DNA of 64,000 nucleotides. Origin: an uncultured Pelagibacteraceae bacterium. Its GTDB lineage: Bacteria > Pseudomonadota > Alphaproteobacteria > Pelagibacterales > Pelagibacteraceae. Position 1 is the stretch's first letter. Each line of letters starts with the position of its first letter. This document shows, one piece after another, positions 1 through 64,000 of this stretch. The stretch lies in the NCBI GenBank assembly GCA_902601315.1, contig CACKMS010000003.1:1-64000 (forward strand). Direction: 5' to 3'. The position numbers were made by a program, and so were the translations under genes. Below the pieces are notes generated by a model that saw nothing but the letters and a program-made list of their open reading frames with translations, was not told the DNA's origin and made no database searches.

Positions 1-139
1 TTTTTTGCACACAACTACACTTAAGACAAATATTAAAAGATGTCTTATAAATTACTTTTTTAATATCTGATGAAACAAATTTAAATTTAGGTATGATGGT
101 TTTTTTTTTATTATGACCACAAACTCTACAAACAAACAT
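1..139 (-). CDS. N-terminus of a zinc-ribbon protein, possibly a methyltransferase (partial)
   Basis: The minus strand reads from an ATG at 139 into the window edge for 46 codons without a stop. The peptide begins MFVCRVCGH and contains a second pair CLKC near residues 38-41, so two CxxC knuckles are spaced as in a small zinc ribbon. Such an N-terminal zinc-binding domain is known in front of SAM methyltransferases found in sugar-biosynthesis islands, which would suit the context, but the catalytic part is outside the window. The stop of the upstream oxygenase gene (141) is 2 bp away, so the two genes probably form one minus-strand operon. Confidence 0.55.
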   Translation of the reverse strand, partial: MFVCRVCGHNKKKTIIPKFKFVSSDIKKVIYKTSFNICLKCSCVQK

Positions 140-140
140 A

Positions 141-923
141 CTATTGTTTGTTAAGAAATTCTTTTGCTAATTTTTCTATTGGAGACTCACTATATAAAAC
201 ATATGCACCATTATGACTCTTCTCATCGAACTTAACAGGATAAAATTTGCTGCTAACTCTAAGATCAAAAGAAAATCTTGTATTATTTTCATCTTTGTTT
301 AAAACCTGGCCATGAACTAACGCAGGTGTAAAAAAAACAAATTCTCCATATTTGATGGGAACTGGCTTTTCTTTATATATATTTTCCTCAATCTCTTTAT
401 TATTATACGGTTTACCTAATTTGTGTTGTTTCGAACCTTTCGAAATTAAATTTTTTTGGTTTTTAAATTTTATTTTTTTTTCTTTCAAAAGATAACTTTT
501 TCCTGCAAACATTAAACAACTTTTCTTACCTAAATTAGTTAGTGGTATATGTATCGACATCTCATAAGGGCTTTGACCATAAATTGTGTCCTTGTGAAGT
601 CCAATATTGTCATTTAACTTGAATGGCCTTGATATCCTTAGAAAAGGTTTTCTTTGAACTAGAATATCTTGGCCAAAATTTCTAAATAAGAAATTTTCAA
701 TACCTTTAAGACATTCCATATGTAACATTTTGTCTCTAAAATATTTTGCTAAATCCCATTGAATTTTTTCATGTTTTTTTTCATTATGAATAAATTTGTG
801 ATAGTTGTTAAAATTGACAGTTTTTGTTCCAACTAATTTTTGAAGTTTTGTAAGAAGTTTTCTTTTTACACTATCAAGATATTTTATTTCCTCAAATCTA
901 AATTTTTTGTATCCTAAATTCAT
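141..923 (-). CDS. 2-oxoglutarate/Fe(II)-dependent oxygenase of a sugar cluster
   Basis: This 260-residue protein has the double-stranded beta-helix metal triad: H110 and D112 in GLHKD, H204 in PALVHGQ, and R216 in NNTRFSFD as the likely 2-oxoglutarate anchor. The arrangement matches the phytanoyl-CoA dioxygenase-like group, and the setting fits the oxygenases that occur sporadically in carbohydrate clusters. It would hydroxylate a sugar or small substrate in the cytoplasm; the substrate cannot be read from sequence. It ends 2 bp before the start of the zinc-ribbon gene downstream on the same strand, and is divergent from the E1 operon. Confidence 0.75.
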   Translation of the reverse strand: MNLGYKKFRFEEIKYLDSVKRKLLTKLQKLVGTKTVNFNNYHKFIHNEKKHEKIQWDLAKYFRDKMLHMECLKGIENFLFRNFGQDILVQRKPFLRISRPFKLNDNIGLHKDTIYGQSPYEMSIHIPLTNLGKKSCLMFAGKSYLLKEKKIKFKNQKNLISKGSKQHKLGKPYNNKEIEENIYKEKPVPIKYGEFVFFTPALVHGQVLNKDENNTRFSFDLRVSSKFYPVKFDEKSHNGAYVLYSESPIEKLAKEFLNKQ

Positions 924-1016
924 TTTATTCTTGTCGAAAAAGTTAAATTATAATAATAGTTTTCTCAATAAATAACTATTAGGTAGTTTAATTTAAAAAT
1001 TCAACAAATAATTTAT
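924..1016. promoter_or_regulatory. Divergent promoter region between oxygenase and E1 operons
   Basis: The 93 bp between the two divergent starts contain TATAAT on the plus strand at 949-954 and an overlapping TATAAT on the minus strand (plus-strand 947-952). A TTGTCG at 931-936 lies 17 bp upstream of a TAATAG at 954-959 on the plus strand. Two back-to-back -10 elements are what a shared divergent promoter would show, but the -35 elements matching the perfect TATAAT boxes are weak and the region is A+T-rich throughout, so chance matches are likely. Confidence 0.35.
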
Positions 1017-1976
1017 ATGAACAACTTAGAATTAATAAGTTTATACAAATCTTTATATTTAATAAGGCATGTCGAGGAAATGATATCTAAAAATTATTCT
1101 AAGGGTCAAATGCGATGTCCTGTCCATCTTTCAATTGGTCAAGAGGCATGTGCCACTGGATTAATTTCTAATTTAAAATTAACAGATAAAGTATTTTCAA
1201 ATCATAGATGCCACGCTCATTATCTGGCTAAAGGTGGAAGTCTAAAAAAAATGTTATGTGAAATCTATGGAAAAAAAAATGGTTGTGTAGGTGGAGTAGG
1301 TGGATCTATGCATTTACAGGATTTAGATAAAGGTTTAGTTGCAAGTATACCAATTGTTTCCAGCTCTATAGGAATGGCAACAGGAAATGCGCTTTATCAA
1401 AAAAGAAGAAAATCTAATGAAGTAACTGTGATTTATCTTGGAGATGCAGCACTAGAAGAAGGAATATTTTTTGAGTGTGCTAATTTTGCTGCACTTCATT
1501 CTCTACCAATTATATTTGCTTGTGAAAATAATATGTTCTCAGTTTATACCAATCTTAAAGATAGACAATTAGATAGCAATTTTAAAAAGTATGCTGATGC
1601 TTATAATATTTCTTATAAAAGATTAGATGGAAGCAAAATTGATGAAGTATACAAAAAAACAAAAAGTATAATTAATTTTGTAAGAAAGAATAAGGTACCT
1701 TACTTTATTCAAATGGATACCTATAGATTTAAAGAACATTGTGGTCCAGCAGTAGATGATCATTTGGAATATAGAGACCAAAAAGAAGTAAATTATTGGA
1801 AAAAAAAATGTCCTATAGAATATGCAAAAAAATTAATGAAAAGAAAAAAAATTAATGAAAAGAAAGTTGAAACAATTCAAAAAAATATTGAAAAATTTGT
1901 AATTAAAGAATTCAAATTTGCTGAAAAAGACAAATTACCAAGTTACAAAGACGCAGAGAGGTTTGTATATGTCTAA
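1017..1976 (+). CDS. Thiamine-diphosphate dehydrogenase E1-like protein, alpha subunit
   Basis: 319 residues. The TPP/Mg signature is clear: GDAALEEG at 142-149 followed by ENN at 170-172. An upstream GGVGGSMH segment (92-99) is also typical of pyruvate/acetoin dehydrogenase E1 alpha. The family normally decarboxylates a 2-oxoacid and passes the acyl group to E2, but no E2 or E3 gene lies in the island. The beta gene overlaps this stop by 8 bp, so the two subunits are translationally coupled. In a sugar island such a pair more probably transfers a two-carbon unit to a sugar intermediate (inference). A 19-bp direct repeat falls in its 3' end. Confidence 0.8.
   Translation: MNNLELISLYKSLYLIRHVEEMISKNYSKGQMRCPVHLSIGQEACATGLISNLKLTDKVFSNHRCHAHYLAKGGSLKKMLCEIYGKKNGCVGGVGGSMHLQDLDKGLVASIPIVSSSIGMATGNALYQKRRKSNEVTVIYLGDAALEEGIFFECANFAALHSLPIIFACENNMFSVYTNLKDRQLDSNFKKYADAYNISYKRLDGSKIDEVYKKTKSIINFVRKNKVPYFIQMDTYRFKEHCGPAVDDHLEYRDQKEVNYWKKKCPIEYAKKLMKRKKINEKKVETIQKNIEKFVIKEFKFAEKDKLPSYKDAERFVYV
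1832..1865 (+). repeat. Short direct repeat, period about 19 bp
   Basis: The 15-mer ATTAATGAAAAGAAA occurs at 1832-1846 and 1851-1865 with four A between copies, inside the lysine-rich C-terminal part of the E1 alpha gene. The period is not a multiple of three, so the copies are read in different frames. This looks like a local slippage duplication with no sign of function. Confidence 0.5.
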
Positions 1977-3045
1977 AACAGAAATATTATTTACAGATGC
2001 AATAAAAGATGCGGTGTATCAATCGATTAAAAAGGATAAAAAATTTTTTCTTATGGGCGAAGGAGTTTCTGATCCATCGTCTATGTGGGGAACAATTAAA
2101 GGTGTTTCAAAAAAATTTGGAAAATCAAAAACTGTGGAAATGCCTGTCGCAGAAAATGGTTTAATAGGTGTGGCAATCGGCTCTGCTTTAAATGGATCTA
2201 AAGTATTGATAAATCTTCAAAGGGTAGAATTTGCCTTATATGCTTTTGAGCAAATAATTAATAACGCAGCTAAAGCATCATATATTTCTAGAGGAAAACA
2301 TAATGTTCCAATTGTAATAAGATTGGTGATAGGTAGAGGTTGGGGTCAAGGGCCGGAACATGGACAAAGTCTAGAAAATATTTTTAGTGCCATTCCAGGA
2401 TTAAAGGTTGTAATACCTGCATTTCCTGAGGATGCTAAAGAAATGTTAATTTCATCTATATTTGATCCAAATCCAGTTATATTTTTGGAACATAGATGGC
2501 TTCATTATTCAAAGGGCAAAGTTGAAAATAAGTTTAAAATTAAAAAATTATCTTCATTCAAAAAAATTACAAATGGATCAGATTTAACTTTAGTCGCAAA
2601 TTCAATCAATCTTTTAGAAGCTTTCAGAATAGCAAAATTATTGAGGAAATATAGAATAAGACTAGACTTGCTAAATTTTTGTATGCCCAACCCATTTGAT
2701 AATAATTTATTGCTAAAGTCTGTAAGAAAGACGAGAAGAATAGTAAGTATTGATTTAAGCCATAAAACACTTGGATTATCTTCAGAAATAATATCGACAA
2801 TCAGTGATAATAAAATTAAATTAAAAACATTTCCCATAAGATTAGGTCTTCCCTTTCATCCAGTACCAAGCTCAAGAGGGTTGGTAAAAAATTTTTACCC
2901 TTCTGGAAAAAATATTCTAATCGCAATAAGAGATGCTCTTAATATAAGTGACAAATTGTTTAGAAAAATACTAAATGAGTATAATAAAAGCACAAAAAAA
3001 ATTCCTATAGATGTACCAGATCCATATTTTAAAGGACCTTTTTGA
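1969..3045 (+). CDS. Thiamine-diphosphate dehydrogenase E1-like protein, beta subunit
   Basis: I place the start at ATG 1969 (MSKTEILF), because an AGAGAGG ribosome-binding site lies 7 bp upstream and the family N-terminus begins here; the frame is open back to 1918. The 358-residue product has the beta-subunit TPP-binding pyrimidine domain: MPVAENGLIG carries the cofactor-activating glutamate, and GPEHGQSLE is equivalent to the conserved active-site His loop. The C-terminal transketolase-like domain is present. It pairs with the alpha subunit encoded immediately upstream to make an alpha2beta2 enzyme. The 2-oxoacid donor is unknown. Confidence 0.8.
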   Translation: MSKTEILFTDAIKDAVYQSIKKDKKFFLMGEGVSDPSSMWGTIKGVSKKFGKSKTVEMPVAENGLIGVAIGSALNGSKVLINLQRVEFALYAFEQIINNAAKASYISRGKHNVPIVIRLVIGRGWGQGPEHGQSLENIFSAIPGLKVVIPAFPEDAKEMLISSIFDPNPVIFLEHRWLHYSKGKVENKFKIKKLSSFKKITNGSDLTLVANSINLLEAFRIAKLLRKYRIRLDLLNFCMPNPFDNNLLLKSVRKTRRIVSIDLSHKTLGLSSEIISTISDNKIKLKTFPIRLGLPFHPVPSSRGLVKNFYPSGKNILIAIRDALNISDKLFRKILNEYNKSTKKIPIDVPDPYFKGPF

Positions 3046-3872
3046 AGATATTTAGGAAAATTATTAAAAAATACGTTGAAGAAATAAAATCTGAAGTAAT
3101 AAAATCCGATGATCTTAATTCATCAACTGAAGATAAGTTTTACTCAAATTATGGATATACTTTAAGTACTAAAGAACTCACAGATACTGAGAAACAGAAA
3201 ATTTTTCTTCACTTCCAATACAAAGAAAAAGCGAAAATTGCCCTATCCGTCGCATCTAGTTACTCCGGAGGAGATTATTTAGAATTTGGATCTCACGATT
3301 TATATACATTAAGAAATTTTTTATCTGCATTTGATGTTGGTAATTTAGATATAAGATTTCCAACAACTAAATTTTATGCTTTTGATATTTTTGGTACAAT
3401 AGAGGATAATGAAAAAAATTATTTCGATAAAAATGGTTACTTTGAGAATGATGAGGATTATTTCAAAAATTTTATTAAAGACGGAGATGTTGAAAAAAAA
3501 TATGATAAATATTTAAAAGAATACGGTTTATTTTACGATAGAATAATTTTAGTCAAAGGTTTTTTTGAAAAAACATTGCCAAACTTTAAGTATGATGGAA
3601 AAATTGGATTTGTATGTTTGGATTGTAATATAATTAAATCATATCAAACTGTATTGAATTGGCTTGAGGATAAGTTAAATGATGGAATGTATATCTATAT
3701 TGATGAATATTTTGATGGAGTTGCAATAAAAAAAAAAAAAGATTATCAAAGCGGTATTTATTATCTTTTTGAAAATTTCAGAAAAAAAGCAAAATCCAAC
3801 GGTTACGATGTAGCATTTGTAAGATCAGCTGCGTCAGTTGGTGCATTATTTAAATGCTTTAAAAAATATTAA
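3042..3872 (+). CDS. TylF/MycF-like SAM-dependent O-methyltransferase
   Basis: A TTG at 3042 overlaps the stop of the E1 beta gene (TTGA), which argues for translational coupling. The 276-residue protein shows a Rossmann-type opening (YLEFGSHD near residue 80), an acidic FDIFGT after the next strand, and FVCLDCN ... IYIDEYFDG near the C-terminal half. This layout resembles macrocin O-methyltransferase-like enzymes that act on sugars. A run of 13 A in codons for AIKKKKDY (3728-3740) is a possible slippage site. Substrate unknown; the neighbours suggest a nucleotide-sugar or glycan. Confidence 0.6.
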   Translation: MKIFRKIIKKYVEEIKSEVIKSDDLNSSTEDKFYSNYGYTLSTKELTDTEKQKIFLHFQYKEKAKIALSVASSYSGGDYLEFGSHDLYTLRNFLSAFDVGNLDIRFPTTKFYAFDIFGTIEDNEKNYFDKNGYFENDEDYFKNFIKDGDVEKKYDKYLKEYGLFYDRIILVKGFFEKTLPNFKYDGKIGFVCLDCNIIKSYQTVLNWLEDKLNDGMYIYIDEYFDGVAIKKKKDYQSGIYYLFENFRKKAKSNGYDVAFVRSAASVGALFKCFKKY

Positions 3873-3882
3873 ATTAAATAAG

Positions 3883-4986
3883 ATGAATAATATAAATTTA
3901 ATAGATTTGAAAGATAGATATAAAGAAGAAAAAGATGAATTGCTATCAATTTTCACAAAAGTAATTGAATCAGGCAACCTTATATTATCTGATGAAAATT
4001 CAAATCTAGAGATGGAAATTTGTAGATTTATTAATTCTAAATTCTGCCTTACTTTAAATTCTGGAACAGACGCTCTAATGATGGCTCTTTGGTCTTTAGG
4101 AATTAAAAAAGGGGATGAGGTAATTACAAGCAGTGTATCTTTCATAGCAACTGCGGCTGCAATTGATCATATAGGAGCAAAGCCAGTATTTGTGGATGTA
4201 AAAAATGATCTAAATATTGATGAAAATCTAATAGAGGAAAAAATTACAGATAAAACAAAATGCATTATACCAGTCCATTGGACAGGAAGAATGTGTAATA
4301 TGAAGTCTATTTATGAAATTGGAAAAAAGCATAATTTATCAATTATAGAAGACGCTGCTCAAGCAATAGGGAGTAGTTTAAATGACGTAAGACCTGGAAA
4401 ATATTCAGATGTTGCAACTTTTTCAACACATCCTCTTAAAATTTTAAATGCTTTAGGTGATGGTGGTTTTTTAACAACTAACAATGAGAGGGTCTACGAA
4501 ATGATCAAAAAATATAGAAACCACGGTATGGTGGCTAGAGATGATTATGAGTTTTTTGGAGTAAATTCAAGATTAGACTCTTTGAATGCCGCAGTTTTAC
4601 GATTTAGGCTTAAAAAGGTTTATGATGTAATTTCTAGAAGAGATAAAAATATAAATTTTTATAGAGATCATATTAAAACTGAAAAATTTAAAATTATAAA
4701 ATGTAGAGAAAATGAAAGAAATTCATTTACAATGTTTGTTTCACTAGCTGAAGATAGAGATAATCTTCATAAATATCTCAATGAAAATAATATACAAAGT
4801 TTAATTTATTACGGAAAGCCGTTGCATTTACAAAATTCTTCAAAAAAACTTGGATATAAAGTGGGAGATTTCCCAAACGCTGAAAGATTATGTGATAGTG
4901 TTATATCCATACCGTTTCATCAACATTTATCTAAAGATAAACTTGAATACATATCTGACAAAATCAACTCGTTTTATAAAAATTAA
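3883..4986 (+). CDS. DegT/DnrJ/EryC1 sugar aminotransferase
   Basis: The start is ATG 3883 (MNNINLIDL), 10 bp after the upstream stop. The 367-residue product is a PLP-dependent transaminase of the 3-keto/4-keto nucleotide-sugar group: NSGTDALM (59-66) binds phosphate, EDAAQAIG supplies D157, and STHPLKILNALGDGG carries the Schiff-base lysine K186. It should aminate a keto-sugar with glutamate as donor. It closes the E1 alpha/beta-methyltransferase operon and resembles the aminotransferase at 9336-10445 in its active-site segment, so the two may be paralogues. Its stop shares the bases TTAA with the convergent gene at 4983. Confidence 0.85.
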   Translation: MNNINLIDLKDRYKEEKDELLSIFTKVIESGNLILSDENSNLEMEICRFINSKFCLTLNSGTDALMMALWSLGIKKGDEVITSSVSFIATAAAIDHIGAKPVFVDVKNDLNIDENLIEEKITDKTKCIIPVHWTGRMCNMKSIYEIGKKHNLSIIEDAAQAIGSSLNDVRPGKYSDVATFSTHPLKILNALGDGGFLTTNNERVYEMIKKYRNHGMVARDDYEFFGVNSRLDSLNAAVLRFRLKKVYDVISRRDKNINFYRDHIKTEKFKIIKCRENERNSFTMFVSLAEDRDNLHKYLNENNIQSLIYYGKPLHLQNSSKKLGYKVGDFPNAERLCDSVISIPFHQHLSKDKLEYISDKINSFYKN

Positions 4987-5954
4987 AAGAACTTTAAGAA
5001 ATTAAGTGCTTTGATTTTAATTAAAAAAATTTCGATATTTCGAGAGTTTTCTAATTTTTTGATGTTTTGCTCATTTTCTACAATAAGATAGCTAAATTTT
5101 TTTATGAGAAATCTTTGATATTTTGTTGTACATGTTTTAATCCATTTTAAGGTATCGAAATAATTTTTGGTATTTAAATAAGACTCCAAATTTTTTACAG
5201 ATTTTTTTTTTTCAAAAGAGCACCAACATCCTTTAGTGCTGTTGTCATAAACATATATTTTTTTTGTTAAAAAATTATTTGTAAGATAATCATCTATTCC
5301 TAAATCTGAATATAACTTATTATTTAAAAGTTTTTTTTTAAACATTAAAGGAGTCAAATGATGTGATTTAATTTTTATACCATATTTATTTTTATCTATA
5401 ATCCATGCTGGGGCATTATTAAAATATTTATTATTAATTGTCATCAAATCCATTTTTGGATGGAGGTTATTAATAATAATTTTCGATAAAACTTCTGATT
5501 TTAGAAAAATTTTTTTTTTTTTAAATAAATAATCGAGTTCCTTTTTTTTTTCAATTATTCTTGGACCCGGACAAAATATAATTTTAAAATTGGTTTTTTT
5601 AATCAAATCTATAAATAAATCACTAGAAAAAACTGTATCAGGATAACCAAGAAATATGAAATCTTCGTTATAAAATTTGATTTTTGACTTATTATTGATT
5701 ATTAAATTTAATATATCTTTATGAGCAATATATTTATTTCCTCTAAAGTAAGTATCTGGTAATGATATATTTTCTATACATCCATGGTAATGCTTAACTT
5801 TTTCTTTAATAAAATTTTCCTCACTTAATTTGTTAATTAAATAAAACTTAATTCTAGTTTTAATTTTATTAAAATAAATACTGTTTGCTTCATGAAATTT
5901 AAAATAATTATCTAGGTATTTCTTTCCCCAAGCTATAGTAACGGATTTTATCAT
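4983..5954 (-). CDS. Hypothetical protein, possible glycosyltransferase
   Basis: I do not recognise this 323-residue protein. It has no signal peptide or membrane span and is rich in Lys, Asn and Ile. It begins MIKSVTIAWGKKYLDNYFKF, and a segment FIFLGYPDTVFSSDLF (about residue 100) could be the nucleotide-binding edge of a GT-A type fold. Conserved-looking pieces include FCPGPRIIEK and the Cys/Trp-containing KGCWCSFEKK. The location, before the ABC exporter genes in a glycan island, makes a glycosyltransferase the first guess, but no diagnostic DxD context was found. Confidence 0.45.
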   Translation of the reverse strand: MIKSVTIAWGKKYLDNYFKFHEANSIYFNKIKTRIKFYLINKLSEENFIKEKVKHYHGCIENISLPDTYFRGNKYIAHKDILNLIINNKSKIKFYNEDFIFLGYPDTVFSSDLFIDLIKKTNFKIIFCPGPRIIEKKKELDYLFKKKKIFLKSEVLSKIIINNLHPKMDLMTINNKYFNNAPAWIIDKNKYGIKIKSHHLTPLMFKKKLLNNKLYSDLGIDDYLTNNFLTKKIYVYDNSTKGCWCSFEKKKSVKNLESYLNTKNYFDTLKWIKTCTTKYQRFLIKKFSYLIVENEQNIKKLENSRNIEIFLIKIKALNFLKFF

Positions 5955-6002
5955 TCTATATTTAAATTAAAAAATAATCTTATAACAAACTATTAAAATT
6001 GT

Positions 6003-6773
6003 TTAAAAGTCTTCAGTTTTATATAGGTCAGAAGTATAATATTTTATTGCATTTTCAACGTTATGATAAACTTTTAATTTACCTTTTTTCATAATAAATA
6101 CTTTGTTGCAATTATCTTTTATAAACCTTAATTGATGTGATGCATAAATTTTTATTTTTGCACTATCATTGTATTCATTTAAAATATCTTTAGTTTTTTT
6201 TCTAAATTCTTCATCTCCCGTTGCAAGTCCTTCATCTGTAAGTTGAATTTCTGGCTTCACAAAGGTAGTTAAGGAAAAAATTAAACGTGTTTGCATTCCA
6301 GATGAATATTTTTTTATTGGAACATGTAAAAAATCTCCCAATTCCGAAAAAGTTTCAACATTTTTTACTAATTCATCTAATGGTAATGATTTATTAAAGT
6401 ATAGCCAAAAGAGCCTAATATTTTCATATCCAGTAAAATCTGCCTCTAACATTGGGCCGACATTTATAAGTGATGTCATTTTACCATCAACTTTCAAGTA
6501 ACCTTTTGAAGGTTCATATATACCTGAAATTAACCTGATTAAAGTTGTTTTACCGGAACCATTATGCCCCAATATCCCTATCTTATCTCCATCATGACAA
6601 TCAAAAGTCACATCATCAATTATTTTTGAATATAATTTATTATTTTTTTTTACTTTTTGTGAACCCAAAATTTTACTCTCTGTTATATTTTTACTTAAAT
6701 TTTTATCAAAAAATCTAGAATGACCAATAAATGGAATTTCTAAACTTACATTCTTAAGAATTATCTTTGCCAT
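6003..6773 (-). CDS. ABC transporter ATP-binding protein for surface polysaccharide export (Wzt/KpsT-like)
   Basis: 256 residues with Walker A GHNGSGKT (69-76), the signature segment YSSGMQTRLIF, and a Walker B segment LTDEGLATGD with the acidic pattern of polysaccharide exporters. About 50 residues precede the usual start of the nucleotide-binding core, as in Wzt/TagH/KpsT ATPases. The C-terminal carbohydrate-recognition domain of long Wzt proteins is absent, so export would not be gated by recognition of a terminal modification on this subunit. It overlaps the stop of its permease partner by one base and energises glycan export across the inner membrane. Confidence 0.85.
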   Translation of the reverse strand: MAKIILKNVSLEIPFIGHSRFFDKNLSKNITESKILGSQKVKKNNKLYSKIIDDVTFDCHDGDKIGILGHNGSGKTTLIRLISGIYEPSKGYLKVDGKMTSLINVGPMLEADFTGYENIRLFWLYFNKSLPLDELVKNVETFSELGDFLHVPIKKYSSGMQTRLIFSLTTFVKPEIQLTDEGLATGDEEFRKKTKDILNEYNDSAKIKIYASHQLRFIKDNCNKVFIMKKGKLKVYHNVENAIKYYTSDLYKTEDF

Positions 6774-7525
6774 TATATCCAGAAAATTACTTTATTTTTA
6801 AATTTTTTGTAAACCAATAAACTTATTATAAAAATGAAAAGTGTAAAAGTACAAACATAGATAATCGAGTAACTGCCAGGAATGTTACCTAATAATGGAT
6901 CTCTTACCATTTGAATTATTTGATAAAGGATATTTACATCTGCTAATAACATTCTATTACCTTTAAGTACCTCAGGCATCCAGAATATTGGAGTCATGAG
7001 AAATAATAGATAAAGAATATTTTTAATAATTAAATAAAAATCTCTAAATCTGCAACATAAGAAACCAAACAATATACCAAAAGAAAAAGCATTTAAAAAA
7101 ATTATAATAAAAGAAAAAATTAAAAAAAAATAAGCAAAATTAACTTTTAAATCTGTAAAAATTATTATTGGTATCAAGACAATAGAATTATGAAAAAAAA
7201 TTATCGAATTTTTAAAAATATTTATAAATATCATTTTAATTGGTGACATTTTAATATTTAAATGTTTATCTGAAATAAAAACTTGACAAGAGTCATCTAA
7301 ATATGTGTTTATAAAATTCCATACAATGATACCAATAGCTATCCAAGGTAAAGTTTTCTCTATGGGTATTCCAAAAAGTGATACAAAAACAAATGATAAA
7401 CCTGATATTAATATAATCATACTTAGAGTAATCCAAAACGGCCCAAGTAGTGATCTAGCATATTTTGATTTTACTTCTAACCAGGCTATCTCAAGGCTCG
7501 AGCTTAATCTGTTTAATAAATTCAT
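6773..7525 (-). CDS. ABC-2 type permease for surface polysaccharide export (Wzm/KpsM-like)
   Basis: 250 residues with about six hydrophobic spans. The N-terminal amphipathic segment LEVKSKYARSLLGPFW is the typical coupling-helix region of the O-antigen/teichoic acid/capsule exporter permeases. It forms an operon with the ATPase downstream, and translation is probably coupled at the shared base. Two subunits would make the inner-membrane channel for an undecaprenyl-linked glycan. It is transcribed divergently from the methyltransferase at 7653. Confidence 0.85.
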   Translation of the reverse strand: MNLLNRLSSSLEIAWLEVKSKYARSLLGPFWITLSMIILISGLSFVFVSLFGIPIEKTLPWIAIGIIVWNFINTYLDDSCQVFISDKHLNIKMSPIKMIFINIFKNSIIFFHNSIVLIPIIIFTDLKVNFAYFFLIFSFIIIFLNAFSFGILFGFLCCRFRDFYLIIKNILYLLFLMTPIFWMPEVLKGNRMLLADVNILYQIIQMVRDPLLGNIPGSYSIIYVCTFTLFIFIISLLVYKKFKNKVIFWI

Positions 7526-7652
7526 TTTTGATTTTAAATAAAATTACAAATATCTTTTTTTTATGCTATTACAATAAACTTAATTTAATATTTGTTAAAT
7601 TATAAAAAAAATTTATTCATATTAAATTAATTATCATATAAAGTTACAAAGC

Positions 7653-8327
7653 ATGAAAAAATTAAACCTTTTGTCAACTTTTCCAAAGTCTAAAAGAAGT
7701 CTAAAAAATAGAAAAATATCAAAAAAAAACATTAAATTAGCTTTAAAATATTCAAAAGAGTATTTCGATGGAACAAGGGCCCAAGGTTATGGCGGTTATT
7801 ACTACGATGGAAGATGGGTTGCTGTAGCAAGAAAATTAATAAATTTATTTAATTTAAAAAGCAAAAATAGATTTCTCGATATAGGTTGTGCAAAAGGATT
7901 TCTAATGCATGATTTGTATACAATAAATCCCAAAATAAAGGTTTATGGAGTAGAAGTTTCAAGTTATGCAATAAAAAATGCCTTACCCTCTGTTAGAAAT
8001 AAAATAAAAAAAATTAATTGTAAAAAAATTCCCTACAATAAAAATTTTTTTGACTGTGTTGTCGCAATTAACGTCGTTCACAACCTTGAGTTAAGAGAAT
8101 GCAAAAATGCAATAAAAGAAATTCAAAGAGTATCAAGAGGTAGAGCATTTATACAAGTGGATGCATACAGAAATATACAAGAATTAAAAGTATTAAAAAA
8201 ATGGATATTAACCGCCAAAACTTACTTAAAACCAAATGAGTGGATAAAAGTTTTTAAAGAATGTGGATATACAGGCTACTATGACTTTACCATATTAAAA
8301 ATAGATAAATGGCTTAAATTAAAATAG
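7653..8327 (+). CDS. Class I SAM-dependent methyltransferase
   Basis: 224 residues. Motif I is FLDIGCAKGF (about residues 73-82), followed by a second-strand acid in YGVEVSS and a motif II/III region FDCVVAINVVHNLE. The protein lacks a membrane span. It opens a plus-strand operon with a heptose-type phosphatase, a Nudix hydrolase and a sugar aminotransferase, so its substrate is probably a sugar or sugar-linked lipid. It is unlike the TylF-type enzyme at 3042. About 110 bp of very A+T-rich DNA separates it from the divergent permease gene; I see no strong promoter there. Confidence 0.7.
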   Translation: MKKLNLLSTFPKSKRSLKNRKISKKNIKLALKYSKEYFDGTRAQGYGGYYYDGRWVAVARKLINLFNLKSKNRFLDIGCAKGFLMHDLYTINPKIKVYGVEVSSYAIKNALPSVRNKIKKINCKKIPYNKNFFDCVVAINVVHNLELRECKNAIKEIQRVSRGRAFIQVDAYRNIQELKVLKKWILTAKTYLKPNEWIKVFKECGYTGYYDFTILKIDKWLKLK

Positions 8328-8336
8328 GCAAAATAT

Positions 8337-8873
8337 TTGATTAAAAAAAAAAATAAAAAAAAAGCAATATTTTTAGACAGAGATGGGACATTAATTTATT
8401 CGAAAAGAAAAAGTAAATTTAAAATTAGACCTCCATATGAAAAAAAAGAATTAAAATTCTATAAAGATATCAAATATATTAATAAGTTTAAAAAAAAATA
8501 TATCTTCATAATTGTAACAAATCAACCTGATGTAAAGAGAGGTTTTCTTAAAGAGGAATTTAACAACTATATAAATACCGAGCTAAAAAAAAAAATTTCG
8601 TACAAAGAAATGTATATGTGTTTTAAAAAAAATTCAAATTGCTATAAACCCAAAACATTAATGGTTAATAAAGCAATTAAAAAATTTAATATAAATACAA
8701 ACGAGTCGTTTATTATAGGAGATACTTGGAGAGATATAGAATTGGGAAATAGATCAAACATTACAACAATTTTAGTGGATAGAAAATATCCAAAAAATCT
8801 GACAAAAATTAAAAAAACTAAACCAGAGTTTATAATTCAAAGTTTTAAAGAACTTGATAAAATTATTAACTAA
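8337..8873 (+). CDS. HAD-family phosphatase, GmhB/HisB-N-like
   Basis: 178 residues from a TTG at 8337. HAD motif I is FLDRDGT with D14 and D16, motif II is the VTNQPD segment, and motif IV is IGDTWRDIELG. This is the D-glycero-D-manno-heptose 1,7-bisphosphate 7-phosphatase/histidinol-phosphatase group. The zinc loop of GmhB normally carries Cys-x-His and Cys-x-Cys; here the loop reads MCFKKNSNCYKP and keeps only two Cys, so zinc binding may be lost. Together with the GmhA-like protein at 21541 it could take part in heptose synthesis, but no kinase or nucleotidyltransferase for that route is in the window. Confidence 0.7.
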   Translation: MIKKKNKKKAIFLDRDGTLIYSKRKSKFKIRPPYEKKELKFYKDIKYINKFKKKYIFIIVTNQPDVKRGFLKEEFNNYINTELKKKISYKEMYMCFKKNSNCYKPKTLMVNKAIKKFNINTNESFIIGDTWRDIELGNRSNITTILVDRKYPKNLTKIKKTKPEFIIQSFKELDKIIN

Positions 8874-8878
8874 ATATT

Positions 8879-9328
8879 ATGCTTCTTCAAAAAAACCCGA
8901 AAAATGCATCAGCAATTATTATTTTTTATGAAAAAAAAGTTTTAATGGCACTAAGATCAAAAAAAAAAAACATTTTCTATCCAAATCACTTTGGTTTATT
9001 TGGAGGAGCTATTGAGAAATATGAAACATTTCATGATGCTGCTAAAAGAGAACTTTTTGAGGAAACGAACATTGATTCATTAAAAAAAAATATTAGATAT
9101 TTTGTTGATATTAATTTTTCATTTCCAAAAACAGGAATTATTAAAAGAAAAATATTTACATATAAAATTAAGAATTTAGTTGAGTTTAAAAATAAATTTA
9201 GCTTAGGTGAGGGTCAAAAGTCAGTATTTTTTACTTATAAACAAATAAAAAAACAAGCAAATGTAGTTCCATACGATAGATTAGCTTTGGATCTTTTTTT
9301 TTCCAGAAATAAAAAATTTGTGGTATAG
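8879..9328 (+). CDS. Nudix hydrolase
   Basis: 149 residues. The Nudix box lies around residues 43-65: GGAIEKYETF...AAKRELFEETNI fits G-x5-E-x7-R-E-x2-E-E. Family members hydrolyse nucleoside diphosphates linked to another group; inside a nucleotide-sugar cluster a GDP- or CDP-sugar hydrolase is plausible, but the substrate cannot be told. The gene starts 5 bp after the HAD phosphatase stop and ends just before the aminotransferase start, so it is co-transcribed. Confidence 0.8.
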   Translation: MLLQKNPKNASAIIIFYEKKVLMALRSKKKNIFYPNHFGLFGGAIEKYETFHDAAKRELFEETNIDSLKKNIRYFVDINFSFPKTGIIKRKIFTYKIKNLVEFKNKFSLGEGQKSVFFTYKQIKKQANVVPYDRLALDLFFSRNKKFVV

Positions 9329-9335
9329 AAAATTA

Positions 9336-10445
9336 ATGCTTGTAAATTACAATTACCTCCATCAAGAATTTTCTAACCCAGGTGAAATTTTTAAAGAATG
9401 GAGAAAGCTAATTAAATCAACAGATTTTACTCTAGGCAAATATGTTGAAAAATTCGAGGAAAAATTTTCTAGATATATTGGATCAAAATATTGCATATCA
9501 ACAAATAATGGTACAGATGCTTTAATTCTTTGTTTAAAAGCACTTAACATAGGTCCAGGAGATGAAGTAATAACTGTTGTAAATACCTTTTATGCAACAG
9601 TTGGAGCTATCGAAGCGGTTGGAGCAACAACAGTATTCTGTGATTGTGATGATAGATACCAAATAGATATCAATGATATTGAAAAAAAAATTACAAAAAA
9701 AACAAAAGCGATTTTACCAGTTCATTGGGGCGGAGCATCTCCAAATATGTTTGAAATAATGAAGATAGCAAAAAAATATAATTTAAAAGTAATAGAAGAT
9801 GCATGCATGGGTATTGGAGCAAAGATAAATGGAAAATCTCCGGGAACATTTGGAAACATATCAGCATTCAGTCTTCACCCACTAAAATCTCTTAATGCCA
9901 TGGGAGATGGAGGTGCGGTTGTAACAGATGATAAGAAACTTTATTCATGGCTTTTAAAATATAGAAATCATGGGATGATAAATAGAGATACAATTTCTAT
10001 TTGGGGTGAGAACAAAAGAATGCAGCCTTTACAATGTATTGTTGCATTATGGGGCTTAAAAAAACTTAATAGAGTAATTAAATTAAGAAACGCAAATGCA
10101 AAATATTATGACCAAAAATTAAGTGAATTAACTGATTTTATAAAAATCCCAAAAAGAATAAATAATTTTAGAGAGACTTTTGCACTTTATATGATTCTTT
10201 GTAAAAGAAGAGATCAGCTGAAAAAATTTTTAGAAAAAAATAATATTGAGGTCAAAATTCATTATCCAAAAGCCCTTAACAATCAACCAGCATTTAGGAA
10301 AAAAAATTATAAAAGAAATAGATTTAATTTTAAAATTTCTGATAAACAATCTAAAATGTTACTAACATTACCTGTTCACCAGTTTATATCTAGAAAACAA
10401 CAGGATTTTTTAATTAAAAAAATAAAACAATTTTATGAACATTAA
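9336..10445 (+). CDS. DegT/DnrJ/EryC1 sugar aminotransferase (second copy)
   Basis: I take ATG 9336 (MLVNYNYLH) as start; a TTG at 9318 in frame is also possible. 369 residues. PLP-site features are NNGTDALIL (58-66), EDACMGIG with D155, and SLHPLKSLNAMGDGG with the Schiff-base lysine K184. This is a keto-sugar transaminase. The active-site segment is close to that of the copy at 3883, suggesting paralogy within the island. The next gene starts inside its 3' end (11-bp overlap), linking amination to the CDP-sugar pathway by operon structure, although CDP-sugars are not the usual substrates of this family. Confidence 0.85.
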   Translation: MLVNYNYLHQEFSNPGEIFKEWRKLIKSTDFTLGKYVEKFEEKFSRYIGSKYCISTNNGTDALILCLKALNIGPGDEVITVVNTFYATVGAIEAVGATTVFCDCDDRYQIDINDIEKKITKKTKAILPVHWGGASPNMFEIMKIAKKYNLKVIEDACMGIGAKINGKSPGTFGNISAFSLHPLKSLNAMGDGGAVVTDDKKLYSWLLKYRNHGMINRDTISIWGENKRMQPLQCIVALWGLKKLNRVIKLRNANAKYYDQKLSELTDFIKIPKRINNFRETFALYMILCKRRDQLKKFLEKNNIEVKIHYPKALNNQPAFRKKNYKRNRFNFKISDKQSKMLLTLPVHQFISRKQQDFLIKKIKQFYEH

Positions 10446-11217
10446 AAAAGCTGTTATTTTAGCTGGTGGTTTGGGCTCAAGGTTGTCAGAGGAAACAGTG
10501 TCTAAACCAAAACCAATGGTAGAGCTAAATTTTAAACCTATCCTCTGGCATATCATGAAGATTTTTTCAAACCAGGGAATAAATAATTTTATTATATGTT
10601 CAGGATATAAATCATATGTAATCAAAGAATATTTTAATAATTATTTCTTGAATAATACCAATGTTAAAATTGATTTGAAAAAAAATAAAATTGAGTTTTT
10701 AAATAAACCTAAAGAAAATTGGGAAATTACGATAGTCAATACAGGTATAAATTCTAATACAGGAGGACGTTTAAAAAGAATAAAAAAATTTATATTAAAA
10801 AACGAAAATTTTTATATGACTTATGGTGACGGTTTAGCTAATGTTAATTTGAAGAAATTGTATTTAAATCATATTAAATCAAAAAAAATAGCTACAGTAA
10901 CCGCTGTAAAATCAAAAGCTAGATTTGGTAATATAGTTTTAAAAAAAAATTTAGCTTTAAAATTTGAAGAAAAAAACGATTCAAAAGATAATTGGATTAA
11001 TGGTGGTTTTTTTGTTTTAAATAATAAAATCTTTGATTATATAAAAAACGATCAAACAATATTTGAAAAAGATTCATTAAAAAAGATTACTTTAAAAAAA
11101 CAATTGAATGTTTTTAAGCATACTGGTTTTTGGCAACCTATGGATACACTAAAAGAAAAAAATTATTTAGAAAAATTGATCACAAAAAATAATATTCCTC
11201 CTTGGTTGAGAATTTAG
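10435..11217 (+). CDS. rfbF: Glucose-1-phosphate cytidylyltransferase
   Basis: 260 residues. The nucleotidyltransferase signature is at the N-terminus (AVILAGGLGSRLSEET, then KPKPMVEL), and the segment WHIMKIFSNQGINNFIICSGYK is characteristic of RfbF/AscA. A metal-binding TYGDGLANV follows. It makes CDP-glucose from CTP and glucose 1-phosphate, the first step of CDP-3,6-dideoxyhexose synthesis. It overlaps the preceding aminotransferase by 11 bp. The pathway partner CDP-glucose 4,6-dehydratase is at 12507, with the His-type PLP enzyme encoded between them on the other strand. Confidence 0.9.
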   Translation: MNIKKAVILAGGLGSRLSEETVSKPKPMVELNFKPILWHIMKIFSNQGINNFIICSGYKSYVIKEYFNNYFLNNTNVKIDLKKNKIEFLNKPKENWEITIVNTGINSNTGGRLKRIKKFILKNENFYMTYGDGLANVNLKKLYLNHIKSKKIATVTAVKSKARFGNIVLKKNLALKFEEKNDSKDNWINGGFFVLNNKIFDYIKNDQTIFEKDSLKKITLKKQLNVFKHTGFWQPMDTLKEKNYLEKLITKNNIPPWLRI

Positions 11218-11228
11218 TTCTAAAAAAT

Positions 11229-12434
11229 TTAATTATAAATATTTAAAAAATTTTCTATTGAATGGTGGATATGTTTCATCATTTTATTATTTAATCCCTG
11301 ATGACAAGCAATTAAAATACCGTTTTTCATTACATAATCTGCTTCTGGATATCCATAAATATTTGTTTTCATTTTTACATTGGCAAAACCAGGTTGTTTT
11401 ATAATATTCCCAGTGAAAACAACTCTTGTTTGAATATTTTTTTTTTCTAAAAATATTTGTAGCTCTGTTCTATTAAAAGGTGCAGTTTCTTTTACAGTAA
11501 AAGGGAAAGCTAACCAGCCAGTTTTTGAATTTTTGAGTTGTTCAGGCAGATCAAAAAAATCTGTATATTTTTTAAAGAAGTCTAAATGTTTGGAAAAATT
11601 TTTTTGTCTAATTTTCAAATTTGTTTTGAGTTTTTTTAGTTGTTCTAATCCAAAGGCAGCACCAATTTCCGATGGTTCTAAGTTATGACCAATTTTTTCA
11701 AAAACAAATTTTTTATCATATCTAATTCCTTTTAATTTAATATTAAACCGGTTTTCAATTTTTTCAGAATTTTCATCAAAGAGAGAAGAACTTCTACCCC
11801 AAGATCTTAAAAGTTTAGCTTCGATATATTGTTTCCTATTGTTAAAGCAGACTATTCCACCATTGCCAGCACAATTTATTATGTGAGACCCATAAAAACT
11901 GGTAATGCTAATATCAGAATATTTCCCAATTTTTTCTCCATTTAATGTTGCTCCTAATGTGTCTGATGAATCTTCAATAATTATAATATTTTTTTTTTTT
12001 AGAAATTTATAAATTTTTTTTAAATTTACGAGATTTCCAATTAGATGCGGTATTACAACTGCTTTTGTTTTTTTCGTTATAGCCTTACCAATTTTATCTA
12101 TATCTAAACAATAAGTATTTTTTTTTACATCTAAGAAAACCGGAATTAATTTATTTCTAATTATATAAGACACTGTTGTGGAAAAAGTTAACGCTGGTGT
12201 AATAATTTCAGATCCTTTTGGAAATTTTAGAACTTCCATTGCTAACATTAAAGCTGAAGATCCAGAATTCACCATTAACCCATATTTTTTGTTAAAAAGT
12301 AATGCAATCTTATTTTCAAAAGTCCTTACATTTTTACCCATTTGGGTACTTGTTTTTAAAGTTTTGACAACAGCTTTTATTTCATCCGAATTATGTACAG
12401 ACTTGCCATATGGTACTCTGATGTTTTTTGTCAT
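11229..12434 (-). CDS. PLP-dependent dehydratase-like member of the DegT family with His at the catalytic Lys position
   Basis: 401 residues of DegT/AHBA-synthase fold. EDSSDTLGA gives D155. The segment SFYGSHIINCAGNGG has H184 where transaminases have lysine. That substitution is the mark of the 3-dehydratases DdhC/RfbH/AscC (E1) and ColD. The iron-sulfur cysteines that E1 enzymes carry after the active site are not present in the corresponding stretch (about 210-240, RSSSLFDENSEK). It is therefore more like ColD in cofactor set, but sits between the CDP-glucose genes. Predicted role: C-3 deoxygenation of CDP-4-keto-6-deoxyglucose. It stands alone on the minus strand. Confidence 0.7.
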   Translation of the reverse strand: MTKNIRVPYGKSVHNSDEIKAVVKTLKTSTQMGKNVRTFENKIALLFNKKYGLMVNSGSSALMLAMEVLKFPKGSEIITPALTFSTTVSYIIRNKLIPVFLDVKKNTYCLDIDKIGKAITKKTKAVVIPHLIGNLVNLKKIYKFLKKKNIIIIEDSSDTLGATLNGEKIGKYSDISITSFYGSHIINCAGNGGIVCFNNRKQYIEAKLLRSWGRSSSLFDENSEKIENRFNIKLKGIRYDKKFVFEKIGHNLEPSEIGAAFGLEQLKKLKTNLKIRQKNFSKHLDFFKKYTDFFDLPEQLKNSKTGWLAFPFTVKETAPFNRTELQIFLEKKNIQTRVVFTGNIIKQPGFANVKMKTNIYGYPEADYVMKNGILIACHQGLNNKMMKHIHHSIENFLNIYN

Positions 12435-12506
12435 TATTATTTTTTAATTTATCTTTATTATATGCTTGGTTATTTTAATACAATTATTTAACATAATATT
12501 TTAAAT
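12435..12506. promoter_or_regulatory. Divergent promoter region before the CDP-glucose dehydratase and His-type PLP enzyme
   Basis: On the minus strand TTGTAT is followed after 17 bp by TAATAA, with an overlapping TATAAT two bases earlier, in front of the His-type PLP enzyme. No good plus-strand promoter was recognised for the dehydratase gene. The sequence is only A+T-rich spacer otherwise. Confidence 0.3.
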
Positions 12507-13571
12507 ATGAAAAAAATAAATTATGATTTTTGGAAAAATAAAAAGGTACTTGTTACTGGACATACAGGGTTCAAAGGTGGCTGGGCGTCATTAGTTTTAA
12601 CATATTTGGGATCGAAGGTTGTTGGTTATTCGTTAAAACCAAATAGAAATTCCCTTTACACTAAATTGAAATTAAAAAACAAGATCTATAAATCTTTTTA
12701 TTTTGATATAAACGATAAAAAAAATCTAAAGAAAATTTTATTAAATGAAAAACCTGACTTAATTCTTCACTTTGCCGCTCAGCCTCTAGTTTTAGAATCG
12801 TATAAAAATCCAATTAAAACAATAAAATCAAATATTTTTGGAACTTTTAATATATTACAAACTATAACTGAATTAAAAAAAAAACCTAGATCAGTAATTA
12901 TTGTCACTTCTGATAAATGCTACGAAAATAAAAACTTAAATAGAAAGTTTAATGAAAATGATAAGCTTGGAGGAAATGATCTATACAGTGCATCTAAAGC
13001 ATGTTGTGAGATTTTATCAAGTGCTTACAATAATTCTTTTTTTAAAAGTAGATTAATAGCAACAGTTAGAGCTGGAAATGTTATAGGTGGTGGAGATTTT
13101 GCAGAAAATAGAATTGTACCTGATTATTATAATTCTTATAAAAATAACAAATCATTAAAAATTAGAAATCCAAAACATATCAGACCTTGGCAATATGTTT
13201 TAGACGTTGTTAATGGATATTTAATTTTAGCAGAAAAGCTTTTTGATAATAAAAAATATGCGCAAAGCTGGAATTTTGGACCTGAAAATTCCAACTTGAT
13301 AGATGTACAGAAATTAATTAAAAAATTTAATATTATAAATCAAAAAAAAGTAAATATTGTTATACCCACAAAGAAATCCTATAAAAAAAAAGAGGAAAAA
13401 AAAATTTTACTCTCAAATACCAAGTCCAAAAAACTTTTAAAGTGGAGGATAAAAAAGAATTTAGATGAAATGATTAATGATACAAATCAGTGGTATATGA
13501 ATTATATAAATAATGAAAATATATATAATTTTTCAGTCAAACAAATTAAAAATTATTTCAATGGCAATTAA
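12507..13571 (+). CDS. rfbG: CDP-glucose 4,6-dehydratase
   Basis: 354-residue extended SDR. The NAD site is VTGHTGFKGGW (15-25), where the KGGW extension is typical of RfbG/AscB. HFAAQPLVLESY and the SDKCYEN segment follow, and the catalytic pair is in LYSASKACCE (YxxxK). It converts CDP-glucose to CDP-4-keto-6-deoxyglucose, the substrate for the dehydratase-like PLP enzyme encoded divergently. The next gene begins 11 bp inside its 3' end, so the pathway, a glycosyltransferase and two sugar-tailoring enzymes form one operon to 15851. Confidence 0.9.
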   Translation: MKKINYDFWKNKKVLVTGHTGFKGGWASLVLTYLGSKVVGYSLKPNRNSLYTKLKLKNKIYKSFYFDINDKKNLKKILLNEKPDLILHFAAQPLVLESYKNPIKTIKSNIFGTFNILQTITELKKKPRSVIIVTSDKCYENKNLNRKFNENDKLGGNDLYSASKACCEILSSAYNNSFFKSRLIATVRAGNVIGGGDFAENRIVPDYYNSYKNNKSLKIRNPKHIRPWQYVLDVVNGYLILAEKLFDNKKYAQSWNFGPENSNLIDVQKLIKKFNIINQKKVNIVIPTKKSYKKKEEKKILLSNTKSKKLLKWRIKKNLDEMINDTNQWYMNYINNENIYNFSVKQIKNYFNGN

Positions 13572-14475
13572 AGTATCGATTGTTGTCCCGGTTTTTAATG
13601 AAGAAAAAAATATTCATAATTTTATAAGTAAAATTTTAGAGGTAATTGAAAAGGAAAAAGCAAAATATGATTTTGAAATAATTTTTACTGATAATTGTTC
13701 CAAGGATAAAACTATTGAAGAAATAAAAAAATTTACAAATAAAAAATTTGTAAAATTAATCGCGCTGTCAAAAAATTTTGGAAGAAATAATTCTCAATTT
13801 GCTGGTTTGAAAAATGCCCAAGGAGATTTGATATTTATGATTGATGTTGACTGCCAAGATCCTCCAGAACTTTTATCAAAATTTTTAAGAGAGTATGAAA
13901 ATGGTTTCGATATAATTTATGGAAAAAGAAACAGGATAAAAGAATCTGTCATGGTGTATGTACTAGCTAAAATTTTTTATAGGTTTACAAATTTGTTAGC
14001 TGACAGAGATTTTACAAAAGATATGGGAGAATTTGTTTTATTTACAAAAGCAGTTAGAGACGCCGTTGTAAAAATTAAGTCTGACAAACCATTTATTAGG
14101 GCTGAAATATCTGCAGCAGGGTTTAAAAAAAAGGGGGTAGATTATTTAAGAGAGAAAAGAAATTTTGGTAAGTCAAAGTATAATTTTTTATCATTAATTA
14201 CTTACGGAATCTCTGGATTTTTATCTACCTCAACATTTTTTTTGAGATTTGGAAGTTTCTTAGGAGCTTTGTTATTGCTATTTAACATTATTTATATTTT
14301 TGATTTTATTGAAATTAATCAAAATAAATTATTGAGCATAAACTTTTCTTACATAATGTTTATATCTATATCGTTGGCAATTTATGTAGCGAGAACACAT
14401 AATAATACTCTGAATAGGCCAAATTATATAGTTAATATTAAAAGATCTATTAATGTGGATAAAATAATTGATTAA
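13561..14475 (+). CDS. GT2 glycosyltransferase with C-terminal membrane spans (DPM1/ArnC/GtrB-like)
   Basis: I choose ATG 13561 (MAIKVSIVVPVFNEE), which overlaps the rfbG stop by 11 bp; the frame is open further up but the family begins here. 304 residues. VVPVFNEEKNI opens the GT-A domain, DVDCQDPPELL carries the metal-binding acids, and a FGKSKYNFLSL segment precedes two hydrophobic spans at the C-terminus. Such proteins move a sugar from a nucleotide to polyprenyl phosphate on the cytoplasmic face. It may load the island's own deoxysugar for the GT-C enzyme at 15833. Confidence 0.85.
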   Translation: MAIKVSIVVPVFNEEKNIHNFISKILEVIEKEKAKYDFEIIFTDNCSKDKTIEEIKKFTNKKFVKLIALSKNFGRNNSQFAGLKNAQGDLIFMIDVDCQDPPELLSKFLREYENGFDIIYGKRNRIKESVMVYVLAKIFYRFTNLLADRDFTKDMGEFVLFTKAVRDAVVKIKSDKPFIRAEISAAGFKKKGVDYLREKRNFGKSKYNFLSLITYGISGFLSTSTFFLRFGSFLGALLLLFNIIYIFDFIEINQNKLLSINFSYIMFISISLAIYVARTHNNTLNRPNYIVNIKRSINVDKIID

Positions 14476-15340
14476 ACAAAAAATCATTTTAACAGGATGC
14501 ACTGGTTTTATTGGAGAAAATTTTATTAAAGAAAATTATAAAGATTATGATTTTTATTGCGTATTTAATAGGAGACGATTAAACAAAAAATATTTCAAAG
14601 GATCGATAAAATATGATGGAAACTTTGTTAAATTAAAAAATTTTTTTAAGAAAATTAATCCAGACATAGTTGTTCATCTAGCTACTAAATTTCTCAAAGA
14701 ACATAAAGAAAACGATATCTACAAATTGAATTACTCAAATATTTTCTTTGGTAATCAAATTTTAGAAGCAATGATAAAAACAAATTGTAGAAAATTAATT
14801 AATTTTTCCTCTGTATGGCAAAATTCAGAAAATAATAAACAATACAATCCAAACAATTTGTATTCAGCTACTAAAGAAGCCTTTGAAAAAATTTTGTTTT
14901 TTTATATCAGAAGACACAGAGTAAATTGTATTACACTAAAGATTTATGATACTTATGGATACGGAGATAAAAGAAAAAAAATAATTAATTTTATATTAGA
15001 GAAAATTAAAAAAAAAAATAGAAAACTAATCTTATATAATAAAAATCAAGAGTTAAATTTAACTCATTATTCGGATATTAATTCTGCAATCAATAGTACT
15101 ATTAAAATATTAAATAAAAAAAATAATAAAAGAATATTCAAAACTTTTGCAGTAAGATCAAAAAATACTCTTAAAATACATCAGATTGTAAAAACAATCG
15201 AACAAGTATTTAAGGTAAAGCTTATTATCAATTGGAAAAAGGGCAATAATGTCATCAAGAAAATAAATAAAACGTTTACAATACTACCAAAATGGAAAAC
15301 AAAAAAAAATTTTATTACTGGATTGAAAGAATATTTATAA
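14468..15340 (+). CDS. NAD(P)-dependent SDR, probable CDP-4-keto-deoxysugar reductase
   Basis: 290 residues from TTG 14468, overlapping the upstream stop by 8 bp. The dinucleotide-binding motif GCTGFIGENF is at residues 9-18 and the catalytic pair in NLYSATKEAFE (YxxxK). It belongs to the extended SDR group that includes abequose, paratose and ascarylose 4-reductases. Its place after rfbG and before an RmlC-like epimerase suggests that it reduces the C-4 keto group to finish a CDP-(di)deoxyhexose. Epimerase activity is the main alternative. Confidence 0.7.
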   Translation: MIKQKIILTGCTGFIGENFIKENYKDYDFYCVFNRRRLNKKYFKGSIKYDGNFVKLKNFFKKINPDIVVHLATKFLKEHKENDIYKLNYSNIFFGNQILEAMIKTNCRKLINFSSVWQNSENNKQYNPNNLYSATKEAFEKILFFYIRRHRVNCITLKIYDTYGYGDKRKKIINFILEKIKKKNRKLILYNKNQELNLTHYSDINSAINSTIKILNKKNNKRIFKTFAVRSKNTLKIHQIVKTIEQVFKVKLIINWKKGNNVIKKINKTFTILPKWKTKKNFITGLKEYL

Positions 15341-15341
15341 A

Positions 15342-15851
15342 ATGAATAAGCATGTAAAGTTGATTAATTTAAAAAAAATAAAAGATAAAAGGGGTTATTT
15401 TATAAAATTATTCAGCAATAAAATTATAAGAAAATATCAAGTAGAAGAATTATTCATTACCGAATCGAAAAAAAATGTTTTCAGAGGATTTCACTTTCAA
15501 GAAAAAAAATTTGACGTAGAAAAATTAATATATTGTTTAGAGGGCAAGGTATTAGATATACTCATAGATTTAGATACTAAAAAAAAAACCTTTGGTAAAG
15601 TTTCAAAAATCAATTTAAGTGATAAAAAAAATCAATTATTATTTGTTCCTAAAAAAACTGCACATGGTTTCATTTGTCTGTCTAGGAAGTGTAAACTAGT
15701 TTATTTTTACAATAAAAAATATAATAAAAAATTTGATAAAGGAATTTCATACGACTCTATAAAAGTTTTAAAAAATTATAAGAGACTTATTATATCTAAA
15801 AGAGATAAATCTTTCCCAACTTTGAATGATTATTACCTTAAATATAAATAA
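15342..15851 (+). CDS. RmlC-like deoxysugar 3,5- (or 5-) epimerase
   Basis: 169-residue cupin. The family landmarks are DKRGYF at the N-terminus, VFRGFHFQ with the active-site histidine, YCLEGKVLDILIDL, and FVPKKTAHGF. It is close in length to dTDP-4-dehydrorhamnose 3,5-epimerase. No dTDP-sugar genes (rmlA/B/D) are in the window, so the substrate is more probably a CDP-4-keto sugar, as for AscE in ascarylose synthesis. It lies 1 bp after the reductase gene and its 3' end overlaps the convergent GT-C gene by 19 bp. Confidence 0.8.
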   Translation: MNKHVKLINLKKIKDKRGYFIKLFSNKIIRKYQVEELFITESKKNVFRGFHFQEKKFDVEKLIYCLEGKVLDILIDLDTKKKTFGKVSKINLSDKKNQLLFVPKKTAHGFICLSRKCKLVYFYNKKYNKKFDKGISYDSIKVLKNYKRLIISKRDKSFPTLNDYYLKYK

Positions 15852-17578
15852 AATTTCTTAACTAGATAGTAAGTTTCAATAAATATATTAAGGCTTAAAT
15901 AAATTAGTATTAAAAATGTATATGCCTCATATTTTGTATTAACGTGTCCTCCAAATAAAGTTATGAACGTAATGATAATTAAATATGAAGAAAGAATAGA
16001 AAAATTCATGATTTTTCTATTACTTAAGAAAGATAAAAATATGAACCAAGAAACAAAAAATCCAAAATAATCTCTCATAAAATATCGGACTGGTAATGAT
16101 AAATTAGTTATATTAAATTCACTATTGTTATTTAATATTGAATAATAGCTCTCTTTATACTTTTGAAAATGACTTTTAGACAAAACATTTTCTGGACATC
16201 TTCCACCATTAAATGAGGTTTTCATCCATGGCAGAATGCCAAGATTATATTTTATTTTAGTTGCTCTATTATCAGAATGCTCCAATTTTTTGTTCTCAAA
16301 ATAATTTGAAAATGGTTTATTAAATCGTCCTAAAGAATAATTTAATTCTAAAAAAATTAAGTCTCTTAAATTTTTATTTGAGTAAAATATCTCAAAAGCA
16401 ACTTTTGATAGAATTTTATTCGTATAATATTTACCAAAATTCAATTCCATAAAAGAGGGTAAATGCAATATATAATGATGATTACGATTATTTTCTTTGA
16501 AAATATTTTCGATTAAACCTTTGCTATTATCTTTATCTAAAAAATTACCGTAATATTCATTATATAACTCAGAACCTTTTTTATTTTTTTCCATTGGGGT
16601 GATTGGCGATATTGAATTTTTAATTAATTTGAGATGATTTATAGTTTTGTCGCTTTGATTTTCGAAAATAAGTAATAAATCATTGTAAAGTTTTTTTGTA
16701 TTTTCACCATTCTCAACCAACAAATAATTTTTTATATTTGAGATATTACTTTTTTTACCAGTTATTCTGGCCAAGTTATTTTCAGTACTTAATGCGAATT
16801 TCCATAATAGTTGTGCACCACTTTTGTGATTTATTGAACTGTATGAAAGTAAAAATTCTTTATATTGTTTTTGCTTAATTAAGTGTTTGTTATTTATTGA
16901 TATATATATAAATAAAGGTGAAATTAAAATTATCACTGAAATAAAAAATCTTTTGTAAAAAAGTTGAATAGAATCTCTATCTAAAAATAGTTTTAAATTT
17001 AATGTTGTAAAAAAAATTATTTGTAAAAATATAAATTCCCATCTTGTAAAGGTTAATAGCACAAGAAAAAATGAAGCTAAATAATATGAAATTATATTTT
17101 TGTTGAAAAAAAAATTATAAATAAAATAGAAAATTATAGAGAGCAAAAATACAGCAAGATTTATAGATAAAATAAGTTTTATATAAACTAGATGTACTAA
17201 TGAAATTATTATAATTAAAGCTGAAAGAATACCGAAAAATCTATTATAATTTTTAAAAGTAAGATATGTAAAAATAGGAGTTAATAGAGATATTAATATA
17301 TGAAATATTAAAATACCATTAAAACTATTGAATAAATATGTTCCACTTAAAATTAATATTATTGGATAAAGTGGTCCTCTATAAGATCCATATCCAAGAG
17401 ACGATCCATTTACAAAAAAATTATATATTGATTTACCGTACATGAAGTTTGTGGCAGCATCGCACTCAAAACCAATAGTTAGATCAGTGTAAAAGAAATA
17501 TAAAATAATTAAATTTATCAAAGAGATAAAAATAATATCTAAATAAGCATTTGTTTTATTTTTTTTAAATAAACTCAT
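15833..17578 (-). CDS. Polytopic GT-C glycosyltransferase, GT39/ArnT-like
   Basis: 581 residues with about ten hydrophobic spans clustered at the N-terminal two thirds and near the C-terminus. The loop after the first span contains FECDAATNFMYGKSIY, an acidic residue in the position that is catalytic in dolichyl-phosphate-mannose:protein mannosyltransferase-like enzymes. These use a polyprenyl-phosphate sugar as donor in the periplasm, which fits the DPM1-like synthase at 13561. A hydrophilic central region of about 200 residues is unusual in its lack of recognisable repeats. It lies 9 bp downstream of the WecA-like gene on the same strand. Confidence 0.7.
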   Translation of the reverse strand: MSLFKKNKTNAYLDIIFISLINLIILYFFYTDLTIGFECDAATNFMYGKSIYNFFVNGSSLGYGSYRGPLYPIILILSGTYLFNSFNGILIFHILISLLTPIFTYLTFKNYNRFFGILSALIIIISLVHLVYIKLILSINLAVFLLSIIFYFIYNFFFNKNIISYYLASFFLVLLTFTRWEFIFLQIIFFTTLNLKLFLDRDSIQLFYKRFFISVIILISPLFIYISINNKHLIKQKQYKEFLLSYSSINHKSGAQLLWKFALSTENNLARITGKKSNISNIKNYLLVENGENTKKLYNDLLLIFENQSDKTINHLKLIKNSISPITPMEKNKKGSELYNEYYGNFLDKDNSKGLIENIFKENNRNHHYILHLPSFMELNFGKYYTNKILSKVAFEIFYSNKNLRDLIFLELNYSLGRFNKPFSNYFENKKLEHSDNRATKIKYNLGILPWMKTSFNGGRCPENVLSKSHFQKYKESYYSILNNNSEFNITNLSLPVRYFMRDYFGFFVSWFIFLSFLSNRKIMNFSILSSYLIIITFITLFGGHVNTKYEAYTFLILIYLSLNIFIETYYLVKKFYLYLR

Positions 17579-17587
17579 GTATATTTA

Positions 17588-18583
17588 CTAAATAATTTTA
17601 TTTTGCAATTTTTGTTCTCTATAGCTAAAATATGAAAAGAATGTTATTATATAGATATAAATTGAAAAATTTGTAAATTTTAAAAGATAAATAACTAACC
17701 CAAATATTATAAATAAAATATGTATTAAAGTTATCTTTATCAAACTTCTTACTTGATTCTTGTCGATAATATAATGAATATGGTCCCTACCGGGTTTAAA
17801 AATGTTTCTTCGTCTAATAATTCTTGAGAGATTAGTTGATAAAAATTCAAAAACAGGAAATGCAACGACCCAAATAAAAAATTCTGCTGTTATTAAGTTT
17901 AATATATAAACATAATAAATTCCAAACGAACCAATGATAAATCCCAATAAATAACTTCCACTATTTCCAAGAAAAGTTTTTGAAATTTTGTTATTTGATA
18001 AATTAAAAAATAAAAATATTAACAAAATAATAACTAAATTATTTAAAATAATTTCGGTGGTGCCAGAAGTATAGTAAATAAATAAGTTTAGCGTCAATAT
18101 TGATATTAATGAAATTGCTCCCAAGGAACCATCAATTCCATCTAAATAATTAAAACTGTTAATAATAAAAATTAAACATAAACTGGTAAAGATTATTGAA
18201 AAACTCCCAAGAGTTAAAATTCCAATAGGATAAATTTCTCCTAAATTATAAACAATAAAACCATTATAAACCAAGTAAAAAACGCATGAAATTTGAACAA
18301 GTAATCTTGTAGTTAGACTAATATAATATTTATCGTCTAATACACCAATCAAAGCGATTCCAAAAGACGCTATAATAACAGAGGTTAAATATCTATCAAA
18401 ATCGTAAATTTTTAAAAGAATAAGTAAAACAATATAAATTCCTAAACCACCGATGTTAGGTGTATTAAATTTATGTTTTTTTCTTGAAGAAGGTTTATCT
18501 AATAATCCCAATGGATTTGCCAGTTTAATTAATATAAAAAAAATAGCTGATGTTGTCAAAATTATTAAAATATAATTATTCAT
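17588..18583 (-). CDS. WecA/MraY-family undecaprenyl-phosphate glycosyl-1-phosphate transferase
   Basis: 331 residues with about ten membrane spans. GLGIYIV follows the N-terminal KFNTPNIGG segment, GVLDDKYYIS carries the DD motif, NSFNYLDGIDG is the NxxNxxDGIDG catalytic loop, and GRDHIHYII is the HIHH-like cytoplasmic loop. It starts surface glycan synthesis by moving a HexNAc-1-phosphate to undecaprenyl phosphate. It is arranged divergently with the ligase/polymerase gene, whose apparent start lies inside this coding region (34-bp overlap). Confidence 0.85.
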   Translation of the reverse strand: MNNYILIILTTSAIFFILIKLANPLGLLDKPSSRKKHKFNTPNIGGLGIYIVLLILLKIYDFDRYLTSVIIASFGIALIGVLDDKYYISLTTRLLVQISCVFYLVYNGFIVYNLGEIYPIGILTLGSFSIIFTSLCLIFIINSFNYLDGIDGSLGAISLISILTLNLFIYYTSGTTEIILNNLVIILLIFLFFNLSNNKISKTFLGNSGSYLLGFIIGSFGIYYVYILNLITAEFFIWVVAFPVFEFLSTNLSRIIRRRNIFKPGRDHIHYIIDKNQVRSLIKITLIHILFIIFGLVIYLLKFTNFSIYIYIITFFSYFSYREQKLQNKII

Positions 18584-19818
18584 TTAAATTAAGTGAAATA
18601 AATACTTATAGTGTTTTTTATTTTTTATCTATTTTTTTTCCTTTAATTTTTATTATAGGGCCACTTCTTTTGGAATTAATTTGCCTTTTTTTTATTTTTT
18701 TTTGTATAAATTATTATAAAGACATAAAGAAATATATTTTAGTAAATAAAAAAATAGAAATACTTATATTTTCTTATTTCATTTATTTAATTTTACTTTC
18801 TCTAATCTCAATTGATCCAAAACTGTCATTAGAATCTTCACTTTTTTTATTTAGGTATTTCTTTTTCATAATTTTTTTTTCTTTTCTATTGTTAAATAAT
18901 AGTATTTTAAAAAATTTTATTTATATAATTTTCTTTTTATCAATAATTTTATCAATTGATGGTTTATATGAATATTTTTTTTCCAAAAATATATTAGGTT
19001 TTAATCAACAATACCCTGAGAGACTATCTAGTTTTTTTAAGGATGAATTAATTTTAGGAAGTTTTTTATCAAGGATTTTTTGTATATCGGTTTTAATATT
19101 TCTTCTTAATGAAAGAAAAATATTTAAAAAAAACTATATTTTTATATCTTATGTATCTTTAATTGGATTAGTGGTTTTTTTAAGTGGAGAAAGAACTTCA
19201 TTTATTATTTTAATTTTAAATATAAGCATACTAGTTCTAATTGATAATTTTAGAAAACAAATATTTTTTATATTTTTAATAATGTTTCTCTCTGTTATTA
19301 CAATTAATTTAATCAATCCAAATTCAATGAACAGAATGATTGAACATACAAAAAAACAAATTTTATTAAATGAATTTAAATTATATCCAAAAGAATACCT
19401 TGCTCATTTTGAAATTTCTATCAAGATGTTCAAAGAAAAACCCGTTTTTGGACATGGAACTAAAATTTTTAGAGAAGAATGTAAAAATTTGAAATATAAA
19501 AATATTAATGGTTGTTCGACGCATACTCATAATTTTTTTCTACAAAGTCTCTCAGAAACAGGAATATTAGGAACCTCGTTTTTGGTATATTTTTTTTTCT
19601 TAATTTTCAAAAGAACAATTCTAATAAAAAAATTCAACTACAATAGAAATAATTATGTGAAAGCAAAAACAATTCTAGGAATATCTTTTTTAATTAATTT
19701 TTTACCTTTTTTAACTACAGGTAATTTATTTAACAATTGGTTGTTATATTTATTGTCAATGCCATTAATTTTTTTTATTTCTTTAGATAACAATAAATTA
19801 ATTAAAAACTTTAAATAA
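18550..19818 (+). CDS. O-antigen ligase/polymerase family membrane protein (WaaL/Wzy-like)
   Basis: 422 residues with about 11 hydrophobic spans. The large periplasmic loop contains KPVFGHGTKIF and a following CSTHTHNFFLQSLSETGILG, which is the typical Wzy_C/WaaL signature with its conserved histidine. It should join or polymerise undecaprenyl-linked glycan on lipid A-core or a similar acceptor. ATG 18550 is the only ATG available before the first span, which puts the start inside the divergent WecA-like gene. The stop overlaps the convergent GT2 gene by 21 bp. Confidence 0.8.
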   Translation: MLSKLLKYNYSFKLSEINTYSVFYFLSIFFPLIFIIGPLLLELICLFFIFFCINYYKDIKKYILVNKKIEILIFSYFIYLILLSLISIDPKLSLESSLFLFRYFFFIIFFSFLLLNNSILKNFIYIIFFLSIILSIDGLYEYFFSKNILGFNQQYPERLSSFFKDELILGSFLSRIFCISVLIFLLNERKIFKKNYIFISYVSLIGLVVFLSGERTSFIILILNISILVLIDNFRKQIFFIFLIMFLSVITINLINPNSMNRMIEHTKKQILLNEFKLYPKEYLAHFEISIKMFKEKPVFGHGTKIFREECKNLKYKNINGCSTHTHNFFLQSLSETGILGTSFLVYFFFLIFKRTILIKKFNYNRNNYVKAKTILGISFLINFLPFLTTGNLFNNWLLYLLSMPLIFFISLDNNKLIKNFK

Positions 19819-20718
19819 AAAATTCAACAGTTTAGGATTGATTAAAAATCTTATTTTCTTCCATACTAAAAATTTTATTGATCTAAAAAACCATTTAAAA
19901 GATATAATTTCCTTAAAACCTAGAAAAATTAACTTTGGTATTGAAAAAACTGATAAGTCATAATGTAAATTACAGTTTATAAAAAAATTATAAAATGATT
20001 TTTTATTTTTTTTTAAATTTTTCATCTCATTTATTAAGTATGCATCAGATCTAACTTTACCCCATTGATTTTTTCTAACAATAAATTCAGATAAATTTTT
20101 ATTTAAATATGTAAAACCATACTTACTTGCCAAGTATTGCAAATTTAGCATATCACATCTATAGCCATACTTTCTTTTAAAAATATTATCTTTTAAAAAT
20201 ATTTTAGAATTTATTACAACAGTATTATGATAAATTTTAAACTGATGTTCTCTAAAAACATTTTCTACATAATTTTTATTATAGTAACCATTTCTTAAAA
20301 AAGAAAATTTGATTAAGTATTTATGTTTATTGATTAAATTTTTAATAATAATATTAGAAAATACAAATGGCGAATGAATATTTTTAACCAATATTTTTAT
20401 GTTTTCCTTAAAAAAATTTTTATAAATTCTGTCATCAGTTGCTTTAATATAAAAAAATTTAGAATTTATTTTTTTAAATGCAATTTCTAAAGATTTCTCA
20501 GGCCCTAAATTCACATTATTAGAGACAAAATCTAAAATTATTTTTTTATTGAGTTTGTTTCTTATATTGGCTCTAAGTTTTGGGTCTTGATTGCCGTCGT
20601 CAATAAAAATTATTTTGAACGGTAAAAATGTTTGCGCATTTATATCATTAATTGACTTATTAAGAAATTCGTAGTCTTTATAGAATGGCCAAATTATTTC
20701 GTATCTATTTTTTTTCAT
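19798..20718 (-). CDS. GT2-family glycosyltransferase
   Basis: 306 residues. The N-terminal IIWPFYKDYEFL, FKIIFIDDGNQD and NNVNLGPEKSLEIA segments mark the nucleotide-binding half of a GT-A fold, and FYIKATDDRIY holds the metal-binding acids. There is no membrane span except a weakly hydrophobic C-terminus. It probably adds one sugar to the lipid-linked glycan in the cytoplasm. The gene stands alone, facing the ligase gene, with which it overlaps at the 3' end. Confidence 0.75.
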   Translation of the reverse strand: MKKNRYEIIWPFYKDYEFLNKSINDINAQTFLPFKIIFIDDGNQDPKLRANIRNKLNKKIILDFVSNNVNLGPEKSLEIAFKKINSKFFYIKATDDRIYKNFFKENIKILVKNIHSPFVFSNIIIKNLINKHKYLIKFSFLRNGYYNKNYVENVFREHQFKIYHNTVVINSKIFLKDNIFKRKYGYRCDMLNLQYLASKYGFTYLNKNLSEFIVRKNQWGKVRSDAYLINEMKNLKKNKKSFYNFFINCNLHYDLSVFSIPKLIFLGFKEIISFKWFFRSIKFLVWKKIRFLINPKLLNFLFKVFN

Positions 20719-20785
20719 ATATATACAAAAACGTACTTAAATATTCACTTAATGTATATTATTATAAGTAATTTAATCTCTTAAA

Positions 20786-21487
20786 ATGTTTAAAAATAAA
20801 ATTTTTATTATTTTATCAATACTTTTGACTATTTCTTTATTTTTATTTGTACAAGAAATAATTAATGCGGATAAGTTTTTTTTTAGTCAGAGTCAAATAA
20901 ATAATAGCATAGATTTATACAAAAATTTTTTCTTATTAAACAAATTTTTATTTTTTTTTCTTTCTTCTTTATGGATTTTTTTTTTAGGATTCGGCACACC
21001 TATTTTGGTTTTAGCTGTTTTAATATATGATATTTTTTTTGCAATATTTATAGTCTTTTCATCTTTTGTATTAGGTGCATCATCTTTGTTTTTTTTTTCG
21101 AAAAAACTCTTCAAAAAATATCTAAAAAAAAAGTTAAAAATAAAAAATTTAAAAAATTATTTTTCGATTTTAAAAAAAAGTCAGAATTTTAATTATTTAA
21201 TAATTCGACTAATTCCTGGAATTCCTTTTCCATTAAAAAATATTTTACCAGCATTTACGAAAATGAAATATTTTAATTTTATATTTATTTTTACTTTGGT
21301 TGAATTACCAACAATAACTATTAATGTGTTTCTGTATTCAGGTATTAAAAATGCGATAATAAATTACGAAAATGTATCTAATAGTATACTAAATAATTTC
21401 TACTTAATAATTCCTTTATTAATAATAATAATTGTGAGTTATTTTAAAATCCAAATTAAAAAAATGTACCTATTTAAAAAAAAGTAA
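20786..21487 (+). CDS. TVP38/TMEM64 (DedA-like, VTT domain) membrane protein
   Basis: 233 residues with five to six hydrophobic spans. The VTT-domain landmarks are the glycine-rich GFGTPILV re-entrant segment and IIRLIPGIPFPLKN, matching the conserved R-x-x-P-x-x-P/G element. Members of this superfamily include proposed lipid and undecaprenyl-phosphate flippases; that role would suit a glycan island but is not shown by the sequence. It is encoded alone, divergent from the GT2 gene. Confidence 0.75.
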   Translation: MFKNKIFIILSILLTISLFLFVQEIINADKFFFSQSQINNSIDLYKNFFLLNKFLFFFLSSLWIFFLGFGTPILVLAVLIYDIFFAIFIVFSSFVLGASSLFFFSKKLFKKYLKKKLKIKNLKNYFSILKKSQNFNYLIIRLIPGIPFPLKNILPAFTKMKYFNFIFIFTLVELPTITINVFLYSGIKNAIINYENVSNSILNNFYLIIPLLIIIIVSYFKIQIKKMYLFKKK

Positions 21488-21540
21488 ATATTACTTATTG
21501 ATATTGATATTTTTATAAAATTTGTCTATTAGATAAGTGC

Positions 21541-22125
21541 ATGAATTTCCCAAAAAAATTTTTCGATAATTTTAAAAAATCCTTGGATGGCATAGATTTA
21601 TTAAAGTTAGAAAAATGTGCTAAATTACTTCAAAATGTAAGAAAAAATAAAGGTAGATTGTTTATACTTGGCGTAGGAGGTAGTGCAGGAAATACTTCTC
21701 ATGCAGTAAATGACTTTAGAAAGCTTTGTAGTATTGAAGCTTATAGTCCAACCGATAATGTTTCAGAAATAACAGCACGAACAAATGATGAGGGGTTTGA
21801 TACGATTTTTAGCGAGTATTTGAAAATTTCAAATTTAAACAAAAGAGATCTTTTGTTAATTTTTTCAGTTGGAGGAGGAAATGAGAAAAGAAAGGTTTCT
21901 ATGGGATTGATAGAAGCAATAAAACTATCAAAAAAGAAAAAGTCAAAAGTAATTAGTTTTGTTGGAAAAGATGATGGATATGCTTACTATAATTCTGATA
22001 TTTCTATATTGATGAGTTCACCAGATAAAAAATTTGTTACACCTGTTAGTGAACCTATGCAAGCAGTATTATGGCATGCACTAGTATCGCATCCAATATT
22101 GCAAACAAAGAAAACTAAGTGGTAA
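21541..22125 (+). CDS. SIS-domain sugar isomerase, GmhA-like
   Basis: 194 residues, the usual GmhA length. The phosphosugar-binding loop is GVGGSAGNTSHAVNDFRK, a second loop is FSVGGGN, SEITARTNDEGF includes the catalytic-type glutamate, and a His lies in LWHALVSHP near the C-terminus. GmhA converts sedoheptulose 7-phosphate to D-glycero-D-manno-heptose 7-phosphate. With the HAD protein at 8337 it could supply heptose, though the linking kinase is not in this window. It is followed after 26 bp by an epimerase-type SDR. Confidence 0.75.
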   Translation: MNFPKKFFDNFKKSLDGIDLLKLEKCAKLLQNVRKNKGRLFILGVGGSAGNTSHAVNDFRKLCSIEAYSPTDNVSEITARTNDEGFDTIFSEYLKISNLNKRDLLLIFSVGGGNEKRKVSMGLIEAIKLSKKKKSKVISFVGKDDGYAYYNSDISILMSSPDKKFVTPVSEPMQAVLWHALVSHPILQTKKTKW

Positions 22126-22151
22126 TATTATAATTTATCCATTTAATAAAA

Positions 22152-23042
22152 TTGAAAAAAAATATCTTAATTGTTACTGGTGGAGCTGGATTTGTTGGTT
22201 CAAACTTAATTGAAAAACTTCTAATCAAATATCCTAAGTTTAATATAATTAGTATAGATAACTATTCGTCAGGAAAAAAAAAAAATCATATTAACTCCAA
22301 AAATGTAAAATACTTAAAATGTAACACTAAAGAAATAAATCAAAAATTAATTAATTTAAAAAAAAAAATACATACAATTTTTCATTTCGGAGAATTTTCG
22401 AGAATATATAAAAGTTTTAAATATTTTAATCAATGCATCGATTCTAATTTAATAGGGAGTAAAGAAGTATTTATGTTTTGCCTTAGAAATAAAATAAATT
22501 TAATATATTCAGCAACTTCCGCATCCCTTGGTAATAATGGAGATGATCAAAATCTTTCACCATATTCGTTTTCAAAAAGTAAAAATTTAGAATTATTGGA
22601 AAATTTAAAAAAATGGTTTAATTTTAAATTTAGTATTATCTATTTTTACAACGTTTATGGTGAAAGACAAATATCTGTTGGAGAAATGTCTACAGTAATA
22701 GGTATATTTGAAGAACAATTTAAAAATAAGAAACCATTAACTGTAGTATTGCCAGGAACTCAAACAAGGAGATTCACTTATATTCAAGATACAGTAGATT
22801 TCTGTTTAAATGTTTGGAAAAATAAAAAAAATGGTCATTTTGCAATAACAAGTAAAAAATCATATTCAATTTTTGAGGTTGCAAAAATGTTCTCAAAAAA
22901 AATTAAATTTTTAAAAGCTAGAAAGGGAGAGAGGTTTGCATCTGCTCTCACAGATATGAATTTAAATAACAAAATAACCAAAGTATATTCAAAAACAAAT
23001 TTAAAGAGTTATATTAATAATAGAACAAATAAACTTAATTAA
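22152..23042 (+). CDS. NAD-dependent nucleotide-sugar epimerase/dehydratase
   Basis: 296-residue extended SDR from TTG 22152. VTGGAGFVGSNLI (about 7-19) is the NAD site and SPYSFSKSKN gives the YxxxK pair. NVYGERQ and GTQTRRFTYIQDTV are the substrate-domain landmarks shared by UDP-glucose 4-epimerases and GDP/ADP-heptose modifying enzymes. A 12-A run lies at 22274-22285. It is the last gene of the island before the 5S gene and is co-oriented with the GmhA-like gene, so a heptose-related substrate is possible but unproven. Confidence 0.7.
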   Translation: MKKNILIVTGGAGFVGSNLIEKLLIKYPKFNIISIDNYSSGKKKNHINSKNVKYLKCNTKEINQKLINLKKKIHTIFHFGEFSRIYKSFKYFNQCIDSNLIGSKEVFMFCLRNKINLIYSATSASLGNNGDDQNLSPYSFSKSKNLELLENLKKWFNFKFSIIYFYNVYGERQISVGEMSTVIGIFEEQFKNKKPLTVVLPGTQTRRFTYIQDTVDFCLNVWKNKKNGHFAITSKKSYSIFEVAKMFSKKIKFLKARKGERFASALTDMNLNNKITKVYSKTNLKSYINNRTNKLN

Positions 23043-23092
23043 ATTAAGGTAAATCTGACAAAAATTATTGTAAATATTAGAAAATAAAAAGA

Positions 23093-23120
23093 TTTACAAA
23101 TAAATATTTATTATTATAAG
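23093..23120 (+). promoter_or_regulatory. Probable sigma-70 promoter of the separate 5S rRNA gene
   Basis: TTTACA at 23093-23098 and TATAAG at 23115-23120 are separated by 16 bp. The expected transcription start, six to seven bases further, coincides with the mature 5S 5' end near 23126. This would allow 5S to be made independently of the distant 16S-23S genes. The surrounding sequence is A+T-rich, so a chance match cannot be excluded. Confidence 0.5.
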
Positions 23121-23125
23121 TTTTC

Positions 23126-23243
23126 TGCCTGGTAATTTTTGCGAAGGTGTAACACCCGATACCATTCCGAACTCGGAAGTTAAGCCCTTCAGCGCCGATG
23201 GTACTTTGTCTTAAGGCATGGAAGAGTAGGACATTGCCAGGCT
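23126..23243 (+). rRNA. rrf: 5S ribosomal RNA
   Basis: About 118 nt. The ends TGCCTGG and CCAGGC pair as the terminal stem, and the internal segments AACACCCGATACCATTCCGA and ACTCGGAAGTTAAGC are the conserved 5S loop B/C sequences. No 23S or tRNA sequence is adjacent upstream; instead the glycan island abuts it. rpmJ begins 9 bp after the end without a terminator. Confidence 0.95.
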
Positions 23244-23252
23244 AAAACTATT

Positions 23253-23378
23253 ATGAAAATAGCAAGCTCACTTAAATCTTTAAAAAAAAGAGATCTAAAC
23301 TCTAAACTTGTTAGAAGAAGGGGTAGAGTTTACATAATTAATAAAAAAAATCCAAAATTTAAAGCGAGACAAAAATAG
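23253..23378 (+). CDS. rpmJ: 50S ribosomal protein L36
   Basis: 41 residues beginning [14 protein letters not shown] and ending [10 protein letters not shown]. This is the longer L36 form common in alphaproteobacteria, which lacks the zinc-binding Cys residues of the classic type. It binds 23S rRNA in the large subunit. It starts 9 bp after the 5S gene, so it is probably read from the 5S promoter, and ends 4 bp before the cytochrome oxidase subunit IV gene. Confidence 0.93.
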
Positions 23379-23382
23379 TTTT

Positions 23383-23493
23383 ATGGATAATGAAAACCAT
23401 AAAAATACTTGGAATAATTTTACAAAATTTGTTCTATGGGGAACTATTTCCGTAGTTTGTATTTTAGTATTAATGGCAATTTTTCTTTTATAA
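23383..23493 (+). CDS. aa3-type cytochrome c oxidase subunit IV-like small membrane protein
   Basis: 36 residues: a short polar head MDNENHKNTWNNF and one hydrophobic span ending LMAIFLL. The length, single span and position directly before pntAA match the bacterial subunit IV family (COX4_pro_2) of alphaproteobacterial cytochrome oxidases. The stop codon abuts the pntAA start with no spacer, so both are expressed together. Confidence 0.7.
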   Translation: MDNENHKNTWNNFTKFVLWGTISVVCILVLMAIFLL

Positions 23494-24582
23494 ATGAAAA
23501 TAGGTTCAATAAAAGAAAACTTAAAAATAGAACAGCGTATCGCCGTTACCCCAGAAATAATTAAAAAATATAAATCATTAAATCTAAATATAATTCTACC
23601 GAAAGGATATGGTGAACACTTAGGTATTTCTGACGATGAATTTATTAGTGAAGGAGCAGAAATAGTAAATGATAAAGAAAAAGTATTATCAGAGGCTGAT
23701 GTAGTTTTACAAATGAATTTAATAGGCGAAGAGAATTTTGAAAAATTAAAAAATGAACAAATTTTAATTGGCGTTTTAAATCCTTATTCTAATAAAGAAA
23801 AAATAAAAAAACTTTTAGATAAAAAAATAAATTGTTTTTCTCTTGAGCTTTTACCAAGAATTACAAGAGCACAATCTATGGATATACTTTCATCTCAAGC
23901 AAATTTAGCAGGTTACAAAGCGGTAATAGATTCATTTGCATATTATCAAAAAGCCATTCCTATGATGATGACTGCAGCAGGAACAATACCTGCGGCCAAA
24001 GTATTAGTTGTAGGAGCAGGGGTTGCGGGATTACAAGCAATTGCAACTGCAAAAAGAATGGGCGCTATAGTTTATGCAACAGATGTAAGATTAGCATCAA
24101 AAGAGCAAGTTGAAAGTTTAGGTGGAAAATTCCTAACTGTTGAAGGTGCAGAAAATTTAGAGACTAAAGGTGGATATGCAAAAGAAGCATCTGAAGATTT
24201 TAAACAGAAACAAGAGGATTTATTAAAAGAAACATTAAAAAAAATTGATATAATCATCTGTACTGCCTTAATTCCAGGAAAAAAAGCGCCTTTAATTATA
24301 AAAAAAGACATGATTGACGTGATGCAAAGTGGATCTGTAATTTATGATCTTGCAGCATCTCAGGGAGGAAATTCTGAACTTACAAAAGTAAATGAAATTA
24401 TAGATCATAATGGAGTAAAAATAATGGGAGATAGCAATATTTTGAATAAACTACCAAATTCAGCCTCAAACTTGTATGCAAAAAATATGTTCAATTTTGT
24501 AAGTAATTTATATGATAAAGAAAACAAAAAAATAAATATAAATTTAGAAGATGAAATTATAGAGAAAACTCAAATTAAATAA
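23494..24582 (+). CDS. pntAA: NAD(P) transhydrogenase subunit alpha part 1 (NAD-binding, dI)
   Basis: 362 residues of the alanine dehydrogenase/PntA fold. It begins with MKIGSIKENLKIEQRIAVTP and has RAQSMDILSSQANLAG and the NAD-binding VVGAGVAGLQAIATA with ATDVR at the end of the second strand. The C-terminal ASQGGNSE segment is conserved. In alphaproteobacteria the alpha subunit is split into a soluble part and a membrane part, as here. The enzyme couples proton entry to hydride transfer from NADH to NADP+. Confidence 0.93.
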   Translation: MKIGSIKENLKIEQRIAVTPEIIKKYKSLNLNIILPKGYGEHLGISDDEFISEGAEIVNDKEKVLSEADVVLQMNLIGEENFEKLKNEQILIGVLNPYSNKEKIKKLLDKKINCFSLELLPRITRAQSMDILSSQANLAGYKAVIDSFAYYQKAIPMMMTAAGTIPAAKVLVVGAGVAGLQAIATAKRMGAIVYATDVRLASKEQVESLGGKFLTVEGAENLETKGGYAKEASEDFKQKQEDLLKETLKKIDIIICTALIPGKKAPLIIKKDMIDVMQSGSVIYDLAASQGGNSELTKVNEIIDHNGVKIMGDSNILNKLPNSASNLYAKNMFNFVSNLYDKENKKININLEDEIIEKTQIK

Positions 24583-24584
24583 TT

Positions 24585-24890
24585 ATGGAAATAGATCCTT
24601 TTATATTCAGATTTAGTATATTTATACTGTCAATCTTTGTTGGTTATTATGTGGTTTGGAGTGTAACACCATCTCTCCATACACCTTTAATGTCTGTTAC
24701 AAACGCAATTTCTTCCGTAATTATTGTAGGTGCGATTATTGCAGCTTTAGCAAGTAATTCAGATAAAATTTTTGATAATTCAAGCATATTTGGATTTCTT
24801 GCTATTATTTTAGCAGCAGTTAATATTTTTGGCGGTTTTTTGGTGACCCAACGAATGCTTCAAATGTATAAGAAAAAGAAAAATAAATAA
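24585..24890 (+). CDS. pntAB: NAD(P) transhydrogenase subunit alpha part 2 (membrane)
   Basis: 101 residues with three hydrophobic spans; VVWSVTPSLHTPLMSVTNAI contains the conserved membrane-entry sequence of this subunit. It lies 2 bp after pntAA and 5 bp before pntB. It contributes helices to the proton channel (dII) with PntB. Confidence 0.93.
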   Translation: MEIDPFIFRFSIFILSIFVGYYVVWSVTPSLHTPLMSVTNAISSVIIVGAIIAALASNSDKIFDNSSIFGFLAIILAAVNIFGGFLVTQRMLQMYKKKKNK

Positions 24891-24895
24891 ATCTT

Positions 24896-26290
24896 ATGTC
24901 AGCAAATCTTTCCGCAACCTTTTACTTAATTTCTGGGATTTTATTTATTTTAGCACTGAGGGGTTTATCTTCACCGGAAACTTCAAGACAAGGGAATTAT
25001 TTTGGAATTGCAGGTATGGCGATTGCAATTATTGTAACTTTCTTGTCAGTTGGAAATTTTGGCTCTGGCTTTATTTATGTTTTGATTTTTTTAGCAATTG
25101 GAGGATCTATAGGTGCATTTATAGCATTTAAAATTCCGATGACTGCAATGCCTGAGCTTGTTGCAGGATTTCACAGCTTAGTTGGTCTAGCCGCTGTTTT
25201 TGTTGCAATATCAGCATTTTTAAATCCAGAAGCTTTCAATCTTGGCAGCATAGGAAACATAAAACTTGCAAGTTTAATTGAAATGTCCTTAGGAGCTGCT
25301 ATTGGAGCAATTACATTTTCTGGTTCAATTATAGCATTTTTAAAGCTTAGAGGAATAATGTCTGGAGCGCCTATAACTTTTAAGGGTCAGCATTTTATTA
25401 ATCTATTTATAGGATTAACAATCATCTTTTTAATTTACTATTTATGTAGAACTCAATCATCAAATATTTTTTGGACAATTGTAGCTATTTCTTTTTTAGT
25501 CGGAGTTTTGCTTATTATTCCAATCGGAGGAGCAGATATGCCAGTAGTAATTTCTATGCTAAATTCCTATTCAGGTTGGGCTGCAGCTGGTATTGGATTT
25601 ACATTAGAAAATACAGCTTTAATTATTACAGGTGCTTTAGTTGGATCTTCTGGGGCTATACTTTCATATATAATGTGCAAAGGAATGAATAGATCATTCT
25701 TTAATGTAATTCTAGGCGGGTGGGGTGCAACAGATCAAGCATCATCTGCTCAAAGTAAAGAGCAAAAACCAACAAAAAGCGGTAATGCTGATGATGCAGC
25801 TTTTTTGATGAAGAATGCATCTTCTGTAATTATTGTGCCTGGTTATGGTATGGCTGTGGCTCAAGCACAACATGCATTAAGAGAAATGGTTGACGCATTG
25901 AAAAAAAATGGCGTAAAAGTTTCTTATGCAATTCATCCAGTAGCTGGAAGAATGCCTGGACATATGAATGTATTATTAGCAGAGGCAAATGTTCCTTATG
26001 ACGAGGTATTTGAATTAGAGGAAATAAATAATGATTTTGCAAACTGTGATGTAGCTTACGTAATTGGAGCAAATGATGTAACTAACCCAGTAGCGAAATC
26101 AGATCCACAAAGTCCTATATATGGTATGCCAGTTTTAGATGTGGAAAAAAGTAAGTCAGTTTTATTTGTAAAAAGAAGTTTATCACCAGGATATGCTGGT
26201 ATTGATAACGATCTTTTTTATAGAGATAATACTCTAATGTTATTTGCGGATGCAAAAAAAATGACTGAAGAAATTGTTAAAAATCTTTAA
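24896..26290 (+). CDS. pntB: NAD(P) transhydrogenase subunit beta
   Basis: 464 residues. The first 270 form about eight to nine membrane spans (dII). The soluble NADP(H) domain (dIII) begins near residue 300 with IIVPGYGMAVAQAQH and includes HPVAGRMPGHMNVLLAEA and IGANDVTNP, all well conserved. It ends the 5S-rpmJ-coxIV-pnt run. A downstream convergent pseudogene begins 32 bp away; no hairpin terminator is visible between them. Confidence 0.95.
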   Translation: MSANLSATFYLISGILFILALRGLSSPETSRQGNYFGIAGMAIAIIVTFLSVGNFGSGFIYVLIFLAIGGSIGAFIAFKIPMTAMPELVAGFHSLVGLAAVFVAISAFLNPEAFNLGSIGNIKLASLIEMSLGAAIGAITFSGSIIAFLKLRGIMSGAPITFKGQHFINLFIGLTIIFLIYYLCRTQSSNIFWTIVAISFLVGVLLIIPIGGADMPVVISMLNSYSGWAAAGIGFTLENTALIITGALVGSSGAILSYIMCKGMNRSFFNVILGGWGATDQASSAQSKEQKPTKSGNADDAAFLMKNASSVIIVPGYGMAVAQAQHALREMVDALKKNGVKVSYAIHPVAGRMPGHMNVLLAEANVPYDEVFELEEINNDFANCDVAYVIGANDVTNPVAKSDPQSPIYGMPVLDVEKSKSVLFVKRSLSPGYAGIDNDLFYRDNTLMLFADAKKMTEEIVKNL

Positions 26291-26322
26291 AATTTAGTTA
26301 GTCAATGGAAATAAAATATTTA

Positions 26323-27180
26323 TTAATATTTAAACCATTCATCCCTATAACTCAAATTTTTAATAAGTTCTTTATTAAATACCGATCCAAAGAATAAGTA
26401 TTTTTTTTTCTCTTTATTAAATTTAGAATTTTCATAATCTACACCATGAAAACTTTTATGCGTATTAACCCAAGCAACAATAGAATTCGGCAAATATTCA
26501 ATTTTATTGTAATCATCAAAATCAGATCTTTTAAAACTTAAATAATTCTTAAGATCTGATTTTTTAACATTTATATGATTTTTTGGTTTGAACAAAGAAG
26601 TTCCATTAAATGAATATTTTTTATTTTCTGGTAGATAGAACAAGACATCAATGACTTCGTGAGACGTATGCAAATGAGGATCAAGTGCAAAATCCAAACG
26701 CTCTCTTTTTAAATAATGGCAAAAATATTTGTATGATTGGTTATCAATTAATTTATAGTTTGCAAAATAGTTAATATTTCTTTTACTAATTTCCTCATCA
26801 AAAATAAACATCAGTTTTTTTAGTATATAATTTGTCAGATAATAGAGTTCAAAAATAAATGCTCCTAACTCCATTAATATTATCATTTCATTTTTATCAT
26901 TTTTGTTTAAATTCGTTATTATTTCATCAATTTTCAAATAAACGTCATTAGTATTATCATCAGGCTTTAAAACAGAATTTCTATTAAAAAATTCATCAAC
27001 TTAATTTAGATACTGTAATAATGATTTGTAATCTTCTTCTGGAATAACTTTATTGATATAGATATAGTTTATATAGCTATTTGTTACATTAATATTTTTA
27101 AAAGTTTCATCTATATGGTCGTAACACTTTTTTGAAAAAAAACTTGTTTGTAATTTTTTTTTTTTAAAAAACCTTATCAC
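26323..27180 (-). pseudogene. 2OG-oxygenase-like gene interrupted by an in-frame stop
   Basis: A GTG at 27178-27180 opens a minus-strand frame (MIRFFKKKKL) that reads to a TAA at 27001-27003 after YKSLLQYLN. The same frame then continues without a shift (VDEFFNRNSVLKPDD) for another 225 codons to 26323. The two parts look like one protein: YINKVIPEEDYKSLL is a typical opening of 2OG-Fe(II) oxygenases, and the second part has PHLHTSHEVIDVLFYL, an FNGTSLF turn, and SFHGVDY. The usual HxD is HTS here. Either a nonsense mutation broke it, or the second part is translated separately from TTG 26937. Confidence 0.6.
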
Positions 27181-27231
27181 TAGAAAGAAATTTAAACTAT
27201 ATTTACCATTTATAAAATATAAATATTGAAT

Positions 27232-27308
27232 TGGTTGCGGGGGACGGATTTGAACCGCCGACCTCAAGGTTATGAGCCTTGCGAGCTACCAGGCTGCTCC
27301 ACCCCGCG
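27232..27308 (-). tRNA. Initiator tRNA-fMet (CAU)
   Basis: 77 nt on the minus strand. The acceptor strand 5'-CGCGGGG pairs with CCCCGC and leaves the C1:A72 mismatch that marks initiator tRNA. The anticodon loop is CTCATAA with CAAGG/CCTTG stem, and 3' CCA is encoded. It begins 4 bp after the rpsU stop on the same strand, so it is very probably processed from the rpsU transcript. Confidence 0.95.
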
Positions 27309-27312
27309 ATAA

Positions 27313-27507
27313 TTAAATCCTATTTTTGAGTTTGTTAAGTTTTTTAACTCTCTTAATGTTTTCTTGGAGAATTCTTTTTTTCTTTTCTGATGGTTTTTCA
27401 TAAGTATTTTTGAGTTTAATAACTTTAAAAAAACCATCACGCTGAAGCTTTCTTTTCAAAACTCTCAGTGCTTGTTCAACATTATTATCCTTAACTTCTA
27501 TCTTAAT
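27313..27507 (-). CDS. rpsU: 30S ribosomal protein S21 (AUU start proposed)
   Basis: Taking the codon at 27505-27507 (ATT) as start gives 64 residues: (M)KIEVKDNNVEQALRVLKRKL..., which lines up position by position with alphaproteobacterial S21 N-termini of the type M-x-V-x-V-R-DNNV. A GGAGG Shine-Dalgarno sits 5 nt upstream of this ATT. The only upstream start-like codon in frame, TTG 27519, would place that GGAGG inside the coding region. S21 is part of the small subunit platform. tRNA-fMet follows after 4 bp. Confidence 0.85.
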   Translation of the reverse strand: MKIEVKDNNVEQALRVLKRKLQRDGFFKVIKLKNTYEKPSEKKKRILQENIKRVKKLNKLKNRI

Positions 27508-27512
27508 AACAA

Positions 27513-27517
27513 CCTCC
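27513..27517 (-). promoter_or_regulatory. Strong Shine-Dalgarno GGAGG that defines the rpsU start
   Basis: GGAGG on the minus strand, followed by TTGTT and then ATT AAG ATA. Purine-rich SD sequences this complete are rare in the window, so it is good evidence that initiation occurs at the ATT codon 27505-27507. Confidence 0.65.
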
Positions 27518-27567
27518 AAAAAGTGGCATTAGTTATCACTTTATAATTTATATGTCTATTATTCATT

Positions 27568-28137
27568 TTATTTTATGTTTTGTGCTTTTTCTTTCTCTTT
27601 TCTCTCTCTCTTAATTCGTCTTTCTGCCTTTTCTATCGCTTCCACAAGTTCTTTTTGAGAAAATAATCCCATAGCAACAGGATCTTTTGCATTGAGATTA
27701 CTAAAGTTCCAATAACTTTTATTTCTAATAGCTGTGACCGAGTTTTTTGTAACCCCAACTAACTTTGCAATTTGAGAATCTTTTAAAATACTATGTTGTT
27801 TAATCAACCAAAGAGCCGAATCTGGCTTATCTTGACGTTTTGATAATGGTACATATTTTTTAATTTTCTTCTCTGTATTCTCAATTTCAACATCAATTGT
27901 TTTTAAATTTAATGGTCTGTTGTTATCCTCAGATGATAAATTAATATCTTCTCTAGTAAGTTGACCAGACATAATTGGGTTATATCCAACTATACCTTTT
28001 GCAACTTCCCCATCAGCTATTCCTTGAACTTCTACCTCGTGAAGTTTGCAAAATTCTGCAATTTGTTTAAATGTAAGTGTAGTGTTTTCAACCAACCAAA
28101 CAGCAGTTGCCATTGGCATTAAAGGTGCATTAGACAT
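27568..28137 (-). CDS. trcR: DUF1013 / TrcR-like cell-cycle transcriptional regulator
   Basis: 189 residues beginning [19 protein letters not shown], the highly conserved opening of the DUF1013 family, known in Caulobacter as TrcR. Two helix-turn-helix-like repeats are visible: LTFKQIAEFCKLHEVEVQGI (about 22-41) and LKDSQIAKLVGVTKNSVTAI (about 115-134), each followed by a short basic stretch. In alphaproteobacteria it is an RNA-polymerase-associated regulator. The start codon overlaps the rpmE stop by one base. Confidence 0.85.
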   Translation of the reverse strand: MSNAPLMPMATAVWLVENTTLTFKQIAEFCKLHEVEVQGIADGEVAKGIVGYNPIMSGQLTREDINLSSEDNNRPLNLKTIDVEIENTEKKIKKYVPLSKRQDKPDSALWLIKQHSILKDSQIAKLVGVTKNSVTAIRNKSYWNFSNLNAKDPVAMGLFSQKELVEAIEKAERRIKRERKEKEKAQNIK

Positions 28138-28367
28138 TAATTACTTTTCTCGGATCTAAAATTTTGGAACTTTTTATTGAATTTACTTATTCTACCTTTA
28201 TCTAATATCTTCTGCTTTCCACCTGTCCAAGCAGCATGCGATTTAGGATCAATTTCTAACTTAAGAACTTCCCCTTCAGATCCCCATGTAGATTTAGTTT
28301 CAAATTGAGATCCATCGGTCATTTCAACTTTAATTGTGTGGTAGTTAGGATGCAAATTTTTTTTCAT
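28137..28367 (-). CDS. rpmE: 50S ribosomal protein L31
   Basis: 76 residues: [26 protein letters not shown], and the C-terminal [10 protein letters not shown] are L31 landmarks. The zinc-binding Cys residues of the C+ form are absent. It sits before trcR, an arrangement common in alphaproteobacteria. Confidence 0.92.
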
Positions 28368-28404
28368 AGAAATCGGTTTATAGCAAAAGTAATCTTTAAA
28401 ACAA

Positions 28405-29151
28405 TTAAAAGTTTTTTATTTTTTCAAGCATTTTTTGGTAAATATTACTGTTTGAAGCCCTTATATCTATAGCTTCATCTCCGAAATTGCTAATGTCACT
28501 AACTTTGCCCCCCGCCTCATCAATAATTAAAACACCAGCTGCAATATCCCATATATTAATTTTGTTATAAAAAAAACCATCCAATCTTCCAGATCCTACA
28601 TATGCCAAATCAAGAGCTGCACATCCAGTATTTCTCATATTTAAATTGGGTGTTGCAAATTTTACCCCATAATTATTAGAGGAAAATAAGCATTCTTCCA
28701 AATCACTTTTACTAGAAACCCTTACTCTATGATTGTTAAAATATGCTCCACTGTTTTTCTCTGCATAGAACATTTCATTTTTAATTGGATCAAAAATTAA
28801 GCCAGATTTCAATTCACCATTAATCCTGAGAGCTATTGATATGGCAAAATGAGGAATTCCATGCATAAAATTAATTGTTCCGTCTATTGGATCAATTATC
28901 CAACAAGAATCTTCATTTGAATTTTTAATTTTCCCTGTTTCCTCCGTAATAAAAGAGTAATTTTTTTTTCCTTTTGAGAGTTCTTCAATTAAAATTTTTT
29001 CTACTTTTTTATCTGTCTTAGTTACATAGTCTCTTGGACCTTTTTTAGATACTTGTAAATTTTCTACTTCACCAAAATCCCTTATAATTACTTTAGAAGC
29101 CTTTTCACAAGCTTTAATCATAATATTTAAATTTGGAGAAATTGAATTCAT
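28405..29151 (-). CDS. suhB: Inositol monophosphatase family protein
   Basis: 248 residues from ATG 29151; an in-frame TTG precedes it by one codon. Metal-binding motifs are EETG and [12 protein letters not shown] (near 85-96), with the second [15 protein letters not shown] near the C-terminus. The family hydrolyses inositol or related phosphates, and SuhB also takes part in rRNA antitermination in enterobacteria. It follows efp with a 3 bp gap. Confidence 0.88.
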
Positions 29152-29154
29152 CAA

Positions 29155-29715
29155 TTAAACCTTTTTTACATATTCAATTGTTCTTGTATCAACAATTATT
29201 TCATCTTCGCTTTCTATAAATGGAGGAACTTGAATAATCAAACCATTATCGAGAGTTGCTGGCTTATAAGAAGATGAAACTGTTTGACCTTTTATTGCCG
29301 CATCAGTCGTTTCAATTCTACTTTTTATTTGATTGGGCAGATTAACACTTAAAGGCGTGTCATCATGGAAATTTATTGTTACCTCTAAATTTTCTGTTAA
29401 CATTTTTCCTTTATCTCCAACAATTTCTTTTTTAATATTAATCTGCTCAAAACTTTCTGGATTCATAAAAAAATAATCTTTTTCATCATCATAAAGATAA
29501 TTAAATTTTATCTCCTCCAATAATGCTTTTTCTACAGTTTCGTTAGATCTAAATCTTTCATTAAGTTTTGTATTCTTATTTAAACTTTTCATTTCTACTT
29601 GTGCAAATGCCCCACCTTTGCCAGGTTTTACATGTTGTGTTTTTAAGACTTCCCATAAATCATCTTTATATTCTAATATCATACCAACTCTTATTTCAGT
29701 TGCGTTTATTTTCAT
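29155..29715 (-). CDS. efp: Translation elongation factor P
   Basis: 186 residues, the standard length. The N-terminal KOW-like domain begins MKINATEIRVGMILEYKDDL; K33 in KPGKGGAF is the tip residue that is lysylated in some bacteria. The C-terminal OB domain contains GQTVSSSYKPATLDNGL. It relieves ribosome stalling at proline runs. Its start overlaps the thiE stop by 4 bp. Confidence 0.95.
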   Translation of the reverse strand: MKINATEIRVGMILEYKDDLWEVLKTQHVKPGKGGAFAQVEMKSLNKNTKLNERFRSNETVEKALLEEIKFNYLYDDEKDYFFMNPESFEQINIKKEIVGDKGKMLTENLEVTINFHDDTPLSVNLPNQIKSRIETTDAAIKGQTVSSSYKPATLDNGLIIQVPPFIESEDEIIVDTRTIEYVKKV

Positions 29716-30329
29716 TTTAATCTTTCTATTGCTTCGTATGGTTTGTATTTATTATTATTCCAAATGTAGCCTGAGATAGCTAAAAAGTTCGCTTTGTTCA
29801 ACAAAAGTTTTCTATAGTTTTTTTCGTTGATACCGCCAATTGCTACAATAGGATTGTCACTAAATTTTTTTATTTTTTTTAAAGTACTTAGTTTTGCTCT
29901 AAATTTTACTTTTTTTGTTTTTGTTTTAAAAAAAGCACCAATAGCAATATAATTTGCTCCATTTATCAAAGCTTTTTTTGCTAATCTAATTGAATTATGG
30001 CAAGTAATTCCGATTATTTTATTCTTTAAAATTTTTTTTGCTTCAATGATGCTCATATCTTTTTGACCCAAATGGCAACCATCTGCATTGACCTTTAAAG
30101 CAAGAATTGGATCATCATTCACTAAAAATTTAACACCATATTTTCTGCAGATCTTGATTATTTTTTTTGAAATTAAAATTTTTTTAGAAAGATTTTCATT
30201 TTTTAATCTTAATTGAAAAAAACTTACCTTTTTTGATTTAAAAACGAGTTCTAGAGAGTTATAAAATATATTATTGGGTATTTTTGCGGGAGAGATTAAA
30301 TAAACAAATTTTTTATTTTTAATTTTCAA
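29712..30329 (-). CDS. thiE: Thiamine-phosphate synthase
   Basis: TTG 30329 is the likely start (LKIKNKKFVYLISP); it overlaps the aldolase stop by 11 bp, and the longer open frame would run through the aldolase C-terminus. 205 residues with the TIM-barrel landmarks FFQLRLKN, FLVNDDP, DGCHLGQKD, GITCHN, YIAIGAFFKTKTK and VAIGGI. It joins HMP-PP and thiazole phosphate to thiamine phosphate. thiD is at 49312; no thiC is in the window, in keeping with the known dependence of SAR11 on an external pyrimidine precursor. Confidence 0.88.
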   Translation of the reverse strand: MKIKNKKFVYLISPAKIPNNIFYNSLELVFKSKKVSFFQLRLKNENLSKKILISKKIIKICRKYGVKFLVNDDPILALKVNADGCHLGQKDMSIIEAKKILKNKIIGITCHNSIRLAKKALINGANYIAIGAFFKTKTKKVKFRAKLSTLKKIKKFSDNPIVAIGGINEKNYRKLLLNKANFLAISGYIWNNNKYKPYEAIERLK

Positions 30330-31326
30330 GACTTTCTGACCACTTCCCTTGTGCTGCCAAAGTACACATTTTAGCTCTATGATCAAACACTTCTTGAGTT
30401 CCTTTGATATTGTTTATGTCTTTAGACCAAAACTTTAAAGCACTTTGTTGAAGAGCTCTTCCATATGAGTAGGTCATAATAAAACTTGAATCATTTTTAA
30501 CATTTATTTGATTAAGATTATTTGTCGCCTCGACCTCCGTCTGTCCACCAGATAAAAATGCAACACCAGGAACTTCAGAGGGTACATTATTTTTTAAACA
30601 TTCTAATGTCATTTCAGCTACTTCGTTATTAGAAATTGTCTCATTCGAATTTGTTCCTGGAAGAATCATATTAGGTTTTAAAATTGTGCCTTTCAAATCA
30701 ACTTTATTTATATCCAATTCTTCATAGCACCTTTTAATAACTTCAGATGTTTTATTAAAACAATCTTTTGCTGAGTGTTTTCCGTCCATTAAAACTTCAG
30801 GTTCTACAATTGGCACCATACCAGCTTCTTGCGCTAGCGCAGCGTATCTGGCTAGAGCATGAGCATTAGCTGTCATTGATAACTTACTTGGATATTCTTC
30901 AGAGATAACATAAACACCTCTCCATTTTGTAAATCTAGCACCAAGTTGATAATAATCTTTCAATCTTTCTCTTAAACCATCTAATCCCTCAGTAATTTTT
31001 TCTTCTTTAGATCCTGCTAAAGTTTTTGCACCTGTATCTACTTTTATTCCTGGCAAAACTCCACTTTCAGAAATTAATTCTGGTATAGATTTATTTTGAG
31101 AAGTATTTTGTCTAATTGTTTCATCATACAATATCACACCACCTATACATTCTTTCATTGAAGTTGATGAAAAAAGTGTTTCTCTGAAGATTAATCTATT
31201 TTTTTCAGTAGACTCTACATTTACTGATTCTAATCTTTTTTTCATAGTCCCAGTGCTTTCATCAGCCGCAAGAATTCCTTTTCCGTTTTGAAGAATTTTT
31301 TCTGCTATTTTGTATAATTCAGACAT
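30319..31326 (-). CDS. Class I fructose-bisphosphate aldolase
   Basis: 335 residues of the eukaryote-like class I type: GILAADESTGTMKKR near the N-terminus, GVILYDETIRQ, PIVEPEVLMDG, and LKGTILKPNMILPG with the Schiff-base lysine. It needs no metal. It cleaves fructose 1,6-bisphosphate in glycolysis and works with gap and pgk immediately upstream, probably in one transcript starting before tkt. Confidence 0.93.
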   Translation of the reverse strand: MSELYKIAEKILQNGKGILAADESTGTMKKRLESVNVESTEKNRLIFRETLFSSTSMKECIGGVILYDETIRQNTSQNKSIPELISESGVLPGIKVDTGAKTLAGSKEEKITEGLDGLRERLKDYYQLGARFTKWRGVYVISEEYPSKLSMTANAHALARYAALAQEAGMVPIVEPEVLMDGKHSAKDCFNKTSEVIKRCYEELDINKVDLKGTILKPNMILPGTNSNETISNNEVAEMTLECLKNNVPSEVPGVAFLSGGQTEVEATNNLNQINVKNDSSFIMTYSYGRALQQSALKFWSKDINNIKGTQEVFDHRAKMCTLAAQGKWSESLEN

Positions 31327-32499
31327 TTAATTAAGCGCCCTTATACCAGGAAGAATTTTTCCTTCAAGATATTCTAAAAATGCTCCACCAGCAGTTGAGA
31401 CAAAATTAAATTTGTTTTTAATTTTTATGGAGTTGATAACAGAAACTGTATCTCCACCACCAATAACAGAATAAATCTCTCCTTGTTTATTTCCTATATA
31501 TTTTGCTATTTCTAAACTTCCTTTTGAAAAATTAGGATTTTCAAAATATCCCAATGGACCATTCCAAAATATGGTTGAGGAATTATCGATTACTCTTTTA
31601 ATATTTTGTATCGTTTTTGAACCTACATCAAGTATCATATCGTCATTTTCTATTTGATTTAATGATTTTTGAATAGAATCATCTTCAAGGCTTTTTCCAA
31701 CTTTAACATCCTCAGGGAAATATATTTTACAACTATTAGTTTCTATTTCAGAAAAAATTTTTTCAATTATTTTTTCTGAATTTCTTTCAAATAATGAGGC
31801 TCCTATATTGTAACCTTTGTATTTTAAAATGTTATTGGCCATAGCTCCAACAATTACAAAATTATCAAATTTAGGTATTAGGTTTTTTATAATGTCTACT
31901 TTTGTAGATATCTTTGATCCACCAATTATACAAGTAATTGGCTTTTTAATTTCTGTTGTAATTTTTTTAAGAGCTTCAACTTCTGAATTGATCTGAAGTC
32001 CACTATAAGATGGTATAAATTTTGTAATACTTGTAACTGAAGCATGCTCTCTGTGTGAACATGAAAATGCATCATTTACATAAATGTCCCCAAGTTTTGC
32101 TAATTGTTCAGAAAATTTTTCACTGTTATTCTCTTCTTCTGGGTAAAATCTAATATTTTCTAAAATTATTAATTTTTCATTAGCACCTTTAAATAATTTA
32201 TTTTTTTTTAAATTAAAAATATTTGCCTTCTCTAGTTTGACATTTTCATTAAAATGTGAACTTAAATTATCTCTTATTGGTTGAAGAGATAGTCCACTCT
32301 TAAATTTTCCTTTTGGCCTTCCAACATGAGAAATTATAATTATTTTTGCATTTTTTGATAAAAGAAAATTAATTGTTGGAATAATTTTATCTATTCTATT
32401 TGTATCTATTATTTTTCCATCCAAAATTGGAACATTTAAATCTAATCTTAAAAGTACTATTCGATTATTTAAATTTTCTAAATCTCTTATGGATTTCAT
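31327..32499 (-). CDS. pgk: Phosphoglycerate kinase
   Basis: ATG 32499 (MKSIRDLENLNNRIVLLRLDLN) is the start; it overlaps the gap stop (ATGA). 390 residues with the N-domain RLDLNVPI, SHVGRPKG, LENIRFYPEEE, NDAFSCSHREHAS, and the ATP-site segment SVIGGGDTV near the end. It catalyses the first substrate-level phosphorylation of glycolysis. Confidence 0.95.
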   Translation of the reverse strand: MKSIRDLENLNNRIVLLRLDLNVPILDGKIIDTNRIDKIIPTINFLLSKNAKIIIISHVGRPKGKFKSGLSLQPIRDNLSSHFNENVKLEKANIFNLKKNKLFKGANEKLIILENIRFYPEEENNSEKFSEQLAKLGDIYVNDAFSCSHREHASVTSITKFIPSYSGLQINSEVEALKKITTEIKKPITCIIGGSKISTKVDIIKNLIPKFDNFVIVGAMANNILKYKGYNIGASLFERNSEKIIEKIFSEIETNSCKIYFPEDVKVGKSLEDDSIQKSLNQIENDDMILDVGSKTIQNIKRVIDNSSTIFWNGPLGYFENPNFSKGSLEIAKYIGNKQGEIYSVIGGGDTVSVINSIKIKNKFNFVSTAGGAFLEYLEGKILPGIRALN

Positions 32500-33506
32500 C
32501 AATTGATTTTGCTTAAATATCTTGCAATATCGCACATTCTATTTGAAAAACCCCATTCATTGTCATACCATGCAGAAATTTTTCCCATTTTTGAACCAAC
32601 AACATTAGTTAGAGAACTATCTAATATTCCTGAAGAGCTATTATGGTTGAAATCTATTGATACTAATTTTTCTTTTGTGACATCTAAGATATTTTTTAGG
32701 TAAGAGTTTGATGCTTTTGAAAATGAATTATTTAATTTTTCTTTAGAAACAGTCTTTTTAACATTAAAAACAAACTCAACCAAAGATACATTGGGAGTTG
32801 GCACTCTCATAGCAATTCCCTCAAGCTTTCCTTTTAATGAAGGTATAATCTCTCCAATTGCATTAGAAGCACCAGTTGATGTTGGCACGATTGATTGGCT
32901 AGCAGATCTTGCTCGTCTTGGATCCTTATGCGAATTATCTAATATTCTTTGATCTGTCGTAAAAGCATGAATGGTTGTCATAAAACCATTTTGGATTATA
33001 AAATTTTTATTTATTACATCTGCAATAGGCGCAAGACAATTAGTTGTACATGATGCAGCTGAAATAATATTATCATTCTTTCCAATTTTTCTATGATTAA
33101 CGCCAAAAACAACTGTTTTATCTGCATTTTTGCACGGAGCTGATACTATGACTTTTTTTGCTCCATTTTTTAAATGTGGTATTAGTTTTTCTTTGGAATT
33201 GAATTTACCTGTGCACTCAAATACATAATCAACATTGTATTTTTTCCAATTTATGTCTTGAATATTTGAAAATTGTGAATATGAAATTTTTTCTTTATTT
33301 ATTTTGAAATAATTTGAATTAGATTTTATTTTAGCATTGAATTTACCATGAACTGAATCGTATTTTAGCAAGTTTGCGCAAAGCTCTGAGTCTGATCTAT
33401 TATTAATATGTTTAATTTGAATTTTGCCTTTATGATTTTCATAAATTGATCGAACAACCATTCTTCCGATCCGACCCATACCATTAATCCCAATTTTAAT
33501 TGGCAT
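32499..33506 (-). CDS. gap: Type I glyceraldehyde-3-phosphate dehydrogenase
   Basis: 335 residues. INGMGRIGRMV is the NAD site; SAASCTTNCLAP contains the catalytic cysteine; HAFTTDQ, SARSASQSIVPTSTGA and WYDNEWGFSNRM complete the family signature. It overlaps tkt upstream by 11 bp and pgk downstream by 1 bp. Confidence 0.95.
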   Translation of the reverse strand: MPIKIGINGMGRIGRMVVRSIYENHKGKIQIKHINNRSDSELCANLLKYDSVHGKFNAKIKSNSNYFKINKEKISYSQFSNIQDINWKKYNVDYVFECTGKFNSKEKLIPHLKNGAKKVIVSAPCKNADKTVVFGVNHRKIGKNDNIISAASCTTNCLAPIADVINKNFIIQNGFMTTIHAFTTDQRILDNSHKDPRRARSASQSIVPTSTGASNAIGEIIPSLKGKLEGIAMRVPTPNVSLVEFVFNVKKTVSKEKLNNSFSKASNSYLKNILDVTKEKLVSIDFNHNSSSGILDSSLTNVVGSKMGKISAWYDNEWGFSNRMCDIARYLSKIN

Positions 33507-35463
33507 TTTTTTTGATGTTTAATTTTATTTTTTTACAAATTCTTTCAACATTCAGTCCAAAGTGATCGTATATTTTTTTGTAAGGAGCACTTTTTCCAAA
33601 ATCATTAATTGAAAATGATAATCCTTTATTGTTAATATATTTTGACCATGATTGATCTGATCCTGCTTCTATAGAAAATATTTTGCTAGTTTCTTTTAAA
33701 ATCTTGCTTTTATATTTTTGACTTTGGTTATCAAAGATTTCTTGACAAGGCATAGATATAACTTTTGAATACAATTTTTCTTTGGCTAATTTATGACTTA
33801 TATCTAAAGCTAAATTTACCTCAGAGCCACTAGCTAGTATAGTTATCTTTATTTTTTTATTTGTTCTCATTACCTCATAAGCGCCATAAGAGCATTTATT
33901 CGTAGATGTGAAACGTTTTCTTATTGGATCTAAGTTTTGCCTGGTTAATGCAAGGATACTCGGAGTTTTTGAGTTTTTTAACGCCATATCCCAGCATTCA
34001 ATGGTTTCTGTTTGATCAGCGGGTCTAAGTATATTTAAATTTGGTATAGATCTTAGGCCTGATAATTGTTCAATAGGTTGATGGGTTGGACCATCTTCCC
34101 CCAATCCAATAGAGTCATGTGTCATCACATAAATTACTCTTTGCTTCATTAATGCTGAAAGTCTAATTGAAGGTTTACAATAATCTGAAAATATTAAAAA
34201 AGTTCCTCCATACGGAATTAAATTACTGTGCAATGCTAGACCATTCATAATACCACACATTGCATGTTCTCTTACCCCATAATGAATATAGTCACCATCG
34301 AAATTTTTGGCATTTATAACTTTGTTAAATTTAGATTTTGTATTATTCGAACCTGCTAGATCTGCGGACCCACCTATTAAATTATTTTTTAATTTGAATA
34401 ATGAGTTTAAAACAGTCTCAGAAGACTTCCTTGTTGCCAATGGTTTTAAATTTGCAATAACATCTTTTTTTTGTTTTATAATTGAATTAGAAAAATTATT
34501 TTTAAACAATTCTTTTAGGCTATTTTTTTTTCTTGAAAAATCTTTATTCCAATTTGCTTCTGTCTTAGAACCTTTAACTCCAATTTTTCTCCATTCTTTT
34601 AAAATATTTTTTGGTATTTCAAACGGTTTAAAAGGCCAGTTTAATTTTTCTCTTACCAACTCTATCTCTTTAGGCCCAAGAGGGCTCCCATGAGAAGATG
34701 CTTTGCCGCTTTTATTGGGTGAACCAAATCCAATTTTTGTTTTACAAGAAATAACTGTTGGCTTAATCGCTTTTTGTGCCTTATTAATCGCTCTAAATAT
34801 TTGTCTTTCATTGTGACCGTCAATATCAATACAATTCCAGCCATAGCTTTCAAACCTTTTTTTATAGTTATCTGATACAGCAAGACTAGTTGGTCCATCA
34901 ATTGAAATAGAGTTGTTATCAAATAACATAATTAAATTTTTAAGTTTTAGATGCCCCGCTAAACTCATTGCCTCGTGACTTATACCTTCCATTAAACATC
35001 CATCACCTGCCAGAACATAAGTTTTATGGTTAATTATTTTACTTCCCAATTTCTTTTTTAAAACCTCTTCGGCAATTGCAAAACCAACTGCATTTGCGAT
35101 CCCTTGCCCTAGAGGTCCAGTTGTTGTTTCTATTCCAGAGTTTTTTTCATATTCAGGATGTCCAGCACAAATAGAATTCAGTTGTCTAAAGTTTTTAATA
35201 TCGGAAATCTTTATGCTTTTATAACCAGTTAAATAAAGCAAAGAATATAATAACATCGATCCATGGCCAGCAGATAAAACAAACCTGTCTCTATTGATCC
35301 AACTTGGATTGGATGGATTAAATTTTAGAAAGTTTTTGAATAGGATAGTTGCAACATCTGCCATTCCCATAGGCATTCCAGGGTGACCTGAATTAGCTTT
35401 TTCAACAGCATCCATTGAAAGAACACGAATTGCATTCGATAGGTCTTTATTTTGTATTCTCAA
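33496..35463 (-). CDS. tkt: Transketolase
   Basis: 655 residues. KANSGHPGMPMGMADV and GDGCLMEGISHEAMSLAGHL bind substrate phosphate and TPP; HDSIGLGEDGPTHQP is the transketolase motif. It links the pentose phosphate pathway with the glycolytic genes that follow. The frame begins at TTG 35463, only 3 bp after a good -10 box, so the true start or the transcript leader is unclear. Confidence 0.93.
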   Translation of the reverse strand: MRIQNKDLSNAIRVLSMDAVEKANSGHPGMPMGMADVATILFKNFLKFNPSNPSWINRDRFVLSAGHGSMLLYSLLYLTGYKSIKISDIKNFRQLNSICAGHPEYEKNSGIETTTGPLGQGIANAVGFAIAEEVLKKKLGSKIINHKTYVLAGDGCLMEGISHEAMSLAGHLKLKNLIMLFDNNSISIDGPTSLAVSDNYKKRFESYGWNCIDIDGHNERQIFRAINKAQKAIKPTVISCKTKIGFGSPNKSGKASSHGSPLGPKEIELVREKLNWPFKPFEIPKNILKEWRKIGVKGSKTEANWNKDFSRKKNSLKELFKNNFSNSIIKQKKDVIANLKPLATRKSSETVLNSLFKLKNNLIGGSADLAGSNNTKSKFNKVINAKNFDGDYIHYGVREHAMCGIMNGLALHSNLIPYGGTFLIFSDYCKPSIRLSALMKQRVIYVMTHDSIGLGEDGPTHQPIEQLSGLRSIPNLNILRPADQTETIECWDMALKNSKTPSILALTRQNLDPIRKRFTSTNKCSYGAYEVMRTNKKIKITILASGSEVNLALDISHKLAKEKLYSKVISMPCQEIFDNQSQKYKSKILKETSKIFSIEAGSDQSWSKYINNKGLSFSINDFGKSAPYKKIYDHFGLNVERICKKIKLNIKKNAN

Positions 35464-35466
35464 AAA

Positions 35467-35495
35467 ATTATCCTGTATAGACTAAGGTGACTCAA
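35467..35495 (-). promoter_or_regulatory. Probable sigma-70 promoter of the tkt-gap-pgk-fba operon
   Basis: On the minus strand TTGAGT (35490-35495) and GATAAT (35467-35472) are separated by exactly 17 bp. The TTG start of tkt lies 3 bp beyond the -10 box, so the transcript would start at or inside the first codon. Confidence 0.5.
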
Positions 35496-35517
35496 TTTAA
35501 TAGTATGTTTATATATA

Positions 35518-35841
35518 ATGAATTCTATAACTGAAAAAGAAAAAAAATTAAATCAAACTCTTGAAAAACTTAACAATTTAGATTTAGCAAAAAAAGATAA
35601 TTCGACAGAATTAGAAAATCTTAAAGAACGAAAAAATCAATTAGAAATTGAATATAAACGACTATTAGAAAATTATAATTATTTAGAAAAAGAAAATCTT
35701 AAATTAAAGCAGGAGTTTGAGGAGTTTAAGTCTAAGGATGAGGATGAAAAAAGAAGAGAGCATAAATTTTCAGAGAAAATAGATGAATTAAATCAAGAAA
35801 CGGATAGTTTATTGGATGAAATTGAAAAATGGCAAATATAA
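35518..35841 (+). CDS. Small coiled-coil protein preceding zapA
   Basis: 107 residues, almost entirely charged heptad-like sequence (KEKKLNQTLEKLNNLDLAKK, then repeated LE/K-rich turns). It is predicted to be one long coiled coil with no membrane span. Genes for short coiled-coil proteins (DUF4164-type) precede zapA in other alphaproteobacteria, and a ZapB-like role in the divisome is a fair guess. It overlaps zapA by 13 bp. Confidence 0.6.
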   Translation: MNSITEKEKKLNQTLEKLNNLDLAKKDNSTELENLKERKNQLEIEYKRLLENYNYLEKENLKLKQEFEEFKSKDEDEKRREHKFSEKIDELNQETDSLLDEIEKWQI

Positions 35842-36275
35842 ATATAAAATTTAATGGAAAAGAATACCTGCTGTCCTGTGATGATGGGCAAGAGGAACAT
35901 TTAGAGGAACTATCATCACATTTAAATCAAAAGTTCAGCGGTCTTAAAAATACACTTGGCAACATTGGTGAAAATAAACTTTTATTAATAACATCAATTA
36001 CAACAATGGATGAATATTTTGATACTAAAAAAAAATTGGAAAAACAAAAGATAGAAATTCATAATTTAATTAGCAAGTTTAAGGAATTAAAATCCTTAGT
36101 TTATAATTATAAAAATGAAAAAGAGAAAGAAATTCTAAAACTATCTGATAATCAAACTAAGCTAGAGTTTGAAATCCAAAATCAAAAAAATAATTATGAA
36201 GATTTGATAGACACAGCGACTAAAGAAATTGAAAATTTTATACAAAAAAATAATCCAGATATAAATATTCAGTAA
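35829..36275 (+). CDS. zapA: Cell division protein ZapA
   Basis: 148 residues. The N-terminal globular part NINIKFNGKEYLLSCDDGQE followed by a helical ELSSHLNQKF, then a long coiled coil, matches ZapA. It crosslinks FtsZ filaments at mid-cell. Typical ZapA is near 110 residues; here the coiled coil is longer. Confidence 0.8.
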   Translation: MANINIKFNGKEYLLSCDDGQEEHLEELSSHLNQKFSGLKNTLGNIGENKLLLITSITTMDEYFDTKKKLEKQKIEIHNLISKFKELKSLVYNYKNEKEKEILKLSDNQTKLEFEIQNQKNNYEDLIDTATKEIENFIQKNNPDINIQ

Positions 36276-36277
36276 AA

Positions 36278-36820
36278 TTGTCAAAAAAATTACTAAGAAA
36301 AAAATTAATTTTTATAAGAAAAAAAAAGTTTAAGAATTTTGAAAATATAGAAACAAAAATTTTAGATATAATAAAAGATTTAAAATTTAAAATTAAAACC
36401 ATTGGTGGTTACTATCCAATAAATTATGAACTTGATTGCTTGCCTGTTTTAAAAAAACTTGTTGAAAAGAACTTCTCAATTTCACTACCTGTAATTGGTG
36501 CCTCAAATCAAATGAATTTTTTCAATTGGTCATTAGATACATATTTAAAAGTAAATAGCATGGGAATTCCTGAACCTGTATCTAAAACAATTGTATATCC
36601 CGATCTTATATTGGTCCCTTTAGTTGGTTTCGATAAAAATAAGTTTCGATTAGGATATGGGGGAGGATATTATGATAGACATTTAGAGAAAATTAGTAAA
36701 TTTAAAAAATTTAAGACAATTGGATTATCATTTTCATTTCAAGAAGTTAAAAAATTGCCTGTAAACAAATTTGACAAAAAATTAGATTTCATCATAACAG
36801 AAAATAAAATTTATTCATGA
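36278..36820 (+). CDS. 5-formyltetrahydrofolate cyclo-ligase
   Basis: 180 residues from TTG 36278. YYPINYELDCLP is the folate/nucleotide region, and LILVPLVGFDKNKFRLGYGGGYYDRHL is the strongly conserved C-terminal motif (split here over two strands). It converts 5-formyl-THF to methenyl-THF using ATP. The gene follows zapA as in many proteobacteria (zapA-ygfA), but no space for 6S RNA exists between them. Confidence 0.88.
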   Translation: MSKKLLRKKLIFIRKKKFKNFENIETKILDIIKDLKFKIKTIGGYYPINYELDCLPVLKKLVEKNFSISLPVIGASNQMNFFNWSLDTYLKVNSMGIPEPVSKTIVYPDLILVPLVGFDKNKFRLGYGGGYYDRHLEKISKFKKFKTIGLSFSFQEVKKLPVNKFDKKLDFIITENKIYS

Positions 36821-37623
36821 AAATTCTTTTTCTAGGTGATATAGTTGGAGATGCTGGATGTATTGCAGTAAAAAAACATTTAAAAGCAATTATAGAAAAA
36901 AATAAAATTAATTTTGTTATAGTCAATGGAGAAAATGCAGCTATAGACGGAGTTGGAATAACTGAAAATAATGTAAAAGAATTAATTAGTTCAGGAGTAG
37001 ATGTTATAACAACTGGCAATCACGTTTGGGATCAGAAAGAAACTTTTGAATTTATAAAAATAGAAAAAAGATTGTTAAGACCAGAAAATTTACTTAACGA
37101 CGTTCCAGGAAGTGGATTTGAAATTTATACCTCAAAAAAAGGTTTAAAAGTCGGGGTTTTAAATTTGATGGGAAATATTTTTATGAAAAAATGCAAAGAT
37201 GTATTCGAAGTTACAAAAAATTTTATTGATAATCATAAATTAAAAAAAAATTATGATTTTTTAGTTGTAGATTTTCATGGTGAGATTACTAGTGAAAAAA
37301 TGGCAATGGGCCATTATCTTGATGGTCATGCAACCATTGTGGTTGGTACACATACACATGTACCAACAAATGATGCAAGGATCTTAGAGAATGGAACTGC
37401 CTATTTAACAGACGCCGGAATGTGTGGTGATTATGACTCTGTGATTGGAATGAATAAACAAAATTCAATAAATAGATTTTTTAAAAGAGACTCGAAAAAA
37501 CATTTTCCAGCAAAAGGAGAAGCAACACTTTGCGGTATGATAGTAAATGCTGATGAGAATAATGGCTTGGCCAAAAGTGTATCCAGTTTTATATATGGTG
37601 GTAAATTAAATAATAATTCATAA
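36817..37623 (+). CDS. YmdB-family metallophosphoesterase
   Basis: 268 residues. The dinuclear metal motifs are FLGDIVGDAG at the N-terminus, NGENAAIDGVG, TGNHVWD, DFHGEITSEK, and GTHTHVPTNDARIL. It is the TIGR00282 type related to Bacillus YmdB, a 2',3'-cyclic-nucleotide phosphodiesterase. It overlaps the preceding stop by 4 bp. Confidence 0.88.
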   Translation: MKILFLGDIVGDAGCIAVKKHLKAIIEKNKINFVIVNGENAAIDGVGITENNVKELISSGVDVITTGNHVWDQKETFEFIKIEKRLLRPENLLNDVPGSGFEIYTSKKGLKVGVLNLMGNIFMKKCKDVFEVTKNFIDNHKLKKNYDFLVVDFHGEITSEKMAMGHYLDGHATIVVGTHTHVPTNDARILENGTAYLTDAGMCGDYDSVIGMNKQNSINRFFKRDSKKHFPAKGEATLCGMIVNADENNGLAKSVSSFIYGGKLNNNS

Positions 37624-37626
37624 ATC

Positions 37627-38349
37627 ATGGCTGGACACTCTCATTGGGCAGGAATTAAGCATAAAAAAGGAAAAGCTGACAAACAAAGATCAAAAATTTT
37701 CTCTAAACTTTCTAAAGAGATAACAGTTGCAGCAAAACTAGGAGATAAAAATCCAGATATGAATGCAAGATTGCGATCAGCAATTCAATCTGCAAGATCA
37801 GCAAATATGCCTAAAGATAATATTGAAAGAGCTATTGATAAATCCAGCATAAGCGAAGACTCAAACTTTGAAAATCTTAGATATGAAGGTTTTGGTCCAA
37901 ATAAAACAGCTGTTATAGTTGAAACCTTAACGGATAATAAAAATAGAACAGCTTCAAATATTAGAACCATTTTTCAAAAAAGTGGTGGTGGACTTGGAAC
38001 TCAAGGCTCAGCATCACATAACTTCCAACAGTTAGGAGTTATAAAAATTAATAAAGACGAAATTGATGATGAAGATATGCTTGAGCTAGCAATTGAAAGT
38101 GGTGCAAATGAATGTTTTTCCCACGAGAATTTTCATGAAGTACATACTGCTAATACTGAGATATATGAAGTCAAAAATAAGTTAGAAAAAAAAATTGAAA
38201 ACTTTTTGTCTACAGAAATTGAATGGGTCCCATTAAATACAGTAAATTTATCAGGAGAAAACAAATATAATATGATCAAATTTTTAGAAACCTTAGATGA
38301 TGATGAAGATGTACAAAATATTTTTACAAATGCAAAATTTGATAATTAA
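37627..38349 (+). CDS. YebC/PmpR-family protein
   Basis: 240 residues beginning MAGHSHWAGIKHKKGKADKQ, the universal opening of this family; RYEGFGPNKTAVIVE and GGGLGTQGSASH are further signatures. Members regulate transcription or, as shown for some, help translation of difficult peptide motifs. It precedes the RuvC-like gene by 3 bp, as yebC precedes ruvC in most alphaproteobacteria. Confidence 0.93.
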   Translation: MAGHSHWAGIKHKKGKADKQRSKIFSKLSKEITVAAKLGDKNPDMNARLRSAIQSARSANMPKDNIERAIDKSSISEDSNFENLRYEGFGPNKTAVIVETLTDNKNRTASNIRTIFQKSGGGLGTQGSASHNFQQLGVIKINKDEIDDEDMLELAIESGANECFSHENFHEVHTANTEIYEVKNKLEKKIENFLSTEIEWVPLNTVNLSGENKYNMIKFLETLDDDEDVQNIFTNAKFDN

Positions 38350-38352
38350 TTT

Positions 38353-38832
38353 ATGAATTTGGTTGGAATAGATCCTGGAATTAGTGGTGCAATATCTATA
38401 CTAAGAGATGGAAACATTTCAATGGTCGTTGACATGCCAACTATGGCAGAAGGCACAAAATCAAAAAAACAAATTAATGCAGCTGAATTAACAAATATTC
38501 TTACAAAAGAAAATATCTCGCATGAGGATAAAGTAATCCTTGAGAGTGTTAGCGCAATGCCAGGCCAAGGGGTTACTGGCATGTTTAGTTTTGGACAATC
38601 ATTTGGTGTTATAAAAGGTGTTTGTGCAGCATTAAAATTGCCAGTAATTTTGGTTAGACCAGTTAAATGGAAAAAACATTTTAATTTACTTAATTCTGAG
38701 AAAGATGCTAGCAGAACTAAAGTAATTGAAACTTACCCATACATATCATCTGAATTATCAAAAAAAAAAGATGCTAACAAAGCTGATGCAATATTAATTG
38801 CAAAATATTATTTTGAAACTTTAGGTAAATAA
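38353..38832 (+). CDS. RuvC-like Holliday-junction nuclease of phage/variant type
   Basis: 159 residues. The RNase H-like core has GIDPGISGAIS with D7, VILESV with E64, and the C-terminal DANKADAILIA with D145, the expected acidic active-site positions. The middle (AMPGQGVTGMFSFGQSFG, RPVKWKKHF) is of the kind seen in phage-like RuvC relatives and not in classical RuvC. It occupies the usual ruvC place between yebC and tolQ, but ruvA and ruvB, which normally follow, are absent here. Confidence 0.75.
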   Translation: MNLVGIDPGISGAISILRDGNISMVVDMPTMAEGTKSKKQINAAELTNILTKENISHEDKVILESVSAMPGQGVTGMFSFGQSFGVIKGVCAALKLPVILVRPVKWKKHFNLLNSEKDASRTKVIETYPYISSELSKKKDANKADAILIAKYYFETLGK

Positions 38833-38897
38833 TTTAATCCAGAAATATTACAAAATAAGAGCCAAATTAATGACACAATTGAGTGTGAGAAGAAACT

Positions 38898-39572
38898 ATG
38901 GAAACAGATATAACCTCACAAGCTGTTGGACTTGCAAGTAACACAGACTTTTCTTTAGCGAGCTTATTTTTAAGAGCAGACATTATAGTAAAATCAGTGA
39001 TGATTATTTTAGTGGTCTTTTCAATTTATTCTTGGGCTATCATTTTTGATAAAATTAGACTCTTTAGAAAAATTAATAAAAGTGCTGAAGAATTTGAGGA
39101 AAAATTTTGGAAGTCAAAATCTGCGGAAACCTTTTATAATAATTTACCTTCAACCACTAATGACCCAATGGCTGAAATATTTAAAAGTTCAATGCAAACG
39201 GTGATGAAATCAAGATCAAAATCAAATTTATCTGAGAGATTAGCAGGTGTTTTGGAAGCAAATATTGAAAAGCAAATGACCAACGTAGATAAAAATTACA
39301 CCTTTCTTGCAACAGTTGGATCAACGGCACCATTTATAGGATTGTTTGGAACTGTATGGGGTATTATGAATTCATTTCAATCAATTGCCATTTCAAGAAA
39401 TACAAGTTTAGCGATTGTTGCCCCAGGTATTGCAGAAGCATTATTTGCGACAGCCTTAGGTTTATTGGCAGCAATTCCAGCAGTTATTGCCTACAATAAA
39501 TTTACCAATGATTCCAAAAAATATTCTCAAAAACTAGAAAACTTTTCGAAGAGATTTATTTCTATAATTTAG
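38898..39572 (+). CDS. tolQ: Tol-Pal system protein TolQ
   Basis: 224 residues with three hydrophobic spans: near 30-50 (VKSVMIILVVFSIYSWAIIF), near 130-155 with the conserved FIGLFGTVWGIMNSF, and near 165-185. It forms the inner-membrane proton channel with TolR and energises outer-membrane constriction. A short 65-bp gap precedes it; ybgC, often found before tolQ, is missing. Confidence 0.93.
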   Translation: METDITSQAVGLASNTDFSLASLFLRADIIVKSVMIILVVFSIYSWAIIFDKIRLFRKINKSAEEFEEKFWKSKSAETFYNNLPSTTNDPMAEIFKSSMQTVMKSRSKSNLSERLAGVLEANIEKQMTNVDKNYTFLATVGSTAPFIGLFGTVWGIMNSFQSIAISRNTSLAIVAPGIAEALFATALGLLAAIPAVIAYNKFTNDSKKYSQKLENFSKRFISII

Positions 39573-39574
39573 AA

Positions 39575-39991
39575 ATGGCATTTAATTTAAAACGTTCAAA
39601 AAAAGAACCAATGAGTGAAATAAATGTAACTCCTTTTGTCGACGTTATGCTTGTGCTGCTTATAATTTTTATGGTCACTGCTCCTTTATTAACGGTTGGT
39701 GTTCAAGTTGACTTACCAGAATCGTCAGCTGATACCTTACCAGAAGATACCGAGCCGTTAACATTAACCATTAATTCTAAAGGAGAGATTTTTATTCAAG
39801 AAACAAAAGTTGAATATGAAAAAATTATTGCAAAAATTTTAGCAGTTTCAAATAACAGAACTGATACAAGAATTTTTGTAAGAGGAGACAAAACTATTAA
39901 TTATGGAAGAGTGTTAGAAATAATGGGTATGCTATCTGGTTCAGGATTTACCAAAGTAGCCTTAATATCTGAGCCATACAAAGAGAGGTAA
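39575..39991 (+). CDS. tolR: Tol-Pal system protein TolR
   Basis: 138 residues. EINVTPFVDVMLVLLIIFMV is the ExbD/TolR membrane helix, in which the Asp senses protons. The periplasmic part has VRGDKTINYGRVLEIM. It starts 2 bp after tolQ and precedes tolA by 2 bp. Confidence 0.93.
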   Translation: MAFNLKRSKKEPMSEINVTPFVDVMLVLLIIFMVTAPLLTVGVQVDLPESSADTLPEDTEPLTLTINSKGEIFIQETKVEYEKIIAKILAVSNNRTDTRIFVRGDKTINYGRVLEIMGMLSGSGFTKVALISEPYKER

Positions 39992-39993
39992 AC

Positions 39994-40965
39994 TTGTATA
40001 AAAGTTTATTTTTTTCATCAATCTTTCATACAGCTATAATTGTCTTAAGTATATTTACATTACCTTTTATAGCTAAAAAGCCATTAAATATACCTCCGCT
40101 TGTTTCAGTCGAGCTCATTCAGATTTCAGACAAAACAAACATACCTTACGCTCCAAAGGCAAAAAAAATTATAGATAAAGTAAAAAAAGATAAAGAAAAA
40201 TTGGTTTCTGAACAAGCTCCACCAAAAAAAATAAAGGAAGATGAAAAAAAAGACATTAGTCCCGAAAAAAATAAGGAAAAAATTACAGAGTTGACTTCAA
40301 AAAAAACACCTACACTAGAGACAAAAAAAGAGATTGTTAAAAAAGAGAAATTAGATGCAATTCCACTACCTGATAAAAATAATGAGAAACTCTCAGTTGA
40401 AGAAGAAAAAAAACAAAAACCTTCTAAAGATTTAACAGAAGATGAAAATTTAAAAGAGATAATTAAACCAAAAAAACCAAAAATAGATGATACGAAAGTG
40501 AAACAAGCATCTGAGTTTGAAAAAAAAGAATTATTTGATCCAAATAATATTGCAGCTTTAATAGATAAATCTAAAGAGGATATTGGTGAAACAAATAAAA
40601 TAGTGGATAAAATTTCGCAATCTCAAGATGACACTATGGACATATCTTCATTAACTTTGAGCGAGGAAGATGCCTTAAAAGCACAAATATTTGGTTGTTG
40701 GAGTATTCCCTTAGGTTTACCATACAATGAAAATTTGTTAGTTAGAATAAAATTAAAACTAAAACCAGACGGAACACTTATTAAGTCTGAAATTTTGGAT
40801 CATGCAAGAATGAATATGCCAGGACAAGGTTTCTATAAAGTACTAGCTGAAAGTGCTCTTAGAGCAATTCAATTATGTCAACCTTTAAAAGTACCTACTA
40901 GCGGTTATGAGAGGTGGAAAAATCTTCAACTAAACTTTGATGCTAGAGAAATGCTAGGGGGTTAA
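39994..40965 (+). CDS. tolA: Tol-Pal system protein TolA
   Basis: 323 residues from TTG 39994. One N-terminal span ([20 protein letters not shown]) is followed by about 170 residues rich in Lys, Glu and Pro, as in the periplasm-crossing TolA domain II. A compact C-terminal TonB-like domain starts with [12 protein letters not shown]. It carries the TolQR force to TolB/Pal. The stop overlaps the tolB start by 1 bp. Confidence 0.87.
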
Positions 40966-42317
40966 TGAAAAAATTTAAATTAATTTTAAATACAATCTTA
41001 ATATTATTCATAAGTATCACTAAGTCTTTCTCGCTTGTTGAAGTTGATATAACTCGTGGAAATTTAAATCCACTTCCTATTGCTGTCTCACCATTGTTTC
41101 AAGACAATAAATCTAATAAGTTTTTTGAAAAGGAGCTGGAAATAGAAGATATAGGATCAGAAATTTCAAAAGTAATTGAAAATAATTTAAAACAATCAGG
41201 ATTGTTTAATCCTTTAAGTAAGGATGCGTTTCTTCAAAAACCTGACATTGCTCATCTCAAACCTAGATTTGAAGATTGGATATTAATTAAATCTCAAGCT
41301 TTGATCACTGGAAAAGTATCAGCCGTCAATGAGAAACTCAAAGTTGAGTTTAGATTATGGGATGTGTTAGCAGGAAGAGAAATGCTTGCACTTGCATTTA
41401 CAACAGTGCCAAGTAATTGGAGAAGAGTTGGACATATAATTACAGATAAAGTTTATGAAAGACTTACTGGGGAAAAAGGATATTTTGATACAAGAATAAT
41501 TTATGTTTCAGAAGAAGGTCCAAAAACTCAACGGATAAAAAAACTTGCTATAATGGATCAAGATGGATTTAACACCAAATATTTAACTCTTGGTAATGAG
41601 CTAGTCTTGACACCGAGATTTAATCCAACTAATCAGATGGTAACTTACTTATCGTACTTTAGAAATTTACCTAGAGTTTATTTATTAGATATTGAGACAG
41701 GGATCCAAGAAGTTGTTGGAGATTTTCCAGGAATGACATTTGCTCCAAGATTTTCGCCTGATGGAAAAAAAATAATAATGAGTTTTGCTAAAGATGGCAA
41801 TTCAGATATTTATACTATGGATATTGAAAATAGAATTGTTGAAAAAATTACTAATCACCCATCAATAGATACATCCCCTTCTTACTCACCGGATGGTAAA
41901 TTTATTACATTTAATTCTGATAGAAGTGGATACCAACAGATTTATGTTATGAAAAGTGACGGCTCAAACGTAAAAAGAATTTCATTTGGGAAAGGATTGT
42001 ATGGTACACCCGTATGGTCTCCCAGAGGAGATCTGATTGCTTTTACTAAACTTCACAAGGGTAAGTTTTATATTGGAGTTATGCGTGTAGACGGTAAAGG
42101 CGAAAGGCTACTAACAGAAAATTACTATCAAGAAGCACCTTCCTGGGCTCCAAACGGAAGAGTTCTTATTTTCTATAGAGAAACAAAATCAAATGATAAA
42201 GGCGAGGGTTTTTCTGCAAAGCTATGGTCGATAGATTTAACAGGATACAATGAACGAATGGTGGTTACTGAGACGGATGCCTCAGACCCATCTTGGTCAT
42301 CTTTATTAAGTAATTAG
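40965..42317 (+). CDS. tolB: Tol-Pal system periplasmic protein TolB
   Basis: 450 residues with a signal peptide ([19 protein letters not shown]). The N-terminal TolB domain includes [15 protein letters not shown]. Beta-propeller repeats with [24 protein letters not shown] and SPRGDLIAF turns follow. It releases Pal from peptidoglycan as part of the Tol cycle. A 96-bp gap separates it from pal. Confidence 0.94.
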
Positions 42318-42413
42318 TCTAAATTTTTAAAAAAAACACAAATAATGTTGATTTTTAGACTTGAAAGATCTAATTAGTTGTGAAAAAGTTCTAAAAAATA
42401 TTAAGGAGCATTA

Positions 42414-42899
42414 ATGAATTTAAGCAAAATCCTAAAAAATACTTTTCTAATAATATTATTAAGTATGGTTGTTTCTGCTTGTGCAACTAAAAAAACAGCA
42501 ACAATAGATTCTCAAATTCAAGGGGATGTTTATACAGGGACAGATACAGTTGAGTATTTAGCTAAAGGTGTTCCAGATAGAGTATTCTTTGCAACAAACG
42601 AGTCTATACTCACTACAATGTCTAGAGACACATTAAGAAAACAAGCAGCATGGTTGAGAGATAATCCAAGCGTAAATGTTGTTTTAGAGGGACATGCGGA
42701 TGAGAGAGGAACAAGAGAATACAATTTAGCATTGGGTGAAAGAAGAGCTAACGCTGCAAAAGACTACTTAATGACTTACGGAGTTGCGGCAGACAGAATA
42801 TCAGTGATCAGTTACGGTAAAGAAAGGCCAGTTGACTCAGGTTCAAACCCTCTTTCTTGGTCTAAAAATAGAAGATCAGTTACTGTAAAAGCTAATTAA
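42414..42899 (+). CDS. pal: Peptidoglycan-associated lipoprotein Pal
   Basis: 161 residues with a lipoprotein signal: the hydrophobic stretch IILLSMVVSAC ends in a lipobox V-S-A-C, Cys about residue 22. The OmpA-like domain has EGHADERGTREYNLALGERRA. It anchors the outer membrane to peptidoglycan. A clear AAGGAG ribosome-binding site precedes ATG 42414. An intrinsic terminator follows directly, separating it from cpoB. Confidence 0.95.
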   Translation: MNLSKILKNTFLIILLSMVVSACATKKTATIDSQIQGDVYTGTDTVEYLAKGVPDRVFFATNESILTTMSRDTLRKQAAWLRDNPSVNVVLEGHADERGTREYNLALGERRANAAKDYLMTYGVAADRISVISYGKERPVDSGSNPLSWSKNRRSVTVKAN

Positions 42900-42919
42900 T
42901 TAATAAAAAAGTTTTAAAG

Positions 42920-42950
42920 AAAGACCCCTTTAATATGGGGTCTTTTTTTT
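42920..42950 (+). terminator. Rho-independent terminator after pal
   Basis: AAAGACCCC (42920-42928) pairs with GGGGTCTTT (42937-42945) over an 8-nt loop, and the T run continues to 42950. It is the only G+C-rich hairpin with a T tract that I found in the window. cpoB starts 28 bp later. Confidence 0.9.
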
Positions 42951-42978
42951 GCCATTTTTATACCTAAAAGATTATTGA

Positions 42979-43971
42979 ATGCCAAATATCAAAAAAAACT
43001 TTAGTTTTTTGTTTATTTTTTTTTATTTATTTTTTCCAATAAGTTTGACTGCAGACACCTCAGAAGTAAAAGAAATTTTGCAGTTAATACAAAAAGACTT
43101 AAGGACATTAGAGAGAGCAGTTTATTCAGAGTCTTTTTCTCCATCTTCAAATTCAAATTCTAATAATATAGAAAGCGAAAATGAAGATGCACTTACAAGG
43201 CATTTGTTAAAATTATCTGAAATAGAAAAACAGTTTCAACAATTAACAAATAAATACGAAGAGATTAATTTTAAAATTGATAAATTAAATTCCAGATTAT
43301 CAAAAGTTCAAGCAGATAATCAACTAAGGTTTCAGCGGCTAGAAACTAATAATAATGTAGGAGTTGATAATAATTCTTTAACAAAGCTTCCTACAGAAAC
43401 ATCAGCCGATAAAGAAAAAGTTCTACCAGGTTCTACCCAACCTCAAGATTTAGGAACAGTTTCTTATAAAGATATGACAAATGAAAGTGAAAGCCAATCT
43501 ATTCAATCGATAGATGCGACCAAAACCGTTGTGACTGAAACATTTCGATCAGAGGAAAAAATCTTACCAGATGGTACACCAGAAAATCAATATGAATTTG
43601 CAACAAGCTTTCTAAAAGTTGGAGATTACAATATGGCAGAAAGAGCATTTAGAGAATTTGTTGATACTAATCCAGAACATAAATTATCTGGAAATGCCCA
43701 GTACTGGTATGCTGAAACTTTTAGAATCAGACAACTTTATACGGATGCAGCATCTGCATATTTAGAAGGTTATCAAAAATATCCCAAAAGTGAAAAAGCA
43801 CCTATCAATCTATTAAAACTCGGAGTATCATTAGTACAAATTGGAGAAAAAGATCAAGGTTGTCTTATGATTTCTGGTGTAAAGAAACAATATCCAGAAG
43901 CAACTAAATCTGTACTTCAAAAAGCTAAGTATGAAGAAAAGAAATTCGAGTGCAAACAGAACAATTCATAG
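42979..43971 (+). CDS. cpoB: Cell division coordinator CpoB (YbgF)
   Basis: 330 residues with a signal peptide (FLFIFFYLFFPISLTADT). A coiled-coil trimerisation segment (about 75-115, SEIEKQFQQLTNKYEE) and C-terminal TPR repeats (PENQYEFATSFLKVGDYNMA, then LSGNAQYWYAETFRIRQLYT) follow. It links Tol-Pal to peptidoglycan synthesis at the septum. The linker between the two domains is long and Ser/Thr-rich. Confidence 0.85.
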   Translation: MPNIKKNFSFLFIFFYLFFPISLTADTSEVKEILQLIQKDLRTLERAVYSESFSPSSNSNSNNIESENEDALTRHLLKLSEIEKQFQQLTNKYEEINFKIDKLNSRLSKVQADNQLRFQRLETNNNVGVDNNSLTKLPTETSADKEKVLPGSTQPQDLGTVSYKDMTNESESQSIQSIDATKTVVTETFRSEEKILPDGTPENQYEFATSFLKVGDYNMAERAFREFVDTNPEHKLSGNAQYWYAETFRIRQLYTDAASAYLEGYQKYPKSEKAPINLLKLGVSLVQIGEKDQGCLMISGVKKQYPEATKSVLQKAKYEEKKFECKQNNS

Positions 43972-44971
43972 TTTTTATTTATCTAAACTTAAAAACCCAA
44001 AAATTAAAAAACTTTATTCAAGGTTTAAAAGAATAATTTCAAAAGATACTGATAAAAATTATTGTGTTGCGATCTCTGGCGGTCCAGACAGTATGGCGTT
44101 GGCATTTTTAACAAAATGTATGTCAATAGAGAAGTGTACAAGTAATGTTTATTTTCACATCGATCATAAATTAAGAAAAGAGTCTAAAAAAGAGGCGTTA
44201 TTTATTAAAAAAATTCTAAAAAAATTTGATGTTAATTTAAACATTTTAAACTGGGAAAAAAATTACAAACCTAAAAATATTCAAGAGCAAGCTCGATTAA
44301 AGAGATACGAGTTATTATTTAAAAAATGTAAGAATTATAAATTAAATAAAATTTTAACAGCTCATCATAAAGAAGATTTGTATGAAAATTTTTTTATAAG
44401 ATTGCTTAGAGGATCAGGTTTAAATGGGCTTATATCCTTCAAAAAAAAATACTCTAAATTAAAAATAAATGAAAAAATTTTGATTTTTAGACCACTTTTG
44501 AATTTTTCTAAAAATGAGTTGAGATATATATCTGAAAATACATTTGGTAATTATATCGAGGATCCATCAAACTTAGATAATAAGTATTTAAGAACTTACG
44601 TTAGAAATATTTTAAATAATTTTAAATTTAATAAAAAAAACAAAAATTTTGACACATCTCTATCAAATCTTCACAAGAGTAATAAGGCTCTTGAGCATTA
44701 TATAAAAAAAAATATTGATCAAAATGTCATAAAAAACAAAGAAAAAGTAATTGTTAATAAAAATTTTTTTTCAGAGCCTGATGAAGTAGTATTCAGATCA
44801 CTAAATATTGTTTTAAATTCTTTTTCTGACAAAGCAAAACTACCTAGAGGTAGCAAAATAATAAATCTCATAAAAAATTTCAAAAATTCAAATGATACTT
44901 ATAAAACAACACTATCAGGGTGTATTTTTAAAAAAGTCAGCAATACAATGATTATTTCAAGAGAAATTTAG
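43931..44971 (+). CDS. tilS: tRNA(Ile)-lysidine synthase
   Basis: 346 residues. The ATP-pyrophosphatase loop is AISGGPDSMALAF (near residue 46), followed by HIDHKLRKES and LTAHHKEDLYENFFIRLLRGSGLNGL. It changes C34 of tRNA-Ile(CAU) to lysidine so that AUA codons can be read, which matters in this A+T-rich genome. ATG 43931 overlaps cpoB by 41 bp, and no other ATG fits before the conserved region. Confidence 0.9.
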   Translation: MKKRNSSANRTIHSFYLSKLKNPKIKKLYSRFKRIISKDTDKNYCVAISGGPDSMALAFLTKCMSIEKCTSNVYFHIDHKLRKESKKEALFIKKILKKFDVNLNILNWEKNYKPKNIQEQARLKRYELLFKKCKNYKLNKILTAHHKEDLYENFFIRLLRGSGLNGLISFKKKYSKLKINEKILIFRPLLNFSKNELRYISENTFGNYIEDPSNLDNKYLRTYVRNILNNFKFNKKNKNFDTSLSNLHKSNKALEHYIKKNIDQNVIKNKEKVIVNKNFFSEPDEVVFRSLNIVLNSFSDKAKLPRGSKIINLIKNFKNSNDTYKTTLSGCIFKKVSNTMIISREI

Positions 44972-44996
44972 TTATTTTACTTAATATATGTACAAA

Positions 44997-45029
44997 TTGA
45001 CACTTGTTTATTCCTCAATAATTCTTACT
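44997..45029 (+). promoter_or_regulatory. Possible RpoH-type promoter of ftsH
   Basis: CTTG (45003-45006) is followed after 17 bp by CTTACT (45024-45029), close to the alphaproteobacterial sigma-32 pattern CTTG-N17/18-CYTAT. A perfect TTGACA (44997-45002) abuts it, but no good sigma-70 -10 lies at the right distance. ftsH is a classical heat-shock gene and rpoH is at 51410. The start codon at 45038 would leave almost no leader. Confidence 0.35.
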
Positions 45030-45037
45030 TTACTATC

Positions 45038-46930
45038 ATGAATTTCAAAAATCTTGCAATGTGGGGAATTATAGTTCTCCTAACCATTGGTCTTTACAAC
45101 ATGTTTAAAAATCCACAGGGAGCTATGACTCAAAAAAATAATATTATTTTCTCTGAATTTTTGACAGAAGTGGATAATGGAAGAGTAGTTCAAGTTGAGA
45201 TTTCAGGAAAAAATATAAAAGGTGTTTTGTCAAATGGTCAACAGTTTAATACTTATGCACCAGACGATCCAAACTTAATTCAAAAATTAAGTGACAAAGG
45301 TGTTAGTATATCTGCAAGTCCATTAGAGGAGAAAATGCCATCACTCCTTGGTATATTGTTGTCTTGGTTTCCCATGTTACTTTTAATAGCTGTCTGGATA
45401 TTTTTTATGAGACAAATGCAAGGCGGCAAAGGTGGAGCGATGGGTTTTGGAAGATCTAAAGCTAAAATGATGAATGAGGTCAAGGGTAAGGTTACATTCA
45501 ATGATGTTGCTGGCGTTGAGGAAGCAAAAGAGGAAGTAGAAGAGGTTGTAGAATTTTTAAAAGATCCAAGAAAATTTAGTAGATTGGGTGGAAAAATTCC
45601 AAGAGGTTGTTTATTAGTAGGGCCTCCTGGAACTGGAAAAACATTGTTGGCAAGAGCTATCGCAGGTGAAGCTGGAGTTCCTTTTTTCACAATATCTGGA
45701 TCAGATTTTGTAGAAATGTTTGTTGGTGTTGGAGCGTCTAGAGTAAGGGACATGTTTGAACAAGGAAAAAAACATTCGCCTTGTATAATTTTTATAGACG
45801 AAATAGATGCTGTTGGAAGAAGTAGAGGTGCAGGTCTTGGTGGTGGAAATGATGAAAGAGAGCAAACTCTTAACCAATTATTAGTTGAAATGGACGGTTT
45901 TGATACAAATGAAGGTGTAATAATTATAGCTGCAACTAATAGACCGGATGTTCTTGATCCCGCCCTTTTAAGACCAGGAAGATTTGATAGACAAGTTGTA
46001 GTTTCAAATCCAGATATTATAGGAAGAGAAAAGATCCTAAAAGTACACGCAAAAAAAATATCGATGGCTCCAGATGTAAATTTAAGAACTATTGCTCGAG
46101 GAACACCGGGATTTTCAGGAGCGGATTTAGCAAACCTGGTAAATGAAGCTGCATTGCTAGCTGCTCGAAAAAACAAAAGAATTGTAACTTATCAGGAGTT
46201 TGAAGAAGCAAAAGATAAAGTAATGATGGGAGCTGAAAGACGTTCAATGGTAATGTCTGAGGAAGAGAAAAGACTTACCGCTTATCATGAGGCAGGTCAT
46301 GCCATAGTTACAATTAATGAAAAAGCAGCTTATCCAATTCACAAAGCTACGATAATTCCTAGAGGAAGAGCTTTAGGTATGGTTATGCAACTTCCAGAAA
46401 GAGATGAAGTTTCTCAAACTAGAGAGCAGTTACATGCTCAACTGGCTATAGCTATGGGAGGAAGAGTAGCTGAAGAAATAATATTTGGCGAGGATAAAGT
46501 TACTACAGGAGCTGCGAGTGACATTGAGCAGGCAACAAAAAGAGCGAGAGCCATGGTTATGAGAGCTGGTCTCAGTAAAGAGCTAGGTCCAGTAGCGTAT
46601 GGAGAAAATGAGGAGGAAGTATTTTTAGGAAGATCTGTTGCGAGACAACAAAATATGTCAGAGGAAACAGCACGAAAAGTAGATAATGAAATAAGAAAAA
46701 TAGTTGATAAAGGTTATAACAGAGCTAAAAAAGTTCTTACAGATAAAATAGACGACCTTCATAAACTTGCAAAAGCATTACTTACTTATGAAACACTAAC
46801 TGGAGAAGAAATTTTAGACATAGTCGACAAGAATGTTTACCCCAAAAATAAAGAGGATTTAAAAGTTGAGGAAGACGATCAAGGTTCAGCACTTGGATCA
46901 ATTGGTTTAAAACCTAAAATAGTCCATTAA
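45038..46930 (+). CDS. ftsH: ATP-dependent zinc metalloprotease FtsH
   Basis: 630 residues. Membrane spans lie at about 8-22 and 103-125. Walker A is GPPGTGKT (195-202), Walker B is [11 protein letters not shown], the second region of homology is [20 protein letters not shown], and the zinc site is HEAGH. It degrades membrane and regulatory proteins, including RpoH and LpxC in other bacteria. It lies in the tilS-ftsH-folP-glmM order usual in proteobacteria. Confidence 0.97.
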
Positions 46931-46935
46931 ACTTA

Positions 46936-47979
46936 ATGGAAAAATATTACACAAGAGCGTGTAATCTTTTTTATACTTCAAAATCCGGTAAAATAAATAA
47001 AAATCATTTACCTTTAAATGGAAACTCTAGTATAAGATTTAGATCTATTGAGCTTTTAACAAGAAAATCAGAAAAAATAATTAATTTAGAGGAGGTAAAA
47101 AAACTCCCATTAAGATTACGCAATAAAATAAAAAAAGATTTAAAAAATATATCCAAAAAAAAAAAATTTAAGGGTTTAAAATTTAATAACACCCCAATAT
47201 TGATGGGTATTTTAAATTTAACACCTGATAGCTTTTCTGATGGTGGAAAATTCATAAAATTTAAATCTGCAGAAAGACAAATAAATAATTTAATAAACTC
47301 TGGAGCAAATATAATTGATATTGGTGGTGAATCTACCCGCCCAGGTGCTAAAGAAATCTCAGTATCTGATGAGTGGAAAAGAATATCCAAAAAACTAAGA
47401 CTGATTAGAAAAAAAAAGGTGATCTTCTCACTAGACACAAGAAAAAGCCATGTGATGGAAAAAAGTTTAAAATATGGAATAAAAATTATAAATGATGTTT
47501 CAGGTTTTGAGTATGACAAAAAAACAATTAATTTTTTAAAAAAAACTAAAGTGCCGTTTGTAATACATCATATGAAAGGCTCACCTAAAACAATGCAAAA
47601 TAGTCCAAAATATAAAAATGTTTTGCTAGATATATATGATTATTTCGAGGGAAAAATTAAATATTTAAGATCAATTGGTATTAAACATAACAATATCATA
47701 TTAGATCCAGGAATAGGCTTTGGTAAAAATTTGAAACATAATATTACATTAATTAATAAGATTTCTATTTTTCATACATTGGGTTTTCCAATATTACTTG
47801 GTTTATCTAGGAAAAGATTTATTAAAGATATATCTAATGAAAATGATAGCAAATATAGGATAGGTGGAACCGTATCATCTTGTATATTCTCTATGTTACA
47901 AGGTGTTCAGATTTTAAGAGTGCATGATGTTAATGAAGTTAATCAATCAATTAAGGTTTATAAAAAATTAAACTTCTAA
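46936..47979 (+). CDS. folP: Dihydropteroate synthase
   Basis: 347 residues. The catalytic core begins near residue 88 with LMGILNLTPDSFSDGG; IIDIGGESTRPGA, INDVSGFEYD and DPGIGFGKN are the pterin and phosphate site motifs. About 85 residues precede the core, an extension found in alphaproteobacterial forms. It joins pABA and hydroxymethyldihydropterin diphosphate. It starts 5 bp after ftsH and its last base is the first base of glmM. Confidence 0.92.
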   Translation: MEKYYTRACNLFYTSKSGKINKNHLPLNGNSSIRFRSIELLTRKSEKIINLEEVKKLPLRLRNKIKKDLKNISKKKKFKGLKFNNTPILMGILNLTPDSFSDGGKFIKFKSAERQINNLINSGANIIDIGGESTRPGAKEISVSDEWKRISKKLRLIRKKKVIFSLDTRKSHVMEKSLKYGIKIINDVSGFEYDKKTINFLKKTKVPFVIHHMKGSPKTMQNSPKYKNVLLDIYDYFEGKIKYLRSIGIKHNNIILDPGIGFGKNLKHNITLINKISIFHTLGFPILLGLSRKRFIKDISNENDSKYRIGGTVSSCIFSMLQGVQILRVHDVNEVNQSIKVYKKLNF

Positions 47980-49310
47980 TGAATAAAAAATATTTTGGAA
48001 CCGATGGGATAAGAGGAAAAGTTAATAATTCTAGAATTAATGGCGAAATGTTTTTTAAGTTCGGATTAGCAGCAGGTACTTATTTTAAAAATTTAAAAAA
48101 AAAAAAACAAATAGCAATTATTGCAAAGGATACCAGATTATCTGGTTATACCTTAGAACCAGCATTAGTTTCTGGACTTGCCTCAGCAGGAATGCATGTC
48201 TTTACACTTGGACCGTTACCAACAAATGGATTAGCCATGCTTACAAAAAAAATGAGAGCCAATCTCGGTATAATGATAACTGCCTCACATAATCAGTTTA
48301 CTGACAACGGAATGAAATTATTTGGGCCTGATGGCATGAAATTATCTGACAAAATTGAAAAAAAAATCGAGAAAATAATTGACTCAAATATTTCATCTAA
48401 ACTGACAAAGCCTCTAAATCTTGGAAGAGTAAAAAGATTAGAGGATGCAAATAAAAATTACATAAATATTTTAAAAAGTAATTTTCCAAATAATTTTTCG
48501 CTTAAAGGTCTAAAAATTGCAATTGATTGTGCTAATGGAGCCGCATACAAAAGTGCTCCAGAATTACTAAGATCTTTAGGTGCCAAAGTTTTTGAAGCTG
48601 GAACCAAACCAAATGGAATAAATATTAACTTTAAATGTGGCTCAACATATCCAGAAAAAATTAAATCATTAACGAAAAAATTTAAAACTGATTTAGGAAT
48701 TTCTTTAGATGGAGATGCAGACAGAATAATTTTGACTGACGAAAAGGCAAATATTGTAGATGGAGATAAAATTATAGCCGTTTTAGCCGAGAGATGGAAA
48801 AGAAAAAAAATACTAAGAGGGGGCGTAATTGGAACTTTAATGTCAAATTATGGTCTAGAAAATTTTTTTAAAGAAAAGAAAATTAAATTTTTCAGATCAA
48901 ATGTTGGAGATAGATATGTAAAAGAGCTAATGCAAAGCAAGAAATTTAACTTAGGTGGAGAGCAGTCTGGGCATATTATATTAGGAAATTTTGCAACCAC
49001 AGGAGATGGATTGCTTGTAGCACTTGAGATACTTTTTTCTTTGAGAAAAGGTAAAAAAGCTAGTGAATTATTTTCTATTTTTAAACCAACACCACAAATA
49101 TTAGAAAATATTTTGGTTAAGGATAAATCAGTAATTAGTTCTAAAAAATGTAGATTAGCAATAAAAAAAGCAGAAAAAATTATTTTTGGAAAAGGAAGAT
49201 TATTGGTAAGAAAATCTGGAACAGAACCTAAAATAAGAATAATGTGTGAATCAAAGGACGAAATTCTTTTAAAAAAGTGCACAAAAATAGTCTCTAACTC
49301 ACTTAGATAA
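47979..49310 (+). CDS. glmM: Phosphoglucosamine mutase
   Basis: 443 residues. It begins YFGTDGIRGKVN; the phosphoserine loop is MITASHNQFTDNG, the metal loop SLDGDADRI, and the sugar and phosphate loops GGEQSGHI and VRKSGTEPKIRIM. It makes glucosamine 1-phosphate for UDP-GlcNAc. A 13-A run lies at 48095-48107 in the KNLKKKKQ codons. Confidence 0.95.
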   Translation: MNKKYFGTDGIRGKVNNSRINGEMFFKFGLAAGTYFKNLKKKKQIAIIAKDTRLSGYTLEPALVSGLASAGMHVFTLGPLPTNGLAMLTKKMRANLGIMITASHNQFTDNGMKLFGPDGMKLSDKIEKKIEKIIDSNISSKLTKPLNLGRVKRLEDANKNYINILKSNFPNNFSLKGLKIAIDCANGAAYKSAPELLRSLGAKVFEAGTKPNGININFKCGSTYPEKIKSLTKKFKTDLGISLDGDADRIILTDEKANIVDGDKIIAVLAERWKRKKILRGGVIGTLMSNYGLENFFKEKKIKFFRSNVGDRYVKELMQSKKFNLGGEQSGHIILGNFATTGDGLLVALEILFSLRKGKKASELFSIFKPTPQILENILVKDKSVISSKKCRLAIKKAEKIIFGKGRLLVRKSGTEPKIRIMCESKDEILLKKCTKIVSNSLR

Positions 49311-49311
49311 A

Positions 49312-50124
49312 TTGAAACCGAAATCTAAAATTCTGATTATTGCTGGATCGGACTCATCTGGTGGAGCAGGAATTCAAGCTGATATAAAAACTGTTACTTC
49401 CCTAGGCGGATATGCAATGACTGCTATTACTGCTGTTACATCACAAAATACTACAGGAGTGGATTCTATTTTACCAGTTCCTTATAAAGAAATATCTAAA
49501 CAAATTGAATTTACCTGTAAAGATATTCAACCAGATGCAATTAAAATTGGTATGCTTCATTCAAAAAAAGTTATTAATTCAGTTTTAAATTCGCTAAAAA
49601 AGATAAAAGTAAATAAAATAGTATTAGATCCTGTAATGGTAGCAAAGGGAGGTGCTAGGTTAATTGATAAAAATTCAATAGAAATGTTAAAAAAAAAATT
49701 ATTGAATAAAGTTTCATTAATTACTCCAAATATTCCTGAGGCTGAAATAATTACCAAAACTACAATTAATTCAAAAGAGGATATGATTTTTGCAGCAAAT
49801 ATTTTATTAAAACTCGGAGCTAAAAATGTTTTAATAAAAGGAGGCCACCTAAAGAGACAAAAAATTGTTGATATTTTTCTAAACAAAAAAGAAATGTCAG
49901 TTTTTGAAAACAACAAAATTTATACCAAAAATACCCATGGCACAGGTTGCACATTGTCTAGTGCTATCACAGCTTACTTTGCATGTGGAAAAACATTAAA
50001 GAAATCTTGTGAGATGGCTATCAAATATGTTAACGAAGCAATAGCTAGCAGACCTAACTATGGAAAAGGTCATGGACCAATAAACCACTTAAATAGTATA
50101 GAGATAAAAAAAAGATTTTTATGA
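49312..50124 (+). CDS. thiD: Hydroxymethylpyrimidine/phosphomethylpyrimidine kinase
   Basis: 270 residues from TTG 49312. [18 protein letters not shown] is the substrate-site opening, [15 protein letters not shown] and [13 protein letters not shown] the ATP/anion-hole segments. It phosphorylates HMP twice for thiamine synthesis by ThiE. In SAR11 this allows use of imported pyrimidine. No TPP riboswitch is visible, as only 1 bp separates it from glmM. Confidence 0.92.
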
Positions 50125-51413
50125 AAAATGTTGTTGTTGTAGGATCTCAATGGGGAGATGAAGGTAAAGGTAAAATAGTTGACTGGCTATCAAGTGAAGC
50201 TGATGTTGTAGTAAGATTTCAAGGGGGTCATAACGCTGGACACACATTAGTAATTGATGGAATTACATATAAACTAAGACTTCTTCCTTCGGGTATTGTT
50301 AGAAAAGATAAGATTTCTGTAATTGGTAATGGAGTTGTTATTGACCCATGGGCTCTTTTGGAGGAAATTGAGGAAATTAAATCTAAAGGCGTAAATATTA
50401 ATGAAAAAAATTTAATTATATCTGAGTCAGCAACCCTAATACTTCCATTCCATAAAGAAATGGATGAAATAAGAGAAGATGCAGCTGGAAATTCTAAAAT
50501 AGGAACAACCAGAAGAGGTATTGGTCCAGCTTACGAAGATAAAGTTGGTAGAAGATCTATTAGAGTAATGGATTTAATTTCTGAGACAAATCTAAATAGA
50601 AGATTAGATAATGTCTTATCTCATCATAATGCAATAAGGAAAGGTTTGAATAAACCACTTTTTGATAAGGAAAAATTATTAGAAGATTTGCTAAAATTAG
50701 CTCCTCATATACTTGAGTTTTCTCAACCTGTATGGAAAAAAATTGATCAATTCAAGTTATCTGGAAAAAAAATATTATTTGAAGGTGCTCAAGGAATACT
50801 CTTAGATGTTGATCACGGCACATATCCGTATGTTACCTCATCAAATACTGTTGCATCCTCAGCAGCAACAGGTTCTGGATGTGGACCTAACTCAATAAAT
50901 TATGTTTTAGGAATAACTAAGGCATATACCACAAGAGTCGGTGAGGGGCCATTTCCAACAGAGCTTAATGATGAAATCGGTGAGCTCTTAGGAAGCAGAG
51001 GTAAGGAATTTGGCACTGTAACAAGTAGAAAAAGAAGATGTGGATGGTTTGACGGTGTATTAGTAAGGCAAACGATAAAAATTTCAGGAATTGATGGGGT
51101 TGCATTAACAAAGTTAGATGTGTTAGACGAACTAGATCAAATAAAAATTTGTGTTGCATATCAAATTAATGGAAAAGAAATTGATTATCTACCTGCAGCA
51201 GTAACCGATCAATTAAAAGTTAAACCTATATATAAAACTTACCAAGGGTGGAAGACTTCAACAGTGGGATGTAAAAGTTTTAATGATCTTCCTGAAAATG
51301 CAAAAATTTATATAAAAGACCTTGAAAAATTTATTGAAGCGAAAATTTCAAGCATTTCTACTAGTCCAGAGAGAAACGATACAATACTGGTTTACGATCC
51401 TTTTAATAACTAA
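50121..51413 (+). CDS. purA: Adenylosuccinate synthetase
   Basis: 430 residues. The P-loop-like [14 protein letters not shown] is at the N-terminus, GGHNAGHT follows, then [34 protein letters not shown] and TSRKRRCGW. It makes adenylosuccinate from IMP and aspartate with GTP. It overlaps thiD by 4 bp and shares 4 bp with the convergent rpoH stop. Confidence 0.96.
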
Positions 51414-52300
51414 TTTACTGGCAGAAGATTTTTTGATTTAGCACTATTTAACATGTGCTTTTGCAATTTTTCAAAAGCTTTGTTTTCTATTTGTCTAATT
51501 CTTTCTCTACTAATTTTAAATTTTTTACTTAAATCTTCTAAGGTTATTGGACTATCTGTAAGTCTTCTGGAGTAAAGAATTTCTTTTTCTCGGTCATTTA
51601 AGATTTTTATAGAATCTTTTAGTAGATCTTTTCTTTGCTCCATTTCTTCGTTTTGTGCAAATTTTAATTCATGATCCATTTCATTATCTACAACCCAATC
51701 TTGCCATTCATCACCATCCTCACCAATCGGAGCATTCAAAGACTGTTCTTTTCCAGACAACCTTCTATTCATCGAAACAACTTCTTCCTCACTAACATCT
51801 AATCTGTTAGCAATATCTTTTACGTGATCATCTCTTAGATCACCCTCAGCTCTTGGTGCAATTTGGTTTTTAATTTTTTTAAGATTAAAGAATAATTTTT
51901 TTTGAGCGGTGGTTGTTCCAATTTTTACCAAGCTCCATGATCTCAAAATATATTCTTGAATTGATGCTTTGATCCACCACATAGCGTAGGTTGCAAGTCT
52001 AAAGCCTTTTTCTGGCTCAAATTTTTTTACCGCTTGCATTAATCCGACATTTCCTTCTGATATCATTTCATTTAGAGGTAAACCATAACCCTTATATCCC
52101 ATTGCAATCTTTGCAACCAATCTAAGGTGACTTGTCACAAGTTTTTCTGCAGATTTTACATTTCCAGTAGTTTGCCAATTTTTTGCAAGCATATATTCTT
52201 CCTCTGCATCGAGCATAGGAAATTTTTTTATTTGTGCTAAGTAAGCTGTCAAACCACCTTCATTAGACAAAGCTGGTAAATTATAAGATGTTGTACTCAT
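51410..52300 (-). CDS. rpoH: RNA polymerase sigma-32 factor
   Basis: 296 residues. Region 2 contains [20 protein letters not shown] and [30 protein letters not shown]; the [10 protein letters not shown] box of region 2-3 is specific to RpoH. Region 4 ends [21 protein letters not shown]. It directs heat-shock transcription. A TTGTAA-16-TAAATA pair in the 48 bp upstream is a weak promoter candidate. Confidence 0.95.
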
Positions 52301-52348
52301 AGAAGTATTTATTTAATAAAGAAAAGAAATTTTACAATATTTATATTT

Positions 52349-53323
52349 TCACGAATTTCTTAGCTTTTTTAAGATATTTTCTAGTTCAGGAGGTAAATTT
52401 GATGAAAATTCTAATCTCTTTCCAGTCGAGGGATGATCAAAACCAAGAATTTTTGCATGTAAGAATTGTCTCTTAAGTTTTAACAAAAGAGCTTCTAATT
52501 CAAGATCAATATTTTTTAATTTTTTAAATTTTTTTTTATATTTCTTATCGCCTAAAATATTGTTTCCCTTAAAACTCATATGTACTCTTATTTGATGTGT
52601 TCTGCCTGTTTCAAGTTTACACTCTACTAAACTTAATGTTGGAACTTTAGAGTTTTCAAAAATCTCAAGGGTTTTATAATTCGTTATTGCTTGTTTTCCT
52701 TTTGCATAACCAACTTCCATTAATTGTCTATTCTTTGTGCTTCTGGTTATTAAAGTTTCGATTTTTCCATTTTGTGGTCTCAGTTTTCCCCAGATCAGAG
52801 CTTGATATATTCTTGTTATTGAATGTTTGGAAAACTGATTAGATAAATTTTCGTGTGATTTATTATTTTTTGCAACTACTACCAATCCTGATGTATCCTT
52901 ATCAATTCTATGGACTATACCTGGTCTTAGCTCATCTCCAATATTTGATAGATTGTTATCATTTAAGTTCAGTAAAGCATTCACAATCGTATTATCATAA
53001 TTTCCTGCTCCAGGGTGCATCGAAATTCCTGCTGACTTATCAATAACTAATAAATCTTCATCATTATAAATTATGTTTAATTTATATTTGAATGGTTTTA
53101 AAGATGCCTTTCTAGGCAGTGGAATTGTTAAAAAAACCTTATCATCTTTAAAAATTTTTTTAGAGGGGTCACTTACAATTTTATCATTAATGCTAAGATT
53201 TCCATCTATTATCAGGTTTTTAATTCTAGTTCTGCTTAAGGTGTCATTTTTTCTTGCTATTACCACATCTATTCTTTTTCCGTGTAATTCTTCTTCTACA
53301 ACTAAATTAATGATATTTTTCAT
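52349..53323 (-). CDS. rluD: 23S rRNA pseudouridine synthase, RluD-type
   Basis: 324 residues. An S4-like domain (GKRIDVVIARKNDTLSRTRIKNLI) precedes the RluA-family catalytic segment PGIVHRIDKDTSGLVVVAKN with its Asp. LETGRTHQIRVHM is the second motif. It modifies helix 69 of 23S rRNA. The gene lies upstream of rpoH, an order common in alphaproteobacteria, and is divergent from tRNA-Arg. Confidence 0.9.
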   Translation of the reverse strand: MKNIINLVVEEELHGKRIDVVIARKNDTLSRTRIKNLIIDGNLSINDKIVSDPSKKIFKDDKVFLTIPLPRKASLKPFKYKLNIIYNDEDLLVIDKSAGISMHPGAGNYDNTIVNALLNLNDNNLSNIGDELRPGIVHRIDKDTSGLVVVAKNNKSHENLSNQFSKHSITRIYQALIWGKLRPQNGKIETLITRSTKNRQLMEVGYAKGKQAITNYKTLEIFENSKVPTLSLVECKLETGRTHQIRVHMSFKGNNILGDKKYKKKFKKLKNIDLELEALLLKLKRQFLHAKILGFDHPSTGKRLEFSSNLPPELENILKKLRNS

Positions 53324-53330
53324 TTATTAA

Positions 53331-53336
53331 TATAAT
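53331..53336 (+). promoter_or_regulatory. -10 box of the tRNA-Arg gene
   Basis: TATAAT at 53331-53336 lies about 10 bp before the tRNA 5' end (53347), in the 23-bp space shared with the divergent rluD start. A matching -35 is weak (TTAATG, 18 bp upstream, inside rluD). Confidence 0.4.
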
Positions 53337-53346
53337 AGTACATAAT

Positions 53347-53423
53347 GCGCTCGTAGCTCAACTGGATAGAGCGCCAGATTTCGGCTCTGGAGGTTCAGGG
53401 TTCGACTCCTTGCGAGCGCGCCA
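53347..53423 (+). tRNA. tRNA-Arg (UCG)
   Basis: 77 nt. The acceptor GCGCTCG pairs with CGAGCGC, the anticodon loop is TTTCGGC between CCAGA and TCTGG, the T arm has GGTTCGACTCC, and 3' CCA is encoded. The anticodon is UCG, so it reads CGN arginine codons. It ends directly at the 3' end of the convergent ABC permease gene. Confidence 0.95.
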
Positions 53424-54215
53424 TTATTCACCAATATTTATTAGCGTACCCTTATCTCGTGCTTTATTAAATGAGTAAAAAAATAAAGTAATTGAAATAA
53501 TGATGTAAATTATATTTAACATAAAAGCTTTTATTAAATTTGATATATCTACAGTATTATTTATTAATATATTTCTCGCTTCTTCAAAAATATAAACAAG
53601 TGGTAACATATAAGCTATTTTTTGAAATATCTCCGGAAGAATCTCGATAGGGTAATATATACAACCAAATGGAGCTAATAAAAACATAGTTGACCAAGCA
53701 ATATTTTCAAACGATGGCCCAAATCTTAGAAGTCCTGCTGATACTAAAATTCCTAGTGTAATCCCAAATACATAAAGACTTAAAAAAAGAAAAAATAGAT
53801 AAATTCCAAGTTCTAATATTGAAATTCCAAACAGTGGAGAGGTCAATAATACAGCAGGTATTAAACCAATTAATGCTCGCACCAAAGCAGTAAAAATTAG
53901 TGAAGTTAGAATTTCACTAATTTTCATTGGAGCTATAAAAAGATTTGTAAAGTTTCTGCTCCAAATTTCCTCAAGAAATAACATGTTAAAACCAATACTT
54001 GTTCTAAATAAAAAATCATAAAGGATTGCACATGTTAATATAACACCAACTGCATTGTTGTAAAAAGTAGTATGAGATGCAAAAAAATTTGAAATAAAAC
54101 CCCACAATGTAATTTGAATTGAGGGCCAATAGATCAAATCCAATATTCTTGGAAATGACCTAGTAATTAAATAAAAATGCCTTAAAAATAATCCGTACAT
54201 TTTAATTATACTCAT
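53424..54215 (-). CDS. ABC-2 type transporter permease
   Basis: 263 residues with six hydrophobic spans. RSFPRILDLIYWPSIQITLWGF near the N-terminus and LLAPFGCIYYPIEILPEIFQKIAYMLPL near the C-terminus are typical of NodJ/YadH-like permeases. The substrate is unknown; lipid or drug export is usual in the family. It overlaps its ATPase partner by 14 bp and ends 1 bp after the tRNA-Arg CCA. Confidence 0.85.
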   Translation of the reverse strand: MSIIKMYGLFLRHFYLITRSFPRILDLIYWPSIQITLWGFISNFFASHTTFYNNAVGVILTCAILYDFLFRTSIGFNMLFLEEIWSRNFTNLFIAPMKISEILTSLIFTALVRALIGLIPAVLLTSPLFGISILELGIYLFFLFLSLYVFGITLGILVSAGLLRFGPSFENIAWSTMFLLAPFGCIYYPIEILPEIFQKIAYMLPLVYIFEEARNILINNTVDISNLIKAFMLNIIYIIISITLFFYSFNKARDKGTLINIGE

Positions 54216-54939
54216 TAAGACTCCTTGAAAGTTTTAAAAATACTTCCTCTAAGTTTTTTCTGCCATGTTTCTCTATAAGATTTGCAGGATTCCCACTGTC
54301 AATAATTATTCCATCTTTCATCATCAAAATTGATTTGCATAATCTAGTGACTTCATTCATGTTATGTGAAGCAAGCAAAATAGATATTTTTTTTTCTTTT
54401 ATATAATCTTCTAAAAAAGATCTTATAAAATCACCAATTTCTGGATCTAGAGATGCCGTAGGTTCATCTAATAATAGCACCTTAGGATCATTTATTAATG
54501 ATTTTGCTAAACTAGCTCTATTTTTTTGCCCAGATGAAAGTTCACCAGTTATCCGGTTAAGTATATCATTTAAACGAAGTTTTGACGTCAGGTAGTCAAT
54601 TCTATCATTTAAATTTTTAATTTTATAAAGCTTTCCAAAGACAATTAAATTTTGTTTAACAGTTAATTTTTTTGGAAGTTCAATGTAAGGGGATATGAAG
54701 TTAATTTTTTGAAGTATTTTAATTCTATTTTTCTCTATTTTATCACCCTCAATTAAAATTTCTCCACTTGTTGGCTTTAATAAACCTAGCATCATGCCAA
54801 TAGTAGTCGTTTTGCCAGACCCATTTGGTCCTAAAAGGCCTAAAATTTCATTTTCATTTATTTTAAATGAAATTGATTTTACCGCTTGCTTTTCACCGTA
54901 GTCCTTTTTTAGATCTTGTACTTCAACTAAAGTTTTCAT
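54202..54939 (-). CDS. ABC transporter ATP-binding protein (NodI/CcmA-like)
   Basis: 245 residues. Walker A is GPNGSGKTT (near 38-46), the signature is LSSGQKNRASLAKSL, and Walker B is VLLLDEPTASLDPEIG; ASHNMNEV has the switch His. It powers the permease encoded by the overlapping downstream gene and is itself overlapped by the Sua5/TsaC gene by 4 bp. Confidence 0.9.
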   Translation of the reverse strand: MKTLVEVQDLKKDYGEKQAVKSISFKINENEILGLLGPNGSGKTTTIGMMLGLLKPTSGEILIEGDKIEKNRIKILQKINFISPYIELPKKLTVKQNLIVFGKLYKIKNLNDRIDYLTSKLRLNDILNRITGELSSGQKNRASLAKSLINDPKVLLLDEPTASLDPEIGDFIRSFLEDYIKEKKISILLASHNMNEVTRLCKSILMMKDGIIIDSGNPANLIEKHGRKNLEEVFLKLSRSLNEYN

Positions 54940-55865
54940 TTTTTCGTCGCTGCTCGTAACAATCGATCATTAATTGCTTCGCCAATACCTCGATTAGGAA
55001 TTCTTTCAATTGAGATTTGTTTAAAACCTTTTTTTTTAACTTTTCTTAAAGTTTTATATAAATTTTTTGCCACTTCCTTTAAATTTTCATTTTTACTTAA
55101 GTAAAAAAAATTTTTATTTGATTTAATTCTTTTTGAAATTAAGAGAAAAGCCTCAAATTTTTTTGGTCTTTTAATATTTAATCTGATAGGCAATCCTGGT
55201 GAATAGTGAATTCTCCCTTGCCCAGGCATTACTATATTTTTTTTTTTATTCATTTTTTTTTTAATCAAATATTTCTCTATTTTATTTCTGTCTATACTGC
55301 CTAATCTCAATATTTTTTGATTACCAATTAAACTGACTATTGTAGATTCTAGACCTTCTTTTGACATCCCACCATCCAAGACAAATTTTATTTTATCCCC
55401 AAACTCTTCAATTACATCAGTTTTACATACAGCACTAATACTCTTAGAAATATTAGCACTAGGTGCAGCTAAAGGAAAATTTAAATTTTTTAACAGTTTT
55501 CTAGCAACATTGTGTTTTGGGAATCGAACTGCAATAGTATTTTTATTATTAGTAACATTATTTGAAATTTTACTTTTTTCCTTTAACTCTAAAATAAAAG
55601 TAATTGGTCCAGGGCAAAACTTTGAATATAGATTTAAAAATTGATTGTCAATTTTACAATCATTTTTTAAATCTTTTAAATTATAATAATGAACAATAAG
55701 AGGATTTTTTCTAGGTCTTTTTTTTAATTTAAATATCTTATCTGTTGCTTTATCAGAGTAAGCATTTGCCGCTAAACCATAAACTGTCTCTGTAGGAATT
55801 CCAATACACTCATTTTTATTGAGATATTTTATTGCTTTTTTAATATTTGAAAGATTGTTATTCAT
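54936..55865 (-). CDS. Threonylcarbamoyl-AMP synthase, Sua5/TsaC family
   Basis: 309 residues. The YrdC domain covers the first 200: GIPTETVYGLAANAYS, KKRPRKNPLIVHY, FCPGPITFIL and FPLAAPSANISKS are its nucleotide and threonine-binding segments. About 100 further residues, starting at MPGQGRIHYSPGLP, make the Sua5-type C-terminal domain. It makes the precursor of t6A37 in tRNAs reading ANN codons. Confidence 0.92.
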   Translation of the reverse strand: MNNNLSNIKKAIKYLNKNECIGIPTETVYGLAANAYSDKATDKIFKLKKRPRKNPLIVHYYNLKDLKNDCKIDNQFLNLYSKFCPGPITFILELKEKSKISNNVTNNKNTIAVRFPKHNVARKLLKNLNFPLAAPSANISKSISAVCKTDVIEEFGDKIKFVLDGGMSKEGLESTIVSLIGNQKILRLGSIDRNKIEKYLIKKKMNKKKNIVMPGQGRIHYSPGLPIRLNIKRPKKFEAFLLISKRIKSNKNFFYLSKNENLKEVAKNLYKTLRKVKKKGFKQISIERIPNRGIGEAINDRLLRAATKK

Positions 55866-55885
55866 ATAATATTACCAACTATTAT

Positions 55886-56137
55886 ATGAATGAAAAAAAT
55901 TTGCCAGATGATATTAATTCAAAAACTTTGAATGAGTTAACAGAAATTGCTGATAAAATTATTCAAAATTTAGAAAATCAAAAAAATTTAGAAGAGTCAT
56001 TAGATGAATATCAAAAACTTATTAAATTAAACAATTTAATTGAAAAGAAATTTCAAAAATCTTCTAAAGAAATCTCAGAGTCAGCAAAATTTAAAATTAA
56101 TGAAATATCGATCAAAGATGCAAAAAAGATTAAATAA
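55886..56137 (+). CDS. xseB: Exodeoxyribonuclease VII small subunit
   Basis: ATG 55886 (MNEKNLPDDINSKTL) is preferred over the in-frame start at 55847, which would lie inside the divergent Sua5/TsaC gene. 83 residues, helical, with NLENQKNLEESLDEYQKLIKL matching the XseB pattern of L-E-x-x-x-L-E-x-x-L-x-x-Y. It partners XseA in degrading single-stranded DNA. It heads the conserved xseB-ispA-dxs group and overlaps ispA by 20 bp. Confidence 0.82.
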   Translation: MNEKNLPDDINSKTLNELTEIADKIIQNLENQKNLEESLDEYQKLIKLNNLIEKKFQKSSKEISESAKFKINEISIKDAKKIK

Positions 56138-56987
56138 AATTGCAAAAGATACAAATAATTTTCTTAAAAAATATTTAAAAAAACAAAATAAAACTGATTT
56201 AATTAAACCAATGTCTTATGGCCTATTTTCAGGTGGTAAGAAAATAAGATCAAAAATAATTTATGATATTGGAAGTATATTTAAAATAAATTATAGATCT
56301 ATAATCCAAATTGGAGCTGCAGTTGAGTGCATACATGCGTATACACTTATCCATGATGATTTGCCTTGCATGGATGATGATGATTTTAGAAGAGGAAAAT
56401 TAAGTACACATAAAAAATTTGGAGAATCTACAGCAGTTTTAGCTGGAAATTCTCTTTTAACATTAGCCTTTGAAATTTTGTCAGACAAAATTTTGAATAT
56501 AAATGATAAACAAAAAATATTATTAATTAATTATATATCAAAATGTTCCGGTCACGAGGGTATTGCCGGTGGGCAGTTTTCAGATTTGAATTTTGAAAAA
56601 AAAAAAAAATCACTAAATAAAATTATAGATATGCAAATTAAAAAAACTGGTAAATTATTTTCCTTTTGTTGTTTAGCACCAGTTATCCTTTCAGGAAAAT
56701 TTAAAGAAATTAAAAAATTTGAAAAAATAGGGGAAAAAATTGGACTTCTATTTCAAATTGCTGATGACTTAATTGATTATACTGGAAATATGCAAATTGC
56801 AGGTAAAAAAACTCAAAAAGATTTAGCGAGGGGCAAGGCAACTATTATTCGTGTTTTAGGACAACAAAATTCAATCAATTATGCTAATATCCTTAAAGAA
56901 GAAATTTTTGCTACGATAAAAAAATATGGTAAAAATTCTAATAATTTAAAAGCATCTGTAAAATATATTTTAAATAGAAATAAATAA
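56118..56987 (+). CDS. ispA: Farnesyl/geranyl diphosphate synthase
   Basis: ATG 56118 (MQKRLNKIAKDTNNF) is taken as start; the frame is open earlier inside xseB. 289 residues with the first aspartate-rich motif HDDLPCMDDDDFRRG and second FQIADDLIDYTG. It builds the C15 prenyl diphosphate used for undecaprenyl and ubiquinone synthesis. A run of about 14 A lies near 56596 (EKKKKS codons). Confidence 0.93.
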   Translation: MQKRLNKIAKDTNNFLKKYLKKQNKTDLIKPMSYGLFSGGKKIRSKIIYDIGSIFKINYRSIIQIGAAVECIHAYTLIHDDLPCMDDDDFRRGKLSTHKKFGESTAVLAGNSLLTLAFEILSDKILNINDKQKILLINYISKCSGHEGIAGGQFSDLNFEKKKKSLNKIIDMQIKKTGKLFSFCCLAPVILSGKFKEIKKFEKIGEKIGLLFQIADDLIDYTGNMQIAGKKTQKDLARGKATIIRVLGQQNSINYANILKEEIFATIKKYGKNSNNLKASVKYILNRNK

Positions 56988-58898
56988 ATGAGTAAAACAA
57001 TATTCTTAAATAAAATTAATTTTCCAACAGATTTGAAAAAATTAAATCATTCTGAACTTAAGATACTTAAGGATGAGTTAAGAGAGGAAATGATAAATGC
57101 GGTTTCCGAAACAGGTGGTCATTTAGGTGCGGGTCTTGGAGTTGTAGAGCTAACATTAGCTTTACATTATGTTTTCGATACACCAAAAGATAAAATTATT
57201 TGGGATGTTGGTCATCAATCTTATCCTCATAAAATATTAACTGGCAGAAAAGATAAGATTAAAAGTCTTAGACAAGGCAATGGTTTATCAGGTTTCACAA
57301 AAAGATCAGAAAGTGAGTTTGATCCATTTGGTGCAGCACACAGTTCGACATCAATATCTGCAGGATTAGGAATAGCTACTGCAAATAAACTTTCGAATAA
57401 ATCAGAGGAGGTAGTTGCTGTAATAGGAGATGGAGCAATGAGTGCTGGAATGGCATATGAAGCTATGAATAATGCGGGTGCATCAAAAACAAAAATGATA
57501 GTTATTTTAAATGATAATGATATGTCAATTGCAAAACCTGTTGGTGCGATGAAGTCTTATCTAGCTAAAATTTTTTCAGGAAAAATTTATTTTAACTTCA
57601 GAGAAACGTTAAAATTAATTTTTTCATCATTTTCAAAAAGATTTAGTAAAAAAGCTGGTGCAGCAGAGGATTTTCTTAGATCAGTCGTTACCGGTGGAAC
57701 TTTGTTTAACTCACTAGGATTTTATTACATTGGCCCAATAGATGGACATGATTTGGATGTGTTGCTACCTGTTTTAAAAAATGCAAAAGAGTCAAAGCAT
57801 AAAGGACCAATATTAATTCATGTTAAAACACAAAAAGGAAAGGGTTACAGTTTTGCAGAAAAGTCTGAGGACAAATATCATGGGGTATCTAAGTTTAATA
57901 TAAAAACAGGCATACAGCAAAAAAGTGAGTCAAAAGCACCATCTTACACAAAAGTATATGCAAATACTCTTGTTAAGCATGCTGAAAATGACAGCAAAAT
58001 AATTGGTATAACTGCCGCAATGCCTTCAGGTACAGGAATGGATATTTTTGGAAATAAATTTCCTAATAGAATGTTTGATGTGGGAATAGCAGAACAACAT
58101 GCAGTAACTTTTGCTGCGGGTCTAGCAACAGAAGGTTATAAACCTTATGCATCAATATATTCTACTTTTTTACAGAGAGCTTATGATCAAGTGGTGCATG
58201 ATGTAGCAATTCAAAGTTTACCAGTAAGATTTGCAATAGATAGAGCAGGTCTAGTAGGAGCAGATGGCCCAACACATGCTGGATCTTTTGACATAACATA
58301 TCTTGCTACTCTACCAAATTTTATTGTTATGGCAGCTAGCGATGAGGCAGAATTGGTAAAAATGATAAACACATCTGTTGAAATTAATGATAAGCCATGT
58401 GCATTTAGATATCCCAGAGGAAATGGCACTGGAGTTCAGTTACCTGGTATAAGTGATAAAATCCAAATTGGAAAGGCAAAAGTTGTTAGAGAGGGAAAGA
58501 AAATTGCTATTTTAAATTTTGGAGCAAGATTGAATGAATGTTTAATTGCTGAAGAAAATTTGAGAAAAAAGGGAGTTAATGCAAGTATCGTAGACGCGCG
58601 TTTTGCTAAACCTCTTGATGAAAATTTAATTTGGCAATTAGCAACAAATCATGAGGTGATAATTACAATTGAAGAAGGATCTATAGGTGGCTTTGGGGCA
58701 CACGTAAGTAATTTTTTAAATGATAAAAATCTTTTAGACTCAAATCTTAAATTTAGATCAATGATACTCCCAGATAAGTTTATAGATCAAGATAAGCCTG
58801 AAAATATGTATAAATTTGCTGGACTGGATGCTTTATCTATTGAAAATAAAGTACTAGAAGTTTTAAATTCAAAAGTGGTAGTAAAAAAGATTAATTAG
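56988..58898 (+). CDS. dxs: 1-Deoxy-D-xylulose-5-phosphate synthase
   Basis: 636 residues. [34 protein letters not shown] and [18 protein letters not shown] give the TPP domain; [15 protein letters not shown] and [15 protein letters not shown] are the DXS-type transketolase motifs. It begins the MEP isoprenoid route and lies directly after ispA. Its stop shares 4 bp with aroC. Confidence 0.96.
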
Positions 58899-59980
58899 TT
58901 CCCACATTGAGCTTTATTTAACATGTAGTGATCAAGTATTACACAATGCATCATGGCCTCTCCTATAGGAACAGCTCTTATCCCTACGCAAGGATCATGT
59001 CGGCCTCTAACAGATATAGTTGTATTTTTCCCAAACTTATCAATTGTTTTTCTACTTGATAATATTGATGAAGTCGGTTTGACCGCAAATGATACAATGA
59101 TATCTTGACCACTTGATATACCACCCAAAATACCTCCAGCATTGTTCGAATTAAATTTTGTAGATCTCCCTCTTTGATTAATTTCATCTGAATTTTCTTC
59201 ACCTGTTAATTGAGCAGAATTCATTCCAGATCCTATGTTTACTCCCTTTACTGCATTGATGCTCATCATAGCTGATGCGATATCCATATCTAATTTTGAA
59301 TAAATTGGTGCCCCTAATCCTACAGGCACTCCTTTAGCTCTAATTTCAATAATTGCACCACAAGATGATCCTGCTTTTCTTATACTAAGTAAATATTTTT
59401 CCCAAAGCTTTAGCACAGATTTATCTGGACAAAATAATTGATTTGTTTTGATAAATTTTTCGTTCCAATTTTTTGGATTAGATCCTAAGATTCCTAATTG
59501 AGTTACTCCTCCAACAACATCATATTTTTTTCCTAGAATAAATTTTAATATTTGTTTTGCTATACCTCCTGCTGCAACTCTAGAAGCTGTCTCTCTTGCA
59601 GATTGTCTTCCTCCTCCTCTATGATCTCTAATTCCATATTTTTTAAAATAGGTAAAATCTGCATGTCCTGGCCTGAATTTATTTTTAATATTTCCATAGT
59701 CTTTAGATCTCATATCTTTATTATAAATTATCATTGAAATTGGAGTTCCAGTTGTTTTACCTTCAAAAATACCTGATAAAATTTCAACTCTATCATCTTC
59801 TTTTCTTTGAGTCGTAAATTTTGATTGACCAGGTTTTCTTTTATTTAAATCTTTCTGAATTTCGTCAATATTTATTTTGATATTAGGTGGGCAACCATCG
59901 ACTACACATCCAATTGCTGGTCCATGAGACTCACCCCAGGTAGTGAATCTAAATATTTTTCCAAAGGTGTTAAATGACAT
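58895..59980 (-). CDS. aroC: Chorismate synthase
   Basis: 361 residues. The opening [20 protein letters not shown], the central [20 protein letters not shown] and the later [14 protein letters not shown] are the three family signatures. It makes chorismate from EPSP with reduced FMN. Its start is 32 bp from the divergent pdxH start. Confidence 0.97.
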
Positions 59981-60012
59981 ATATTTATTATATAAGTTAT
60001 TTTGTTAAAATT

Positions 60013-60636
60013 ATGAACGAAAAAAACTCTTTTGGTCTAGATATATGTTTTGGTGAAAAAAATAATCCATTTGAATTATTTAAGGAATGGTTTGATGAAG
60101 CAAAAAAAACAGAGTTAAATGACCCAAATGCAGTAGCACTAGGCACATCAGATGAACGTGGATACACCTCGGTCAGAATGGTTTTATTAAAAGATTTTAA
60201 TGAGACAGGGTTTGTTTTTTACACAAATTTTAACAGCGCTAAAGGATCAGCTATAAAAAAAAATCCAAATATATCGATGTGTTTTCATTGGAAAAGTTTA
60301 CTTAGGCAAATAAGGATCGAAGGTTCAGCTGAACAAGTTTCTGATGCTGAGGCAGACGAGTATTATTCCTCTAGAAAATACGAAAGCAGAATTGGTGCTT
60401 GGGCATCAAATCAAAGTTCAGAAATTTCAAATAGAAAAGAGCTTACAGACTCGATTATAAACTTTAAATCCAAATATCCTGAGCAAAATAATGTTCCAAG
60501 ACCAAAACATTGGTCAGGATGGCGGTTGAAGCCAAGGTCAATAGAATTCTGGCTAGATGGTGAATTTAGAATTCACGAGAGACTGAAATATATTAAAGAA
60601 AAAAACGATTGGAAAAAGATTTTATTATCTCCTTAA
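60013..60636 (+). CDS. pdxH: Pyridoxamine 5'-phosphate oxidase
   Basis: ATG 60013 is chosen, since the in-frame start at 59974 would overlap the divergent aroC. 207 residues: NAVALGTSDERGYTSVRMVLL and FVFYTNFNSAKGS bind FMN; the C-terminal PKHWSGWRLKP and EFWLDGEFRIHERL bind PLP. It makes PLP, needed by the aminotransferases in the island. Its stop TAA shares TTAA with the convergent gene. Confidence 0.95.
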   Translation: MNEKNSFGLDICFGEKNNPFELFKEWFDEAKKTELNDPNAVALGTSDERGYTSVRMVLLKDFNETGFVFYTNFNSAKGSAIKKNPNISMCFHWKSLLRQIRIEGSAEQVSDAEADEYYSSRKYESRIGAWASNQSSEISNRKELTDSIINFKSKYPEQNNVPRPKHWSGWRLKPRSIEFWLDGEFRIHERLKYIKEKNDWKKILLSP

Positions 60637-61646
60637 AAATTTCTTTCTAAACTGAATGATGTCAAATTTTTAAGAATATTTTTATCTTGGTTCTCCTCAA
60701 AGATTGACAATGAGTTAGATGCTAAGTTTATAAAATATTCAGCTTTTTTATAACACTCATTTATAATTTTATATTTTTTTATTTTTTCAAGAGTATTTTT
60801 TAATTCATTTTCATCTCTATTTTGTTTCTCAAACAAATTTTTCAGATATTTTTTTTCTTCAATTGAACACCTGTGATATAACAAAATTATTGGTAAAGTA
60901 ATTTTTCCTTCATAAAAATCATTACCTATTTTTTTTCCGAATAATTTAAGCTCTGAATTATAATCTAAAGCATCATCTGCAATTTGAAATGTAAGACCTA
61001 AATTTTTTCCATAAAATTCTAGAGCTTCTTTATATCTATTATCTCTATTCGCCAATATTGCCCCAACTTTAGTAGATGCTGAAAAAAGTGCTGCAGTTTT
61101 CAAAGAGATAATTTTTAGGTATGTTTCTTCTAGCATATCTATCTCACCTTGATGCTGGAGTTGTAACACCTCTCCTTGTGCAATTTCTGAGGAGGTAGAG
61201 GAAAGAAGTTTTAAAATTTCTAGGCTACCATCATCTACCATCATTTCGAAACATCTGCTAAGCAGATAATCTCCAACTAAAATAGAGGATTTGTTTCCCC
61301 AGATAGTGTTGAGTGTCTCTTTGTTTCTTCTAACAAGCGCGTTATCAATAACATCATCATGCATTAAGGTTGCTGCGTGAATTAATTCTACACATGCTGC
61401 TAGGTTAATATCTCTACCACCTTTTGAGTATCCACAAAGTTTTGAGCTAGATAAAGTTAAAAGAGCTCTTAATTTCTTACCACCTGTATCCAAATGATAG
61501 TCTGTCATATTTTGGATCAAATCAACTTTACTTGTTAATTTTGATGATATCTTTTCATTGACCAATATAAGCTTATCCTCAACAGATTTAAGTAAATCTG
61601 AATATGAGTTATTAATCGTATTTTTTAATTGAACTACAGATCCCAT
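60633..61646 (-). CDS. ispB: Long-chain polyprenyl diphosphate synthase (octaprenyl type)
   Basis: 337 residues. The aspartate-rich motifs are LMHDDVIDNALVRR and FQIADDALDYN, and GGKKLRALLTL precedes the first, as in IspB. Small residues before the first motif (VELIHAATLMHDD) fit a long-chain product for the ubiquinone tail. It is distinct from ispA at 56118. Confidence 0.88.
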   Translation of the reverse strand: MGSVVQLKNTINNSYSDLLKSVEDKLILVNEKISSKLTSKVDLIQNMTDYHLDTGGKKLRALLTLSSSKLCGYSKGGRDINLAACVELIHAATLMHDDVIDNALVRRNKETLNTIWGNKSSILVGDYLLSRCFEMMVDDGSLEILKLLSSTSSEIAQGEVLQLQHQGEIDMLEETYLKIISLKTAALFSASTKVGAILANRDNRYKEALEFYGKNLGLTFQIADDALDYNSELKLFGKKIGNDFYEGKITLPIILLYHRCSIEEKKYLKNLFEKQNRDENELKNTLEKIKKYKIINECYKKAEYFINLASNSLSIFEENQDKNILKNLTSFSLERNF

Positions 61647-61755
61647 AGATCGAAAATATTACATTAAGTTTATTATAATACTTATCAATTGACGCACCTA
61701 TTTCTTCAACTATAAGTATGCTTTATTAATATCAAAATTTTTAATAAGCATATTT

Positions 61756-62565
61756 ATGTTTTCCTTTTTCAAAAAAAAAAAAATTGTTAGCCATATCAGG
61801 CTATCCGGTGTTATTGGAAATGTTGGAAAATTTAAACAGGGCATTGATTATTCTAGCCAAGAGGAAATTATAAAAAAAGCTTTTTTATTGAAAAAAGCTA
61901 AAGCAGTAGCAATAACAATTAATTCTCCAGGTGGATCACCAGTCCAGTCACACTTAATTTATAAACTAATTAGAAATCAAGCAGACAAATATAAAAAAAA
62001 AGTGATTGTATTTGCAGAGGATGTTGCGGCTTCTGGTGGCTATTTAATTGCTTGCTCTGGAGATGAAATATATGCAAATCCTAGTTCAATAATAGGATCT
62101 ATTGGAGTTATTTATTCCTCATTCGGATTTAAAGATCTTATTCAAAAAATTGGTGTCCAAAGGAGAGTTTACACAGCTGGAAAAAATAAAAGTACACTCG
62201 ATCCTTTTCTCGATGAAAAAGAGGAAGATATAAAAAGGTTAAAGAATATACAATTAGAACTTCATCAAGAATTTATTAATGTAGTTGAGGAAAGTAGAAA
62301 GACAAAGTTGAAAAAAGATATTGGGGTTGAATTATTTTCAGGAGAATTTTGGTCAGGAAAAAAATCTAAGGATCTTGGTTTAGTTGATGGTTTAGGCAAT
62401 TCAGAACAAATTCTAAGAGAAAAATTTGGTGAAGACGTTGAAGTGAAAATTTTTGAGAAAAGTAAAGGATGGCTTGCAAAAAAATTATCTTCTTCAGAAA
62501 ATCAAGCAGATAAACTTTTGAATTTGATCGAAGAAAGATCTATTTGGCAAAAATATGGTTTCTAA
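61756..62565 (+). CDS. S49-family signal peptide peptidase-like serine protease (SppA/SohB)
   Basis: 269 residues. [13 protein letters not shown] and [21 protein letters not shown] hold the nucleophile Ser, and [14 protein letters not shown] the general-base Lys region. There is no strong N-terminal membrane span, only MFSFFKKKK, whose codons form a 13-A run (61771-61783). It degrades leftover signal peptides. It overlaps glyQ by 11 bp. Confidence 0.85.
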
Positions 62566-63439
62566 AAGACCTAAATTGAAAAAAGAAAAAATTTTATCAT
62601 TTCAAGATACAATATTTAGTTTACAAAAATTTTGGTCAAAACAAGGATGTATCATTTTACAACCCTATGATGTTGAGGTTGGAGCTGGAACATTTCATCC
62701 AGCAACAACATTAAGATCTTTGGGAAAGAAGCCATGGAAAACAGCGTATGTTCAACCATCTAGAAGACCTACAGATGGAAGATATGGAAAAAATCCGAAC
62801 AGACTCCAGCACTATTATCAATTTCAAGTTTTAATAAAACCTTCTCCAAAAAATATAAAAAAACTTTATCTTAATAGTATTGCATCAATTGGAATAAAAC
62901 ACGAAGAGCACGATATAAGATTTGTAGAGGATGACTGGGAAAGCCCTACTTTAGGAGCGGCTGGGCTTGGATGGGAAGTTTGGTGTGATGGAATGGAAGT
63001 AACACAGTTTACTTACTTTCAACAAATGGCAGGAGTTGAATGCGATCCTATTTCTGTTGAAATCACATACGGATTAGAAAGATTATGTATGTTTATACAA
63101 AACAAACAAAATGTTTTTGATCTTGATTGGAATAATGATGGAATTTTTTACAAAGATGTCTTCCATCAGGCTGAAAAGGAATTTTCAGCATACAATTTTG
63201 AATACGCAAATACTGAAAAACTTTTTAAAATGTTTGATATGTTAGAAAATGAGGCAAGATCTATGATTGAAAACAAAATTTCTCTCCCTGCTTATGATCA
63301 ATGTTTAAAATCGAGTCATGTATTTAATATATTAGATGCCAGAGGTGTTATAAGTGTTGCGCAACGAGCAGAATATATTTCAAGAATTCGAGATTTAACC
63401 AAAGAGATTGGAAAAATTTGGATAGAAAGTCAGAGTTAA
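62555..63439 (+). CDS. glyQ: Glycyl-tRNA synthetase alpha subunit
   Basis: 294 residues. [39 protein letters not shown] and [21 protein letters not shown] are the signature segments of the bacterial alpha2beta2 enzyme. The beta subunit gene follows after 1 bp. Confidence 0.96.
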
Positions 63440-63440
63440 A

Positions 63441-64000
63441 GTGTCTGGATTATTTATTGAACTGTTTAGCGAAGAAGTTCCAGCAAAATTACAAATCAAA
63501 GCAAGAGAACAATTAAAGGAAATTTTTTTAAATTTTTTTGAACAGCATGGTGTAAAATATAAAGGTGAAATTAGAATTTTTTCAACACCGAACAGGATTG
63601 CTATTAATATTGAAGGTCTTCCAAAAGAAGTTTTATTTAAATCTAAAGAAGTAAAAGGTCCAGGTATAAATGCACCAGATAAAGCATTAGAGGGCTTTTT
63701 AAATTCTAATCAAATAAAAAAAAATAAGATATATAAAAAAAAAACTGAAAAGGGGGAATTTTATTTTTATAGTAGGCCACAGAAGAAGATAAGTCTTTAT
63801 AACATGTTGAGAGAAAATCTTCCTGACATTCTGTTTAAAATTACATGGGAAAAATCAATGAAATGGGGAGAATATACCCTTATTTGGGGTAGGCCACTGA
63901 AATCTATTTTATCAATATTTGATGGTAAAAAACTTGAATTTGATTTTAAGCACCTGAAAAGTTCTAACCTTACTTTTATAGAAAAAGATTTAGAAGATAA
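63441..64000 (+). CDS. glyS: Glycyl-tRNA synthetase beta subunit (partial, 5' part)
   Basis: From GTG 63441 the frame stays open to the window edge (about 186 codons). It begins (M)SGLFIELFSEEVPAK, the usual start of GlyS, followed by STPNRIAI and the KGPGINAPDKALEGFL segment. The rest of the gene lies beyond the window. Confidence 0.92.
   Translation, partial: MSGLFIELFSEEVPAKLQIKAREQLKEIFLNFFEQHGVKYKGEIRIFSTPNRIAINIEGLPKEVLFKSKEVKGPGINAPDKALEGFLNSNQIKKNKIYKKKTEKGEFYFYSRPQKKISLYNMLRENLPDILFKITWEKSMKWGEYTLIWGRPLKSILSIFDGKKLEFDFKHLKSSNLTFIEKDLED

Follow-up and report, generated by a model that had tools for sequence, protein, structure and literature searches.

Can a sugar 3-dehydratase act on a CDP-sugar without an iron–sulfur cluster? 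According to the accessible part of PMC8987622, three types of these enzymes have been characterized: those for CDP-sugars, which possess a cluster (E1); those for dTDP-sugars, which also possess one (SpnQ); and those for GDP-sugars, which do not (ColD). The question is raised by a gene (11229..12434; 401 amino acids) in a 64,000-nucleotide stretch of DNA from an uncultured Pelagibacteraceae bacterium, a stretch referred to here as ‘the window’. The original prediction was that this gene, beside others for CDP-glucose synthesis, encodes a PLP enzyme of a cluster-free kind. The open reading frame is real and intact, and it is where the prediction placed it, with the qualification that it is encoded on the minus strand, rfbF and rfbG pointing the other way. 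We consider it probable that the enzyme is a CDP-4-keto-6-deoxyglucose 3-dehydratase that would work by ColD-like PLP and glutamate chemistry, with neither an Fe–S cluster nor an E3 reductase.

The gene and its neighbors

On one side of the gene lies that for RfbF (10435..11217, plus strand; TIGR02623, 335 bits against a cut-off of 300), the glucose-1-phosphate cytidylyltransferase that makes CDP-glucose. On the other lies that for RfbG (12507..13571, plus strand; TIGR02622, 399.5 bits against 278), the CDP-glucose 4,6-dehydratase that would make the substrate. This is the setting of an RfbH (E1) gene. It is not that of a ColD gene, for which the adjoining 4,6-dehydratase would be Gmd; here, by TIGR02622, it is RfbG. 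The dTDP-glucose 4,6-dehydratase, RmlB, has no match at 1e-80 in the organism's own genome (G000; 1.2 Mb, 31 contigs, 85.84% complete), which is of SAR11 type, judged by its named Pelagibacteraceae relatives.

Further genes on the plus strand encode a family 2 glycosyltransferase (13513..14475; PF00535, 2.1e-28), an SDR epimerase/reductase that is a candidate C4-reductase of the deoxygenated sugar (14468..15340; PF01370, 2.4e-21), and an RmlC-like epimerase that is a candidate C5-epimerase (15342..15851; PF00908, 2e-38). The last matches RmlC-type structures (1.6e-22) and scores under the TIGR01221 cut-off. We considered ascarylose as the definite product of the locus, and set this aside because the SDR and RmlC-like neighbors are weakly typed. 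A split ThDP enzyme (E1-alpha/E1-beta pair; 1017..3045, plus strand; PF00676, 1.8e-60, and PF02779, 1.8e-26) is PDH-like, scores under the NCBIfam cut-offs, and lies within the polysaccharide cluster, of which it is an uncertain member. It may be a C2-branching enzyme: the alphaKADH2 pairs that it resembles add C2 branches to ketosugars, according to the accessible part of PMC12247030. Two open reading frames in the cluster (141–923 and 4983–5954, minus strand) have no Pfam match at 0.001.

The protein itself is a member of the DegT/DnrJ/EryC1/StrS superfamily (PF01041, 7.1e-78; 262.8 bits against a curated cut-off of 19.8). It falls short of the NCBIfam equivalog for RfbH, NF011936, scoring 315.3 bits against a cut-off of 423. 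Four further proteins of the same type, one of them viral, range from 278 to 332 bits, and none of the other listed families scores over its cut-off for any of the five proteins tested. By sequence, the nearest solved relatives are E1 (3bcx, 4.8e-61) and then ColD (3b8x, 4.3e-48); PDB 9wvy, a putative NDP-4-keto-6-deoxyglucose 3-dehydratase, is also among the matches. The AlphaFold2 model (pLDDT 88, pTM 0.86) finds E1 at top rank in Foldseek (5.1e-40), and when aligned to known structures with VIA-align it gives a higher Z for E1 (49.1) than for ColD (46.6). Lysine-type aminotransferases are close behind, at 46.0 and below, and fold by itself therefore leaves the function undecided.

The active-site histidine and the cluster cysteines

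The position of the Schiff-base lysine is occupied in the window protein by His184 (codon 11883..11885, minus strand), within the segment SFYGSHIINCAGNGG (residues 179–193). His184 aligns with H220 of E1 and with the catalytic histidine of ColD (H188, according to the PDB titles; the ColD chain in the alignment is the H188N crystal mutant, hence has Asn there). We refer to enzymes with His at the Lys position, and at most one of the four cluster cysteines, as ‘class A’. All 44 class A rows have the histidine. It was originally proposed for the window protein, and it recurs in 43 of 43 SAR11 rows, which include the fragments L044, L045, L069 and L083, of which L045 stops short of the loop discussed below. 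The lysine itself is present in all five Lys-type rows, and by this feature the window protein is not a DegT aminotransferase.

Aminotransferase activity deserves consideration all the same. The enzyme belongs to an aminotransferase superfamily, and SpnQ transaminates when its reductase is absent (PMC8987622, accessible part); using glutamate and PLP, with His184 as the base, the window enzyme might make CDP-4-amino-4,6-dideoxy-glucose. We think this unlikely. Every class A row examined has His for Lys, as do E1, ColD and SpnQ, and the same part of PMC8987622 has E1 and ColD giving no transamination under similar conditions. Moreover, some neighbors of class A genes are YerE-like ThDP enzymes, for which the known acceptor, in the parts of the literature available to us, is a 4-ketone.

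All four cluster cysteines of E1/RfbH are substituted in the window protein. We take the [2Fe-2S] ligands of E1 to be C193, C251, C253 and C261, with the motif C-X57-C-X1-C-X7-C, a spacing that fits the one re-measured on the 3bcx chain. The counterpart of C193 is S157 (codon 11964..11966, minus strand). Those of C251, C253 and C261 are S216, L218 and I226, in the loop R214–R229 (RSSSLFDENSEKIENR; 11748..11795, minus strand). The original observation that the cysteine segment is replaced is correct for the three loop positions, and S157 adds a fourth that it omitted. SpnQ-type [2Fe-2S] ligands, judged at these four E1 positions with SpnQ known by description, are absent also. The class A loop has about the length of the E1 loop and a conserved sequence of its own; in the model, residues 214–218 and 220–222 have pLDDT below 50. 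S216 is invariant (44/44 class A rows), where the Cys4 enzymes, the canonical RfbH type, have C251 and the ColD clade has mostly Arg. Displacement of the cysteines to other places in the chain, named at the outset as grounds for abandoning the prediction, is unlikely: the 44 class A rows have no conserved set of four. The sole cysteine conserved in at least 90% of the rows is C377 (93%), and in 8 of the 44 there are two cysteines in total.

These counts bear on whether the window enzyme might operate as E1 does, taking electrons from an external reductase by way of a cluster on other ligands, or with no cluster at all. E1 is its closest solved relative, and its loop is about as long. Class A shares seven positions with E1 against ColD (F84, D158, W212, R214, R229, K242 and F340), and only four strongly conserved positions with ColD against E1 (P80, S183, F245 and G372). 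The want of a conserved cysteine quartet, and the members with two cysteines in all, argue against E1-like operation, which we return to when discussing E3.

Phylogeny

In a tree of 93 rows, from which the active-site and cluster columns were excluded, class A forms a clade (support 100/99) of 50 rows, five viral ones and one from Rhodococcus among them. The Cys4 enzymes form another (100/98; 27 rows), as do the ColD enzymes (100/98; 11 rows), and the window protein lies outside both. One further row, L148, labelled Cx, is a Lys enzyme. Class A is a conserved clade distinct from the Cys4 E1/RfbH enzymes and from ColD. Derivation of class A by loss from within RfbH was considered and rejected, the tree having no such nesting. 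Tests of the branching order reject neither class A with ColD (p-AU 0.40) nor Cys4 with ColD (p-AU 0.52), and so fit either a loss of the cluster in class A or its gain in the Cys4 enzymes. Within class A, the subclade ‘A2’ is well defined (100/99; 13 tree rows) and, in this sample, confined to SAR11. The other class A rows, of the window type and termed ‘A1’, hold together only weakly (87/45).

Distribution of class A

Class A occurs well beyond the window. Among 297 SAR11-family genomes, 95 match the query at 1e-40. The 57 matches that were extracted and aligned comprise 43 class A enzymes, 6 canonical Cys4 RfbH enzymes and 8 ColD-like enzymes, the last being all of the weaker matches sampled. 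A genome-wide scan (tblastn, E ≤1e-3) found at least 559 loose relatives, of which the best 80 were kept. These 80 favor the query's own subclade, and the other 479, which are unclassified, may hold other DegT enzymes. The best 80 of the at least 559 have identities of 55–73%; all have the histidine, none has any loop cysteine, and three retain a cysteine at the C193 position. Six are from SAR11 (one of them, L098, being from the same genome as G288, with an identical RfbG match) and 74 are from elsewhere: Bacteroidota, other Proteobacteria, Acidobacteriota, Planctomycetota, Verrucomicrobiota and Gemmatimonadota, among others. With the histidine retained in every SAR11 row (43) and every kept scan locus (80), chance is excluded.

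It might be supposed that the window enzyme is a decayed or non-catalytic copy of RfbH, since its cofactor site is lost. We regard this as extremely improbable. The reading frame is intact, 79 columns are invariant across 22 sequences with 49–71% identity to the query, S216 included, and class A is present in several phyla.

Several observations on distribution stand apart from the argument. The gammaproteobacterial class A enzymes of L107, L115 and L134, two of these being Legionellales, have a cysteine at the E1 C193 position and lack the other three. Among 80 viral loci kept (L174–L253), 74 are Cys4 RfbH-like, five are class A-like and one (L182) is ColD-like, so the 3-dehydratases of phages are not all of one type. 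The viral class A-like enzymes (L174–L177 and L179) are predicted to be cluster-free, have a shorter loop and retain one cysteine. A His-type relative with 44% identity occurs on a plasmid of Rhodococcus erythropolis (L259:8992–10215), where the surrounding annotation includes no genes of the rfbF or rfbG type.

Association with CDP-glucose genes

Among the best 80 scan loci, RfbF is encoded in the flank of 40, RfbG in that of 39, one or both in that of 43, and neither in that of 37. On three alphaproteobacterial plasmids, of Roseibium, Leisingera and Palleronia, the annotated genes run rfbF–rfbG–class A–methyltransferase–oxidoreductase–glycosyltransferase, the class A gene being recognized by its motif. 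Class A often occupies the slot of RfbH in CDP-glucose operons.

Where the genes are not adjacent, they are frequently found in the same genome. Of the 37 scan loci without rfbF or rfbG nearby, 34 are in genomes that encode an RfbG over the cut-off; with G000 and G288, which were searched also, the total is 36 of 39. RfbG is encoded by 27 of the 28 Bacteroidota genomes that carry class A without rfbF or rfbG nearby, compared with 18 of 147 random Bacteroidota (Fisher 1e-18, a value overstated since the carriers are phylogenetically clustered). The converse was examined in all 18 of the RfbG-positive random genomes and in 20 of the 129 RfbG-negative ones, the centre genome being excluded. The positive genomes have class A in one, Cys4 in eight (L322 being Cys4) and neither in nine; the 20 negative genomes have no match to the query at 1e-40. 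In Bacteroidota, class A tracks the CDP-glucose 4,6-dehydratase at the genome level. Within SAR11, 8 of 9 A1 genomes encode RfbG compared with 128 of 288 genomes without A1 (p 0.013). Since RfbG is widespread in SAR11 as it is, adjacency is the one informative feature in that group, and we set aside this modest association as support in itself. The conserved clade, the CDP-glucose operons and the co-occurrence with RfbG make a cluster-free CDP-sugar 3-dehydratase, as first proposed, the best-supported reading, the reaction being what these features point to.

Subclade A2 and dTDP-sugars

The CDP assignment fits the window enzyme and its nearest relatives rather than the whole family, because subclade A2 is linked to genes for dTDP-sugars. 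Among 34 A2 loci, RmlB is encoded in the flank of 13, RmlA in 13 and an RmlC-like protein in 17. RmlB (E ≤1e-80) is present in 28 of 34 A2 genomes compared with 145 of 263 others (p 0.0027), and that of L064 passes TIGR01181. The His-type enzyme lies beside RmlA, RmlB and RmlC-like genes in L061, L064, L068, L070–L072 and other A2 loci. Many A2 loci have neither the dTDP nor the CDP gene set in the flank, and one, L043, has RfbF and RfbG in place of the dTDP genes. Gene content suggests that A2 is a cluster-free dTDP-sugar 3-dehydratase in SAR11, and nucleotide preference may vary within class A. The CDP substrate originally proposed is thus retained for the window enzyme and its nearest relatives, flanked by rfbF and rfbG, and not for the family as a whole, given the dTDP genes at 13 of 34 A2 loci.

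The E3 reductase

The original prediction also drew on the lack of an encoded E3. Using the Salmonella reference as the query, a search that does recover E3 in other genomes, we found no match at E ≤1e-5 in the organism's own genome (86% complete), nor at this threshold in 49 SAR11 genomes (class A in 43, Cys4 in six). As an argument this result is weak, and we reject it as proof of cluster-free chemistry, since none of the six SAR11 Cys4 genomes matches E3 either. Cys4 enzymes often occur without E3, and SpnQ too dispenses with it by drawing on ferredoxin or flavodoxin (PMC8987622, accessible part), so the E3 argument alone carries little weight.

Outside SAR11, the comparison covered 32 of the 34 RfbH genomes over the cut-off and those that hold 47 of the 80 scan loci, using the best match per genome. 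Strong matches (191–291 bits) occur in 7 of the 32 RfbH genomes and in none of the 47 class A genomes (p 0.0012), the line between these and weaker matches, at 136 bits or below, being drawn after the gap was visible. The other 25 of the 32 RfbH genomes have no match above 136 bits; three of these have weak ones, as do 16 of the 47 class A genomes (74–136 bits), and we read those in class A genomes as other flavin reductases. E3 is encoded in the flank of 5 of 20 Cys4 loci, of none of the 80 class A loci, and of none of the 43 class A loci with RfbF or RfbG. The direction of this distribution fits a cluster-free enzyme. For E1-like operation with an external reductase, the weaker flavin-reductase matches in 16 of 47 genomes might be cited as candidates. 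The 43 SAR11 class A genomes with no E3 match at 1e-5, and the 47 others with none above 136 bits, where true E3s score 191–291, speak against it, and we judge such operation very improbable.

Thiamine-enzyme partners

That class A and Cys4 RfbH make the same product is best supported by the genes downstream, since the ThDP partners of the two intermix. We compared 85 class A loci (5 of the 43 SAR11 loci and the best 80 scan loci) with 26 Cys4 loci (20 non-SAR11 and 6 SAR11, all read as Cys4). AHAS/YerE-type ThDP enzymes encoded on the same strand within 4 kb accompany 8 of the former and 11 of the latter. Following class A in L059 is a ThDP enzyme that shares 63% identity with one that follows a Cys4 RfbH, in L048. 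It is closer to this than to any other of 19 compared, and is at most 42% identical to the other class A-linked ThDP enzymes. Its second-best solved match (2.5e-93) is 8rph, which is JanthE, a YerE-like enzyme (PMC12188165, accessible part). YerE itself transfers activated acetaldehyde to CDP-3,6-dideoxy-4-keto-D-glucose, a saturated 4-ketone, according to the accessible part of PMC12247030. Split transketolase genes, too, adjoin both class A and Cys4 loci. Just 12 of the best 80 scan loci have ThDP genes in the flank, so no single partner is general.

Such neighbors invite another interpretation: that the enzyme removes the C3 hydroxyl, and hands the hexoseen or enone to a partner such as a ThDP carboligase, an SDR reductase or a methyltransferase. 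Some loci do lie near ThDP enzymes, split transketolases or a class I methyltransferase. Yet Cys4 RfbH has the same kind of ThDP partner, the characterized YerE accepts the saturated ketone (PMC12247030, as above), and the small number of scan loci with ThDP genes tells against it also. We consider this hand-over improbable.

Two arrangements may be recorded here. In L056 (7364–9047), and also in L060 and L069, a two-gene transketolase lies directly downstream of class A and is a possible C2-branching enzyme; the L056 products are of 265 and 297 amino acids. In L057 (10588–11274), a gene for an HpaI-type aldolase separates class A from the ThDP gene; its product may provide an alpha-keto acid donor, as in the making of erwiniose-type branches.

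A proposed mechanism

From the residues, clade, genomic context and predicted fold observed, we infer the substrate, chemistry and product of the window enzyme to be as follows. RfbF and RfbG would make CDP-4-keto-6-deoxy-D-glucose, and the class A enzyme would convert this to CDP-3,6-dideoxy-4-keto-D-glucose. By analogy with ColD, glutamate would first turn the bound PLP into PMP, with His184 as the base, and PMP would form a Schiff base with the C4 ketone. His184 would then remove the C4' proton, and the C3 hydroxyl would depart to leave a 3,4-hexoseen adduct. Hydrolysis of the adduct would regenerate PLP and release a 4-enamine sugar, which would tautomerize and lose ammonium. Glutamate would supply the two reducing equivalents, in place of NADH by way of E3. 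The product could pass to the RmlC-like epimerase and the SDR, giving an ascarylose-type sugar, to which the ThDP pair might add a branch at C2.

Comparison with known systems

E1, also termed DdhC, AscC and RfbH (3bcx, 3bb8), resembles class A in its PLP fold, the histidine at the Lys position, the rfbF–rfbG context and the similar loop length. The window enzyme differs from it in lacking the four [2Fe-2S] cysteines, in belonging to another clade, in scoring under the RfbH cut-off, and in having no N-terminal extension (401 amino acids compared with 437, the alignment starting at E1 residue 32). ColD, the GDP-4-keto-6-deoxymannose 3-dehydratase (2gms, 3b8x), is cluster-free like the window enzyme, with the same histidine and a length of ∼390–400 amino acids. 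Unlike class A, it acts on a GDP-sugar, lacks the loop and forms its own clade; the SAR11 ColD-like gene in L052 adjoins Gmd. In ColD the histidine, PLP and glutamate suffice for deoxygenation (PMC8987622, accessible part).

SpnQ, the dTDP-4-keto-2,6-dideoxyglucose 3-dehydrase, is likewise a His-type enzyme, and acts on a dTDP-sugar as proposed for A2. Its [2Fe-2S] cluster and its reliance on ferredoxin or flavodoxin reductases, described in the accessible part of PMC8987622, set it apart, and the likeness drawn here is by description. The C3-dehydratases of Campylobacter jejuni HS:5 and HS:11 perform PLP- and glutamate-dependent 3-deoxygenation with no added reductase, as proposed for class A, and are reported to take up deuterium at C3 non-stereospecifically in D2O; in contrast, their substrate is a GDP-heptose, and at 62–67% identity to two characterized GDP-sugar C3-dehydratases they belong to the ColD branch (all from the accessible part of PMC10440746). 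A literature search, with thin coverage of subscription journals, found no published cluster-free CDP-sugar 3-dehydratase. In the accessible main text of a paper on Pelagibacterales O-chains (PMC11898729), the terms CDP, RfbH, DegT, dehydratase and aminotransferase do not appear.

Implications

Should a clade from CDP-glucose operons prove cluster-free, nucleotide and electron source would no longer go together. More tentatively, class A as a whole could be a third family of self-sufficient 3-dehydratases, spread over several phyla and acting on CDP-4-keto-6-deoxyglucose (A1) and dTDP-4-keto-6-deoxyglucose (A2) with glutamate as the sole reductant. If so, CDP-sugar chemistry would not require the Fe–S and E3 machinery of E1, which would be a lineage-specific addition. 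In that case SAR11 would also have a route to dTDP-linked 3,6-dideoxy sugars that is without description in the literature searched. The generic label ‘aminotransferase’ in databases would need correction for class A relatives: among the PLSDB matches listed, those with 52–57% identity are named DegT/DnrJ/EryC1/StrS or class I/II aminotransferase, or have no gene annotated, and the Cys4-type relatives carry the name rfbH. Class A would offer a route to CDP-3,6-dideoxy sugars that is free of E3 and presumably tolerant of oxygen, and it would serve as a natural control for why E1 has a cluster.
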